Below are positions 1 through 54,365 of a stretch of DNA of 54,365 bases, piece by piece. The position numbers and the translations under genes were made by a program. The stretch comes from an uncultured Prevotella sp. GTDB taxonomy: Bacteria; Bacteroidota; Bacteroidia; Bacteroidales; Bacteroidaceae. Within the stretch, counting starts at the first letter, position 1, and the number at the start of each line of letters is the position of its first letter. Where the stretch lies: NCBI GenBank assembly GCA_945869265.1, contig CAMBOI010000022.1, positions 1-54,365 of the forward strand, written 5' to 3'. The notes beneath the pieces were generated by a model. That model had not been told where the DNA came from. It saw only the letters and a program-made list of their open reading frames with translations, and did no database searches.

Positions 1-136
1 TATAAACAAGTCTAACGTCTGGACATAAATCAATTTTGGCTTTCTTTCCATTTCGCTCTATGTGGACATGTATCGGTAGATGCTCGTCCAAATAGAAAAA
101 GAATCTCATTCCAAATATTATCAGTAAAGTAGGCAT
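1..136 (-). CDS. DUF4160 domain protein (C-terminus beyond window)
   Basis: Reading leftward from the ATG at 136, the frame stays open to the window edge for 45 codons. It begins MPTLLIIFGMRFFFY and continues with the DEHLPIHVHIE block, which is typical of the small DUF4160 family. Members are about 80-100 aa, so roughly half is missing. DUF4160 genes usually sit beside a DUF2442 gene and have been proposed as toxin-antitoxin-like pairs; the partner would lie outside the window. A good promoter stands just upstream. Biochemical function is unknown. Confidence 0.75.
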   Translation of the reverse strand, partial: MPTLLIIFGMRFFFYLDEHLPIHVHIERNGKKAKIDLCPDVRLVY

Positions 137-150
137 ATTTAATTTTTCTG

Positions 151-182
151 CAAAATTAGTGATATTTTTGGAATAAACCAAA
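151..182 (-). promoter_or_regulatory. Bacteroidetes promoter for the DUF4160 gene
   Basis: On the minus strand the -7 box is TAATTTTG (151-158) and the -33 box is TTTG (179-182), separated by 20 bases. This matches the Bacteroidetes primary sigma consensus. The predicted start of transcription is near 145, giving a very short leader before the ATG at 136. Confidence 0.65.
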
Positions 183-217
183 TGATGAATTATTAATTGT
201 AGTATTTTAACAATATC

Positions 218-250
218 AAGGGAGCAAGACGCAAGTTTTTCTCCCTTTTT
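218..250. terminator. Terminator-like hairpin between divergent promoters
   Basis: The arms AAGGGAG (218-224) and CTCCCTT (241-247) pair and run into a T tract up to 250. It lies immediately upstream of the plus-strand promoter and would insulate the structured RNA from read-through. Confidence 0.45.
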
Positions 251-251
251 C

Positions 252-282
252 TTTGTCCTTTCGATTTTTATTTGTAATTTTG
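252..282 (+). promoter_or_regulatory. Promoter of the structured RNA / R-M operon
   Basis: -33 TTTG (252-255) and -7 TAATTTTG (275-282) are 19 bases apart. Transcription should start near 289, about 410 bases before the first plausible coding start. The transcript therefore begins with a long untranslated, highly structured segment. Confidence 0.65.
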
Positions 283-288
283 CAGCGA

Positions 289-697
289 TGTAGCGGTGGA
301 TGGCGGACAAGATACCGTCGCGAGCCGCACTAAACATATTGACTAATAGCAACATCAGACTATCATTGTGGTGTTCCAGAAACAAGCCTAGGAAACTTCG
401 AATTTGGATAGAAACCACATCAATGATGGTTGGCTGTGGCGTATATACATGCGTCAGGAATAAAAGGCCAATCCGCGTATAAAGATAGAAGATGTTTGCA
501 CCCAGCAATGGGTGTGAGCATTTTTCTTATACGCGGATGGGGTCCAAATATTCCTAGGCTTGTACCCCGGAACACCATAAGAAGGCGCTTGCACCCTCTT
601 TTTATGCCTGTGTGTCTGAGGCGGATGTCATATACTGCCTAAAATGCCAGATGATAGTAGGATGGTTATTGCTTACTATCATTTGGCATACGTTATT
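289..697 (+). ncRNA. Long structured RNA or leader upstream of the R-M operon
   Basis: No convincing protein is encoded here, but nested complementary arms are obvious. TGGTGTTCC (369-377) pairs with 569-577, CAAGCCTAGGAA (383-394) with 551-562, and TTTGGA (403-408) with 543-548. ATCCGCGTATAA (471-482) pairs with 527-538. At the tip, CACCCA-GCAA-TGGGTG (499-514) forms a tetraloop hairpin. A separate 16-bp hairpin (644-689, one G-U pair) ends nine bases before the methylase ATG. Together they make a rod of about 210 nt plus a 3' stem, driven by its own promoter. I do not recognise it as tmRNA, RNase P RNA or SRP RNA. The rod-with-bulge shape recalls 6S RNA, but the side bulge is too asymmetric to claim that. 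It may be a free ncRNA, a leader, or both. Confidence 0.6.
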
Positions 698-1348
698 ATG
701 AACAAACCTAAGGAACAACAAGTAAAATCGCGCGAGCGAGTGCAACAGCATGGTGAGGTATTTACTAATGAACGTGAGGTAAATGCCATGCTCGACCTCG
801 TGAAGCACGAAACGGAACGCATCGATAGCCGATTTCTCGAACCGGCATGTGGCGACGGCAATTTCCTTGCGGAGATACTTCGCAGGAAGCTACGGGTATG
901 CCGCAACTTTGTGGAACAAGGCAAAAACACCCAGTTGGAATATGAGAAGAACGCAGTGCTTGCTGTGAGCAGTATCTATGGCATAGAGTTGCTTCCAGAC
1001 AATGTGAATGCTTGCCGTGAAAGGCTTCTTAAAATCTTTTCAGGCGAATATCATTCCCTTTTTGGCGACAGCATAAAGGCAGAATGTTTGGAAAGTATCA
1101 GCTATCTGCTCAGCAAGAATATCATCCTCGGCAATGCGCTCACATATCATAGGGTTGACAATCCCAACGAGTGGATAATAATATCTGAATGGAGCTTGCT
1201 TGGAGGCGGAATGATGAACCGCAGAGACTATGAATTCAGCTATTTGGTTGCAAGTAGTCATGGCAACGACATCTTCTCCGACGATCCTTGTAAGACATTC
1301 GAACCTGTTTATTTCCTGAAACTTAATTCTCAATCTTATGGTGAATAA
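698..1348 (+). CDS. Short N6-adenine methylase-like protein lacking NPPY
   Basis: The 216-aa protein begins at the ATG at 698. An in-frame upstream ATG at 644 lies inside the 16-bp hairpin and is disfavoured. Methylase landmarks are present: QHGEVFT near residue 18 (motif X), EPACGDGNF from residue 48 (motif I, SAM binding), YGIELLPDNV (motif II) and NIILGNAL (motif III-like). The catalytic motif IV (D/N-PP-Y) is absent and the protein ends where the catalytic half should follow. It overlaps the next gene by 11 bases, implying translational coupling. It could be a regulatory or structural partner of the following methylase, or a SAM-binding sensor. Family membership is clear; an enzymatic role is doubtful. 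Confidence 0.75.
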   Translation: MNKPKEQQVKSRERVQQHGEVFTNEREVNAMLDLVKHETERIDSRFLEPACGDGNFLAEILRRKLRVCRNFVEQGKNTQLEYEKNAVLAVSSIYGIELLPDNVNACRERLLKIFSGEYHSLFGDSIKAECLESISYLLSKNIILGNALTYHRVDNPNEWIIISEWSLLGGGMMNRRDYEFSYLVASSHGNDIFSDDPCKTFEPVYFLKLNSQSYGE

Positions 1349-2846
1349 AGAGTATAATCCCGATGTGCTCAACTGCATCGCCAACCTAAGCAACGACGAG
1401 GTATTTACGCCTCCCACTTTGGCAAACAAAGTATTGGACATGCTTCCGCAGGAATTGTTTTGCGATCCAAAGGCAACATTTGTTGACCCATTCTGCAAGT
1501 CGGGAGTTTTCCTGCGTGAGATTGTCAAGCGACTTGACCGCGGTTTGGCAGATAAGATTCCTAACCGTCAAAAGCGCATTGACCATATCATGCACAATCA
1601 GGTGTTTGGCATAGCCTTGACGGAGTTGACTTCCTTGCTGAGCCGTCGCACATTGTATTGCAGCAAGAGTGCAAACAGCCAGCACAGCGTGAGCTATTTC
1701 GAAGACGAACAAGGTCATGTTTTCTACAAGGCCATCAAGCACACATGGGTAAATGGCAAGTGCAAATATTGCGGTGCGAGCAAGGACGTATATGACAGAG
1801 GCAGCGAGTCTGAACAGTATGCCTATCAATTTATTCACACAGATAATCCCGAAAAATTATTCCCGAAAAATATGAAATTTGATGTTATTATAGGTAATCC
1901 ACCGTATCAGTTGAGTGATGGAGGAAATGGAGCGAGTTCAAAACCTCTATATCATCTTTTTGTCCATCAAGCTCAGAGATTATGTCCTCGATTTTTATGC
2001 ATGATTATTCCTGCTCGATGGTATGCAGGTGGAAAAGGACTTGATAAATTTCGTGATACCATGCTTAAAGATGGGCACATAAGTTATATTGCGGACTTCC
2101 CCAATTCGTCTGATTGTTTTGCTGGAGTTAATATTGCCGGTGGCATATGTTATTTTTTATGGGAAAGGGATAAAAGATACAAATTATGTAAGGTTGAAAA
2201 CTTTAAGAATGATAAGTCTGTTTCTTTAGCAGAACGTAATCTTTCTGAATATCCTTATTTTGTACGAGATAATGATGCAATAAACATCATAACAAAAATA
2301 AGAAGAAAAAAGGAAAAAACAGTAGATAAAGTTGTTTTTTCTAGAAATAGCTTTAATATTCCGAGTAATGAACGAGGTCATGAACGTGAAAGAAAAAATG
2401 ATTATCGTTTATTATCAAGTGATGGGTATTCATTTGTTGATAGAAGGAATATATATGATAAAGATAATATACTAAAAAAACATAAAGTAATCATTACGTA
2501 TGCCATGTCTGGAGGTAATAAGCCTACTGTAGATGGAAATTATCAAATCATTTCATCTTTATCAGTATTGCCACCAGATGAAGTATGTACGGAAACGTAT
2601 TTAGTAATTAGTGCCTTTAATAATGCAAAAGAAGCAAAGAATATGATCTCTTATGTTAAGAGCAAATTTTTTCGTTTCTTATTATTACAAGCACTTTCTT
2701 CAATACATATAACAAAAAGTACATTTATATTCGTCCCCCTCCAAGACTTCTCCCATCCTTGGACCGACGAGATGCTTTATGAGAAATATGGGTTAGACGA
2801 GAAAGAGATTGCACTTATTGAATCAATGATTCGTCCAATGGAATAA
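1338..2846 (+). CDS. Eco57I-type N6-adenine DNA methyltransferase
   Basis: This 502-aa protein carries EVFTPP (motif X, near residue 18), FVDPFCKSGVF (motif I, residues 48-58) and a full catalytic NPPY at residues 187-190, followed by a target-recognition half. It should methylate adenine in a specific DNA site. A CxxC pair (GKCKYCG) sits in an insertion before the catalytic motif and may bind zinc. From about base 1845 to 2735 the sequence turns strongly AT-rich with many AAA/TTT codons, while both ends match the neighbours. The catalytic/recognition core looks recombined. The gene starts inside the end of the short methylase gene and is followed 7 bases later by the helicase, so all three are one operon. 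Confidence 0.85.
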   Translation: MVNKEYNPDVLNCIANLSNDEVFTPPTLANKVLDMLPQELFCDPKATFVDPFCKSGVFLREIVKRLDRGLADKIPNRQKRIDHIMHNQVFGIALTELTSLLSRRTLYCSKSANSQHSVSYFEDEQGHVFYKAIKHTWVNGKCKYCGASKDVYDRGSESEQYAYQFIHTDNPEKLFPKNMKFDVIIGNPPYQLSDGGNGASSKPLYHLFVHQAQRLCPRFLCMIIPARWYAGGKGLDKFRDTMLKDGHISYIADFPNSSDCFAGVNIAGGICYFLWERDKRYKLCKVENFKNDKSVSLAERNLSEYPYFVRDNDAINIITKIRRKKEKTVDKVVFSRNSFNIPSNERGHERERKNDYRLLSSDGYSFVDRRNIYDKDNILKKHKVIITYAMSGGNKPTVDGNYQIISSLSVLPPDEVCTETYLVISAFNNAKEAKNMISYVKSKFFRFLLLQALSSIHITKSTFIFVPLQDFSHPWTDEMLYEKYGLDEKEIALIESMIRPME

Positions 2847-2853
2847 TACAGCT

Positions 2854-5637
2854 ATGGCAACAACAGATTTACTCCAAAAACAAGTGAAGGAAAGGCCTAT
2901 CATCTATGCCTATTCCGACACACGATTCCCAGGAATGTTAAAGGTGGGCTTCACTGCCCGAAGTATTGAAGTGCGCATGAAAGAACATTACCCTACGCTT
3001 GTTCCAGGACAATCGTGGAAGGTGAAGCTCATGCGCCCAGCTATGCGCAAGGACGGTTCGGTGTTCAGCGACAAGGCTGTGCACAGGGTGCTTCGAGGTG
3101 CAAATATCCAAAATCCCGAAGGCGAGTGGTTTGTATGTGGCACACGCGAGGTGGAAAAGGCTATCGAGGCAGTAAAGAACAACGAAACAACTATGCTTCA
3201 GCGCACGCAGGATTTCAAGATGCGGCCAGAACAAAAGGAAGCTGTGACAAAGACTGCTGAATATTTTGAGTCGTTTGCTGCCGACAAATCGAACGAAGGC
3301 CTTACCGCCCACTTCCTTTGGAACGCCAAGATGCGATTTGGCAAGACTTTCACTGCCTATCAACTCGCACTGCGCATGAAGTGGAAACATGTTCTCGTAT
3401 TGACATTCAAGCCTGCCGTGAAGACAGCATGGAAGGAAGACCTGCTAACACACAAGGACTTCAAGGGATGGACCTTCGTGGAAAAACAGGAGAACAGGGA
3501 GTTTAATCATGTGGATCTGTCGCAGAGGTTTGTTTGCTTCGCATCGTTTCAGGATGTTCTTGGAACAAATAGTGTGGGTGGCATCAAAGCCACCAACGAA
3601 TGGATACAACAAGTGCATTGGGACTGCATAATTCTCGACGAATATCATTTCGGTGCCTGGGGGAAAAATGCAAAGGAATACTACAACAAGCAAGATATTG
3701 CCACACGAATAGCCGAAGAGACACAGAAAATCTATGCAGAGGATGCCGCCTCGAAGAAGGAAATGGAAGCAAGGGAGACTTTCGACGAGGGATTGATGCC
3801 TCTCGAAACAATGCATTATCTCTATCTCTCAGGCACTCCGTTTCGTGCAATCGCAAGCGGAGAGTTTATAGAGGAACAGATATACAACTGGACCTATTCT
3901 GACGAGCAAAGCGCCAAGTATAATTGGGACAACAGCAAGGGCGCGAATCCTTATCTTTCGTTGCCAAAGATGGTGATGATGACCTATCAACTGCCCGACA
4001 AGATACGTGAGATAGCCGAAGGTGGCGAGTTTTGCGAGTTCGACCTCAACGAGTTTTTCAGTGCCGACGACGAAACTTTTACCAATGAGGAATATGTGCA
4101 GAAATGGGTTGACCTTATCCATGGGTCATATGCCGAGAATGTGGTGAGCGACTTGAAGCTACAAGATAAAAAGCCGCCTTTTCCATTCTCAGACACCCGC
4201 TTGCTCGACTATCTGCGCCATACGTTTTGGTTCCTGCCGACCGTTGCTTCGTGCAAGGCAATGAAAAAACTATTGGAGAAACCTGTTAACAGGAAGTTCT
4301 TTGGTCGCTATAAGATTATCGTGGCAGCAGGCAATGAGGCTGGTATGGGAGCCGAAGCCGTGAATCCTGTATATGCCAGTATGGGCAACCCTCAGGAAGA
4401 TTGCACAATCACTCTCTCGTGTGGCAAGCTATCCACAGGTGTTACGGTGAAACCATGGACAGGTATTTTCATGCTCCGCAACTCCTCTTCTCCTGAGACA
4501 TATTTCCAGGCGGCTTTTCGTGTGCAGTCGCCATGGACAATGCGTGACGAATGGGGAGAGGAAGTGGTGCTCAAACCTCTTTGCTATGTCTTTGACTTCG
4601 CTCCCAACAGAGCCTTGCATCAGGTGGCTGACTACAGTTGCCGATTGAGTGTTGATGAGCATAATCCAGAGAAGAAGGTGAATGACTTTATTCAATATCT
4701 GCCTATTCTTGCCTACGACGGATCGAGCATGAAGCAGATAGATGCAGCCGGCATCCTCGATATGGCAATGTCGGGCACCACGGCAACACTGCTTGCACGA
4801 CGTTGGGAGAGCGCATTGCTCGTGAATGTAGATAATGCAACGTTGAACCGTCTGTTAGCAAGTGACGAAGCCATGAAAGCCTTGATGAATATAGAGGGAT
4901 TCCGTGCGCTCAACAAGGACATTGAGACTATCATCAACAAGTCGGAGGCTATAAAGAAGGCCAAGAAGGAGCGTGGAGATGATTTAACAGCGAAGGAGAA
5001 AAAAGTTCTTACGGCAGAAGAGAAGGAATGTAAGTCGAAACGCAAGGAGATACAGCAGAAACTAATCAAATTTGCCACTAGAATACCTGTTTTTATGTAT
5101 CTCACCGACTATCGCGAATACACACTATATGATGTCATCCACCAACTCGAACCTGAACTATTCCGCAAGGTGACTGGTTTGACCTTACAAGATTTCGACT
5201 TGCTTGTATCGCTTGGAGTGTTCAACCGTGAACTTATGAACGATGCCGTATATAAGTTCAAGCGCTATGAAGATGCCTCACTTGTATATACAGGCATCAA
5301 TACCCATGAAGGTGAGAATGTGGGAGGCTTTGACACCGTCATATCTGAGCAGACATACAAAAGCCAAATTCCTCAGTTGGGAATCACCTCAAAGTCCTCT
5401 ACATCTGAGATGAGGGAGGAGAAAGAGGTAATACATGATGAGGGAGAAAACGCATCAATGGAAAAGGAGGACAAAGCTCCCTGGTTTTCATACACTGCAG
5501 GCGACAGGGTAACCCACAAGTCTTTTGGAGAAGGTGTTATCACTTCTATCGATGACAAATATATAATGATACAGTTTGCCACCAGCGAGAAGAAATTCCT
5601 TTTCCCACAATGTTTTGAGAAGGGATATGTCAGCTAA
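2854..5637 (+). CDS. GIY-YIG (T5orf172-like) + SF2 helicase restriction protein
   Basis: The 927-aa protein starts with a T5orf172/GIY-YIG-like nuclease domain (about residues 15-110, with IIYAYSD...LKVGFTARS). A type III/Res-like SF2 helicase follows: a degenerate Walker A (RFGKTF, about 160-165), DEYH box (262-265), SGTP (326-329) and a motif VI-like QAAFRVQSP starting at 552. The middle contains a lysine/glutamate-rich helical stretch (about 690-740). The C-terminus (about 880-925, HKSFGEGVITSID) resembles the small tudor-like domain ending UvrD/PcrA-type helicases. Encoded directly after the methylase, it is the likely translocating restriction subunit. The nuclease assignment is by fold resemblance only. 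Its own ATG (2854) follows the previous stop by 7 bases. Confidence 0.8.
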   Translation: MATTDLLQKQVKERPIIYAYSDTRFPGMLKVGFTARSIEVRMKEHYPTLVPGQSWKVKLMRPAMRKDGSVFSDKAVHRVLRGANIQNPEGEWFVCGTREVEKAIEAVKNNETTMLQRTQDFKMRPEQKEAVTKTAEYFESFAADKSNEGLTAHFLWNAKMRFGKTFTAYQLALRMKWKHVLVLTFKPAVKTAWKEDLLTHKDFKGWTFVEKQENREFNHVDLSQRFVCFASFQDVLGTNSVGGIKATNEWIQQVHWDCIILDEYHFGAWGKNAKEYYNKQDIATRIAEETQKIYAEDAASKKEMEARETFDEGLMPLETMHYLYLSGTPFRAIASGEFIEEQIYNWTYSDEQSAKYNWDNSKGANPYLSLPKMVMMTYQLPDKIREIAEGGEFCEFDLNEFFSADDETFTNEEYVQKWVDLIHGSYAENVVSDLKLQDKKPPFPFSDTRLLDYLRHTFWFLPTVASCKAMKKLLEKPVNRKFFGRYKIIVAAGNEAGMGAEAVNPVYASMGNPQEDCTITLSCGKLSTGVTVKPWTGIFMLRNSSSPETYFQAAFRVQSPWTMRDEWGEEVVLKPLCYVFDFAPNRALHQVADYSCRLSVDEHNPEKKVNDFIQYLPILAYDGSSMKQIDAAGILDMAMSGTTATLLARRWESALLVNVDNATLNRLLASDEAMKALMNIEGFRALNKDIETIINKSEAIKKAKKERGDDLTAKEKKVLTAEEKECKSKRKEIQQKLIKFATRIPVFMYLTDYREYTLYDVIHQLEPELFRKVTGLTLQDFDLLVSLGVFNRELMNDAVYKFKRYEDASLVYTGINTHEGENVGGFDTVISEQTYKSQIPQLGITSKSSTSEMREEKEVIHDEGENASMEKEDKAPWFSYTAGDRVTHKSFGEGVITSIDDKYIMIQFATSEKKFLFPQCFEKGYVS

Positions 5638-5736
5638 TTGACTGCCATATTTATCAGACAGGGTATCAATAATGCCATCTTTGTAATTTATTGTCGCTCT
5701 CAAATATAGGGTTTTCACTCTCAAATCGCATAATTT

Positions 5737-5768
5737 GGCTCTCAGAGATTTCTGAGGGCCATTTTTTT
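5737..5768 (+). terminator. Rho-independent terminator of the R-M operon
   Basis: A 9-bp stem (GGCTCTCAG with CTGAGGGCC, one G-U pair, 5737-5760) is followed by ATTTTTTT. It ends the operon 100 bases after the helicase stop codon. Confidence 0.75.
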
Positions 5769-5853
5769 GTGTCTTTACAAGCGGTGTAATTATCTGATAA
5801 TCAACATAAAAATAACTTTTTCGGAAATTAGATGCAATTAATTTTTCAGAGCC

Positions 5854-5883
5854 TTGGTCGGAGTTTGAGAGTATGTAATTTTG
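5854..5883 (+). promoter_or_regulatory. Promoter of the sigma-factor gene
   Basis: The -7 box is TAATTTTG (5876-5883), with a TTG-containing -33 region at 5854-5856, 19 bases upstream. A TTTGAGAG sequence (5864-5871) between the boxes is the inverse of two CTCTCAAAT copies at 5697 and 5718 and could be an operator. The start of transcription near 5890 makes the ATG at 5911 the first usable start. Confidence 0.6.
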
Positions 5884-5910
5884 CACCCAGAACAATTAAA
5901 TAACGCATAT

Positions 5911-6456
5911 ATGAAGAAAGAAAATCAGACTATGGGCTACGTGCTCAACAAGGATCAGCAAAGGCTGGTGGAAGAGAACTGGGAGTTTGCCGCTGGAGTG
6001 GCAAGGGGTTATGCCGGGGGCTGTGTGCCTATGGCTGAACTGGAAAGCGAGGCTTGGACGGCCCTGTGCTATGCTGCCTTTAAATATAAAAAGGTGGAGG
6101 GATGCAAGTTTACTTCTTATGCCTACTACTTTATCAAGGCAAGCATCTTGAGGTTGCTCAAGAGCGAGAGTGAAAGGCGAGCCGTGGAGGTGTGCTCGGT
6201 GGAGAACGACTTGGCTGAGGATGACTCCCCGGACGAGGAGATGGCTGATGGCGACGACAAGAGGAGAGCGAGACTTGACGAGTTGATGGCGAAACTCACT
6301 CCACGGGAGCGCAAGGTGGTGAGGCGAAGCTATGCCATCGGATGCGAGGAAACCTCGGTGAGGGAGTTGGCACTGGAAATGGGATTGTCGGAAGTGAGAG
6401 TAAGACAAATCCTCACCAAGGGAGTCAACAAGTTGCAAATTATGTCAAACCTATAA
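5911..6456 (+). CDS. Small sigma-70 family RNA polymerase sigma factor
   Basis: This 181-aa protein contains region 2 (AELESEAWTALCYAAFKY, then FTSYAYYFIKASILRLLKSE) and region 4 with a helix-turn-helix (LTPRERKVVRRSY...SVRELALEMGLSEVRVRQIL). The linker between them is acidic (NDLAEDDSPDEEM). Region 1 and most of region 3 are missing, as in ECF-like and mobile-element sigma factors. The start at 5911 follows the promoter; ATG 5932 is an alternative. It is followed by two genes of an accessory cluster and probably transcribes them or element genes. No anti-sigma gene is adjacent. Confidence 0.75.
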   Translation: MKKENQTMGYVLNKDQQRLVEENWEFAAGVARGYAGGCVPMAELESEAWTALCYAAFKYKKVEGCKFTSYAYYFIKASILRLLKSESERRAVEVCSVENDLAEDDSPDEEMADGDDKRRARLDELMAKLTPRERKVVRRSYAIGCEETSVRELALEMGLSEVRVRQILTKGVNKLQIMSNL

Positions 6457-6468
6457 TATTTCTTACTT

Positions 6469-6855
6469 ATGAAAAATAATTCGATTATGGAGTTGGCAGC
6501 CTCTACAAAACTGCCGATGAGAGTGCTGGTGATGGCTGAGGACATAGAACCTCTGACAAAAGCCATAGAGATGGGGTATGTGGTGTGTGACGGCAACGGA
6601 GGCGCCACGTGGATGCTTGGTAGCAAGACATTGCTTGCCTACTTCTTAGGTCGCGTGTGGGCGTCGGACTTCCCTAATGTTAAAAGAGGTGGAGGCACGC
6701 CTGTGTGGACAAAGGGCGACGGCGTGTTTCCCGCCAAGGCTCTGGAGAGGATCTTCGACGAGACCAACATCAAGGAGCTCAGGCAAGGACGGCTTTACAG
6801 CAATGTGCCCGATGGCTACCGCATCGTTGACCGACTTTTCATTACATTACAATAA
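6469..6855 (+). CDS. Hypothetical protein next to the sigma factor
   Basis: A 128-aa soluble protein starting 12 bases after the sigma-factor stop, in the same orientation, so likely co-transcribed. No family is recognised. It has no signal peptide or membrane segment. Its middle is glycine-rich (GYVVCDGNGGATWMLGSKT) and the C-terminal half carries ALERIFDETNIKELRQGR, which could be helical and nucleic-acid binding. The pairing with a sigma factor and a DUF3987 gene suggests a mobile-element replication or regulation module. Confidence 0.6.
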   Translation: MKNNSIMELAASTKLPMRVLVMAEDIEPLTKAIEMGYVVCDGNGGATWMLGSKTLLAYFLGRVWASDFPNVKRGGGTPVWTKGDGVFPAKALERIFDETNIKELRQGRLYSNVPDGYRIVDRLFITLQ

Positions 6856-6868
6856 TTACATTACAATA
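6841..6868 (+). repeat. Short tandem duplication ATTACATTACAATA x2
   Basis: Two adjacent 14-bp copies overlap the stop of the preceding gene and fill the gap before the DUF3987 start. The first copy encodes the last residues (FITLQ). Confidence 0.7.
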
Positions 6869-6884
6869 AAATATATACATCATT

Positions 6885-8182
6885 ATGGAAAATCAGATAT
6901 CAAAAAGCGCTAAGAAGTTGAATGGCAAGGAGTTAAGAAATGCGCTACCTCCTGAATGCCTCGAAAACTGCCGTTTTTGGTGGCTCATTTGGTAAAAAAC
7001 GTGCCTTATGTGTGCCGTCCGTCGGTGGCAAACGGTATTTTCCCGTCTCTTGCCGTACATTTGAATGAGGTGAAGTTCGAACTTATCGACGGCACTGAGA
7101 AAGAGGCAACGTTCATGAGTGTGAACATCGCTCCGCAATCGTCGGGCAAGTCGGCGGTGAACAAGCCAGTGGAGTATATCCTTGCCGACATCGTGGAGCG
7201 CGACAAGGTGAACCGAGAGCGCGAGCAGGAGTGGAAGGACTCGATGAATAAGAAGGGAGCCAACAAGGAGAAGCCCAAGCGACCGGACGATCTCTGCGTG
7301 CAGGTATTGGTGAGCGACATGACCAATGCGGCATTCGTGCAGAGGATGAACGATGCCAAGGGAAAGTATCTTTACACCAACCTGGAGGAGATTGAGCTGC
7401 TACGCCAATTGCACACCAACGGCACAAAGGATGTTGGCAAGATTATCTGTCTATGTTTTGACAACGGAATGTACGGCCAGGAGCGAGTGGGAACGCAGTC
7501 GGTGACGGCAAGGGTGGCTCTTCGCTGGAACTGGAATGCATCGACCACAATACTCAAGGGTCAGAAGTTCTTCCGCGGCAGTTTGGTGGATGGCACCCTC
7601 TCACGCCTGAACATATCCACGATTATTCCCGACAAGACGAAGCCTTTCGTATATGGAAAGTATGACGAGCAGTATGCCACAGAACTCAAGCCGTATATCG
7701 ACCGTCTGAATGGGGCAAGCGGTACGGTGGTGTGCCGCGAGGCTCTGCGCATGGCCAAGAGGATGTTGGAAAGATGTCAGCGTGAGGGCGACCTCACTGG
7801 CGACGAGGTGTTTCAGGACTTGTCGTATCGTGCCGTCACGATTGCCTATCTCAAGGCGATGGTGCTGTATATCGCCCATGGTATGCAGTGGTCGAAGGAG
7901 ATAGAGAAGTTTGCCGAATGGAGTCTCGACTATGACCTGTGGTGCAAGTGTCATTACTTTGGCGACGATATGTCGGACGAGAAGCAGAAGGAGCATGTAG
8001 AGCACAAGCGCGGAAGACAGAACATGCTGGAGTTGCTGCCCGACACGTTTACCGAGAAGGACGTGGTGGAGGTGAGGCAGCGATTGGGGCTTGACGGCGA
8101 CGCCAAGAACATGTTGCGAGTGTGGGTGTTCAGAAAGTATATCCTGAAGGATAAGGAAACGGGAGAATTTCGGAAAAATTAA
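6885..8182 (+). pseudogene. DUF3987-like P-loop protein, frameshifted near its start
   Basis: From the ATG at 6885 the frame reads MENQISKSAKKLNGKELRN and stops at 6993-6995. The rest (from about 6960) is open in the -1 frame to 8182, giving about 400 aa. The total of 1298 bases is one short of a whole number of codons. Restoring one A in the A4 run at 6964-6967 gives a continuous ...CLEKLPFLVAHLV reading, so a single-base deletion is the simplest explanation. A -1 slip on the T5 run at 6974-6978 would also join the frames. Downstream lies a Walker A-like APQSSGKS and acidic helices, as in DUF3987 ATPases that accompany mobile-element primase or VirE-type genes. A sequencing error is possible. 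Confidence 0.7.
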
Positions 8183-8190
8183 AAGCCAAG

Positions 8191-8234
8191 AGTCAGAGGG
8201 GGCAAGAGTCTGGGTGTTTCCTCTGACTTTTTTT
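8191..8234 (+). terminator. Rho-independent terminator of the sigma/DUF3987 cluster
   Basis: AGTCAGAGG (8191-8199) pairs perfectly with CCTCTGACT (8220-8228), followed by seven T residues. It ends transcription of the left accessory block just before the convergent minus-strand gene. Confidence 0.8.
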
Positions 8235-8241
8235 GTCCACA

Positions 8242-8276
8242 GCTGTAGGGTATTACATAAAGTAAGACCCTACAGC
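8242..8276 (-). terminator. Strong hairpin at the 3' end of the DUF5686 gene
   Basis: A 15-bp stem (8242-8256 with 8262-8276, one mismatch) closes a 5-base ATAAA loop. It lies just past the stop of the minus-strand gene ending at 8300. The minus-strand side has no T run, so it may act as a 3' stabiliser or processed end rather than a classic terminator. Confidence 0.55.
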
Positions 8277-8299
8277 AATGGGCGTTTGCGCAGCAATTC

Positions 8300-10870
8300 T
8301 TAGAATGTCATGCGTACCATGAAGCGGACACCGTCCTTGTGGGTATTCTCGTAGTGATAGTTGAGACGGCGGACATACTCTACATGGATGAGCTTGAAGA
8401 TGTTGTGGATGCCGACGGAAAGCTCGTAGTAGGGCTTCTGCGAGTCCATGATACGACAGCCCTCGGGGAACATCATGAGGATGTCGCTCTTGGCGTTCTG
8501 CTCGAGGAAGGGGTTGTTCTTGTCGGACAGTCCGCCCCACAGGCAGCGGAATCCGATGTACTCGCGCCACTTGAGTTTCTTCAAGAGCGGTATGCGGTTG
8601 AATATCTTGCCGTTGAAATCCCACGAGATATAGAGCGAGGCAAAACGGTCGTTGAGGAACTCCATGTTGTCGATGAGCTCGAAGGTCTCGTCCTGGATGA
8701 TATAGCTGAGGTTGGTCTCGGGCATGATGAGCAACGGATAGGGCACTTGGTTCCACTGGATACCGCCCTTGAGATAGCAGTCAATCTTTCCCCACGACTT
8801 CATCCAGAAGCGCTTGTAGATGCTCGCCTCGCTATAGTTGTAGCGATAGTCGCCACCGAGGAATCCCTTGATGCCGACGGTATGTCTGAGGGTGAACACT
8901 GGGGCGTCGAGATTGATCTTAAGACGACGCTGCTTGGTGTTGATGAATGTCTCGCCGGGGGCAAAACGGAACTCGGCATGGAACTCGGAGGTGCGGAACT
9001 TATTTGAATAGGGCATCACTGAGCCATTGCCATCTGTGAATTTCTGCGAGTATTGGCTGAGCGGGGTGAAGTTTAATCCGAGTGCTCCCTCGTTCTCCTC
9101 TGCCTTGAATCCGAGGGTGGTCTTGAAGCCCCAATCCTCCTCGCGCTCATACTTTATCTCCTGGCGGTTGTAGAACATCATCTTATCCACCTTGCTCCAC
9201 TTGAACGAGGTGAAGACGTTGTCCTTGTCGGTCTTCATGAATTTATCGGAGGGCGCCATGATGTCGTAGGTAGATGAGAGGGTGAGCGTGCGCTTGGGGA
9301 ACTCGCGAGGCAGATACTCCTTCTTGTTGAAAGAATATGTAAGGTCGGCCTTGTAGTAATTCTTCTCGCTCTTCCATCCGCGGGCGAAATATCCCGAGGC
9401 AAACCAGTGGGGGTTGAGCTTGGCGGTAGTCTGGGCGGAGATACGTGTGCGTAGTCCGTCAACGGGATTGCTCGTGAGCATGGTGTTGATAGGACCGATA
9501 TCCACCTTACTGGGATTGCCCGTCTCGACAAAGTTTTCGATGAGGGCCTTGAGTCCGAAGATGATATACTTGAATCCCTTGATTTGCGAGAGATTATTGA
9601 CGAAGGCATCCATCTTGCTCTCGCTCTTGGTGAGCGACACTTGTCGATACTTGTTCCAGAACGACTCGTCGCGCATCATGGCGTCGGCCTCCTTCACATC
9701 CTTGGCCTTGCCCTTGAAGAGTTGTTTGGGCAGAGGGTCGAAGGCATAGTCGGTGAGGCGGGTGGTGCGTATCACTGCCGCCTCCTTGATAAACGAGGCG
9801 AGTTTGATTTCGGCGAGCATGTCATCCACAGAGAGCACCCATGTGCTGTCGGGCAGTTGGGTGAACTCCTGCACAATCTTCATGTTCTCCACGAAGTTGA
9901 CATCGCTCTTCTTGGGGATGGTGAGTTCGCATCGCTTCACCTGATACGACGAGTCGGCAAGGATGTATATGTCGCCACGGAATCCGAAGTCCTGCTGGTT
10001 GTTGGGCAGGAAATGGAGGTGGATGCACTTGTCGCGCTCCACATAGAGTGTGTCCATGATATAGAATCGATAGAACGCCACGGCATCCTTTCCGATGGGT
10101 GAGGTGAAGGGATACTGCAGGAGTCGTATCTGGTCGTCGTAGATATTGACGTCGGAGAACACATCCTTGAGCACTGTGTTGAGGATATCTCCCGTCTGGA
10201 AGAGGTCGTTGACTCCGGTGGAGTTCTGTCCCTTCACGATATTCTTCTCTGAATGGGGATGCTTGCGGTATATCTTCTGAGTGACAGTCTCATCCACCGA
10301 AACAGGCAGGATGAGTTTGCCATTGTATTCGCATTTCTCCACCTGATCCTTGAGCCACGGTTTCTTTTTCATCTTGGGGTCCTCAAGTTTCTCGGGAGTG
10401 ATATCATTGAGCGCAAGAGTGAGTTTCTGATATTTGTTATACTGATAATAGTCGCGATTGTCGAGGTCGGTGCGTTTCTTCGCCTCCACCACCTTTTTCA
10501 TCAGTTCGACTGCAGGATTGTTCTTCCTGCTATATCGTTTCCTTTTCGTTTTTACTACAACTTCCTTCAAGGCCTTGGTGTCTGGCTTGAGTTTGACGTT
10601 GAAATTCTGCTTGGTTGAAGCCGTTATGGTGATTGACTTGGATACATATCCCACGGCACTAAATGTGAGCACCCATCCTTCATGGCGGGCGATAGTGAAC
10701 TGTCCGTTGATATTCGATGCCACGGCCACGTTGTGGCCACGGTAAATGGCAGAGGCATACGGAATGGAGTCACCGGTGGCCTCATCGATGATATAGCCCC
10801 TGAGTTGTGCCTTCATCGGCAGAACCATAGTGAGGAGGAGCAATAATAATGTTATTCTGAAAACCTTCAT
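8300..10870 (-). CDS. DUF5686 outer-membrane protein with carboxypeptidase-regulatory-like domain
   Basis: The 856-aa protein has a signal peptide (MKVFRITLLLLLLTMVLPMKA, cut near residue 21) and a CarboxypepD_reg-like beta-sandwich (about 22-105, with GYIIDEATGDSIPYASAI). The long DUF5686 region ends in alternating amphipathic strands and a terminal aromatic residue (VRFMVRMTF), as in outer-membrane barrels. The family is abundant in Bacteroidetes and resembles SusC-type proteins without the plug; its cargo is unknown. Full length for the family. It lies downstream of the inositol genes on the same strand but is separated by a hairpin-forming repeat tract. Confidence 0.8.
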   Translation of the reverse strand: MKVFRITLLLLLLTMVLPMKAQLRGYIIDEATGDSIPYASAIYRGHNVAVASNINGQFTIARHEGWVLTFSAVGYVSKSITITASTKQNFNVKLKPDTKALKEVVVKTKRKRYSRKNNPAVELMKKVVEAKKRTDLDNRDYYQYNKYQKLTLALNDITPEKLEDPKMKKKPWLKDQVEKCEYNGKLILPVSVDETVTQKIYRKHPHSEKNIVKGQNSTGVNDLFQTGDILNTVLKDVFSDVNIYDDQIRLLQYPFTSPIGKDAVAFYRFYIMDTLYVERDKCIHLHFLPNNQQDFGFRGDIYILADSSYQVKRCELTIPKKSDVNFVENMKIVQEFTQLPDSTWVLSVDDMLAEIKLASFIKEAAVIRTTRLTDYAFDPLPKQLFKGKAKDVKEADAMMRDESFWNKYRQVSLTKSESKMDAFVNNLSQIKGFKYIIFGLKALIENFVETGNPSKVDIGPINTMLTSNPVDGLRTRISAQTTAKLNPHWFASGYFARGWKSEKNYYKADLTYSFNKKEYLPREFPKRTLTLSSTYDIMAPSDKFMKTDKDNVFTSFKWSKVDKMMFYNRQEIKYEREEDWGFKTTLGFKAEENEGALGLNFTPLSQYSQKFTDGNGSVMPYSNKFRTSEFHAEFRFAPGETFINTKQRRLKINLDAPVFTLRHTVGIKGFLGGDYRYNYSEASIYKRFWMKSWGKIDCYLKGGIQWNQVPYPLLIMPETNLSYIIQDETFELIDNMEFLNDRFASLYISWDFNGKIFNRIPLLKKLKWREYIGFRCLWGGLSDKNNPFLEQNAKSDILMMFPEGCRIMDSQKPYYELSVGIHNIFKLIHVEYVRRLNYHYENTHKDGVRFMVRMTF

Positions 10871-10878
10871 CTAAAATA

Positions 10879-10950
10879 AATTAGGAATTAGGAATGAGGG
10901 ATGAGGAATTGGCAAATAATTCCTAATTCCTAATCCCTAATTCCTAATTA
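10879..10950. repeat. TAGGAATT microsatellite, inverted pair
   Basis: Direct copies of AATTAGG/AATGAGG (10879-10910) face reverse-complement copies ATTCCTAA (10919-10950) across an 8-base spacer. They would form a long AU-rich hairpin between the inositol synthase gene and the DUF5686 gene. The same unit recurs at 22.46, 30.2, 31.56 and 36.05 kb. Confidence 0.8.
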
Positions 10951-10958
10951 AAAAAATA

Positions 10959-12287
10959 TTAGTCAATTTCCTCGTCAGCCTCATAGCCGCCCATCTCGCG
11001 GATGGCGTTCTTCAGCATAGTGTATTGCTGATAGAGGTGGTTGACAGCTTCCTCGCCCTGGGTGTAGTCGTGCATAGGAGCCTTGAGGAAGAAGCTGAGG
11101 AAACGCTGAATGCCATATCGTCCTGCGCGTGCGGCAAGGTCGCTCAGCAAGCAGAGGTCGAGACAGAGAGGAGCGGCAAGGATAGAGTCGCGGCAGAGGA
11201 AGTTGATCTTGATCTGCATAGGATAGCCCATCCAACCGAAGATGTCGATATTGTCCCATCCCTCCTTGTTGTCGTTGCGTGGAGGATAGTAGTTGATGCG
11301 CACCTTGTGATAATACTGAGTGTCCTCGTCGTTGCCGTGTCCGTAGAGGTCGGGCTGTATCTCTGGTTTGAGGATTGTTTCGAGAGTTGAGAGCTTGCTC
11401 ACCTCCTTGGTGTGGAAGTTGGCTGGCTCATCGAGAACGAGACCGTCGCGGTTGCCGAGGATATTGGTTGAGAACCATCCGTGGAGACCGAGGCAACGGG
11501 TGCCGATGATAGGAGCAAAACCACTCTTGACAAGAGTCTGACCAGTCTTGAAGTCCTTACCAGCGATAGGCATCTTGGTCTGCTCGGCGAGTTCCCACAT
11601 AGCGGGGATATCCACTGTGGTGTTGGGGGCGCCCATGATGAAAGGAGCACCCTCGGTGAGGGCTGCATAGGCATAGCACATAGAAGGAGCAACATGCTCG
11701 CGGTCGTCGGCCTTCATGGCAGCCTCAAGGTCGGCAAGATGATAGTGAATCTTCTCGCATACGGGTACGTAGATCTCGGTAGATGCTGCCCAGAGCACAA
11801 CGATACGGGCGCAACCGTTCTTCTCCTTGAAGTCGCGGATGTCCTGACGCAGGGCCTCCACCATCTCCCAACGAGTCTTGCAGTCCTTAACGTTGTCGCC
11901 ATCAAGACGCTTTGCGTAGTTCTTGTCGAAGGCAGCCTTCATGGGTTTGATGGCCTCGAGCTCGTCCTTCACCGGATTGATATCCTTCTCCTTGAGCACC
12001 TCGGCATACATAGCAGCCTGATAGGCGTTCTGGGGATATACATCCCAGCAACCGAAGACGATGTCGTCGAGTTTTGCCATTGGAACGATGTCTGCGTAAG
12101 GCAGATATTTCTTGTCATCACCACGACCAATACGGATTTTGTCATACTGAGTCATGGATCCTACGGGCTTTGCAAGTCCGCGGCGTGTCATAAGAACACC
12201 TGTCATGAATGTTGTGGCTACAGCTCCGCAACCAACAACCATGATACCTAATTTGCCGTCTGCCGGCTTAACATTAGTTTGCTTCAT
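10959..12287 (-). CDS. ino1: myo-Inositol-1-phosphate synthase
   Basis: This 442-aa enzyme converts glucose 6-phosphate to inositol 3-phosphate (NAD-dependent, cytosolic). The N-terminus has the dinucleotide-binding GIMVVGCGAVATTFMTGVL (about residues 13-31). The conserved catalytic region includes GAPNTTVDIP, GKDFKTGQT and the late LCRDSILAAPLCLDL block. Length fits the bacterial/archaeal class. In gut Bacteroidetes the enzyme feeds inositol lipid synthesis. The ATP-grasp/HAD fusion gene lies directly upstream on the same strand (67-base gap with no clear promoter), suggesting one operon for inositol phosphates. Confidence 0.92.
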   Translation of the reverse strand: MKQTNVKPADGKLGIMVVGCGAVATTFMTGVLMTRRGLAKPVGSMTQYDKIRIGRGDDKKYLPYADIVPMAKLDDIVFGCWDVYPQNAYQAAMYAEVLKEKDINPVKDELEAIKPMKAAFDKNYAKRLDGDNVKDCKTRWEMVEALRQDIRDFKEKNGCARIVVLWAASTEIYVPVCEKIHYHLADLEAAMKADDREHVAPSMCYAYAALTEGAPFIMGAPNTTVDIPAMWELAEQTKMPIAGKDFKTGQTLVKSGFAPIIGTRCLGLHGWFSTNILGNRDGLVLDEPANFHTKEVSKLSTLETILKPEIQPDLYGHGNDEDTQYYHKVRINYYPPRNDNKEGWDNIDIFGWMGYPMQIKINFLCRDSILAAPLCLDLCLLSDLAARAGRYGIQRFLSFFLKAPMHDYTQGEEAVNHLYQQYTMLKNAIREMGGYEADEEID

Positions 12288-12354
12288 TACAATTAATTTA
12301 TTTAATGTTTATAACAATATTTCTTTTTTATGGTATATACGTTTAAAAATCACG

Positions 12355-13890
12355 CTATGGCTTATATACGTCAAACCACGAGGTCATCACCCAGTTGGCC
12401 TTGGCGCCATCAGGAATGACTGGCGTCCATCCCTCGCCCATAAACCAAAGGGTGTCGCAACCAATCTCATGGGCAGGAATGATGTCCTTGTCGTAACTGT
12501 CACCAATGACGAGCGCCTTAGAGGGGTCGCTTACTCCTATCGCCCTCAGGCCCATGCGCCATATCTCGGGGTCGGGCTTGCGCACTCCCACTACAGCCGA
12601 CTCAATCACCTGACTGAAACTATCATCGAGCCCAAACTGACTGAGCACTGCATTTACATTTCCATAGAAATTGCTTACGAGGATAGTCTTGCCCTTCTTG
12701 ACATAGTCGCCAAACACCTCGTTCATCACCTCTTTGGAGAGGTTGGTGGATTCCTCGGTAGCCTCAATCAAGGTGTCGAGGATGTCGTCGAGCCACTCAT
12801 CGGGGTCGAATCCTTCAATGCGTTCCAGTATATATTCGAGTTCGATGGTCAACTTCTTCCGAAGTGTCTCAGTGAAATCGTCATTGCCCTGGATTATCGG
12901 GTTCTTGGCCAGTGTGCGCTCGGCATGAACATAGGCATCGCGGAAGAGAGGCTCATCCACAGGCACTCCATTCTTCTGATAGGCATGCCATATACGCTTG
13001 CCCCAATGCATTCCGTCGGAATCGAGAGTGCCGCCATAGTCGAAGATGACAGCCTCGTAGTAACCGCTCTGGATACGCTCGCGCAACTGGTCGAGGTTGC
13101 CCTTATGCACTGCCTTTATCACCTTGATTGCCATATATTCGGCGGCCTCCTTATAGCAACGCGAATAACTTGGCCAGTCGTTGACATCTATATACACCCT
13201 CTCACCGTCGTCGCGAATGATGCAGTCGCCACCATAGAAGTCGAGATCAAGGGATTTAGCCACAGCATTGGCCTCATACATGAAATCGTATTCATCGAAG
13301 GGTGTATGCTTGGGCACTCCGTTATGCCCGTTGTTGGAGAACTTCATTTCTCCATCGTCATCGGGATAATAAAAACGGAAGAAAGGAGTGTCGCTTACTC
13401 CATAGAATTTGACAAGGTCGCCCTTGACATGAGCACAAACATAAGGCCTTACCCCACGCTCACTCATAGCCGCCTTAGCAGCCTTGCACGCCTCCTCATC
13501 AGGTGCGAACACCACATCATCCTCACACTCAGAATAGCCGTAGGCTTTCTTCACCCAATAGCCATCCTTACCCTTTGGCTCTGGCACATTAAAACCACAG
13601 GCAGCAAGATGAACAGTTTGGAATTCACGGTTCTGGCAGTATTCGAACACCGAGCGCACAGTGTTTATCACCGGCACTTTGGATGCATCCAATTCCACCA
13701 AAGCCTTATCGGAACGAGCCATAGAGATATATGCCTCAGCATCTTTCTGAAGACAGAAATCATCTTCATCCACGATTCTGATGTCAAACCCGCTTTGTCG
13801 TAGCAGGTCGCATAAACTATTCAATATACGGGCATCCTTATCCTCGGAGTTTGGCGAGAACCTCTTTGCCCTTTTTATAGCCACTATCAT
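12355..13890 (-). CDS. ATP-grasp-like + HAD hydrolase fusion protein
   Basis: In this 511-aa protein the first ~270 residues look like an ATP-grasp ligase/kinase: WVKKAYGYSE, then RVYIDVNDWPSYSRC, the metal-binding end typical of the fold. The last ~235 residues are a HAD phosphatase: VIFDYGGTLDSDG (nucleophile Asp near 279), ILVSNFYGN (motif II) and VIGDSYDKDI (motif IV-like). The second acidic residue of the usual DxDxT is replaced by Gly (DYGGT), which occurs in some HADs. Located upstream of inositol-phosphate synthase, it may phosphorylate and/or dephosphorylate an inositol phosphate; that substrate is inferred from context only. The long open frame on the opposite strand is a codon-bias shadow. 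Confidence 0.75.
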   Translation of the reverse strand: MIVAIKRAKRFSPNSEDKDARILNSLCDLLRQSGFDIRIVDEDDFCLQKDAEAYISMARSDKALVELDASKVPVINTVRSVFEYCQNREFQTVHLAACGFNVPEPKGKDGYWVKKAYGYSECEDDVVFAPDEEACKAAKAAMSERGVRPYVCAHVKGDLVKFYGVSDTPFFRFYYPDDDGEMKFSNNGHNGVPKHTPFDEYDFMYEANAVAKSLDLDFYGGDCIIRDDGERVYIDVNDWPSYSRCYKEAAEYMAIKVIKAVHKGNLDQLRERIQSGYYEAVIFDYGGTLDSDGMHWGKRIWHAYQKNGVPVDEPLFRDAYVHAERTLAKNPIIQGNDDFTETLRKKLTIELEYILERIEGFDPDEWLDDILDTLIEATEESTNLSKEVMNEVFGDYVKKGKTILVSNFYGNVNAVLSQFGLDDSFSQVIESAVVGVRKPDPEIWRMGLRAIGVSDPSKALVIGDSYDKDIIPAHEIGCDTLWFMGEGWTPVIPDGAKANWVMTSWFDVYKP

Positions 13891-13925
13891 AGTATCAGTG
13901 CACTGCCTTGTTTTGTAGTTGGGCG

Positions 13926-13933
13926 CAAAGTTA
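13926..13933 (-). promoter_or_regulatory. -7 box of the inositol operon promoter
   Basis: On the minus strand this reads TAACTTTG, 36 bases before the ATG of the ATP-grasp/HAD gene. A correctly spaced -33 TTTG is not seen, so the call rests on the -7 element and position. Confidence 0.5.
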
Positions 13934-14047
13934 TATAATATTTCTCAAATAAAGAAATCTTTTAACCTATTTTATTTCTCCTTATTATAATAATAAAGTT
14001 TTATAGCACTTTTTGACTATTGCATGGGAAAAATTGAACATAAAGCA

Positions 14048-14113
14048 AACAAGTTGACGAGCTTGCGACCCGCCAACTTGTTAATTTGTTAACTTGTTAA
14101 TTTGTTAACTTGA
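14048..14113. repeat. Hairpin plus tandem TTAATTTGTTAACTTG tract
   Basis: AACAAGTTG and CAACTTGTT (about 14048-14094) can pair. They are followed by two copies of a 16-base TTAATTTGTTAACTTG unit abutting the stop of the phosphate transporter. It probably forms the 3' end structure of that minus-strand transcript; the nearby rest of 13934-14047 is AT-rich with nothing further recognised. Confidence 0.6.
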
Positions 14114-14119
14114 AAACAA

Positions 14120-16366
14120 TCAATTATTACCATAGAATCTGTTTCCTGCCCTGAGCTGATGACGCATGATGCTCAAGAGCTCCTGACTCTCCTGCAGAAT
14201 ATTGATATACACGAGGTCGATCTTCAGCGTACTGGTGTCGCCACCCTTCTGCATGCGGTCGTAGTGGTGCTTGCGCACTGACGAGAGACGGTCCTTGAGC
14301 TCCTCAGCCTGTGCCAATACCTCGTCGTATTCGTCGAAACGGCCAGTGCTGAGCATTGCGGAGGTACGCTTCATCAGGTCGGCTATCTTTTCGCGCACGG
14401 GGTCGAACTCCTTGACAAGATTGTCGGGCATAGGATTGAAGTTGTTATCCACATGCTCCTTGATTGCGTCGAGCATACGGCGCAGACAGTAGATATACTG
14501 CTGGTCGCTGTTGATACCGAGGTGATACCATGTGTTGCGCTCCAAGGCTACGTTCTGAGGCACACGACGAAGTGCGAGCAACTCCTTGCGGCGGTATTTC
14601 TTGAGTTCCACCTGCTCGCCCTTGAGTTCCTTGAGCAACTTCGACATGGCGCGATGGTCCTCGGAGACAAGAGAATCAAGAATCTTGTTATATTTGCACA
14701 GGGCGAATTTGCAGACGAAGGTCTGGGTGCGTCTTACGTGCTTCATCAACAGGTCGAGCACAATCTCGGGATCCTTGGTGCGCATCATCAGACGGAACAC
14801 ATCGTCGTTCTTCTCGCCAGCCTTCTTGTTCTTATACATTATATTACTACGTATGAGCAGGAATACCACAAGTGCCATGAAGGCGAACATCGCAACAAAT
14901 CCGCCAATATACATAACAAGACATACGATGGCACATATACCGAAAGCCACACCGGCGGTGATAAACCATCCACCAATTACGGAGAGCACTCCAGTGACGC
15001 GGAACACTGCACTCTCGCGACTCCATGCACGGTCGGCAAGAGATGTACCCATTGCCACCATGAAGGTGACGTAGGTGGTTGAGAGTGGCAACTTATATGT
15101 GGTACCGATAACTATCAGCACTGATGCCAAAACGAGATTGACGGCAGCACGGACGACGTCGAAGGCGGCACCGTCGGCAAGTATGGCATCCTCCTTACGG
15201 AAACGTGTGTCAATCCACTTGAAGAACCCACTGGGGATGACCTTTGTAACAAACTCGCCTGCATCCTGAGAGCCTCTCACGATACTGCGTGCGGCACGCG
15301 AGCTTCCGAACATCTCGTCGCCCTCGTCCTGACGGGAGAGATCGACACTGGTCTTAACCACATTCTGGGCTTTCTTGGAGGTAACCATGGCGAAAATCAT
15401 TATCGCACCGGCTATCATAAGATAGAGTATCGGAGTCTTGGCCGAGGTCATGAGCGAGGTCATCATGAAGGTGTCGTCGTTGCCTGTGCCATTGGCGGTG
15501 AAATCAAGGAACGAGTCGAGACCGGCCATAGGAACACCGATGAAGTTGACAAGGTCATTGCCGGCAAAAGCCATGGCAAGGGCGAATGTACCCATCATCA
15601 CAACCAACTTGAACACATTCACCTTCAGCAGGTGGATTATCTCCATCAATATAGTGGAAATGACGAAAGTAATGCCCATGAGCATGGGGGTATTGGTCTT
15701 GATCCATGATTTTGTGGTGTCCTCGATAAACGGAGACTTCGACAGACCTTTTATAAATATAAAATAGGCCAGGATTGTGAAAGCTATACCACCGAAGATG
15801 GCAATAGTGTACTTGAGATGGCGGTTGTAGCTGAATGTGAACACCACTCGCGCAATCCACTGCACTATCACTCCGAAGAAGAAGGCAATAGCCACACTGA
15901 CAAAGATGGCAAGGATGACACTCAGGGCCTTGTCGGAATTGAGCAACTGGTCGAAAGTGAGACTTCCGTCGGCATTCATTTTCAAGAGGGCAAGGATGAA
16001 TGTACCTCCCAGGAGCTCAAACACGAGCGACACGGTGGTGGATGTAGGCAAACCAAGCGTGTTGAACATGTCGAGCACAATCACGTCGGTGACCATCACA
16101 GCGAGGAAGATTGTCATCACCTCATGAAATGAATAATTCTCGGGCTGCATGATGCCGTGACGCGCCACATCCATCATTCCTGCACTCATCATGGCACCTA
16201 TGACCACTCCGAAGGAGGCTACGAACATAACGGTCTTGAACTTCGCCACCTTGGCTCCGATGGCGGAATTGAGGAAGTTGACGGCATCGTTGCTCACTCC
16301 CACAAAAAGGTCGAACACTGCCAATACGAGCAGGAAGACCACAATCAGTAAATAAAACGTTTCCAT
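14120..16366 (-). CDS. PiT-family inorganic phosphate transporter with PhoU-like tail
   Basis: The 748-aa protein has about ten hydrophobic segments in its first ~510 residues. It carries the duplicated PiT signatures: GVSNDAVNFLNSAIG near the N-terminus, LGLPTSTTVSLV, GNDLVNFIGVPMAG in the second half, and KLPLSTTYVTFMVAMGTSLA. Residues after about 530 are soluble, helical and charged, resembling PhoU, as in the long Bacteroidetes PiT proteins. It imports phosphate driven by an ion gradient in the inner membrane, and the tail probably regulates it. A histidine kinase gene lies upstream on the same strand with 92 bases and a promoter between. Confidence 0.9.
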   Translation of the reverse strand: METFYLLIVVFLLVLAVFDLFVGVSNDAVNFLNSAIGAKVAKFKTVMFVASFGVVIGAMMSAGMMDVARHGIMQPENYSFHEVMTIFLAVMVTDVIVLDMFNTLGLPTSTTVSLVFELLGGTFILALLKMNADGSLTFDQLLNSDKALSVILAIFVSVAIAFFFGVIVQWIARVVFTFSYNRHLKYTIAIFGGIAFTILAYFIFIKGLSKSPFIEDTTKSWIKTNTPMLMGITFVISTILMEIIHLLKVNVFKLVVMMGTFALAMAFAGNDLVNFIGVPMAGLDSFLDFTANGTGNDDTFMMTSLMTSAKTPILYLMIAGAIMIFAMVTSKKAQNVVKTSVDLSRQDEGDEMFGSSRAARSIVRGSQDAGEFVTKVIPSGFFKWIDTRFRKEDAILADGAAFDVVRAAVNLVLASVLIVIGTTYKLPLSTTYVTFMVAMGTSLADRAWSRESAVFRVTGVLSVIGGWFITAGVAFGICAIVCLVMYIGGFVAMFAFMALVVFLLIRSNIMYKNKKAGEKNDDVFRLMMRTKDPEIVLDLLMKHVRRTQTFVCKFALCKYNKILDSLVSEDHRAMSKLLKELKGEQVELKKYRRKELLALRRVPQNVALERNTWYHLGINSDQQYIYCLRRMLDAIKEHVDNNFNPMPDNLVKEFDPVREKIADLMKRTSAMLSTGRFDEYDEVLAQAEELKDRLSSVRKHHYDRMQKGGDTSTLKIDLVYINILQESQELLSIMRHQLRAGNRFYGNN

Positions 16367-16400
16367 AAAAACCTAATCTTGCATTTATTGTTTTGCGCTG

Positions 16401-16408
16401 CAAAATTA
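16401..16408 (-). promoter_or_regulatory. -7 box for the phosphate transporter gene
   Basis: TAATTTTG on the minus strand, 35 bases upstream of the transporter ATG. The -33 region is weak (no clear TTTG at the right distance). Confidence 0.5.
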
Positions 16409-16458
16409 GGCAATGTATATTACAACTCCGTAAAATACATATTTCAATTCTGTTACAT

Positions 16459-17718
16459 TTACAAAACGGCAGGAATTTCCACCCAAAAAGTGGAGCCTTC
16501 GCCCACTCTCGAGCGCACTCCGACGGTTCCGCTGAGACTAAATGCATAAGAACGGCACACGGAAAGTCCGAGTCCTGCTCCCTGCACAAACTCATCCAGT
16601 TTGAAGAAACGGTCGAAGATCCTGTCGTGCGCCTCTTCGGGGATGCCCTTGCCAGTGTCGGACACACTGATTCGCACATGACCATTATCCCTTTTCTCCA
16701 TATTTACAGATACATGGCCTTGGGTGGTGAACTTGAGGGCATTAGACATATAGTTGGCCACAATCTCGCGCAGACGGCCGAAGTCGGTATGCAACTTGAG
16801 TGTCTGTTCGGCAACATCACAACTGATGTCAACCATTGGATTGACGTTCTTCTTTGCATAATCATCCACCACTCCACGCAACATCGCCACCGCATCGAAG
16901 TCGGTGATATTCATCTTCGTCTTGTCAGCAGATGCCTCAGCCTTGGAGATGGTCATCATGTCCTCGAAGATATTGAGCAGTTTCTGGTTGTTCTCCTTGA
17001 TGATTGAGATTAGTCCGTCACGCTCTTGGGGGTCGGTTATCGTAGGCAGGATGTCGGAGAATCCCACGATGGCATTAAGCGGTGTGCGCACCTCATGACT
17101 GATATTGTCGATAAACGATGTCTTGAGCCTGTCGCTCTCCTCAGCCTTGACTCGGGCGTCAATGAGTTCTTGTTCCAAGCGTTTCACATCGTCGATACAC
17201 GAACTTGTCCCCACGATCACCAACGGTTTGCCATTGTCGTCCATTTCCGACACGGTGGCATAGCTATCCGCCCAATATTCCTTGTCAACATGTGGTGCCT
17301 TGACGCGATATTGCTCGTGGTATTCAGTGCTCGTTCCGTTGCATAGGGCAAGCAAGCCCTCCCTCACCCTGTCGACATCATTAGCATTCACCGTCTGCAT
17401 CATAACTTCAAACGGGCATGCCGGTGGCGGCACCAGCACGTCGGTGCGGGCACGGAAGTCACTGTCGTAGGTGAACGACATCGAAGCCACATCGAGTCGC
17501 CATGTGGCAAGCTTCATTGCCTTCAACACTAATTCGTGCTCCACCCCATGCTTGTGCATCGAGGCAAGGTGCGACGTCTCCTCTTTTGTCACCTTGCGGT
17601 CGTGCCACTGGAAGAACAGTGCTGCTATACACAACAGCAACAATACTGCCGTTCCGATGAACACAAGCAGCATCGAGTCGCTTTGCACTTGTATGTATAT
17701 AAAGTTATGTAATATCAT
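16459..17718 (-). CDS. Membrane-anchored PAS-containing sensor histidine kinase
   Basis: This 419-aa protein has one membrane segment (about residues 17-37), a PAS-like domain (about 60-175, ending in TSSCIDDVKRLEQEL), a HisKA domain with phosphoacceptor His208 (DNISHEVRTPLNAIVG), and a complete HATPase. The HATPase contains the N box (NYMSNALKFT), DTGKGIPEE and the GAGLGLSVC G2 box. No receiver domain or regulator gene is adjacent, so it is an orphan kinase here. Translation may start at the second Met (residue 16). It is transcribed divergently from cysE. Confidence 0.88.
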   Translation of the reverse strand: MILHNFIYIQVQSDSMLLVFIGTAVLLLLCIAALFFQWHDRKVTKEETSHLASMHKHGVEHELVLKAMKLATWRLDVASMSFTYDSDFRARTDVLVPPPACPFEVMMQTVNANDVDRVREGLLALCNGTSTEYHEQYRVKAPHVDKEYWADSYATVSEMDDNGKPLVIVGTSSCIDDVKRLEQELIDARVKAEESDRLKTSFIDNISHEVRTPLNAIVGFSDILPTITDPQERDGLISIIKENNQKLLNIFEDMMTISKAEASADKTKMNITDFDAVAMLRGVVDDYAKKNVNPMVDISCDVAEQTLKLHTDFGRLREIVANYMSNALKFTTQGHVSVNMEKRDNGHVRISVSDTGKGIPEEAHDRIFDRFFKLDEFVQGAGLGLSVCRSYAFSLSGTVGVRSRVGEGSTFWVEIPAVL

Positions 17719-17750
17719 GACTTAAGTGATTAATTTGGTCATTTCGAGGG

Positions 17751-17758
17751 CAAAAATA
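17751..17758 (-). promoter_or_regulatory. Candidate -7 box of the histidine kinase gene
   Basis: TATTTTTG on the minus strand, 33 bases ahead of the kinase ATG. It matches TAnnTTTG but lacks a clear -33 partner. Confidence 0.4.
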
Positions 17759-17797
17759 CAAAATATTTTTGTAATAGTGGAAAAAAACAGATTTTTT

Positions 17798-17829
17798 TTT
17801 GGGATTTTCTTATAAATTGAGTAACTTTG
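17798..17829 (+). promoter_or_regulatory. cysE promoter
   Basis: -33 TTTG (17798-17801) and -7 TAACTTTG (17822-17829) are spaced by 20 bases, a full Bacteroidetes consensus. Initiation near 17836 excludes the upstream TTG at 17840 as a likely start and favours ATG 17858. Confidence 0.7.
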
Positions 17830-17857
17830 TACCCAAATATTGAGATTTTCAGCTGAA

Positions 17858-18751
17858 ATGGGTAACTATAATCATAGCAAAGCACTGACGCGAACGGTAG
17901 AAAGGTTGTCGGAACCGGAGTCACTCGAAGGCTTGTTCCATAGGCATACCGAGGGTAATCCCCTGCCGTCGGGCAAAGTGCTTGAGGAAATAATCGAATT
18001 GTCGAGGTCCATCATCTTTCCTGGATACTTCGGCAAGTCGTCTGTTAACACTCGAACTATAAAATTCCATATCGGGGCTAATGTGGAGAAGCTCTACAAG
18101 TTGCTCTCCGACCAGATTATGGCAGGTCTGTGCTTTGCATGCGCGACTTGTCCTGACGCAGGTGTGCATTGCCGTGAGAAGGCCAACGACATCGCGGCAA
18201 GGTTTATCGAAAGACTGCCCGACATCAGGCGCACCCTTGCCACCGACGTGGATGCTGCCTACAAGGGCGACCCCGCGGCGGTTAATGTGGGGGAGATAAT
18301 ATCGTGCTATCCAGTGATCAAGGCTCTGACCAATTACCGCATTGCCCACGAACTGCACTTGATGGATGTGCCTCTGATTCCTCGCATAATCACCGAGATG
18401 GCTCATTCAGAGACAGGCATTGACATTCATCCCGCAGCCACCATAGGACATCATTTCACCATCGACCATGGCACGGGTGTGGTGGTGGGAGCCACATGTA
18501 TCATCGGTAATAACGTGAAGCTCTACCAGGGCGTGACCCTCGGAGCCAAGAGTTTTCCGCTCGACGAGGCAGGCAATCCCATCAAGGGCATTCCTCGCCA
18601 TCCTATCCTCGAAGACAACGTCATCGTCTATTCCAACGCCACCATCCTTGGACGCATCACCATCGGCGAAGGCTGTGTGGTGGGGGCCAACATGTGGGTG
18701 ACGGAGGACATGAAAGCGGGAACGAGGAGGATTAAAAAATTGAAAGATTGA
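17858..18751 (+). CDS. cysE: Serine O-acetyltransferase
   Basis: The 297-aa enzyme makes O-acetylserine from serine and acetyl-CoA, the first step of cysteine synthesis. The C-terminal half shows hexapeptide left-handed beta-helix turns (IDIHPAATIGHHFTIDHGTG, VVGATCIIGNNVKLYQGVT, then NATILGRITIGEGCVVGA). The conserved DHGTG loop carries the catalytic His. The N-terminal helical part (about 1-170) is the SATase_N-like region, longer than in E. coli but usual for Bacteroidetes. Start ATG 17858 fits the promoter. Downstream, an AT-rich GATTGAAA repeat leads into the THUMP methyltransferase gene. The cysK and metY partners are 17 kb away. Confidence 0.9.
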   Translation: MGNYNHSKALTRTVERLSEPESLEGLFHRHTEGNPLPSGKVLEEIIELSRSIIFPGYFGKSSVNTRTIKFHIGANVEKLYKLLSDQIMAGLCFACATCPDAGVHCREKANDIAARFIERLPDIRRTLATDVDAAYKGDPAAVNVGEIISCYPVIKALTNYRIAHELHLMDVPLIPRIITEMAHSETGIDIHPAATIGHHFTIDHGTGVVVGATCIIGNNVKLYQGVTLGAKSFPLDEAGNPIKGIPRHPILEDNVIVYSNATILGRITIGEGCVVGANMWVTEDMKAGTRRIKKLKD

Positions 18752-18775
18752 AAGATTGAATAATTGAAAGATTAA
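18733..18775 (+). repeat. ATTGAAAG microsatellite in a gene junction
   Basis: Five variants of the 8-9 base unit ATTGAAAG fill the short gap between cysE and the next gene, overlapping the cysE C-terminal codons (KKLKD). A similar tract precedes metY (34683-34725). Confidence 0.6.
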
Positions 18776-18784
18776 AGAAATATA

Positions 18785-20314
18785 ATGGAAAAAGAATTTG
18801 AACTGATCGCCAAAACATTCATGGGACTGGAACCTGTATTGGCGAAAGAATTGACACAACTGGGCGCCAACGACATCCAAATAGGACGACGCATGGTGTC
18901 ATTTACGGGAAACAAGGAGTTGATGTATCGCGCCAACTTCCAACTGCACACGGCAATCAGGATTCTAAAGCCCATCACTCACTTCAAGGCCAAGTCGGCA
19001 GATGATGTGTATGAGGAGATAAAGAAGGTGGATTGGACGGAATATCTCGACAACAACAAGACATTCGCAGTGGATGCCGTGGTGTTCTCCGACGAATTCC
19101 GCCACTCTAAGTTTGTTGCCTATAAGGTGAAGGACGCCATCGTAGATCAATTCCGCGAGAAGACGGGACAACGCCCCAATATCAGTGTTGCCAATCCCGA
19201 CATACGTCTCAACATCCATGTGGCTGAGGACAAGTGTACCCTTTCGCTCGACTCCAGTGGCGAGAGCCTGCATCGCCGAGGCTATCGCCAAGAAAGCGTG
19301 GAGGCACCACTCAACGAGGTTCTTGCTGCCGGAATGATTCTCATGACCGGATGGCAGGGCGACACCGACTTTATCGACCCGATGTGCGGTTCGGGCACAT
19401 TGCTCATCGAGGCAGCTCTTATTGCCCGCAACATGGCCCCCGGACTCTTCCGCAAGGAGTTTGCATTCGAGAAATGGCCCGACTTCGACAAGGAACTCTT
19501 CGACGAGATATACAATGACGACTCGCAGGAGCGAGAGTTCAATCATCATATCTATGGCTACGACATCGACATGAAGGCTGTGAACACCGCCAACATGAAC
19601 GTGAAGGCTGCCGGACTGAGCAAGGACATCACCGTGGCACAGGCCGACTTCAAGGATTTCACCCAACCCAAGGAGAAGAGTATCATCGTAACCAATCCTC
19701 CATACGGAGAGCGCATATCCACTCCCGACCTATTGGGCACATACAAGATGATTGGCGAACGACTCAAGCACCAGTTCCTCAACAACGACGCATGGATACT
19801 GAGCTATCGCGAGGAATGTTTCGAGCAAATAGGCCTCAAACCGTCGCTCAAGACTCCTCTTTATAATGGTTCGCTCGAATGTGAGTTCCGCAAGTATCAA
19901 ATCTTCGACGGTAAGTTGCGCGACTTCCGCTCTGAGGGTGGCATAGTGAAGACCGACGAGGAGAAGCGAATGATGCGCGAGAAGCACAGATTCAAGAAGG
20001 AGCGCGAGTTTAAGAAGCGTCTCTCCGAGACCGAGGAAAACGAGGAGGGCGACATCCGCTCGTTTAAGTTCCATCGTCATGACGTGCTCACAAACGAGGA
20101 TAAGCGTCCCCGCCGCCGTGACGACGATGACGACGACAAAAAGCGCGGAAGAAAATCATTCGACCGCAAGGGAGGATTTGACCGCAAGGGAGGATTTGAC
20201 CGTAAGGGAGGATTTGACCGTAAGGGAAAAGGTGGATTTGACCGTAAGGGAAAGGGTGGATTTGACCGCAAGAACAAAAGACAGAACAATGATTTTGATT
20301 CATATGATGACTAA
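18785..20314 (+). CDS. THUMP-domain class I rRNA methyltransferase (RlmL/YcbY-like)
   Basis: This 509-aa protein contains an N-terminal ferredoxin-like/THUMP RNA-binding region (about 1-160). A Rossmann methyltransferase follows, with DPMCGSGTLLIEAAL (motif I/THUMP-SAM signature), YGYDIDMKAV (motif II) and the catalytic NPPYGER. It should methylate guanine-N2 in 23S rRNA, like the RlmL N-terminal half. After residue ~415 it carries a basic tail. That tail ends in about six FDRKGG/FDRKGKGG repeats, probably an unstructured RNA-binding extension. The stop codon overlaps the start of the downstream peptidase gene by 11 bases. Confidence 0.85.
   Translation: MEKEFELIAKTFMGLEPVLAKELTQLGANDIQIGRRMVSFTGNKELMYRANFQLHTAIRILKPITHFKAKSADDVYEEIKKVDWTEYLDNNKTFAVDAVVFSDEFRHSKFVAYKVKDAIVDQFREKTGQRPNISVANPDIRLNIHVAEDKCTLSLDSSGESLHRRGYRQESVEAPLNEVLAAGMILMTGWQGDTDFIDPMCGSGTLLIEAALIARNMAPGLFRKEFAFEKWPDFDKELFDEIYNDDSQEREFNHHIYGYDIDMKAVNTANMNVKAAGLSKDITVAQADFKDFTQPKEKSIIVTNPPYGERISTPDLLGTYKMIGERLKHQFLNNDAWILSYREECFEQIGLKPSLKTPLYNGSLECEFRKYQIFDGKLRDFRSEGGIVKTDEEKRMMREKHRFKKEREFKKRLSETEENEEGDIRSFKFHRHDVLTNEDKRPRRRDDDDDDKKRGRKSFDRKGGFDRKGGFDRKGGFDRKGKGGFDRKGKGGFDRKNKRQNNDFDSYDD
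20158..20274 (+). repeat. In-frame 18-24 bp coding repeats (FDRKGG tail)
   Basis: Six near-identical copies of an 18-bp unit encode FDRKGG; two later copies carry an extra KG (24 bp). Copy identity suggests recent expansion or contraction by slippage. Confidence 0.85.
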
Positions 20315-22457
20315 GAGATTATTTGCGGCCTTGGTCGCATTCACAAGTATTATGGCAACTACCCCCATCTCAGCCCAAGAGCTAAAGCAGTTTACACTCG
20401 AAGACCTCAACTTCGGGGGCGAGAACTATCGCAAGTTCATTCCCGAGAGGCTCTACACCACATGGTGGGGCGACCAACTGATGTATCAAGACGTGGAAGA
20501 GTCAGGCCTCATTGACATGAAGACCGGCAAGAAGCGCGCTCTCTTCACCCTTGACGACATCAACGGCAAAACAGATGGTGAGAAGGTGCGCACTCTGCAG
20601 AGGGTGTCATTCCCCTACCCCGACAAGACTCTTGCACTCGTGCAGAGCAAGACTACCAGGATGTTGTTCGACTGGAGCAAGTGCGAGGTGGTGTGGAAAC
20701 AGACTTGCGAGGGTGAGACCGAGACTCACTGGAACAAGACCTCACGCACGTCGGCTTATGTCAAGGACAACCAACTGTGGATAACCAATGCCGAGGGAAA
20801 GACCAAGCAACTCACCACCGACGGCTCACGCGAGATAGTGTATGGACAGGCGGTACATCGCAATGAGTTTGGTATCGAAGAGGGTATCTTCTGGGCTCCC
20901 GACGGTAACAGGTTTGCCTTCTACAGGATGGACCAAAGCATGGTGACCGACTATCCTCAGGTGAACACCTTCGAGCGAGTGGCTACATACGAGCCTGACA
21001 AATATCCTATGCTCGGAATGACAAGCCACAAGGTGACTGTGGGCATATATGACTGCACCAACGGAAATATTCAATATCTCAAAGCCGGCGACCCCACCAA
21101 CCGCTATTTCACCAACATAGCATGGAGTCCTGACAGCAAAACGGTGTATATGTTCGAGCTCAACCGACTGCAGAACGACTGCCAACTCGTGAGCTATGAT
21201 GCCACCTCGGGCAATAAGCTGAAGGAGCTGTATCGCGAGAAGAGCGACAAATACGTGGAGCCTATGCACCCCATCGTCTTCCTGCCTTGGGACAGCAAGC
21301 AGTTTGTCATGCAGAGTCAGAAGGATGGCTACAACCACCTGTATATATATAATATAGGTACGGGCGCAATACGCCAACTGACCAAGGGCAATTTTGTGGT
21401 TGAGGACTTCTGCGGATTCAACACCAAGAACAAGAGTGTCATCATCGCCACCAACGAGGCTAATCCCATCCAGCGCAACATATATACAGTGGATGTAAAG
21501 AGCGGCAAGCGCAAGTCGCTCGACAACAGTCGAGGTTGCCACAATGCCTCGCTCAGCAAGAGCGGACAGTGGATAGTGGATATGTATAGCGAGCCCGACG
21601 TGCCCCGCCACTACGACCTTGTGGCCACTGCCAATGCTAAGTCATTGCGACTGCTGACATCCAAAGACCCATGGGAGGGCTATCAGCAACCTATCTTCGA
21701 GAGCGGAAGCATCAAGGCTGCCGACGGAACAACCGACCTATACTGGCGCATGGTGAAACCTGCGGATTTCGACGCCTCTAAGAAATATCCCACTGTGGTA
21801 TATGTATATGGCGGTCCACATGCCCACAACGTGGAGGCATCATGGCATTGGTATAGCCGCTCGTGGGAGACTTACATGGCACAGAAGGGATATATCGTCT
21901 TCATCCTCGACAACCGTGGCAGCGAAAACCGCGGATTGGAGTTTGAGCAAGCCACATGGCACAAGCTCGGCAAGGTGGAGATGCTCGACCAGATGAAGGG
22001 TGTGGATTATCTCAAGTCGTTGCCGTATGTCGATGCCAACCGACTTGGTGTGCACGGATGGAGCTATGGCGGATTTATGACCATATCGCTTATGACCAAC
22101 TATCCCGACGTGTTCAAGGTGGGAGTGGCTGGAGGTCCTGTCATCGACTGGAGATGGTATGAGGTGATGTATGGCGAGAGATACATGGGCACTCCCGACA
22201 CCAACAAGGAGGGTATCGAGGCTTGTTCGCTCATCCCTATGGCCAAGAACCTCAAGGGCAAACTGCAGATTATCATCGGTATGAACGACCCTACGGTTGT
22301 TCCCCAACACGCCCTGTCGTTCATCGACGCATGTACCGAAGCTGGCACACAGCCCGACTTCTTCGTCTATCCAGGCGAGGGACACAACATGATGGGACAC
22401 AAGAGTGTGCATCTGCATGAGAGAATCACTCAATACTTTGAGGACTACCTTAAATGA
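20304..22457 (+). CDS. Periplasmic S9 prolyl peptidase (dipeptidyl peptidase IV-like)
   Basis: This 717-aa protein, starting [17 protein letters not shown], has a signal peptide ending at ISA-Q. It continues with the DPP-IV N-terminal propeller (for example [16 protein letters not shown]) and a C-terminal alpha/beta hydrolase domain. The catalytic triad is visible: Ser587 in GWSYGGFM, Asp662 in GMNDPTVV and His694 in GEGHNMM. It releases X-Pro (or related) dipeptides in the periplasm, useful for a proteolytic gut or oral commensal. A longer frame runs upstream to 20079 but overlaps the preceding coding region; the start at 20304/20307 fits the signal peptide. The 11-base overlap implies translational coupling. 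Confidence 0.88.
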
Positions 22458-22479
22458 ATTAGGAATTAGAATATTAGAA

Positions 22480-23748
22480 ATGAAAATATTATTATTAGGA
22501 AGTGGCGGCCGCGAGCACGCCTTGGCATGGAAGATCTCGCAGAGCGAGAAAGTAGAAAAACTGTTTATCGCCCCTGGCAATGCCGGAACAACAAATTGTG
22601 GCGAGAATGTGGCTATCGGAGTGAACGACTTCGAGAAGATAAAGGAGTTTGTGGTGGCAAATGCCATCGACATGGTGGTGGTAGGTCCTGAGGACCCACT
22701 CGTAAAGGGTGTCTATGACGACCTAAAAGCCGACGAACGCACGAAGAACGTGCCTGTTATCGGTCCGTCAAAGGCAGGAGCTGTTCTCGAAGGCTCCAAG
22801 GACTTTGCCAAGGCATTTATGCAGCGCCATAACATCCCTACTGCAAAATATCAGACCTTCGATGGTACTACACTTGAGGAAGGACTGAAATTCCTCGAAA
22901 CACTCAAGGCTCCATACGTATTGAAGGCTGACGGACTTTGTGCCGGTAAGGGTGTGCTCATTCTTCCTACTCTCGAAGAGGCAAAGAAAGAGCTCAAGGA
23001 GATGCTTGGAGGTATGTTTGGCAATGCCTCTGCACGCGTGGTCATCGAGGAATACCTCAGCGGCATCGAATGCTCGGTATTCGTTCTCACCGACGGCACC
23101 CACTATAAGATTCTGCCCGAGGCTAAGGACTACAAGCGCATTGGCGAGGGCGACACTGGTTTGAACACTGGTGGTATGGGTAGCGTCACTCCAGTTCCGT
23201 TTGCCACCAAGGAGTGGATGCAGAAGGTGGAGGACCACATCATCCGTCCCACTGTGGATGGTCTTGCCTCTGAAGGTATCGACTACAAGGGTTTCATCTT
23301 CTTTGGTCTTATCAATGTGGATGGCGAACCGATGGTGATAGAATACAACTGCCGCATGGGCGACCCCGAGACCGAGAGTGTTATGCTACGACTCAAGAGC
23401 GACATTGTAGATCTCTTCGAGGGTGTTGCCAATGGCGACCTCGACAAGCGCTATATCGAGTTTGACGAGCGTGCCGTGGTATGCGTGATGCTCGTAAGTG
23501 GTGGATATCCCCAAGAATACAAGAAGGGCTATCCCATCACCGGCATTGAGAATGTCGAGGGTAGCATAGTCTTCCATGCCGGCACAACGATGAAGGATGG
23601 TGAGGTAGTCACCAATGGCGGACGTGTGATTGCAGTAAGTTCCTATGGCAAGGACAAGGCAGAGGCTCTGAAGAAGAGTTTCGAGGAAGCCCAGAAGATC
23701 AACTTCACCGACAAGTATTTCCGTCGAGACATAGGACAAGACATATGA
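22480..23748 (+). CDS. purD: Phosphoribosylamine-glycine ligase
   Basis: The 422-aa enzyme catalyses the second step of purine synthesis (phosphoribosylamine + glycine + ATP to GAR). It begins [18 protein letters not shown], the GARS N-domain signature. The ATP-grasp domain carries [28 protein letters not shown] and [14 protein letters not shown]. Length is standard. The start at 22480 is set by this N-terminus; a frame open further upstream overlaps the peptidase gene. A short TAGGAATT repeat fills the 22-base gap after the peptidase stop. Confidence 0.95.
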
Positions 23749-23773
23749 ATTAAGAGTTAAGAATTGATGGATG

Positions 23774-23862
23774 AACACAGAGACACAAAGGCACAGAGAG
23801 GTAATATATAAAGGTTTTGAAAAAAACAGAGAAAAACTCTGTAACTCTGTGACTCTGTGTTT
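23774..23862. repeat. Inverted pair of CACAGAG/CTCTGTG tandem repeats
   Basis: The left arm (23774-23800) is a run of ACACAGAG-like units; the right arm (23836-23862) is a run of ACTCTGTG units. They are complementary and form a long hairpin after purD, probably a 3' end structure. Confidence 0.7.
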
Positions 23863-23883
23863 ATATATAATTAAGGACGAAGA

Positions 23884-24807
23884 ATGTTATTACAGAATAG
23901 GATTTCACGAAGCAGGATGCTATTGCCGACAATAGTTATTTATGCCATTGCCGTATGGCTGGTATGCGGTTTGGTGTCAGATGGTCTTTGGCTTCAATTT
24001 TCCTGTTTCGCGATTTCCTCCTTTCTGATGGTCGAGCTCAACAACGGTAATGCGCTTATCAGGATTTACAGTCGCATGGTGTCGTGCTCTTTCATCGTGA
24101 TGGTGTGCATGTCCACGTTCCTGATGCAGTCTGCCAGTGCCATGCTATTGTCGATATGCGTGGTGATGTCGTTCATCTTGACATTCATAACCTATCAAGA
24201 CAAGAGTTCGATGGGACATACATTCTACTCATTCCTGTCGATGGGGTTGGCAACACTGATAGATGTCAATATCTTCTTCTTTGCCCCTGTGATGTGGATA
24301 GGGATGTTTTTCTACCTGCAGTCGTTAACCCCACGCACATTTGTAGCCTCACTCCTGGGATTACTCTGCCCCTATTGGTTTGTGTCAATATATTTCATCT
24401 ACACCAACGACCTGACATTGGCAGCAGATCACTTCTCCCGACTGGTTGAATTTGGCAAGGTGGCAGATTTCCCGGTAGTGCCTATTGGTGCGTTGGTTGC
24501 TATCTGTTTCGTGACAATACTCTCATTAACGGGTATCATCCACTACCTCCGCAAGCGTATCAACGACAAGACGCGCACGAGAATGTTTTACAACACGTTC
24601 ATTCTGATTAATATAGTCACTATCGTGTTCTTCATTCTCCAACCGCAACACTACGTGACTCTGCTCACCATAATGATAGTGACAACATCGCCACTGATTG
24701 CCCATTTCATCGCTCTTACCCACACGCGGATTACCAATATTGCATTCAAGGTGATTGTGATAGTGGCATTGACTTTTACCATCATCAATATACTTAAACT
24801 TATATAG
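23884..24807 (+). CDS. Polytopic membrane protein of unknown function
   Basis: A 307-aa protein with about eight strongly hydrophobic segments (such as LPTIVIYAIAVWLVCGLV near the N-terminus and MLLSICVVMSFILTFIT). Short charged loops include YQDKSSMGH and RKRINDKTRT. I cannot place it in a characterised family; similar membrane proteins follow purD in some Bacteroidales. It ends one base before the YqaA-ZnuA fusion start, so the two are probably co-translated. Confidence 0.75.
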   Translation: MLLQNRISRSRMLLPTIVIYAIAVWLVCGLVSDGLWLQFSCFAISSFLMVELNNGNALIRIYSRMVSCSFIVMVCMSTFLMQSASAMLLSICVVMSFILTFITYQDKSSMGHTFYSFLSMGLATLIDVNIFFFAPVMWIGMFFYLQSLTPRTFVASLLGLLCPYWFVSIYFIYTNDLTLAADHFSRLVEFGKVADFPVVPIGALVAICFVTILSLTGIIHYLRKRINDKTRTRMFYNTFILINIVTIVFFILQPQHYVTLLTIMIVTTSPLIAHFIALTHTRITNIAFKVIVIVALTFTIINILKLI

Positions 24808-24808
24808 A

Positions 24809-26035
24809 ATGGATTCCATAATATCGTTTCTTATGAACTGGGGCTATATGGGTATGGCCATATCTGCCTTCCTTGCCGCCAGCATTCTGCCTTTCAGTAG
24901 CGAGGCAGTGATGGTGGGCCTGTTAGCCGCAGGTCTCGACATGTGGGCTCTTGTGGCATGGGGCACGGTGGGCAATGTGCTTGGCAGCCTGTTCAACTAC
25001 GGCATCGGCAGACTGGGAAAGATGGAATGGATAGAGAAATACCTGCACACCAAACCCGAGGACCTCGACCGCGCCCGCCGTTTTATGGGTGGACGCGGAG
25101 CATGGATGGGACTCTTCTCCTGCATACCGGTGATTGGTGATGTCATCACCATAGTGCTCGGACTGATGCGTGCCAATCTCACTATCTTCATCGTCAGCGT
25201 GACGATAAGCAAACTCGTGCGCTACGTTGTGCTGATGGTCACTGCCGGAGCCTTGTTCTCATGCTCGTCGCCCAAGTCGTCCGACGACACAAGAGTGATC
25301 ACAGTGAGCATCGAACCGCTTCGCTATCTCACCGAACAGATTGTAGGCGACCGGTTTGAGGTGGTCACAATGGTGCCCAAGGGCAGCAGTCCCGAGACCT
25401 ACGAGCCCACGGCACGACAAATGACCGACCTCTCGGAGAGTATATTATATATTAAGGTGGGAAATCTTGGTTTTGAGCGCACGTGGATGCCACGTCTCAC
25501 TGCTAATGCGCCACATATCATGGTGGTCAATTCCTCCGAGGGGATAGACTCGAATATCGACAACGACCCCCACTCGTGGATGTCGGCACGAAATGCGATA
25601 GTCATGGCTCACAACATATATGATGCCGTGAAGCGGATTGACGTGCGCGACTCGATGTATTTCCGTCATCGTCTCGACAGTGTGTGCGGGGTTATCCACG
25701 CCACCGACCAGTATATCAAGCAGATGGCCGCACAAGCTCATTGCAAGGCATTTGTCATCTATCATCCAGCCCTCACCTACTTCGCCTCCGACTACGGTCT
25801 CCAACAGATTGCCGTGGAGGAGCATGGCAGGGAACCTTCGGCTGCCGACCTCCAGCGTATTATCTCCACAGCTAAGGCCAAGGGCGTGAAGCTCATGTTC
25901 ATCCAACGGGAGTTTGCCAACCGCAATGTGGATGTCATCGCCAATGCCATAGGAGCACGCAAGGTGGAGATCAATCCCTTGGGATATGACTGGGAGAAAG
26001 AGATGAGACAAATAGCGGCGGAGATGCGAAATTAA
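24809..26035 (+). CDS. YqaA/DedA-like membrane domain fused to ZnuA-type metal-binding protein
   Basis: This 408-aa protein joins two normally separate ones. Residues 1-~148 are a YqaA-type (VTT/DedA-like) membrane protein (ASILPFSSEAVMVGL, GTVGNVLGSLFNYGIGR, PVIGDVITIVLGLMR). At about residues 143-153 the final membrane helix runs straight into a lipobox-like GALFSC. After it comes a zinc/manganese ABC solute-binding protein (about 160-408: VSIEPLRYLTEQIVGD, DPHSWMS, YHPALTYFASDYG). A conserved metal-binding His is visible in both PHSW and YHPA. The next gene is the matching ABC ATPase; no permease is visible. An internal Met just before the lipobox could start a separate lipoprotein but would leave a signal peptide of only about ten residues. 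Confidence 0.8.
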   Translation: MDSIISFLMNWGYMGMAISAFLAASILPFSSEAVMVGLLAAGLDMWALVAWGTVGNVLGSLFNYGIGRLGKMEWIEKYLHTKPEDLDRARRFMGGRGAWMGLFSCIPVIGDVITIVLGLMRANLTIFIVSVTISKLVRYVVLMVTAGALFSCSSPKSSDDTRVITVSIEPLRYLTEQIVGDRFEVVTMVPKGSSPETYEPTARQMTDLSESILYIKVGNLGFERTWMPRLTANAPHIMVVNSSEGIDSNIDNDPHSWMSARNAIVMAHNIYDAVKRIDVRDSMYFRHRLDSVCGVIHATDQYIKQMAAQAHCKAFVIYHPALTYFASDYGLQQIAVEEHGREPSAADLQRIISTAKAKGVKLMFIQREFANRNVDVIANAIGARKVEINPLGYDWEKEMRQIAAEMRN

Positions 26036-26083
26036 AGAATTAAAGAAACGAAGTTCGACGAAGTCAATTAAAATATTAAAGTA
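26036..26083 (+). repeat. Gene-junction repeat with a CGACGAAGTCAATTA remnant
   Basis: AT-rich AATTAAAG units surround GTTCGACGAAGTCAATTA. This is the conserved 3' tail of the hairpin element found complete at 30.2 and 36.1 kb. Here the hairpin itself is lost. Confidence 0.6.
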
Positions 26084-26731
26084 TTGGGAGTAGTATTACG
26101 AGACATAAATGCCGGATATAACGGCAGGGTGCAACTGCGCGATGTCAGCATCGACATCGACGACAGGGATTTCGTGGGTATTGTCGGTCCCAACGGGGGC
26201 GGCAAGACCACATTGCTGCGTGTGCTTCTTGGCTTGATCACGCCATATTCAGGCAGCATTGAGTTCAGGCACGACGGCAAGCCGGTGGATTCGCTCTCTG
26301 TGGGCTATCTGCCTCAGACAAGGGATATCGACGCCGACTTCCCCATGTCGGTTGCAGATGTCGTTGCCTCGGGCATGAACTCCCCCAAGCGTCTCTTCGG
26401 TGGATATACCAAGGAACAACGCGAGCGGGCCAATGATATCATGCACACCATCGGCATTGCCCACTTTGCCCATCGACCCATCAAGGCTCTCAGTGGAGGC
26501 GAGTTGCAACGTGTGCTCTTTGCCCGAGCATTGGTGTCGAGTCCCGAACTCCTTATTCTCGACGAACCCAACAATTTCGTTGACGACAATTTTGAGTCGT
26601 TCATGTACGACACCATACGCAATGTCAACAACAAGGCAGCCGTTGTGATGGTGAGTCACGACCGCCAATTCGTTGAGTCTTACGCCCAAAAGATTATCGA
26701 AGTGAATGAAAGAATAAAGATTTTGCGTTAA
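26084..26731 (+). CDS. znuC: Zinc/manganese ABC transporter ATPase
   Basis: This 215-aa ABC ATPase has Walker A GPNGGGKTT (near residue 33), a Q loop (VGYLPQTRDID), signature LSGGELQRV, Walker B LLILDEP and the H-loop MVSHDR. It follows the metal-binding fusion gene and most resembles ZnuC/MntB-type ATPases. No ATG is available at the right place, so TTG 26084 is the best start; the preceding 48 bases are a repeat tract that may have replaced the original start region. The membrane permease is not in the neighbourhood. Confidence 0.82.
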   Translation: MGVVLRDINAGYNGRVQLRDVSIDIDDRDFVGIVGPNGGGKTTLLRVLLGLITPYSGSIEFRHDGKPVDSLSVGYLPQTRDIDADFPMSVADVVASGMNSPKRLFGGYTKEQRERANDIMHTIGIAHFAHRPIKALSGGELQRVLFARALVSSPELLILDEPNNFVDDNFESFMYDTIRNVNNKAAVVMVSHDRQFVESYAQKIIEVNERIKILR

Positions 26732-26768
26732 AAAGACTGAAATCAACATTATATCAATGTTATTTTTG

Positions 26769-26776
26769 TAACTTTG
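26769..26776 (+). promoter_or_regulatory. -7 box of the DUF2723 gene promoter
   Basis: TAACTTTG lies 36 bases before the ATG at 26813 in an AT-rich leader. The -33 region has no clear TTTG. Confidence 0.55.
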
Positions 26777-26812
26777 CGCCCGAAATTAAATAGTTACAGT
26801 TAAATAAAGAAG

Positions 26813-29800
26813 ATGAAACAATTTAGAATTGTGGATAATGCCCTCGGTTGGCTGTCATTTCTGATAGCCGCCTTTGTGTATTGTTCTACCATCGAACCGA
26901 CAGCCAGTTTCTGGGACTGTCCAGAATTTATCTCAACAGGTTACAAACTGGAGATTGGTCACCCACCCGGCGCACCGTTCTTCATGCTTACCGCCAACCT
27001 GTTTTCACAGTTTGTGAGCGACCCGTCAGAGGTTGCACGTATGGTCAACACCATGAGTGCCCTGCTCTCTGCAGCCACCATCTTGTTCCTGTTCTGGAGC
27101 ATCACCCATCTTGTGCGTCGTCTGCTGTTGCGCGATAACAGCGAGATGACCCTCGGCAAGATGATCACCATTGAAGCCTCAGGACTCGTTGGAGCACTCA
27201 TCTACACCTTCAGCGACACCTTCTGGTTTAGTGCCGTCGAGGGCGAGGTGTATGCCTATTCGTCGGCATTCACAGCTGTGGTGTTCTGGCTGATACTCAA
27301 GTGGGAAGAGCATGCCGACGAGCCTCATAGCGACCGCTGGCTTGTGCTCATCATGTATATGACGGGCCTCTCCATCGGTGTCCATCTGCTCAACCTATTG
27401 TGTCTGCCTGCCATCGTGCTTGTGTATTACTATCGCAAGTATCCCAACCTTCAGGGCAATGCCGACCTCAAGGGTTCACTCATAGCCCTCGGCATCTCTG
27501 TGGTCATTCTGGCAGCAGTGCTATATGGTGTCGTTCCTGGCATCGTACGCGTGGGCGGATGGTTTGAATTGTTCTTCGTCAACACTCTCGGTTGCCCGTT
27601 CAACACCGGTGAGATTATCTACATCGCACTCCTTGTAGGCATCATCATCTGGGCAATATGGGAGACATATAACGACCGCAGCGAGAAGCGCGAGAACATC
27701 GCCTTCCTTGCCTCTGTGGCAATGCTCGGCATTCCCTTCTATGGATTCGGTTGGAGCTCGGTGGTCATCGGCATCATCGTCCTCGCCATCCTGTGGTTTG
27801 TCGTCAACTACAAGCGCAAGGGTGTGGCTCTTGTCAACTCGCGCATCAAGAACACCTCTCTCCTCTGCATGCTCATGCTAATGATAGGCTATTCGAGCTA
27901 TGCACTCATCGTCATCCGTTCGTCTGCCAATCCACCCATGGACCAGAACTCTCCCGAGGACATCTTCACCCTTGGCGAGTATCTCAGTCGCGAGCAGTAT
28001 GGCTCTCGCCCCCTGCTCTATGGTCAGGCATATACCTCGCAGGTTGAACTTCAGAAGGACGATGATGTATGTCGTCCTGCATCCACCAAGGGTGCCCCGG
28101 TATATCAGCGCAAGGACAAGGCTTCTGCCGACGAGAAGGATTCCTACTTCGTGGTGCGCACCAAGGACGAATACAAGTATGCACAGAACATGCTCTTCCC
28201 GCGTATGTACAGTTCTGCCCACACCAATGCCTACGAGAGCTGGATGGGCGGTGTCGAAGGCAACGATGTGTCATACGACCGCTGTGGCGAGATGATCAGC
28301 GTGAAGGTTCCCTCACAATTGGAGAACATCCGCTTCTTCCTCTCCTATCAGTGCAACTTCATGTATTGGAGATATTTCATGTGGAACTTTGCAGGTCGTC
28401 AGAACGACCTTCAGGGCAATGGTGAACTCGAGCACGGCAACTGGATAACCGGTTTCGACTGGTTTGACAACTGGCGTCTTGGCGACCAAAGCAAGTTGCC
28501 CGACGAGCTGAAGAACAACAAGGGACACAACGTCTTCTATTGCCTGCCTCTGCTCTTAGGTCTCATCGGACTCTTCTGGCAGTCGCTGCGCAAGGGGCAG
28601 AAAGGCATCCGCCAGTTCTGGGTGGTGTTCTTCCTGTTCTTCATGACAGGTCTTGCCATCGTCATCTACCTCAACCAGACACCTATGCAGCCTCGTGAGC
28701 GCGACTATGCCTACGCTGGTTCGTTCTATGCCTTCGCTATATGGTGCGGTATGGGTGTTGCAGCTATCATCGAAGAGATCACCCGCCGTCTCAAGGGTCA
28801 CGCTACTGTCATTGCCTCCATCATAGGCATTGCCTGTCTTCTCGTACCTATACAGATGGCTTCGCAGACATGGGACGACCACGACCGTAGCGGACGCTAC
28901 ACCTGTCGCGACTTCGGACGCAACTATCTCATGTCGCTCGAAGAGAAGGGCAACCCAATCATCTTCACCAATGGCGATAACGACACCTTCCCATTGTGGT
29001 ACAACCAGGATGTGGAGGGACAGCGCACCGACGCCCGCGTCTGCAATCTCAGTTATCTGCAGACCGACTGGTATATCGACCAGATGAAGCGTCCGGCCTA
29101 CGACTCTCCTGCACTGCCCATCAATTGGAGCCGACTCGAATATTGTGCCGGCACCAACGAGTATGTCACCGTTGAGCCCGCCCTCAAGGAAAGCGTTAAG
29201 GCTCTCTATGAGACATATCCCGAAGAGGCACGCAAGATGTTTGGCGATAATCCCTACGAACTCAAGAACGTGCTCAAGTATTGGGTGCGCAACGATATCA
29301 CCAAGGAGCAAAAGGAAGTGATGAAGATACTGCTCGGCGACAGCGACACCCACGTCATCCCAACCGACACGGTATATGTCACCATCGACAAGGAGGCTGT
29401 CAAGAAGAGCGGTATGCTCATGGCTGCCGACTCTATCCCCGACCGTATGGTTATCTCTCTCAAGGGCAAGCGCGCACTCTACAAGGGTGACGTGATGATG
29501 CTCGAACTCATTGCCAACTGCAACTGGACACGTCCGATATACGTGGCACTCACCGTTGGCGAGGAAAACTATATGAACCTCGGCGACAACTTCGTGCAGG
29601 AGGGACTTGTCAACCGCATCACTCCGTTCACCACAAATGCTCCAGGGGCAAAGAACTTCGACACCAAGCGCACCTACGACCGCATGATGCACAAGTTCCG
29701 CTTTGGCGGTCTCGACACTCCAGGCATCTATCTCGACGAGACAGTGATGCGCATGTGCTGGACCCACCGCCGAGCCTTTGTCAACCTCGCCATGAATCTT

Positions 29801-30190
29801 GTCAACGAGGGAGATGACAAGAAGGCGGCCAAGGTGCTTGCCTATCTCGACAAGAACATCCCCGAGTATAACGTGCCTGTCAACTATCAGTCGGGCTCGC
29901 TCGACGAAGCACGCGTGTATGCCCACCTCGGTCAGAAGCAAAAGGCAATGGACATGTTCAAGAAATTGTTCGACAATTCCTATCAGTATGCCGCATGGTA
30001 TTGCAGTCTTGAGGACATGCGCTTCTTAAGTGCCCAGCGCGACGCTCTGCTTCATTTCTACATAATGAACCAGATACTCGTCGAAGCAAACGACATCAAC
30101 GAGAAATGGGCCAAGGCCCAGCAAGTGCGTATGAATGGCCTGCTTCAGCTCTACCGCTCAAAAGGCGGAAGCTTTGGGGATGAGGATTAG
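26813..30190 (+). CDS. DUF2723 (TMEM260-like) membrane glycosyltransferase-type protein
   Basis: A 1125-aa membrane protein beginning with the DUF2723 signature: a first helix, then EPTASFWDCPEFISTGYKLEIGHPPGAP across residues 29-56. About a dozen hydrophobic segments fill the first 650 residues, with a conserved GERDYAYAGSFYAF-like block (here PRERDYAYAGSFYAF). The last ~400 residues are soluble with TPR-like helices. The eukaryotic relative TMEM260 is a protein O-mannosyltransferase, so an O-glycosylation role is plausible for Bacteroidetes members. Length is typical. The gene has its own promoter and ends in a repeat tract containing a hairpin element. Confidence 0.85.
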   Translation: MKQFRIVDNALGWLSFLIAAFVYCSTIEPTASFWDCPEFISTGYKLEIGHPPGAPFFMLTANLFSQFVSDPSEVARMVNTMSALLSAATILFLFWSITHLVRRLLLRDNSEMTLGKMITIEASGLVGALIYTFSDTFWFSAVEGEVYAYSSAFTAVVFWLILKWEEHADEPHSDRWLVLIMYMTGLSIGVHLLNLLCLPAIVLVYYYRKYPNLQGNADLKGSLIALGISVVILAAVLYGVVPGIVRVGGWFELFFVNTLGCPFNTGEIIYIALLVGIIIWAIWETYNDRSEKRENIAFLASVAMLGIPFYGFGWSSVVIGIIVLAILWFVVNYKRKGVALVNSRIKNTSLLCMLMLMIGYSSYALIVIRSSANPPMDQNSPEDIFTLGEYLSREQYGSRPLLYGQAYTSQVELQKDDDVCRPASTKGAPVYQRKDKASADEKDSYFVVRTKDEYKYAQNMLFPRMYSSAHTNAYESWMGGVEGNDVSYDRCGEMISVKVPSQLENIRFFLSYQCNFMYWRYFMWNFAGRQNDLQGNGELEHGNWITGFDWFDNWRLGDQSKLPDELKNNKGHNVFYCLPLLLGLIGLFWQSLRKGQKGIRQFWVVFFLFFMTGLAIVIYLNQTPMQPRERDYAYAGSFYAFAIWCGMGVAAIIEEITRRLKGHATVIASIIGIACLLVPIQMASQTWDDHDRSGRYTCRDFGRNYLMSLEEKGNPIIFTNGDNDTFPLWYNQDVEGQRTDARVCNLSYLQTDWYIDQMKRPAYDSPALPINWSRLEYCAGTNEYVTVEPALKESVKALYETYPEEARKMFGDNPYELKNVLKYWVRNDITKEQKEVMKILLGDSDTHVIPTDTVYVTIDKEAVKKSGMLMAADSIPDRMVISLKGKRALYKGDVMMLELIANCNWTRPIYVALTVGEENYMNLGDNFVQEGLVNRITPFTTNAPGAKNFDTKRTYDRMMHKFRFGGLDTPGIYLDETVMRMCWTHRRAFVNLAMNLVNEGDDKKAAKVLAYLDKNIPEYNVPVNYQSGSLDEARVYAHLGQKQKAMDMFKKLFDNSYQYAAWYCSLEDMRFLSAQRDALLHFYIMNQILVEANDINEKWAKAQQVRMNGLLQLYRSKGGSFGDED

Positions 30191-30293
30191 GAATTAGGAA
30201 TTGCTGCGCAAACCGAATGCAGAGCCGAGCTCGCTCGAGCTATGCTGAGGTGAAGCCAGCAATCGACGAAGTCAATTAGGAATTAGGAATTAG
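30191..30293 (+). repeat. TAGGAATT tract with a complete covarying hairpin element
   Basis: TAGGAATT units flank a hairpin element. The outer stem is ATTGCTG (30200-30206) with CAGCAAT (30257-30263), the inner stem is CGAGC-TC-GCTCG, and the tail is CGACGAAGTCAATTA (30264-30278). It fills the gap between the DUF2723 and deacetylase genes. Confidence 0.8.
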
Positions 30294-30295
30294 GG

Positions 30296-30907
30296 ATGAT
30301 TATCGAGCAACCGGCTATATTTCTGAGATGGCTATATCCCAGGGCTACTTGGAGAATGAACCGTCATGAGAAGGCAGTGTATCTCACCTTCGACGACGGT
30401 CCAATCCCCGAGGCTACACCTTTTATCCTTGAGGTTCTTGCCAAATACGACATCAAGGCCACCTTCTTCATGGTGGGCGACAATGTGCGCAAGCATCCCG
30501 AGGTGTTCCGTCAGGTAGTGGAGGCAGGCCATCGCATAGGCAACCACACCTTCAATCACATTGGCGGATTCCGGCACACAATATCATCTTATAGCAATAA
30601 TGCCGAGTTGGCTAATGAATATCTTCACACCAATCTCTTCCGTCCACCCCATGGATGGATGCGTTGGGACCAATATGCCTGGCTCGGTCGCAAATATCGC
30701 ATAGTGATGTGGGATCTCGTCACCCGCGACTATTCCAAGTGGATGACAGCCGAGGGTGTGGTAAACAATGTGAAGCGCTATGCCCGCAATGGTTCGATAA
30801 TCACCTTCCACGACTCTCTCAAGAGTATCGACAAACTGCGCACGGCATTGCCGGAATCTATTGAATGGTTGAAATCCCAAGGATATGAATTCAAGGTATT
30901 TGACTGA
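30296..30907 (+). CDS. Polysaccharide deacetylase (NodB homology domain)
   Basis: This 203-aa protein has the NodB motifs in order: TFDDGP (catalytic Asp, metal Asp), HTFNH (metal His pair), RPPHGWMRWD, MWDLVTRD and ITFHDS. It removes acetyl groups from a glycan. No signal peptide or membrane anchor precedes the domain, so either the substrate is cytoplasmic or export is non-classical; this compact form is common in Bacteroidales. It overlaps queG by 23 bases, so the two are translationally coupled. Confidence 0.88.
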   Translation: MIIEQPAIFLRWLYPRATWRMNRHEKAVYLTFDDGPIPEATPFILEVLAKYDIKATFFMVGDNVRKHPEVFRQVVEAGHRIGNHTFNHIGGFRHTISSYSNNAELANEYLHTNLFRPPHGWMRWDQYAWLGRKYRIVMWDLVTRDYSKWMTAEGVVNNVKRYARNGSIITFHDSLKSIDKLRTALPESIEWLKSQGYEFKVFD

Positions 30908-31868
30908 AAAGATAAAAGCCGAGGCCAAGGGTCTCGGCTTTTTCGCCTGCGGCATAGCCAAGGCCGAAGCCGTTGATAGCGACACTGCCGACGGCTATCG
31001 CCGTTGGATAGCCGATGGCGGTCATGCCTCGATGCACTATCTTGCCGACAACATCGACAAGCGTCTCGACCCTCGACTTCTCATGCCGGGAGTCAAGAGC
31101 ATCGTCTGCGTGGCCCTATCCTATGCACCTGCCAAGACGATTCCCGCCGACCAATATCAAATAGCCTATTATGCCTATGGCAAGGACTATCACGACGTGA
31201 TGAAGCAGAAGCTGCATGCCCTTGCATCCGCCTGCGGCATAACCACCTATCGTGCCTTCTGCGACACTGCCCCCGTGCTTGAGCGTTATTGGGCACAGCG
31301 TGCCGGATTAGGTTGGATAGGTCGCAACCACCAGCTCATCATACCCCATGCAGGCAGCATGTTCTTCCTTGGCGAACTCTTCGTCACCGACACCCTGCAT
31401 TACGACTCCCCCACCCCCAATCGCTGCGGTCGTTGCCATGCCTGCCTCGATGCCTGTCCCACCTCATCAATAATCAATCATCAGTCATCAATAATCAATA
31501 ATCAGTCATCATTCATCAGTTCCCGTTGTCTCAGCTACCTCACAATAGAGCACCGTGGTCCAATTCCTAATTCCTCATTCCTAATTCCTCATTCCTCATT
31601 CCTAATTCCTAATTCCTCATTCCTAATTCCTAATTCCATCTACGGTTGCGACATCTGCCAGCTCGCCTGTCCCTGGAATCGCTTTGCCGTTCCCACCACC
31701 GAACCAGCCTTCCAGCCCTCGGATGCCCTTTTGACAATGACAAAAGAAAAATGGCACAACCTCACCGAAGAGCAATATCGCATACTCTTCAAAGGCAGTG
31801 CCGTAAAACGTGCTAAATATGCAGGCCTAATGCGCAATATCAATAATCAGCAATCAATCAAATCGTGA
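30885..31868 (+). CDS. queG: Epoxyqueuosine reductase with repeat-encoded insertions
   Basis: The 327-aa enzyme performs the last step of queuosine synthesis in tRNA (cobalamin and two 4Fe-4S clusters). The N-terminal half has the DUF1730 features. CGRCHACLDACP and YGCDICQLACPWN are the cluster ligands. Two stretches look foreign: about residues 194-212 (INHQSSIINNQSS) and 226-251 (PNSSFLIPHSSFLIP...). They are encoded by in-frame intergenic-type microsatellites, located between the two cluster motifs where family members normally have short loops. All cysteines and flanking motifs (RCLSYLTIEHRGPIP) remain. It converges with mnmA, overlapping it by 11 bases. Confidence 0.88.
   Translation: MNSRYLTEKIKAEAKGLGFFACGIAKAEAVDSDTADGYRRWIADGGHASMHYLADNIDKRLDPRLLMPGVKSIVCVALSYAPAKTIPADQYQIAYYAYGKDYHDVMKQKLHALASACGITTYRAFCDTAPVLERYWAQRAGLGWIGRNHQLIIPHAGSMFFLGELFVTDTLHYDSPTPNRCGRCHACLDACPTSSIINHQSSIINNQSSFISSRCLSYLTIEHRGPIPNSSFLIPHSSFLIPNSSFLIPNSIYGCDICQLACPWNRFAVPTTEPAFQPSDALLTMTKEKWHNLTEEQYRILFKGSAVKRAKYAGLMRNINNQQSIKS
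31465..31519 (+). repeat. TCAATAATCA/TCATCAG repeat inside queG
   Basis: Variants of AATCAATCATCAGTCATC are tandemly repeated within the open frame. They encode INHQSS/INNQSS in the loop after the first iron-sulfur motif. Confidence 0.8.
31562..31637 (+). repeat. ATTCCTAA/ATTCCTCA microsatellite inside queG
   Basis: About nine copies of the 8-bp ATTCCTAA/ATTCCTCA unit encode repeated IPNSSFL. It is the same unit seen in intergenic tracts at 10.9, 22.5, 30.2 and 36.1 kb. Three units (24 bp) equal eight codons, so gain or loss of units in threes keeps the frame. Confidence 0.88.
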
Positions 31869-32913
31869 TTTCTCCTGAACCATAGCAGCAATGATGGGCC
31901 TCGTCGTAAACGACACAGAACTGACCGGGAGCTACGCCGTGGATCTTCTCCTTGCTATGGATGATATAGGAATTATCTCCTGTGGGCTCCACCGTTGCCT
32001 CATGCCATTCGGGAGTGTGGCGTATCTTGAAGGTGATGCGCTCGGGAAGGCAGGGGACGGTGAGGTAATGGAAGTCGTGGATGGGGAACGATTGCTTGTA
32101 GGCTGTCTGGGGGTCGTAGCCATGGGAGACATAGAGAATGTTGTGCTCTACATCCTTCTTGACAACAAACCATGGACCACCACCGAAGCCGAGTCCCTTG
32201 CGCTGACCGATGGTGTGGAACCACAAACCCTTGTGGCGACCTATGCGGCGACCAGTCTCAAACTCGATGACATCTCCGGGATTGTCGCCGAGATAACGCT
32301 CGATGTAATCGTTGTAATTAATCTTGCCGAGGAAGCATATGCCCTGCGAATCCTTGCGGCGGGCATTTACAAGATGTTCGCGCTCGGCAATGGCACGCAC
32401 CTCGTCCTTCATATAATGTCCGATGGGAAAGAAGGCTTTCTCCAACTGCCAGTCGTAGATCTGGGCAAGGAAGTCGGTCTGGTCTTTCACGGGGTCGGGA
32501 CTGGTGGTGAGCCATTTCTTGCCATCGATAATCTCGGTCTGGGCATAATGGCCAGTGGCGATGAGGTCGTAGTCGTGACCACGCTTCTCGTGGAATGCCC
32601 CAAACTTGATAAGACGATTGCACATGACATCGGGATTAGGCGTGAATCCAGCCTTCACCTTCTCCATGGTATATCGGGTGACATTATCCCAATACTCGCG
32701 ATGGCAATCCACCACCTCCAACCGGCATCCATAGCGATGGGCAACGGCTGTAGCCATCTCGAGGTCTTCCTCGGAGGAACAGTCCCACTCCTCCTTCTCC
32801 TCAGGACCAATCTTGATATAGAAACAATCGGGATGAAGTCCTTGGCGCGTCAATTCATAGACTACAACGGAACTGTCAACACCTCCCGACAATAATACTG
32901 CTATCTTCTTCAT
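31858..32913 (-). CDS. mnmA: tRNA-specific 2-thiouridylase
   Basis: This 351-aa enzyme thiolates U34 of Lys/Glu/Gln tRNAs. It has the PP-loop LLSGGVDSSV near the N-terminus, NPDVMCNRLIKF with the first catalytic Cys, and GICFLGKINY with the second Cys region. The central region (CSSEEDLEMATAV) matches the family. Length is standard. It follows rsgA with a two-base gap on the minus strand, and its 3' end overlaps queG. Two tRNA-anticodon modification genes thus meet tail to tail. Confidence 0.93.
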   Translation of the reverse strand: MKKIAVLLSGGVDSSVVVYELTRQGLHPDCFYIKIGPEEKEEWDCSSEEDLEMATAVAHRYGCRLEVVDCHREYWDNVTRYTMEKVKAGFTPNPDVMCNRLIKFGAFHEKRGHDYDLIATGHYAQTEIIDGKKWLTTSPDPVKDQTDFLAQIYDWQLEKAFFPIGHYMKDEVRAIAEREHLVNARRKDSQGICFLGKINYNDYIERYLGDNPGDVIEFETGRRIGRHKGLWFHTIGQRKGLGFGGGPWFVVKKDVEHNILYVSHGYDPQTAYKQSFPIHDFHYLTVPCLPERITFKIRHTPEWHEATVEPTGDNSYIIHSKEKIHGVAPGQFCVVYDEAHHCCYGSGEITI

Positions 32914-32915
32914 TT

Positions 32916-33851
32916 CTAATCCTTCCTGTATTTCCCCTCCTCCTTGTCATCGAGCATACTGAGATATGACTGATATCTGCTGGCGGCAATGTAGTGGTCC
33001 TCGACAGCCTTGAGCACGGCACAACCTGGCTCGTGGGTGTGAGTGCAATTGCTGAAACGGCAGTCGCGCGAGAAGCGGAATATCTCCTTGAAATACCCGG
33101 AGAGCTCCTCGGGTTCGATGTCGAAGGTGCCAAAACCTTTGATTCCCGGGGTGTCGATGATATACCCACCGGAGGGAAGTGGCAACATCTCACTGAACGT
33201 GGTGGTGTGCATACCCGTGTTGTGGGCATCGGAGATCTCGGCAGTGCGGAGATTGGCATCCGGCAGAAGGCGATTAATAAGAGTTGACTTCCCCACTCCA
33301 CTATTACCGCTCAGCACGGTGACCTTACCCTCGAGCAACTGCATCACTGTTTCAACACCATCGCCTCGCTCTGCCGAGATGGAGCGACATTCATATCCCA
33401 CCGTCTCGTAGAGATTAATCATCATGTCGAGATAGCGCAATTCGTCGTCATCGAGGATGTCCACCTTATTAAATATAAGGACAACCGGTATGCGATATGC
33501 CTCGGCAGAGGCAAGAAAGCGATCGATGAAGGTTGTGGAGGTCTGGGGATAATTGACCGTGACCACCAGCATTGCCTGATCGACATTGGCGGCAATGATA
33601 TGACTCTGCTTGGAGAGATTAGACGCCTTACGGATGATATAGTTGCGGCGGTCGGCTATCTCAGTGATAAATGCAGTGCCCTCGTTGTTGGGCACAAGAG
33701 TTACATGGTCACCCACAGCCACGGGGTTGGTGCTGCGGATGCCCTTGAGGCGGAAGTTGCCCTTTATCTTACAATCGATAAGCTGGCCACCGTCGTCGGT
33801 CTTGACGGTGTACCAGCTTCCTGTATTACGAATTACTAATCCTGTATGCAA
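32916..33851 (-). CDS. rsgA: Ribosome small-subunit GTPase RsgA
   Basis: The 311-aa protein has an N-terminal OB fold and a circularly permuted GTPase. G4 ([11 protein letters not shown]) comes first, then G1 ([15 protein letters not shown]) and G3 (DTPGIKGFG). The zinc knuckle [14 protein letters not shown] is at the C-terminus. It assists late 30S maturation. It sits between frr and mnmA in a minus-strand translation-related cluster. Confidence 0.94.
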
Positions 33852-33882
33852 AGGGTTAATATATTACGTTTTATATTTTTGA

Positions 33883-34443
33883 TTACACAGTCATTATTTC
33901 CTTATCCTTGGCAGCAAGGAGGTTATCGACGTTCTTGATCATCTTGTCGTGAATTTTCTGAAGGTCATTCTCGGCATCCTTCTCAAGGTCCTCGGACAGT
34001 CCGTCCTTAATAGCCTTCTTGAGCTTGTCCTTCACATCGGCACGCACATTGCGTATCTGCACCTTCACACCCTCACCAATCTTGTTGCACTGCTTGGAGA
34101 GTTCGCGACGGCGCTCCTCGGTGGGCACTGGAATACCAAGACGGATAATCTCGCCATTGTTCTCGGGTGTGATACCCACATCAGAATCCATAATGGCCTT
34201 CTCGATTGCCTTAATCTGCTTTTTGTCCCACGGACGAATGGCTATAGAACGAGGGTCGGGAGTTGAAAGGTTTGCTACTTGGTTGAGGGGCACCATAGAG
34301 CCGTAGGACTCAACCTTGATACCGTCGAGAATAGCCACGTTGGCGCGTCCGGCACGTATGCGGGCGAGCTGCTCTTCGAGATACATCACTGCCATCTCCA
34401 TTTTCTCTTCGGCATTGCCTAATGTTTCTTTTACGTCTATCAT
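33883..34443 (-). CDS. frr: Ribosome recycling factor
   Basis: The 186-aa protein begins MIDVKETLGNAEEKMEMAV and contains ARIRAGRANVAILD and the conserved ITPENNGEIIRLGIPVPTEERR block. It splits post-termination ribosomes with EF-G. The ATG at 34443 gives the usual length; the frame is open 30 bases further upstream but no better start exists. It leads the frr-rsgA-mnmA group. Confidence 0.95.
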   Translation of the reverse strand: MIDVKETLGNAEEKMEMAVMYLEEQLARIRAGRANVAILDGIKVESYGSMVPLNQVANLSTPDPRSIAIRPWDKKQIKAIEKAIMDSDVGITPENNGEIIRLGIPVPTEERRRELSKQCNKIGEGVKVQIRNVRADVKDKLKKAIKDGLSEDLEKDAENDLQKIHDKMIKNVDNLLAAKDKEIMTV

Positions 34444-34470
34444 ATTTTTATTATATTTAATTTCACGACA

Positions 34471-34502
34471 CAAAAATACGTATATTCCCGCAAATGACCA
34501 AA
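34471..34502 (-). promoter_or_regulatory. frr promoter
   Basis: On the minus strand, -33 TTTG (34499-34502) and -7 TATTTTTG (34471-34478) are 20 bases apart, with the ATG 28 bases downstream. Confidence 0.65.
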
Positions 34503-34580
34503 GGATTGGGCAGTTTTTTTGATTTTTTAACCACAGGGACTATTATATATAATAAGGTGTAAGGAGGAAAAAAGGGCAAT

Positions 34581-34623
34581 ATACCACGATTGTGGTATGC
34601 GAAATGCTACATGTGTGGTATTT
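34581..34623. promoter_or_regulatory. Palindromic operator ahead of metY
   Basis: A perfect 7-bp inverted repeat, ATACCACGATTGTGGTAT (34581-34598), is followed 12 bases later by a second copy of the right half, TGTGGTATTT (34614-34623). That second copy overlaps the -33 region of the metY promoter. This arrangement suits a dimeric repressor or activator of sulfur-amino-acid genes; no regulator gene is adjacent. Confidence 0.6.
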
Positions 34624-34651
34624 CGGGAATGAAAAAATCGTCGTACCTTTG
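34621..34651 (+). promoter_or_regulatory. metY promoter
   Basis: -7 TACCTTTG (34644-34651) with a TTTC -33 box (34621-34624) 19 bases upstream. The ~90-base leader contains a small TCCTTGCAGGA hairpin and an ATTGAAA repeat. Confidence 0.6.
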
Positions 34652-34744
34652 CAGCGTGATTCTGAAAGTCCTTGCAGGACATTAAAGGATTGAAAGATTG
34701 AAAAATTGAAAAATTAAAGTATTAACATTAAAAATAAGAAGATT

Positions 34745-36034
34745 ATGAGCAACAAGAAACTTCATTTTGAGACACTTCAACTTCATGTAGGACAGGAACA
34801 GGCCGACCCGACAACCGACTCGCGCGCAGTGCCTATCTATCAGACAACCTCCTACGTATTCCGTAATTCACAGCATGCAGCAGACAGATTCGGTTTGCGT
34901 GATGCAGGTAATATCTATGGTCGTCTTACCAACTCCACCCAGGGTGTGTTCGAGGATCGTGTAGCAGCCCTCGAAGGCGGTGTTGCAGGATTGGCAGTGG
35001 CTTCTGGTGCAGCTGCAATCACCTATGCCCTCCAGAATGTGGCACGCAATGGTGACCATATCATCGCAGCCGACAACCTCTATGGTGGAACATACAACCT
35101 CGTGGAGCATACTCTCTCAACACAGGGAGTGGAGACAACCATCGTAGATCCATCCGACTTCGACGCTGTTGACAAGGCATTCAAGCCCAACACCAAGGCC
35201 ATCATCATCGAGACATTCGGTAATCCTAACGCCAGTGTAACTGATGTTGACCGCATATCAGAGATTGCCCACAAGCATAACACCATCGTGATTGTGGATA
35301 ACACCTTCGGCACCCCATTCCTTTTCCGTCCTATCGAGCACGGAGCCGACGTGGTGGTACACTCTGCCACTAAGTTTATCGGCGGACACGGTAGTTCGCT
35401 CGGCGGTGTGATTGTTGACGCTGGCAAATTCGACTGGAAGGCTAATGCCGACAAATATCCTTCAATCGCAAAACCAGACCCAAGTTATCATGGTGCTGTC
35501 TTTGCCGAAGTAGCCGGACCGGCAGCCTTCGTCACACGTATCCGTGCCGTCATCCTGCGCGATACCGGAGCAGCTATCTCTCCATTCAACGCTTGGATTC
35601 TGCTTCAGGGACTTGAGACTCTATCACTGCGTGTGGAGCGTCATGCATTTAATACAAAGAAGGTGGTGGAATTCCTCGCCAACCATCCCAAAGTGGCAAA
35701 AGTCAACCATCCTTCATTGCCCGACCATCCCGACCATGCATTATATGAAAAACTTTTCCCGAATGGTGGCGGCAGCATCTTCACCTTTGAGGTGAAAGGT
35801 GGCGAAAAAGAGGCATGGGCTTTTATAGACAACCTGAAGATTTTCTCACTGCTGGCTAATGTGGCTGACGTGAAGAGCCTTGTGATTCACCCTGCCACAA
35901 CAACCCACTCACAGCTCTCGCCCGATGAACTGGAGCAGCAGCACATCTATCCCTCTACCATCCGTCTGAGCATCGGTACGGAGCACTACGAGGATATCAT
36001 CGATGACCTTGCAAATGCACTTGAAAACATTTAA
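34745..36034 (+). CDS. metY: O-acetylhomoserine aminocarboxypropyltransferase / sulfhydrylase
   Basis: This 429-aa PLP enzyme makes homocysteine (or methionine/cysteine-type products) from O-acetylhomoserine and sulfide. It begins with the family's [17 protein letters not shown] and has [20 protein letters not shown]. The PLP lysine is Lys210 in [12 protein letters not shown]-terminal [17 protein letters not shown] is typical. It is followed by cysK 129 bases later, past a repeat tract with a hairpin element, making a sulfur-assimilation pair controlled by the palindromic operator. Confidence 0.94.
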
Positions 36035-36040
36035 GGGAAT

Positions 36041-36160
36041 TAGGAATTAGGGATTAGGAATTAGGAATTCTTTTGCAAACGAGAGCAGAGCCAAACTCGT
36101 TTGAGCTATGCCGAGTGCAGCTAAAGAATCGACGAAGTCAATTAGGAATTAATAATTAAA
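36041..36160 (+). repeat. TAGGAATT tract with a second complete hairpin element
   Basis: TAGGAATT units (36041-36068 and 36140-36150) flank an element. The outer stem is ATTCTTT (36067-36073) with AAAGAAT (36123-36129), the inner stem is CAAAC-TC-GTTTG, and the tail is CGACGAAGTCAATTA (36130-36144). It lies between metY and cysK. Confidence 0.8.
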
Positions 36161-36163
36161 GTT

Positions 36164-37111
36164 ATGACAAAGATAGCAAAGCAACTGACCGAGCTTATTG
36201 GACAGACTCCATTGCTCGAACTGAATAAATTCTCGAAATCTCATGGTATCGAGACCCCAATTATCGCCAAGGTGGAATTCTTCAATCCTGGCGGCAGTGT
36301 GAAAGACCGTATTGCATTGGCAATGATAGAAGACGCAGAGAAGAAGGGACTGCTGAAACCAGGTGCCACCATCATCGAACCTACCAGCGGTAACACTGGT
36401 GTGGGACTGGCTCTCGTGGCTGCCGTGAAGGGATACAAGCTCGTGCTGACAATGCCGGAGACGATGAGTATTGAGCGTCGCAACCTGGTGAAGGCTTACG
36501 GTGCAGAGGTGAAGCTGACAAGTGGTGCTGCCGGAATGGCAGGTGCCATCAAGGCTGCCGAGGAACTGCGCGATGCCACCCCAGGCTCAATCATCCTGCA
36601 GCAGTTTGAGAACCAAGCTAACCCCCAGAAGCACTACGACACCACAGGTGTGGAACTGTGGGAGCAGACTGGTGGCGACATCGACATCTTCATTGCCGGT
36701 GTGGGCACTGGCGGAACGGTGAGCGGTATCGGCAAGCGACTGAAGGAGAAGAACCCCAACATCAAAATTGTGGCAGTGGAGCCAAAGTCGTCGGCAGTGC
36801 TTAACGGCGGTCCGAGCGGTCCGCACAAGATACAGGGTATTGGTGCGGGATTCATTCCCAAGACCTACAACAATGAAGTGGTAGATGAGATTTTTGATGT
36901 AGAAAACGACGATGCCATCCGCACTGGTCGCCAGTTGGCACGCGAGGAAGGCCTGTTGGTAGGTATCTCCTCGGGAGCTGCTGCCTTCGCCGCCAGTGAG
37001 ATAGCCAAGCGTCCAGAGAACAAAGGGAAGAAGATTGTTGCTCTACTTCCGGATACCGGAGAGAGGTATCTCTCAACCGTACTCTACGCCTTTGACGAGT
37101 ATCCTCTCTAA
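36164..37111 (+). CDS. cysK: Cysteine synthase A
   Basis: The 315-aa PLP enzyme converts O-acetylserine plus sulfide to cysteine. The PLP Lys47 lies in [12 protein letters not shown]; the substrate loop [10 protein letters not shown] and the phosphate-binding [12 protein letters not shown] follow. The C-terminal [11 protein letters not shown] and [11 protein letters not shown] are standard. It probably shares the metY promoter. The 252-base gap after it holds an inverted repeat and the rprY promoter. Confidence 0.95.
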
Positions 37112-37155
37112 CCGGTATCGTATAGCATTATCCATAGATTAATTGGTTTTTATTT

Positions 37156-37258
37156 AGACCACAGATTATCACTGATTATCACAGATTTTTTGATTAGTCA
37201 TATTTCTAATCAGAGCCAAAGGATCTTAATCTGTGTTAATCTGTGAAATCTGTGGTCT
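37156..37258. repeat. Long inverted repeat of ATCTGTG/CACAGAT units
   Basis: AGACCACAGATT (37156-37167) and its neighbours pair with AATCTGTGGTCT (37247-37258). Inside each arm are two further CACAGATTA-type units. The structure probably ends the cysK transcript. A related half-copy including the phrase GAGCC...CTTAATCTGTG lies near 52.76-52.81 kb. Confidence 0.75.
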
Positions 37259-37308
37259 ATATTATTTTCTGTGGATAAAAAATTAACGGAATTGTAACAC
37301 GATTATTA

Positions 37309-37338
37309 TTGGTATTTCGAAAATTATGCGTATCTTTG
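37309..37338 (+). promoter_or_regulatory. rprY promoter
   Basis: -7 TATCTTTG (37331-37338) with a TTGG near-match at 37309-37312 as the -33 box, 18 bases upstream; the ATG is 25 bases after the -7 box. Confidence 0.55.
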
Positions 37339-37363
37339 CACCGAAATTTTAATAGTAATAGTT

Positions 37364-38059
37364 ATGACAAAGAGTAATCACAGAATACTCGTGGTAGATG
37401 ACGAGCAAGACTTGTGCGAGATACTGAAATTTAATCTCGAAACCGAAGGTTATGAAGTGGATACAGCCAACTCGGCAGAAGAGGCCATTGTGCTTGACAT
37501 TCCATCTTACGACCTTCTACTACTCGACGTGATGATGGGAGAGATGTCGGGATTCGCCATGGCAAAAAAACTGAAGACTGACGAAAGGACAAGCAAGGTG
37601 CCTATCATCTTCCTGACAGCAAGGGACACGGAAAACGACACGGTGACGGGATTCAATCTCGGTGCTGACGACTATATCTCCAAGCCATTCTCAATTAGGG
37701 AAGTGCTCGTGAGAGTGAGAGCCGTGCTCAGGCGAACTACCGCACAGCCAGAGGAGGACAGCAACAACAACATTCTGAAATACCAAGGCCTCGTGCTCGA
37801 CCTCGACAAAAAGACCGTCACTATCGAGGGAAAGTCAGTGGCATTCACCAAAACGGAATTTGAGATACTCCACACACTGCTTGACGAGCGGGGAAAGGTG
37901 TTCTCACGCCAGGAACTGATAAACCGAGTGTGGCCGTCGGACGTACTGGTGCTCGACCGCACCGTGGATGTGAACATCACAAGACTGAGAAAGAAAATCG
38001 GTCCGTTCTCGAAATGTATCGTGACACGTCTCGGATTCGGATACCTCTTTGAAGAATAA
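37364..38059 (+). CDS. rprY: OmpR/PhoB-family response regulator (RprY-like)
   Basis: This 231-aa regulator has a receiver domain with VVDDEQD, phospho-acceptor Asp55 in LLLLDVMMGEMSG and the Lys in YISKPFS. A winged-helix DNA-binding domain follows (FTKTEFEILHTLL, SRQELINRVW, DRTVDVNITRLRKKI). It pairs with the histidine kinase 3 bases downstream. The pair matches Bacteroides/Porphyromonas RprXY in order and composition, linked there to stress and envelope responses; exact targets here are unknown. Confidence 0.85.
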   Translation: MTKSNHRILVVDDEQDLCEILKFNLETEGYEVDTANSAEEAIVLDIPSYDLLLLDVMMGEMSGFAMAKKLKTDERTSKVPIIFLTARDTENDTVTGFNLGADDYISKPFSIREVLVRVRAVLRRTTAQPEEDSNNNILKYQGLVLDLDKKTVTIEGKSVAFTKTEFEILHTLLDERGKVFSRQELINRVWPSDVLVLDRTVDVNITRLRKKIGPFSKCIVTRLGFGYLFEE

Positions 38060-38062
38060 ATA

Positions 38063-39469
38063 ATGATGAGAATGACCATAGGCAAGAGGATGTATCTTAG
38101 TATCCTCTCTTTGTTTGCCATATTTGCAATACTCTTTATCGTATTCCAGCAATACCGCGAAAAGGAGTACAAGATTGAGACGCTCAACCTGCGACTCCAG
38201 GATTTCAATGCCAATATGGAGGAGGCTTTGGGACTCAAATGGGACGGGAAGATGATGGACCAATACGTGAAGAAGCACGGGATGGCTCACATGAGAGTGA
38301 CTGTGGTGGACATCTCGGGCAGGGTGATCTACGACAACCTGCGCAAAGACTACAGCAACTTTGCCAACCACAGGGAACGAAAGGAAATCAAAGAGGCCAT
38401 TGCCATGGGACAAGGGTATGACATCAACCGAGTAAGCAATACCATCAACGGAGACTTTTTCTATTCGGCAACTTATTTCCCCAACAAGAAAATAGTTATC
38501 AGAAGCGCATTGCCATATAACAACGAACTGTCGCAATCACTAAAAGCCGACCAGCACTTTATATGGTTTGCCCTTGTGGTGATGATTGTGCTGTCGATGG
38601 TTCTATACCAGTTTATTTGGCGACTGAACTCCAATATCAGTAAACTGCGATTGTTTGCACAGCGTGCCGACCGGGGAGAAAGTCTTGACACGGAAGACCT
38701 CGTGGAGTTTCCCGATGACGAATTGGGAGAAATATCAGAAAGTATCATAAAAATATACATACGACTGCAAAAGACCAAGGAGGAACAGAACATACTGAAG
38801 AGACAGCTCACCCAGAATATCGCCCATGAGCTGAAGACTCCAGTGGCAAGCATCCAGGGCTATCTCGAAACCATCATCGACAACCCTGCCATCAAGGAAG
38901 AGAACAAGGCACAATTCCTCGAAAGATGCTACGCACAGAGCAAACGGCTCGGCAGTCTGCTCAACGACATCTCGATGCTCAACCGTATGGACGACGGTAG
39001 CCAGATGATGGAATTCGAGGAAATAGACGTGTCGATAACCATCAAGCAGATAATAAAAGAGACCGCATTGCAGCTGAAGGAAAGGAACATGAAATTCATT
39101 GACAAGACTCCTGATAAAATCATCATTCATGGAACTGCAAGCGTAGTGTATAGCATCTTCCGCAATCTCACAGACAACGCCATTGCCTATGCCGGAGATG
39201 GCACCACCATCACCCTCGAAGCCCACAAATCGGGCGAATACCGATGGAGCTTCACCTTTAGCGACAATGGGGTGGGTGTGGATAACAAGCACTTGCCTCG
39301 CCTGTTCGAGAGATTCTACAGAGTGGATAAGGGACGCAGCAGAAAATTAGGTGGCACCGGACTAGGACTTGCCATCGTGAAGAACGGAGTATTGCTGCAC
39401 GGAGGTACAATAAAAGCCGAAAATGCACCTGAGGGTGGCCTAAAATTCGAATTCTCGCTTGCAAAATGA
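38063..39469 (+). CDS. rprX: Sensor histidine kinase (RprX-like)
   Basis: This 468-aa kinase has two membrane helices (about residues 11-28 and 165-190) bounding a ~135-aa periplasmic sensor. Then come a HAMP-like linker, HisKA with His255 (QNIAHELKTPVASIQGYLE), and an intact HATPase (N box NLTDNAIAYA, SDNGVGVDNKHL, GGTGLGLAIV). It is the partner of the upstream regulator. Transcription of the pair starts at the rprY promoter. Confidence 0.86.
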   Translation: MMRMTIGKRMYLSILSLFAIFAILFIVFQQYREKEYKIETLNLRLQDFNANMEEALGLKWDGKMMDQYVKKHGMAHMRVTVVDISGRVIYDNLRKDYSNFANHRERKEIKEAIAMGQGYDINRVSNTINGDFFYSATYFPNKKIVIRSALPYNNELSQSLKADQHFIWFALVVMIVLSMVLYQFIWRLNSNISKLRLFAQRADRGESLDTEDLVEFPDDELGEISESIIKIYIRLQKTKEEQNILKRQLTQNIAHELKTPVASIQGYLETIIDNPAIKEENKAQFLERCYAQSKRLGSLLNDISMLNRMDDGSQMMEFEEIDVSITIKQIIKETALQLKERNMKFIDKTPDKIIIHGTASVVYSIFRNLTDNAIAYAGDGTTITLEAHKSGEYRWSFTFSDNGVGVDNKHLPRLFERFYRVDKGRSRKLGGTGLGLAIVKNGVLLHGGTIKAENAPEGGLKFEFSLAK

Positions 39470-39486
39470 AAAAAAACAGTAAATAA

Positions 39487-39533
39487 TTTGGTGTTTCGGA
39501 GAAAATAGCGTACCTTTGTAGGCATTAATGCCT
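39487..39533 (+). promoter_or_regulatory. Promoter and start-site palindrome of the tandem kinases
   Basis: -33 TTTG (39487-39490) and -7 TACCTTTG (39511-39518) are 20 bases apart. A perfect 14-bp palindrome, AGGCATTAATGCCT (39520-39533), sits over the expected transcription start, 5 bases before the ATG. It looks like an operator or a 5'-end hairpin blocking the ribosome site. Confidence 0.6.
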
Positions 39534-39538
39534 ATAGT

Positions 39539-42478
39539 ATGTACAAAAAACTAATTTCCATATTGGCAGCCGCATTGGTAACGATGTCAGCTACAGCCGT
39601 AAACAAAAATCTGAAATACACGAAGGAAAATCCTTTGGTATATGAAGATCTATGGGATCTTCCACCATTCTCATTCCTCAATGACGAAGGTAAGCCAGAG
39701 GGATTCAACATTGCCCTTGTAGAGGAGTTGCTGAAAAGGCTTGACGTGCCATACGTCATCAAGCTGAAGCACACACCGCTCAATTTCCAGGATGTGAGCT
39801 CAGGTGCCGCAGCCCTCACCATCGGAATGAAAGCATCCTACCATGACAAATACGGAATGTATGGAGCCAACACTCTCGTGCTTTTCACACATAGTGTTGC
39901 CAGTCCGAAAAGCAATCCTGCCGAGATACACAGTTTTGACGACCTCAAGAAAAACAAGGTGTATGTGCACCGCAACAGTTTCAGTCACAACCAGATGATT
40001 GATGGCGGTATAGCAGCCAACGCCATCCCTGCCGACGACATGAAATCGGTATTGATGCAAGTGGCTGCCCAAGACAGTGGCATAGTGCTTTGGAACACCA
40101 ACACCCTGAAGGAACTCGTACAGAAAAACCACCTCGACAACATTAAGTTAACTCCAGTGAGCATGAAATACGGAGAATACCATTTCATCTCACGAGACTC
40201 GGTATTGCTGCAGAAACTCGACAGCGTATATGACGAGATGGTTGCCAACGACGATGTATTGCCTCTGAGAAGGGAGTGGTTCTACCCCGAAGAGAAGAAT
40301 GATGCCGTCGGGTCTTTTGCATGGTATGTTGCCATTGTCATTGGAGTATTCTTCCTGATTCTCATAGCGTATAACATCTACTATAAGGTGCAGGAGCGAC
40401 GTCTCAGCGAGATGAACGAGCGACAGTCAAAGCGTCTCGGTCTGCTCTTGCGCTCGGGAAAGAGAGACGTGTGGACATATAACTCAACCACAAAACTGTT
40501 CACTTTGTTGAATCCCGAGGGCAAGAATAACGAGAGCTACAACCAAAAATATTTCGCCCTCTTCTTCCCCGAAACCGATTTCCAACGTATAATCGAGGAA
40601 ATAGAGAACATCGAATTGGGATTGTATGAAAACACAAAACTCCTCGTAAGATGTAATCTGAACAGAGACAAAGAAGAAGGTGCCCAGATGTCATACTTTG
40701 ACATCAACATCTCTGTGTTACAATATGGAGATGATAATCTGCCAATAACGCTGATAGGAATCATGCACGATGTCACTGCAGAGAAAAAGAAGTTTATAGA
40801 CACACGTGACAATCTGCTGAAATACCGCACCATCTTCAACACCTCGATGGCCGACCTCGCTTATTACGACAAGGACGGAATCCTCACCGACATCAATCAT
40901 AACGCCTGCACAACCTTCGGTATCACCGATCGTAAGACTCTCATACAGTCAAAGACACACATCTCCGACATTCCTGTGTTTATGGGACTAAAGGGCGACG
41001 TGTGCAGGGAAATGTGGATGTCGTCGATAACCGACATGGACAAACTGCACATGGAGAAGGACTCCACTAAATACTGGACGCGCACTGGAATCATATACTA
41101 CGAATTCACCATTATGCCTATATATGACTCCAAAGGCGAGCCCATATGCTTTATGTCGTGCGGTAAAGACATGACCGAAACCGCCAAGCGCATGAACAAG
41201 GAGAAGATGAGACAGAGGCGCATAGAAAACACCAACGAACAGATTACAAGCTACACCAACGACATCAACTATGCCTTGGAGGTGAGCGGCACACGACTTG
41301 CCAACTACTATCCCGACTCACACGAGATGACCATAGCCCATGACATCCAAAAACCTATAATGAGGTTGTCGCAGTTGCGCTGCATATCGCTGCTCGACAT
41401 GGAATACAGACACAAGGCATCCATGGTGTTCCTCAACCTCGACAAAAAGAGGCTCAAGAAATTTGAACTGCGAGTGGGAACAATATTCAAAGACCGCAAC
41501 AAGGACAATGCTTACTATGAGTTCAACGGCATCCCCATCAAGAAGGATGGCACTGTCAACCACTATTTCTGCCTGTGCCGCAACGTGAGCAAGCTCGTGG
41601 AAACAGAGAAACAACTTGAGGAGGAAACCAAAAGGGCGCAAGAGGCAGAGGAATTCCAAAACTCGTTCCTCAAAAACATGAGTCACGAGATACGCACTCC
41701 GCTATACACCGTAGTGGGATTTGCCGAACTATTCCAAGGTGAGCACGACAAGAGTGACGAACCGGTGTTTATCGACCAGATAAAGCAGAACTCCGACATG
41801 CTGCTCAAACTCGTCAACAACATCCTGCTCCTCTCGAGAATCGACGCCAAGATGGTGGAGATGAAAACCAATACCATCGACTTCCCCGAATTCTTCAAGG
41901 CCAAATGCCTTATGGGATGGACACAAGGAGTGAAGCCAGGAGTGGAAACCAAGATAGAGTCAACCGAAGATCATCTTATGGTGGAAATAGACGACAACCA
42001 CGTAGGACTTATCATTGAAACCCTCTGCCGACTGGCAAGCCAGTTCACCGAGAAAGGATTGATACACACAAGATATATCTATCACTCAGGAATGATGACA
42101 CTGATGTTCAAGGACACTGGTGCAGGAATGACTAAAGAGAACATGGCAAGTGTAAGAGATCGTAATATGGAGGAAGATTCGGGTGACTACTCCGTACTCA
42201 TCCAACTTATCATCTGCCAACAGTTGGCGGCACTTATGGGCGGCCAGATGGAGTTTAAAAGCGAATTGGGCAAGGGCTCCACAATCTGGATATCCTTCCC
42301 ATGCAAGATAGTTGACATGCCCAAGCAAGAGGAGCCTGCCGCCACACCCGACAGCACCCCGATTATCGACAACAACTTGCTTGCCAATAGCGACTTGCTC
42401 GCTAATAGCGACATGCTCGCCAACATGTCGGAGGAAGAAATCAACAACCTGCTTGCCAATAGCGACCTTTTCAAATAA
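39539..42478 (+). CDS. Solute-binding-domain sensor kinase with degenerate ATPase domain
   Basis: A 979-aa protein. Signal peptide (1-~21), periplasmic SBP_bac_3-type binding domain (about 27-245, FSFLNDEGKPEGFNIALVEELL), membrane helix (about 261-282) and three PAS-like segments (about 300-690) precede HisKA with His716 (KNMSHEIRTPLYTVVG) and a HATPase. The HATPase is abnormal. The N box reads ETLCRLASQFT, so the Mg-binding Asn is lost. The G2 glycines are replaced (YSVLIQLIICQQL), although DTGAGMTKE is kept. ATP binding is therefore doubtful. The C-terminus has four LANSD repeats around EEEINNLL. It is followed 25 bases later by a paralogue with an intact domain, which could phosphorylate its His in a heterodimer. 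Confidence 0.85.
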   Translation: MYKKLISILAAALVTMSATAVNKNLKYTKENPLVYEDLWDLPPFSFLNDEGKPEGFNIALVEELLKRLDVPYVIKLKHTPLNFQDVSSGAAALTIGMKASYHDKYGMYGANTLVLFTHSVASPKSNPAEIHSFDDLKKNKVYVHRNSFSHNQMIDGGIAANAIPADDMKSVLMQVAAQDSGIVLWNTNTLKELVQKNHLDNIKLTPVSMKYGEYHFISRDSVLLQKLDSVYDEMVANDDVLPLRREWFYPEEKNDAVGSFAWYVAIVIGVFFLILIAYNIYYKVQERRLSEMNERQSKRLGLLLRSGKRDVWTYNSTTKLFTLLNPEGKNNESYNQKYFALFFPETDFQRIIEEIENIELGLYENTKLLVRCNLNRDKEEGAQMSYFDINISVLQYGDDNLPITLIGIMHDVTAEKKKFIDTRDNLLKYRTIFNTSMADLAYYDKDGILTDINHNACTTFGITDRKTLIQSKTHISDIPVFMGLKGDVCREMWMSSITDMDKLHMEKDSTKYWTRTGIIYYEFTIMPIYDSKGEPICFMSCGKDMTETAKRMNKEKMRQRRIENTNEQITSYTNDINYALEVSGTRLANYYPDSHEMTIAHDIQKPIMRLSQLRCISLLDMEYRHKASMVFLNLDKKRLKKFELRVGTIFKDRNKDNAYYEFNGIPIKKDGTVNHYFCLCRNVSKLVETEKQLEEETKRAQEAEEFQNSFLKNMSHEIRTPLYTVVGFAELFQGEHDKSDEPVFIDQIKQNSDMLLKLVNNILLLSRIDAKMVEMKTNTIDFPEFFKAKCLMGWTQGVKPGVETKIESTEDHLMVEIDDNHVGLIIETLCRLASQFTEKGLIHTRYIYHSGMMTLMFKDTGAGMTKENMASVRDRNMEEDSGDYSVLIQLIICQQLAALMGGQMEFKSELGKGSTIWISFPCKIVDMPKQEEPAATPDSTPIIDNNLLANSDLLANSDMLANMSEEEINNLLANSDLFK

Positions 42479-42503
42479 CAAGAATACAATATCACTACAA
42501 AAT

Positions 42504-45266
42504 ATGAGCAAAGGACTACAACATACCGCAACAAGTTATATCTCCAAAGTGATGATGACATTTGCCTGCCTCTTCACGGCAATGACAATGTCAGGACAGG
42601 GCAAGGGAAAATACACTAACGAATCGCCACTGAGAATGGTGTGCGAAAACGAGTTCTATCCCTTTGAATACCGCAATGAAACGGGACAGCCTGAAGGATT
42701 CGACATCAATGTGGCAACGAAGATATTCAGCACCCTGAACATACCCTACACCATCAGTATGACCAATCGCACCGAGGTGAATGAGGCATTCGACACCAAC
42801 AATGCCGACATCATTGTAAAGGCTCCCACCAATCCAATTCCTGGAGTCTATTACACCAAGAACAAGTTGTCGTCATACAAAATTATGTTAGCCTATCCCA
42901 AGGGCAAAACTCCCATAAAGAAGCTCAGCGAACTGAAGGATAACGACATCGTGATATTCAAGGAGGGCAACTATTGTTCGGAATACGTGATAAGCAACCA
43001 TCTATTGCGTCCGGAACAGATGATGTTCCGTACCGTGAAGCAAGGACTCTTAGGCATCGCCACAGGCGACTATCAATATATGATTTGCGGAGAGACAACT
43101 TTGAAGATGGTAATGAAGAAGTTCAATATCACCAATGTGGAACTATCGAAAATAGACATCCCCGAAGGCGCTATCAGATTTTGCAGTCGCGACAAACTGC
43201 TCATCAACCTTATCGACGAACAACTGACTGAAATGCAACGCAACGGACAACTCGACAGGATGTTCCAGCAGTCGTTGTCGGTAAACACCGCAAGCAACAA
43301 GAATATCACATATTTCCTCTTTGCCTTGTTCGGACTGCTGCTCATGATTATCATTATCATCCTTGTCAACCGCTATGTCACAAGGCGCATCAAGGCTGGC
43401 ATGCAGTCAACCATCGAGACCAACAACATCATGAAGAAGGCGCTCGAAACAGTCAATATCAATATGCTCGAAACCGACATAAACAAAAGGTGGATAACCA
43501 ACCTTTACGGTAATTTCTTATCTGAAGTTGGTGCTAATGTAGATGAGACCACATTACGAATACATCCAGATGAAAAAAATTGCGTGATGGAGCAATTCCA
43601 TAAGATGATAAATAAGGAAATCAACGAGGTGGAATACAGATTCAGATACAACATGGGCAGCGAGAGTAACCCTGACTGGCGAACACTATATGCAAACGCC
43701 CTGCCCGAATACGACAAAAACGGCAATGTGGTGAAACAAATCACCACCATATCCGACATCACCGAGGAAACACGCCAGGACCAGATAGACCGCCAGACCT
43801 CGGAGATATACAAGCACATATTCGAGATGCCTATCGTGGGACTTGCGCTATATGACAGCAATGGACACTTTATTGAAGCCAACCAGGTGATGCGCGACAT
43901 ATTCAAGAACCTGAACCACAACACCGACGTCTTTGCCTCTACCTCGATATACGACTTCCCCGCTTTTGCTGGAATCATCGACCGCACCACAAAGGAGAAC
44001 CTCTTCTTCTGCACATATTCAGACACCACCAACGATGGCATGCCCAACTTCGTCGAGATACGAATGCGCCCCATCAAGGACGACAACGGCAACATTATCT
44101 ACCGCATGATCACCGCCCGCGACAAAAGCGACGAGCGTGAGATGTACCGCCAAAGCCGACTCAACGACGAGAAGGTGAGACAGGTGAGCGAACAGATGAT
44201 GCAATATGAGAACGAATTACGCTATCTGCTCAAGGGAAGCCAGATGAGAGTGTGGAAGTCGAACATAAAGAGCAACAGCATCCGCCTCTACCGCGACCTC
44301 CACACCTTCGACATGAAATACACATTCGAAGAATTCATCAGCGCTATTGACGAAGCCGACAGAGACGAGGCAATCAAGCTCATCGACCCAAGAAAGAATG
44401 GAGGACAATCTCACAATGCCACCATTCGCATATATGAGAAACGCACCGACACTATGTATTGGTACACTATCAACAGTATTCCCGAATACGATGACAAAGG
44501 CAACATCACCGGCTGTTTCGGACTGATACACAATGTCAACGACCTTATGGAAACGCAGATAAAGATGCAGAAGGAGAAAGAGCGTGCCAACGACTCAAGT
44601 AGGCTGAAGAGCACATTCCTTGCCAATATGAGTCACGAGATACGCACACCTCTGAATGCCATCGTGGGATTCTGCGACATCATGCAGACAATAGATTCAC
44701 CGGAGGAAAGGGAAGAGCTGTTGAAGATTATCCATAACAACTGCAATAACCTGTTGCAGATAATCAACGACATACTTGTGTTGTCGGAACTGGACTCAAG
44801 CGGACTGATGCTCAATCCCGAGCGGTGCAACTTCGCCGAGGAATTCTCGCTCCTCTGCAAGTCGCTCGAACAGCGTGTCAGCGAACCATCCGTAAAGTTC
44901 ATTGTAGATAATCCATACGATTCCCTCTTCGTCACCATCGACAATGGTCGCATAAGTCAGATTATCACCAATTTCCTCACAAATGCCGTGAAATATACCC
45001 ATGAGGGCCATATCAAATTGGGCTATCGTATCGAGGACAATGGTTTGCACATCTATTGCGAGGACACCGGTAGCGGTATCCCCAAGGATAAGTGCGAAAA
45101 AATCTTCGAACGTTTCTTCAAGGTTAACGAATATATCCAGGGTGCCGGTATCGGCTTGAGTATATGCAAGGCGATAGTGGCAAAATGTAATGGAAAAATT
45201 GGAGTGGAGTCAGAAGAAGGCAAGGGGTCCACATTCTGGATATGGATCCCTTGCGAAATATCCTAA
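42504..45266 (+). CDS. Solute-binding-domain sensor histidine kinase (intact)
   Basis: A 920-aa paralogue of the preceding kinase. It has a signal peptide (to about residue 33), an SBP_bac_3-type domain (about 38-255, FYPFEYRNETGQPEGFDIN), a membrane helix (about 266-288) and PAS segments (about 310-680, for example EANQVMRDIFKNL). HisKA contains His711 (ANMSHEIRTPLNAIVG) and the HATPase is complete: TNFLTNAVKYT, EDTGSGIPKD, GAGIGLSIC. It likely senses an amino acid or small solute in the periplasm. No response regulator is encoded alongside. The start at 42504 is set by the signal peptide; the frame is open further upstream across the previous gene. Confidence 0.87.
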   Translation: MSKGLQHTATSYISKVMMTFACLFTAMTMSGQGKGKYTNESPLRMVCENEFYPFEYRNETGQPEGFDINVATKIFSTLNIPYTISMTNRTEVNEAFDTNNADIIVKAPTNPIPGVYYTKNKLSSYKIMLAYPKGKTPIKKLSELKDNDIVIFKEGNYCSEYVISNHLLRPEQMMFRTVKQGLLGIATGDYQYMICGETTLKMVMKKFNITNVELSKIDIPEGAIRFCSRDKLLINLIDEQLTEMQRNGQLDRMFQQSLSVNTASNKNITYFLFALFGLLLMIIIIILVNRYVTRRIKAGMQSTIETNNIMKKALETVNINMLETDINKRWITNLYGNFLSEVGANVDETTLRIHPDEKNCVMEQFHKMINKEINEVEYRFRYNMGSESNPDWRTLYANALPEYDKNGNVVKQITTISDITEETRQDQIDRQTSEIYKHIFEMPIVGLALYDSNGHFIEANQVMRDIFKNLNHNTDVFASTSIYDFPAFAGIIDRTTKENLFFCTYSDTTNDGMPNFVEIRMRPIKDDNGNIIYRMITARDKSDEREMYRQSRLNDEKVRQVSEQMMQYENELRYLLKGSQMRVWKSNIKSNSIRLYRDLHTFDMKYTFEEFISAIDEADRDEAIKLIDPRKNGGQSHNATIRIYEKRTDTMYWYTINSIPEYDDKGNITGCFGLIHNVNDLMETQIKMQKEKERANDSSRLKSTFLANMSHEIRTPLNAIVGFCDIMQTIDSPEEREELLKIIHNNCNNLLQIINDILVLSELDSSGLMLNPERCNFAEEFSLLCKSLEQRVSEPSVKFIVDNPYDSLFVTIDNGRISQIITNFLTNAVKYTHEGHIKLGYRIEDNGLHIYCEDTGSGIPKDKCEKIFERFFKVNEYIQGAGIGLSICKAIVAKCNGKIGVESEEGKGSTFWIWIPCEIS

Positions 45267-46069
45267 TTCAAGATATTGTAGAGCAGTGATGTAAGTGAGA
45301 TAAGAATTGATGTAGCCGAGAACCACAGGGTTGTCATACTACCCACACTTGAGTTCTGCGCCTTCACCTTGTTGGGCACAACATACACAATGTCGTTCTG
45401 CTGCAAATAATAATAAGGTGAATTGATGAGGTTGGCGTCATTGAGGTTGAGAATATGTATCGATTTCTTTCCGTCGGCATCCTCACGTATGAGTTGCACA
45501 TTGTTTCTCACACCGTAGATTGTCAAGTCGCCTGCCTGGGCAAGAGCCTCAAGAATCGTAATCTTCTCATTAGCCACTGTGTACATACCTGGTGTGGTTA
45601 CTTCACCCAACACCGCAATCTTGTAGTTGCTCATCCTCACCGTCACGATAGGCTTATCTGCATTTTTCTGCATAAAAGGCATAATCTTGTCGCAGATGAG
45701 TTTCTCAGCCTCCGACTTGGTCAGTCCGCCAAGCTTCACCCTACCGATCTTCGGAAACTCGATGCATCCGTCGTTATCCACTAGATAACTTTGCAACATG
45801 GCCTGGGTGGTTGCCGAACGCTGTCCTTGGGTCATTGCCGTTGGCACAGTCATGTTGAACGGGATTGCAGCTGCACCGTCCTCGTCGGTAGTGCTCACTG
45901 TGATGGTAAGCACATCCTTGGGCATGATTCGAGCGTCATAAAGCATCTTGGATGCTGTGAGGTCAACGCTTTCGGCATTCTGGAAATATGCCACGTCCTT
46001 TGTACCGGAACATCCGGCAAGCATGCAGATGACAGATGTCACTGCCAGTAATTTTGATATTTTTCTCAT
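45263..46069 (-). CDS. Wza-type polysaccharide export lipoprotein
   Basis: The 268-aa lipoprotein (MRKISKLLAVTSVICMLAGC, lipobox LAGC) has the Poly_export domain (RIMPKDVLTITVS...DGCIEFPKIGRVKLGGLTKSEAE). An SLBB domain follows (YKIAVLGEVTTPGMYTV, ITILEALAQAGDLT), and the C-terminal helix is hydrophobic. It belongs to the outer-membrane capsule/EPS export channel family. No glycosyltransferase or Wzc gene is next to it, so it stands alone. Its stop overlaps the convergent kinase gene by four bases. Confidence 0.9.
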   Translation of the reverse strand: MRKISKLLAVTSVICMLAGCSGTKDVAYFQNAESVDLTASKMLYDARIMPKDVLTITVSTTDEDGAAAIPFNMTVPTAMTQGQRSATTQAMLQSYLVDNDGCIEFPKIGRVKLGGLTKSEAEKLICDKIMPFMQKNADKPIVTVRMSNYKIAVLGEVTTPGMYTVANEKITILEALAQAGDLTIYGVRNNVQLIREDADGKKSIHILNLNDANLINSPYYYLQQNDIVYVVPNKVKAQNSSVGSMTTLWFSATSILISLTSLLYNILN

Positions 46070-46111
46070 ATTAAACTATAATTATGCGATAGTAATATAT
46101 TATAAACGCCG

Positions 46112-46143
46112 CAAAATTATATATTTTTCTTGATATAGGCAAG
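46112..46143 (-). promoter_or_regulatory. Promoter of the export lipoprotein gene
   Basis: Minus strand -7 TAATTTTG (46112-46119) with CTTG (46140-46143) as the -33 box, 20 bases apart; the leader is about 40 bases. Confidence 0.55.
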
Positions 46144-46199
46144 AAAAATCGGTTAAAAATGAAATATTTCGCGATTTATATTAAAATTTCATTGCAGTA

Positions 46200-46231
46200 T
46201 TTGGCAGTTTTGACAAAATATAGTATATTTG
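46200..46231 (+). promoter_or_regulatory. Promoter of the DUF6621-like gene
   Basis: -33 TTTG (46200-46203) and -7 TATATTTG (46224-46231) with 20-base spacing. Initiation near 46238 makes ATG 46250 the start and rules out TTG 46229. Confidence 0.65.
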
Positions 46232-46249
46232 CACTTAAAAACAGAAACA

Positions 46250-46843
46250 ATGGAAAACAGTAAACTGAGCCCCAACGTCATTTTGGCTGATGCCGACTAT
46301 ATTGACAAGGTGGCTTTCGACCTTTCGGTCAACTTCGAGCGTATGCTCGGACGCCGTATCCCGCCTGCCGACATGGCGAGGTGGATTGATTGTGTAGCCC
46401 TCGACGGAGGCATCCGTGAGGGTGATAACGATGTGCAGGTGATACTTGTGCACGAGCGCACGACATCGGTGCTCGAAAACTTCTCTCCTTCGTCTCTTGA
46501 CGACGACCTCAACGGCAAGGCATTCAAGGATCATCTTGGCGAATTCTGTATCTCGTCAATAGCCGTCGAGGATGAGATGGTTGACAAGGAACATCTGTTC
46601 TGCGACTCTCTCATGCACGTCTGCTCCCAGCCCGAGGTCAAGCGCGTGATGGTTATCCCAAATGGCGAGACCTATTACGATGGGGTGCGCCACGCACTAA
46701 AGGATGCCGACGACGAGAAGCGCATCACCGTATTTGCCATGCAACCTATGCCTTGCGGCAATTTCCGACAGGAGATTCTCGGCTATTCGCTCATGAACGC
46801 ATTGGGCATCAAAGGGGAAGAGGTGAGTCGCTGCGCGAATTAG
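46250..46843 (+). CDS. Conserved Bacteroidales protein (DUF6621-like)
   Basis: A 197-aa soluble protein starting MENSKLSPNVILADADYID. It is acidic, with motifs RRIPPADMARWIDCVALDGG and VMVIPNGETYYDGV. I believe it matches the DUF6621 family found in Bacteroidales beside the dehydrogenase gene that follows; no biochemical role is known. The start at 46250 fits the promoter. The C-terminal codons run into a repeat-like tract (46825-46885) of CGCTGCGCGAATTA and AATTAAAG units. Confidence 0.65.
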   Translation: MENSKLSPNVILADADYIDKVAFDLSVNFERMLGRRIPPADMARWIDCVALDGGIREGDNDVQVILVHERTTSVLENFSPSSLDDDLNGKAFKDHLGEFCISSIAVEDEMVDKEHLFCDSLMHVCSQPEVKRVMVIPNGETYYDGVRHALKDADDEKRITVFAMQPMPCGNFRQEILGYSLMNALGIKGEEVSRCAN

Positions 46844-46889
46844 GGTCGCTTCGCAAATTAAAGAATTAAAAATATTAAAATATTAAAGA

Positions 46890-48128
46890 ATGGGTAGAAT
46901 ACTTATGATTGGAGCCGGTGGCGTTGCCACCGTTGCGGCATTCAAGATAGCTCAGAATGCCGATGTATTTACAGAGTTTATGATCGCAAGTCGCCGCAAG
47001 GAGAAGTGCGACCAGATTGTTGACGCTATTCACAAGGCGGGACACACAATGGACATCAAGACAGCCCAGGTGGATGCCGACGACGTGGAGCAGCTCAAGG
47101 CATTGTTCAACGATTTCAAGCCCGAACTGGTTGTTAATCTCGCCCTGCCCTATCAGGACCTCACCATCATGGACGCCTGTTTAGCTTGTGGTTGCAACTA
47201 TCTCGACACTGCCAACTACGAACCCAAAGACGAGGCTCACTTTGAGTACTCATGGCAATGGGCTTATCGCGAGCGTTTCGAGAAGGCTGGCCTGTGCGCC
47301 ATCCTCGGTTGCGGTTTCGACCCTGGCGTGACGAGCATCTTCACCGCTTATGCCGCAAAACACCACTTCGACGAGATACAGTATCTCGACATTGTGGATT
47401 GCAATGCCGGCAATCACCACAAGGCGTTTGCCACCAACTTCAACCCCGAAATCAATATCCGTGAGATTACCCAAAAGGGACTCTACTGGCAAGACGGCAA
47501 ATGGGTGGAGACCGAACCGCTTGAGTTCCACCAGCCTCTCACCTACCCCAACATCGGTCCACGCGAGAGCTACCTTCTCCATCACGAGGAGATAGAAAGT
47601 CTTGTAATCAACTATCCCACCATCAAGCGTGCCCGTTTCTGGATGACTTTCGGTCAGCAGTATCTCACATATCTCGACTGCATTCAGAACCTCGGTATGT
47701 CACGTATCGACGAGATAACCTATGAGGCTCCTCTCGCCGACAATCCCTCGGAGAAGGTGAAGGTGAAGATTGTACCTCTTCAGTTCCTCAAAGCAGTGTT
47801 GCCCAATCCACAGGACCTCGGCGAAAACTACGATGGCGAAACCAGCATCGGTTGTCGCATCCGTGGCTTAAAGGATGGCAAGGAGCACACCTATTATATA
47901 TATAACAACTGCAAGCATCAGGATGCCTACAAGGAGACTGGCATGCAGGGCGTGAGCTACACCACTGGCGTGCCCGCAATGATAGGTGCGATGATGTTCT
48001 TCAAGGGATTATGGAACACTCCCGGTGTTCACAACGTCGAGGAGTTTGATCCCGATCCATTCATGGAGCAACTCAACAAGCAGGGGCTGCCATGGCACGA
48101 GATCCACGACGAAGACATTGAGTTATAA
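46890..48128 (+). CDS. Carboxynorspermidine/saccharopine dehydrogenase family protein
   Basis: This 412-aa enzyme has an N-terminal Rossmann fold (ILMIGAGGVATVAAFKI) and the Lys9/saccharopine dehydrogenase landmarks LACGCNYLDTANYEP, ILGCGFDPGVTSIF and GMQGVSYTTGVPAMIGA. In gut Bacteroidetes this class is carboxyspermidine/carboxynorspermidine dehydrogenase, joining aspartate semialdehyde to a diamine in spermidine synthesis. The decarboxylase partner is not in the window. It converges on recA with a shared bidirectional terminator. Confidence 0.88.
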   Translation: MGRILMIGAGGVATVAAFKIAQNADVFTEFMIASRRKEKCDQIVDAIHKAGHTMDIKTAQVDADDVEQLKALFNDFKPELVVNLALPYQDLTIMDACLACGCNYLDTANYEPKDEAHFEYSWQWAYRERFEKAGLCAILGCGFDPGVTSIFTAYAAKHHFDEIQYLDIVDCNAGNHHKAFATNFNPEINIREITQKGLYWQDGKWVETEPLEFHQPLTYPNIGPRESYLLHHEEIESLVINYPTIKRARFWMTFGQQYLTYLDCIQNLGMSRIDEITYEAPLADNPSEKVKVKIVPLQFLKAVLPNPQDLGENYDGETSIGCRIRGLKDGKEHTYYIYNNCKHQDAYKETGMQGVSYTTGVPAMIGAMMFFKGLWNTPGVHNVEEFDPDPFMEQLNKQGLPWHEIHDEDIEL

Positions 48129-48133
48129 TAAAA

Positions 48134-48163
48134 AAAAGCAAGGACCTTAAAGTCCTTGCTTTT
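48134..48163. terminator. Bidirectional terminator overlapping the recA stop
   Basis: GCAAGGAC (48138-48145) and GTCCTTGC (48152-48159) form a stem with A-runs on the left and T-runs on the right. The stem includes the last recA codons and its stop (48147-48149). It serves both the dehydrogenase gene and recA. Confidence 0.85.
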
Positions 48164-49175
48164 CTTTTATTGCTTCCATTATCTTGGCCTCTATTTCCTC
48201 AGCCAATTCCGGATTATCTTTTATCACCTGCTTTGTGGCGTCGCGTCCTTGAGCCAAACGGGTTTCGTTATACGAGAACCAGCTGCCGCTCTTCTGTATA
48301 ATGCCGTATTCCACTCCGAGGTCAACAATTTCGCCCACCTTAGAGATTCCCTCGCCAAAGGTAATTTCAAACTCGGCCTTGCGGAATGGAGGTGCCACCT
48401 TGTTCTTCACTATCTTCACCCTCACCTGGTTGCCTATCACGTTATCACCATCCTTAATAGATGTCACGCGACGTATGTCGAGGCGCACACTTGCATAGAA
48501 TTTCAGTGCATTACCGCCAGTGGTAGTCTCGGGATTGCCGAACATCACGCCAATCTTCTCTCTCAACTGGTTAATGAAGATACATGTGGTGTTGGTCTTG
48601 CTGACAGTGCTTGTCAACTTGCGAAGGGCTTGACTCATCAATCGAGCTTGCAGTCCTACCACGTTGTCGCCCATGTCGCCCTCAATCTCCTTCTTGGGAG
48701 TGAGCGCAGCCACGGAGTCAACCACCACAATATCCACAGCAGCCGAGCGTATGAGTTGGTCGGCTATCTCCAGGGCCTGTTCACCATTGTCGGGCTGTGA
48801 TATCAACAAGTTTTCAATATCAACCCCAAGTGCTGCAGCATAGAATCTATCGAAAGCATGCTCTGCGTCAATGAACGCAGCTATACCACCAGTCTTCTGC
48901 GCCTCGGCAATGGCATGAATGGCGAGAGTGGTTTTACCAGACGACTCTGGGCCATATATCTCGATAATTCTACCCTTTGGATATCCACCTACACCGAGAG
49001 CGGCATTAAGCGAGATACTGCCAGTAGGTATAACATCTACCTTTTCTATATGCTCGTCACCTAATTTCATTATCGATCCCTTGCCATAGTCCTTCTCTAT
49101 CTTCGACATGGCAGCCTGAAGAGCTTTAAGCTTTTCAGACTTCTCGTTAAATATATCTTCTTCCTTTTTTGCCAT
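48147..49175 (-). CDS. recA: DNA recombinase RecA
   Basis: The 342-aa recombinase has Walker [12 protein letters not shown], Walker [12 protein letters not shown], and loops [28 protein letters not shown] (around residues 196-223). It lacks the long acidic C-terminal tail of E. coli and ends EKQGL. It catalyses strand exchange and SOS repressor cleavage. No LexA-like box is evident upstream. A 40-base gap of CAATTTTCAATCTTC repeats separates it from the upstream gene on the same strand, which may supply its promoter. Confidence 0.96.
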
Positions 49176-49215
49176 AATATATTATTCAATTTTCAATCTT
49201 CAATCTTCAATTTTC

Positions 49216-50517
49216 TTACATCACCTTTCCATTCTTGTCAAACTTCACGATGACACCTTCGCTGGCATAAATCCAGTCCTCACGTCCGTTGCGGTCCTTG
49301 GCAACACGGTCGGGCGAACCCTTGGCCATCTTCACAGCCTTCTTGCTCATACCCTTGATGACGCGTCCCTGCTGTATGGCAGTCACATGGTTGGGCGGGA
49401 ATCCCTTCATGTCGGCAGCACCCTTGATGAAGAGATAGTTGAAGTAGTCCTCGCGATGTCCATCGATGTCACCTGCCACATTGTCGTCATGCTCAAAGCA
49501 CACGTCCTTGTAGAACACCTCTCCGGTCTTGAGACTCTTAAGCGTGAGCTTTCTGTATATCGTACCGTTCTGCGCCTGAATGGCCTTGATAGTGAATGTC
49601 GAAAGGCGCATGACTGTCACCTTTTTCCCTTGCTCGTTGGTCATCGTTGTGCGATAGCGTGTGTAGTAGGTCTGTCCGATATATGAGGCATACTCCTTGG
49701 ATGTTGCTACATTTTCGTCTGCAAGTTCAAACGAACCATAGAATGTGAATTTCTTGTTGTCCATTATAAACTCGTCGTCGCGCATACCGCAGTTAGTCTT
49801 GCTCATCGCCACATTCTGATAGAACTCCTTGCCGTTCTTGTCAGCCACAATAATCTTTACGGGAAATTTGCGAGTGCCTACACCAATAGCCACCACCTTC
49901 ACCTCCTCGTTTGCCGGCACCTTCACCTCGGCATATCCGTCACCGTGATATTCAGTGTCCTCACGATATAGTGTGGCACGAGTATAGAGTGTTTTGCCCA
50001 TCAGCAACGAGCGTGCTATGTCCACATCGCCGAGATATGCCAAAGTGGGCACGCCCATCTTGCCATAGCAATAATCGTCGAACGAACCACGGGGAATCTG
50101 ATAGTAGTATGCCTTACCGTCGTCCTGACAGGTGAAGTTGATGCGGGCGAATCCCTCGGGGGTCTCGGTGTGGTTCTTGTAAATCATGATCTTGTACATG
50201 AGCTTACCGCTGCTCACCTCCTTTCCATTGGAAGCATCGCAAAAGGTATTGACCACAAGATCATACTTCTCGGGAATGACCATAAACTTCATTCCCTCCT
50301 TCCAGTTGCACAGGCTCTGATACTTGAAGTTCTGACTGATGAAGTCAGTGGCGGTTGCCTCTTCTTCCTCAGACTCTCCACTTGTGTTGGTGTCTGCCTT
50401 CTTTTCTGTGGCAGATTTCTTGGCACTCTTGGTCTTCACGATATATGAATTCTGTGCCATTCCCGACATTGCCATCATTATGGTTAATGTCATAGTTGCT
50501 ACTTTTTTAATTTTCAT
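49216..50517 (-). CDS. Secreted Bacteroidales protein of unknown function
   Basis: This 433-aa protein has a signal peptide (MKIKKVATMTLTIMMAMSGMA, cut before QNS). A low-complexity Lys/Glu/Ser/Thr spacer follows (about 27-55), then a beta-rich body with repeated Tyr-rich strands. The C-terminal ~60 residues (QQGRVIKGMSKKAVKMAKGSPDRV...REDWIYASEG) resemble the SmpA/BamE-type fold that recurs in small envelope proteins. Function unknown. It is transcribed from its own promoter and lies just upstream of recA. Confidence 0.7.
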   Translation of the reverse strand: MKIKKVATMTLTIMMAMSGMAQNSYIVKTKSAKKSATEKKADTNTSGESEEEEATATDFISQNFKYQSLCNWKEGMKFMVIPEKYDLVVNTFCDASNGKEVSSGKLMYKIMIYKNHTETPEGFARINFTCQDDGKAYYYQIPRGSFDDYCYGKMGVPTLAYLGDVDIARSLLMGKTLYTRATLYREDTEYHGDGYAEVKVPANEEVKVVAIGVGTRKFPVKIIVADKNGKEFYQNVAMSKTNCGMRDDEFIMDNKKFTFYGSFELADENVATSKEYASYIGQTYYTRYRTTMTNEQGKKVTVMRLSTFTIKAIQAQNGTIYRKLTLKSLKTGEVFYKDVCFEHDDNVAGDIDGHREDYFNYLFIKGAADMKGFPPNHVTAIQQGRVIKGMSKKAVKMAKGSPDRVAKDRNGREDWIYASEGVIVKFDKNGKVM

Positions 50518-50561
50518 ACTCTTATAAGAGGTTATATTATCTAATTAGTTGTTTCACGTTG

Positions 50562-50592
50562 CGAAATTAATGAAAAAAAAAGAAACTACAAA
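50562..50592 (-). promoter_or_regulatory. Promoter of the secreted-protein gene (and perhaps recA)
   Basis: Minus strand -33 TTTG (50589-50592) and a near-consensus -7 TAATTTCG (50562-50569), spaced 19 bases. The leader is about 40 bases. Confidence 0.5.
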
Positions 50593-50645
50593 GAAAAATG
50601 CCAAAAAAATGACATAAATCTGCCAAATTGTCAGTTTTTGGGTTT

Positions 50646-50660
50646 TGGCACAAGCTTTGC
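50646..50660 (+). promoter_or_regulatory. Sigma-54 (RpoN) type promoter of dnaK
   Basis: TGGCAC (50646-50651), five bases, then TTGC (50657-50660), preceded by T and followed by A. This is the -24/-12 sigma-54 consensus with exact spacing. Initiation would fall near 50672, 66 bases before the dnaK ATG. No TAnnTTTG box is visible between it and the gene. Confidence 0.6.
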
Positions 50661-50737
50661 ACGCACCTTTTATGACAAAGGAGTCATAGATTGGCTTCTT
50701 AAAAATAGAGTAATAACAAAATAAAAATAGAACAATT

Positions 50738-52660
50738 ATGGGAAAGATTATTGGTATCGACTTAGGAACAACTAATTCATGCGTTGCCGTATTTGAGGGC
50801 AACGAACCAGTTGTAATCGCCAACAGCGAAGGCAAACGCACTACTCCTTCGGTAGTTGGTTTTGTTGAAGGCGGTGAACGCAAGATTGGCGACCCTGCAA
50901 AGCGTCAGGCTATCACCAACCCCAAGAACACTGTCTATAGTATCAAGCGCTTCATGGGCGAGAACTGGCAGCAGGTGGAGAAGGAAGTGAGCCGCGTGCC
51001 CTTCTCGGTAGTCAACGAAGGTGGTTACCCGCGTGTTGACATCGACGGTCGCAAATACACTCCGCAGGAAATCTCTGCCATGGTACTTCAGAAGATGAAG
51101 AAGACCGCTGAGGACTACCTTGGACAGGAAGTTACGGATGCTGTCATCACAGTGCCTGCCTACTTCTCCGACTCTCAGCGTCAGGCCACCAAGGAAGCTG
51201 GACAGATTGCAGGTCTGAATGTTCGCCGTATCGTTAATGAGCCTACAGCGGCTGCCCTTGCCTATGGTGTTGACAAGGCCAACAAGGATATGAAGATTGC
51301 CGTGTTCGACCTCGGTGGAGGTACATTCGATATCTCTATCCTCGAGTTCGGTGGCGGTGTGTTTGAGGTGCTCTCCACCAATGGTGACACTCACCTTGGA
51401 GGTGACGACTTCGACCAGGTAATCATCGACTGGCTCGTACAGGAGTTCAAGAACGACGAGGGTGCCGACCTCACTGCCGACCCGATGGCAATGCAGCGCT
51501 TGAAGGAGGCTGCCGAGAAGGCAAAGATCGAGTTGTCAAGCTCAACATCTACTGAGATCAACTTGCCTTATATCATGCCAGTAGGCGGAGTGCCCAAGCA
51601 CTTGGTAAAGACCCTCACACGCGCTAAGTTCGAGCAGCTTGCCCACTCACTCATTCAGGCTTGTCTTGTACCCTGCCAGAATGCAATGCGCGATGCAAAG
51701 CTCAACACTTCAGATATTGACGAGGTAATCCTCGTGGGTGGATCAAGCCGTATTCCTGCCGTTCAGACTCTCGTAAAGAACTACTTCGGCAAGGAGCCTT
51801 CAAAGGGTGTTAACCCCGACGAGGTCGTGGCTGTAGGTGCATCTATCCAGGGTGCCATCCTCAACAAGGAGGGCGGTGTAGGTGACATCGTATTGCTCGA
51901 CGTCACTCCTCTTACCCTCGGTATCGAGACTATGGGTGGCGTGATGACCAAGCTCATCGAGGCCAACACCACTATCCCCTGCAAGAAGAGTGAGGTGTTC
52001 TCTACAGCAGCCGACAACCAGACTGAGGTGACCATCCACGTGCTTCAGGGCGAGCGTCCTATGGCAGCTCAGAACAAGTCAATCGGTCAGTTCAACCTCA
52101 CTGGTATAGCTCCTGCACGCCGTGGTGTTCCTCAGATTGAGGTAACCTTCGACATCGATGCCAACGGTATCCTCAAGGTGTCTGCCAAGGACAAGGCTAC
52201 CGGCAAGGAGCAGGCCATCCGCATCGAGGCTTCATCTGGTCTTAGCAAGGAGGAGATCGACCGTATGAAGGCTGAGGCAGAGCAGAATGCCGCTGCCGAC
52301 AAGGCTGAGCGCGAGCGTATCGACAAGCTCAATCAGGCCGACTCGATGATTTTCACCACCGAGAACTTCCTGAAGGACAATGGCGACAAGATTCCAGCCG
52401 ACCAGAAGCAGAATATCGAGAATGCACTCCAGCAGCTCAAGGATGCTCACAAGGCTCAGGATATAGCAGCCGTAGAGAGCGCAACCACCAACCTCAACAA
52501 CGTCATGCAGGCTGCATCAGCCCAGATGTATCAGGGTGCACAGGGCGGAGCTCAGCCAGGTGCCGACCAGGGCTTCAACGCTGGCGCACAAGGCGGTCAG
52601 CAGTCACAAGGCGGTCAGTCCGACAACGTCCAGGATGCCGACTTCGAGGAAGTGAAATAA
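50738..52660 (+). CDS. dnaK: Chaperone protein DnaK (Hsp70)
   Basis: The 640-aa Hsp70 begins [18 protein letters not shown]. The ATPase domain carries [28 protein letters not shown] and [13 protein letters not shown]; the hydrophobic linker and substrate domain follow ([19 protein letters not shown]). It ends in a Gly/Gln-rich tail and ADFEEVK, the usual end that contacts co-chaperones. It folds proteins with DnaJ and GrpE, neither of which is adjacent. Codon use is strongly biased, as expected for high expression. Confidence 0.97.
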
Positions 52661-52696
52661 GCGCATAGAGGAATAAGAATATATCATCAAATGGAA

Positions 52697-52733
52697 AGCG
52701 TGTAGCTCTGGTGAGTTACACGCTTTTTTTTGT
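52697..52733 (+). terminator. dnaK terminator
   Basis: AAAGCGTGTA (52697-52706) pairs with TACACGCTTT, followed by T residues to 52733. A strong intrinsic terminator 37 bases past the stop. Confidence 0.85.
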
Positions 52734-52740
52734 CATCATC

Positions 52741-52964
52741 CCTCATCATCAATCATCCGAGCCTTTGGCTCTTAATCTGTGCAAATTTTGATTATCACAG
52801 ATTTTTAAGGCACGGAAATCCACAGCTTTTTCAAAGTCACGGCTTTTGGCTCCGCATTGAAATTCTCCACGGCACTTCGTGGTTACGGCTTGCTTGCGCA
52901 AGTTCGCGGCTTAGTATGCTTTGTAGTCAGCCCTATACCCAATAAGCAGTGCGTCAGCCGCGCC
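52741..52964. other. Non-coding spacer with mixed short repeats
   Basis: It contains TCATCAATCATC units and an AATCTGTG...CACAGATT inverted pair near 52.77-52.81 kb, related to the one after cysK. GC-richer stretches with small hairpins follow (GGCACTTCGTGGTTACGGC; GCTTGCGCAAG). No open frame here looks like a gene. Confidence 0.5.
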
Positions 52965-53222
52965 CTCGGCGCATAGATAATCGCACTATGTGCGTCAAAT
53001 AATCGCAACTCTGTTGCGTAGGTAATCACGAGCAACCCCTTTAGGGGCGAGAGCTTGTTTGCGAGTACAGAACAGCCGGTTTACCGGTTAAGTCCCCTGT
53101 ACCCTGAGGGGAAAGGGGATTTAGGGGAAAGCGGTGGAGCCCCTCTTCAGGTTAAGAGGGGACGGGGGAGTTTTCGAAAAGTAGGAGCCTCTCCTAGCAG
53201 GAGAGGACGGGTGAGGTAGAAA
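52965..53222. repeat. Composite hairpin repeat, copy A
   Basis: Starts CTCGGCGCATAGATAATCG and holds two tandem 22-bp units whose hairpins are CGCAC-TAT-GTGCG (52982-52994) and CGCAA-CTCTG-TTGCG (53004-53018). Then come CCCCTTTAGGGG, GCTTGTTTGCGAGTACAG, CCGGTTTACCGG and GC-rich AGCCTCTCCTAGCAGGAGAG near 53.19-53.21 kb. The same modules recur in order in copy B. Confidence 0.8.
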
Positions 53223-53255
53223 AATCCCTCATCAATCACTTTTTTCTCCGATTTC

Positions 53256-53287
53256 CTTGCAAATCTCAGAATAAATGTATATCTTTG
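53256..53287 (+). promoter_or_regulatory. Promoter of the antitoxin gene
   Basis: -7 TATCTTTG (53280-53287) with CTTG (53256-53259) 20 bases upstream; ATG at 53317. Confidence 0.6.
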
Positions 53288-53316
53288 CAGCAGATTTTTA
53301 TTTAAAAGGTATTATT

Positions 53317-53478
53317 ATGAATCAGCTTACATTAAATATAGATGTTCCTTCAGGTATTTATAATGTCGAAACAAAGAGAACACATTCATTCAGAAAACTT
53401 CGTGGCGTGATGTCTTCTGATAAACCTTACAAAGAAATGTTAGAGGATGCATTAAAGGAGAAATATTCTATACCATAA
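53317..53478 (+). CDS. Small antitoxin-like protein
   Basis: This 53-aa protein begins MNQLTLNIDVPSGIYNVE and ends ALKEKYSIP. Small proteins of this shape precede PIN-domain toxins in Bacteroidales. The helical C-terminal part (KPYKEMLEDALKEKY) would plug the toxin. A frame open from 53275 adds 14 residues, but the promoter places transcription start inside that stretch. AT-rich, unlike its GC-rich repeat surroundings. Confidence 0.6.
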   Translation: MNQLTLNIDVPSGIYNVETKRTHSFRKLRGVMSSDKPYKEMLEDALKEKYSIP

Positions 53479-53786
53479 CATATCTAATTGAATTGGATTT
53501 AAAACATAATGGATATTCTGAGAAAACGACAAGAATAGCAAGACTTAGAGAAATCCTTAATGGAGTATTAAATACATTCTTTATACCCGAATTGGATTGG
53601 CTAATATTATATAAAGGTGTGAATAGCACCTTGTTCAATGATTTGGAAGACAGTTATCAATATGAAGTTGCAATTAAGAGTGGATGTAATTATTTGATAA
53701 CAGGCAATCTTTCTGATTATAAGAATTCTGATCAGACATTGATTAAGGTATTATCTCCTCAAGAATTTCTGATGTCTTATCACTAA
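53424..53786 (+). pseudogene. N-terminally truncated PIN-domain toxin
   Basis: The C-terminal part of a PIN ribonuclease is clear: FNDLEDSYQYEVAIKSGCNYLITGNLSDYK, then LSPQEFL (full stretch about 53637-53772). These hold the Asp/Glu of the second half of the active site. The frame is open from 53424 and reads GEIFYTITYLIELDLKH across the antitoxin stop, but the N-terminal strand with the first catalytic Asp (usually DTNV) is missing and no ATG exists. TTG 53493 would give 97 aa, against about 130-140 for the family. A deletion fusing the antitoxin end to the toxin interior is the simplest reading. Confidence 0.65.
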
Positions 53787-53821
53787 TCAGTAATCAATAA
53801 TCATTCTTCATTTTCACAGCT

Positions 53822-54130
53822 CTCGGCGCATAGATAATCGCACTATGTGCGTAAAACAATCGCAATTTTATTGCGTAAAATAATCGCAATTCTATTGCGT
53901 AAAACTCCACGAGCAACCCTTTAGGGGCGAATTTTCGTGCCAGCGAGAGCAAAGCATCAAGCTCGCTTGAATGCTCTGCCGAGCGCAGCCGAAAATCAAC
54001 GCAGTTAAAGCTTGTTTGCGAGTACAGAACAGCCGGTTTACCGGTTAACTCCTTCCCTTCTGAGAAGGGGAGGATTTAGGAGGGGATGTGGAGCCTCTCC
54101 TAACAGGAGAGGACGGGTGAGGAAGAAAAA
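53822..54130. repeat. Composite hairpin repeat, copy B, with nested hairpin element
   Basis: Same order of modules as copy A. It has three tandem units (hairpins at 53839-53851, 53861-53875 and 53885-53899), then CCCTTTAGGGGCGA, GCTTGTTTGCGAGTACAG, CCGGTTTACCGG and CTCTCCTAACAGGAGAG. A 77-base insert (53931-54007) absent from copy A separates two modules. It is a third hairpin element: outer stem ATTTTCG (53931-53937) with CGAAAAT (53990-53996), inner stem CAAGC-TC-GCTTG. Confidence 0.8.
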
Positions 54131-54164
54131 ATCAATCATCATTTAAAATGAATCAACGTACTGA

Positions 54165-54365
54165 AGTGAACCCACAAAGTTGGACGGGTTAATAACTGTG
54201 AGCCTGTTCGAATGCCTTTCTGTATAAAACAGGTGACATACCGTTGAGTCTCAATTTTATTCTCTCATTATTATAGTATTCCATATACTCTTTTAAATCA
54301 GTTATAAATGAATCCATCGATGTGTATTTCTTTGCATACAGCAGCTCAGACTTCATTATTCCAAA
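54165..54365 (-). mobile_element. IS3-family insertion sequence, 3' end (continues past window)
   Basis: The coding end of an IS3-type transposase lies at 54189-54365. Outside it, TGAACCCACAAAGTTGGAC (about 54168-54186) looks like the terminal inverted repeat beginning with TG. The other end and the target duplication are beyond the window. Confidence 0.65.
54189..54365 (-). CDS. IS3-family transposase OrfB C-terminus (partial)
   Basis: The minus-strand frame reads FGIMKSELLYAKKY and continues DSFITDLKEYMEYYNNERIK, then RLNGMSPVLYRKAFEQAHSY before the stop. This is the IS3/IS150-group rve integrase end. FGIMKSE contains the last catalytic Glu of the DDE triad, and YYNNERIK...L.GMSPVLYR is diagnostic. 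The start lies beyond the window. Confidence 0.9.
   Translation of the reverse strand, partial: FGIMKSELLYAKKYTSMDSFITDLKEYMEYYNNERIKLRLNGMSPVLYRKAFEQAHSY

Follow-up and report, generated by a model that had tools for sequence, protein, structure and literature searches.

Organization of the locus

Near one end of the window, as we call the 54,365-nucleotide stretch of DNA from an uncultured Prevotella sp. analyzed here, a conserved structured RNA stands before three genes of restriction-modification type (Table 1). A sequence-only reading had described the interval 289-697 as a structured unit of about 400 nucleotides heading a restriction-modification operon. This is borne out, since homologues carry compensatory changes in the stems, the test which that reading itself proposed. 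Its start must be moved: homologue DNA matches begin at position 333 or later, and the conserved RNA extends from there. The 409 nucleotides of the original interval fold to -164.5 kcal/mol, against -111.2 +/- 5.4 in 100 dinucleotide shuffles (z -9.9). A covariance model of the full core from 41 sequences (R2) matches 333-609 with 278.5 bits, the window being one of its 41 training sequences. The five arm pairs proposed for the rod are all present in the window and all kept in homologues; the innermost, 499-504/509-514, is the core of a longer helix, P5b, of about 494-503/510-519. The hairpin before the methylase start (P8), previously given 16 bp, has 18 bp in the minimum free energy structure, and the ATG (698-700) follows eight bases past it.

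Upstream of the RNA, the predicted terminator is present as the hairpin GGGAG (220-224)/CTCCC (241-245) with a T-run. So is the promoter, consisting of TTTG (252-255), a 19-nucleotide spacer, and TAATTTTG (275-282), which we take to fit the Bacteroidetes -33/-7 consensus. This promoter had been regarded as the RNA's own; it belongs instead to a terminator-promoter block, roughly 70 bp long, which lies outside the RNA family and recurs in the host genome as a repeat of its own, with 10 further partial matches there and copies in loci L009, L010, and L011. Copies in the host adjoin small genes, some of them gene pairs that, as judged by eye, presumably resemble nucleotidyltransferase/HEPN toxin-antitoxin cassettes. 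A trio comprising a sigma-70-like gene, a gene for a 128-aa protein, and one for a 408-437-aa protein lies at 5881-8182 of the window, at 1090-3405 of L010 in the same host, and in L054 of genome G130; it is next to the toxin-antitoxin-like cassettes in L010 and beside an RNA operon in G130. Given that this trio recurs, a mobile element may carry the restriction operon as cargo.

Table 1. Features of the window. Pairing counts refer to A4 (MAFFT alignment, 41 sequences) or A5 (96 R2 matches); arms extended differently by the sequence-only reading are given in parentheses
Feature	Coordinates	Strand	Remarks
Terminator-promoter block	218-288	+	Hairpin 220-245 and T-run, promoter 252-282; not conserved with the RNA
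Core of conserved leader RNA	333-606	+	From R2 match and homologues
P1	360-368/421-429	+	A4: 100% of cells paired; 6/9 pairs invariant, one changes on both sides
P1b	369-372/414-417	+	A4: 98.8% of cells paired; 2/4 pairs invariant
P2	369-377/569-577	+	A5: 95.8% of cells paired; double changes in 9/9 pairs
P3	384-392/553-561 (383-394/551-562)	+	A5 and A4 counts in text
P3c	403-408/543-548	+	A4: 28/40 to 41/41 paired per position, compensatory types
P4	431-434/467-470	+	A4: 95.1% paired; 0 pairs changed on both sides
P5a	473-481/528-536 (471-482/527-538)	+	Pairs show as many as all four Watson-Crick types
P5b hairpin	494-503/510-519	+	A5: 94.1% paired; double changes in 9/10 pairs
PK	510-519/587-596	+	A4: 97.3% paired in 41 sequences; double changes in 6/10 pairs
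P7	539-543/564-568	+	A5: 96.9% paired; double changes in 4/5 pairs
P6 region	578-604	+	A-rich arm, GCTTGCACCC, and U-rich tract; resembles a terminator in most homologues
P8 pre-start hairpin	644-661/672-689	+	TGATAG at 652-657, complementary to CTATCA at 360-365
First gene, methylase-like protein	698-1348	+	MmeI_Mtase below cut-off; MTase_II E 9.6e-12; weak matches only
Second gene, Eco57I-type methyltransferase	1338-2846	+	PF07669 E 5.7e-36
Third gene, T5orf172 and ResIII helicase-type, type IIG-like	2854-5637	+	PDLC03626 E 3.5e-33

Distribution of the RNA family and comparison with known classes

The leader is a real RNA family without an Rfam 15 match; in Bacteroidales it heads operons for restriction and operons for envelope modification alike. 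A DNA search of 299 genomes of the host's genus gave matches in seven, the host included: G130 (80% identical), G233 (76%), G096, and G045, together with matches at a contig edge in G048 and over 22 nucleotides in G255, the latter probably due to chance. A model of the 5' part of the RNA (R1) matches 16 of 398 genus genomes; the locus set drawn from it omits L069 and L070 (cut off after the 5' part), L076, and duplicates. Across 84,980 species, a pattern of two conserved motifs recovered 46 stretches, 44 of which are the RNA, while L078 and L120 are chance matches in which the remainder of the motif is absent. Going by record titles, with the taxonomy of five names consulted, Bacteroidales account for 43 of these 44, the other (L087) being labelled only "uncultured bacterium". 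One isolate with the RNA is Parabacteroides distasonis An863 (L116). With the host counted in each case, R2 matches 74 of 399 genomes of the host's family, 14 of the matches lying outside the locus set, and 21 of 393 genomes of its order, where 18 are convincing; the order set omits L141-L143 (weak, partial), L147 (cut off), duplicates, and three matches without a locus. Most RNA-bearing genomes have a single copy, the order search yielding up to four per genome, and no further whole-RNA copy was found in the host genome at E 0.001.

The sequence-only reading could match the RNA to no known class, and here neither the window nor 20 family loci had a match in Rfam 15 at the curated gathering score. 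A scan of window positions 1-1400 with E values up to 5 returned six chance-like hits only (E 0.36-4.3), and there was no match to group I or II introns, HEARO, or other large ribozyme-like Rfam families. Phage and plasmid records searched by blastn with two members, and viral contigs searched with two exact patterns, contained no homologue, though more divergent members could escape both searches. The leader is not described in the open-access literature searched; preprints on bioRxiv lay outside this scope, and the negative is therefore no proof that it is unpublished. It is likewise absent from the available text of PMC2864571, PMC7366714, PMC3874152, and PMC12707154. As far as the available text of PMC2864571 goes, the Bacteroidales-1, Bacteroides-1, and Bacteroides-2 motifs are likewise structured RNA candidates from Bacteroidales. 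Rfam accessions are given there for the first two, which were thus covered by our Rfam scans, and these gave no match; Bacteroides-2, with no accession in the table of that paper, stands outside the comparison.

Covariation and competing helices

Pairing was counted in A4, which omits L077, L090, L112, and L121 (long loop insertions) and L093 and L118 (damaged), and in A5, three members of which (the window, L058, and L067) are also in A4. Over seven helices, 95.8% of A4 cells are paired (84.9% shuffled, 34-45% slid), and 23 of 55 pairs have changed on both sides. For P2, P5a, P5b, and P7 the corresponding figure in A5 is 94.6% (61.1% shuffled, 35-45% slid), with double changes in 31 of 33 pairs and a covariation score of 0.832 versus 0.224 shuffled; A5 was fitted to these four helices, and its counts therefore lean toward them. 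P3 is absent from the model that aligned A5 and is paired there, when counted as 385-393/552-560, in 99.5% of 815 cells, with seven of nine pairs changing on both sides; in A4 it is paired in 92.7%. P3c is weaker on A5 (38/65 to 79/86 paired per position). The pairing of P1 is little tested because the helix is nearly invariant; the collecting pattern itself fixed part of the P1/P1b sequence, and P1 is uncountable on A5 since its 3' strand is unaligned there. Both alignments thus display the covarying secondary structure that is looked for in a cis-regulatory leader RNA.

Several of these helices compete for the same nucleotides. P5b and PK are mutually exclusive through their common use of 510-519, as are P1b and P2 through 369-372, and P7 crosses both P3 and P3c. 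PK joins the 3' strand of P5b to a conserved GCTTRCACCC near the 3' end of the RNA. It is much weaker outside the first subtype, and on A5 it is paired in 77.2% of cells in 96 sequences versus 72.0% shuffled and 34-59% slid. We infer that both sides of the helix competitions have been kept, as in a switching RNA; the crossing helices could possibly also be parts of one pseudoknotted fold rather than alternatives.

The stem P5a is set apart by its hypervariability. Among the A4 RNAs, 14 pairs share 90% identity or more when P5a is set aside; in these the stem itself has a mean identity of 62%, against 92-96% for P2, P3, P5b, and P7, and between L087 and L105 the divergence is seen in direct alignment. 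P5a has been largely replaced between RNAs otherwise 90% identical, with its pairing retained. The identities are from A4 only; A5-based values are unreliable because L176 and L178 score 0.33 there, yet have identical P5a when aligned directly. A simple copy of the enzyme's recognition site is not supported, because one and the same P5a precedes different gene types (L094, L101, and L116; likewise L091 and L114); genes at least 80% alike can also carry differing P5a. P5a may be what trans-acting or phage-borne antagonists attack, or it may mark each RNA so that folding stays in cis.

The 3' end and the start-codon hairpin

A terminator-like hairpin with a T-run is found in the last 54 nucleotides at 109 of 139 loci, against 17.5 expected from shuffles. 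By the same rule the copy in the window lacks a local terminator, as do 14 more among the 47 loci of the GTGGT subtype and 15 among the remaining 92, making 30 in all. The 117 nucleotides after the core are structured in their own right (mean folding z -2.6; z < -2 at 79 of 138 loci) and contain TGATAG at 89 of 138 loci, where 5.2 would be expected. The CTAT[CT]A motif, able to pair with it, lies near the 5' end at 125 of 138. Eight of the 49 loci lacking strict TGATAG (L195, L211, L212, L214, L215, L217, L218, and L220) form an RNA subtype with TGCATTAGCTTATTATT or similar near the 5' end and without TGATAG before the gene. This subtype mostly precedes other genes, namely BspA-type LRR, YbjQ, radical-SAM-like (by eye), and weak VWA genes.

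At loci headed by EcoRI-type methylases, the start codon is assignable in 47 of 48, 18-91 nucleotides after the core. All 47 have a hairpin that reaches within 14 nucleotides of the ATG, and 35 have the ATG within a base-paired stretch. All 47 of these RNA-bearing loci contain a loose GATAG-like motif, but so do 6 of 14 RNA-free loci of this type; strict TGATAG occurs at none of the 14 and alone discriminates.

Gene context across the family

We compiled a census of 139 distinct loci, four near-identical ones having been removed beforehand. At 131 of them a reading frame of 75 aa or more starts within about 420 nucleotides downstream. First genes were grouped by single-linkage BLAST, with profile scans on representatives only. 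DNA methylase or restriction-type helicase groups make up 97 of the 131, and 14 are envelope-modifying; the census consists of pattern and model hits rather than a random sample, and these counts stand without a random-gene background. The 97 comprise EcoRI-type methylases (48), N6/N4 methylases including type III Mod (15), SNF2 or PLD helicases (12), the window's Eco57I-type set (10), type I HsdM (3), MmeI-type (3) and type IIG (2) enzymes, and one each of a D12 methylase, a C5 methylase, a Mod as second gene, and a PLD-helicase piece assigned by eye (L157, a PLD-helicase start similar to L083). The envelope genes encode acyltransferase-3 (7), sulfatase/LTA-synthase/phosphoethanolamine-transferase-type (4), MBOAT, glycosyltransferase-2, and GDSL hydrolase proteins (1 each). 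Outside the 97 stand two HSDR_N proteins, one as second gene and one by eye (L219, like the HSDR_N protein of L084), and a UvrD-like helicase; 17 first genes are unassigned or of other kinds.

Two recurrent genes of the census loci deserve mention. At L128-L131, L133, L137-L139, L146, and L149 a second gene, with a start that these loci have in common, lies behind the EcoRI-type methylase; we take it to be DUF262-like, and it is possibly a paired restriction partner. Large first genes at L174, L175, L199, L206, and L210 form a group and represent a candidate defence protein; that of L174 has no Pfam or PADLOC match, and that of L199 no NCBIfam or PADLOC match.

The converse test started from 30 EcoRI-type methylase loci that were picked by protein alone, and it needs no random-gene background. 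The RNA was found at 15 of the 30, in every case directly upstream of the methylase and on its strand. A start can be assigned at 14 of the 15 RNA-free loci, and all 14 lack the P1 motif in the up to 420 nucleotides upstream of it. The leader therefore has the conserved same-strand position upstream of genes of related role that is characteristic of cis-regulatory leaders.

The association is not with the window's own methylase type. Among relatives of that methylase in the genus, none of the 19 best loci (L025-L043, with L044-L053 left out) carries the RNA, and the idea that the leader belongs to this type is accordingly rejected; the 10 census loci of the type carry it by selection for the RNA. 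In profile scans, the RNA precedes a SNF2-type helicase and methylase operon in G130 and type III-like mod/res pairs in G233, G096, and G045, and in G045 about 313 kb separate the RNA from the relative of the window methylase. Given this distance and these different operons, the RNA is separable from the window gene. The leader is, in short, modular.

Discussion

The exclusive pairings, the terminator-like 3' end of most homologues, and the start-codon hairpin together suggest that window positions 333-606 form a cis-acting attenuator-type switch within the methylase mRNA leader. This is the best-supported reading, to which we assign a probability of roughly 60%. The RNA would be transcribed together with the operon, its U-rich 3' end would stop transcription or let it through, and the leader would hide or free the start codon. 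P5b may act as an anti-antiterminator, PK as the antiterminator, and P6 as the terminator, while the CTAT[CT]A strand of P1 could pair with TGATAG and thereby open P8. The output would be conditional expression of phage-resistance traits. The sequence-only reading had proposed an attenuator sensing the methylase level. Attenuation is also our favored explanation, whereas methylase sensing is not supported as a general rule, because the identical leader type precedes unrelated methylases, acyltransferases, a glycosyltransferase, and sulfatase/phosphoethanolamine-transferase-like genes. Only tentatively do we entertain the broader notion of a new class of sensor RNA that would sense phage attack and turn on, within one bacterial order, a mixed regulon of restriction and cell-surface genes, with P5a engaged in an arms race with phage antagonists.

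The terminator-like 3' end is also compatible with an RNA that is cut at its U-rich end and acts in trans as a small RNA, the CTAT[CT]A motif and the TGATAG hairpins of its own and other leaders coupling operons to one another. The frequency of the two motifs (125 and 89 of 138 loci) and the presence of up to four copies in a genome agree with such a role. On the other hand, CTAT[CT]A doubles as the 5' strand of P1, most RNA-bearing genomes have a single copy, and 131 of 139 copies precede a gene of their own, so that we regard this as unlikely. A sponge function, also raised by the sequence-only reading, or some other role in trans may nonetheless apply to the leader RNA.

It is distinctly improbable that the RNA is a functional component of defence, as a decoy, guide, or cofactor of restriction proteins. 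Its large, elaborate fold mostly adjoins restriction genes, and one hypervariable stem is what a specificity part would be expected to show. Against this, it precedes proteins with nothing in common, acyltransferases and a glycosyltransferase among them, and it is missing from the 19 loci that encode relatives of the window methylase in the genus and from 15 of the 30 EcoRI-type loci. A guide RNA that is part of the enzyme, as had been suggested, is unlikely on the same grounds, namely the unrelated methylases and envelope-type genes behind the leader.

A leader that is separable from its methylase and stands, cassette-like, before unrelated genes also recalls a DNA element such as a recombination site that folds as a single strand, or the edge of a cassette, at which operons are assembled. 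The many G-U pairs retained in the helices, the nearby start codon with its hairpin, and the terminator-like 3' end speak for action as RNA and make a DNA element more improbable still. A leader-peptide attenuator, or a plain mRNA-stabilizing 5' structure without switching, would account for the stability of the rod and of the hairpins toward the 5' end and is very improbable: insertions and deletions in the variable loops break reading frames (A4, by eye), making a conserved leader peptide unlikely, and the covarying exclusive pairings exceed what stability requires.

As a cis-acting switch, the leader resembles transcription attenuators and riboswitches in its long structured 5' position, exclusive helices, start-codon hairpin, and mostly terminator-like end. 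It differs from the known ones in having no Rfam class, in being common to unrelated restriction operons and envelope genes, and in its crossing helices and hypervariable stem. The put and EAR processive antitermination leaders and the UpxY-dependent leaders of Bacteroides are leader RNAs that precede long, horizontally moving operons. The RNA described here is like them in heading operons as a leader, and it has no Rfam match. Restriction systems are dangerous to their hosts, and their known control is mostly by C proteins and antisense RNA. The available text of one account of restriction-modification control treats both of these (PMC3874152), and the leader would be comparable to them in timing or limiting the expression of restriction genes. 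Attenuation, riboswitches, and secondary structure are not mentioned in the available main text of that paper, nor are these or leaders in the available text of PMC12707154.

If restriction systems of types I, II, IIG, and III have one leader in common with envelope-modifying enzymes, many unrelated resistance traits would come under one RNA-level signal. The leader provides a handle on the timing of restriction in Bacteroidales and a test object for RNA sensing, and R2 can serve as a marker for finding operons so controlled. If P5a is indeed under pressure from antagonists, it would be a pointer to counter-defence at the RNA level.
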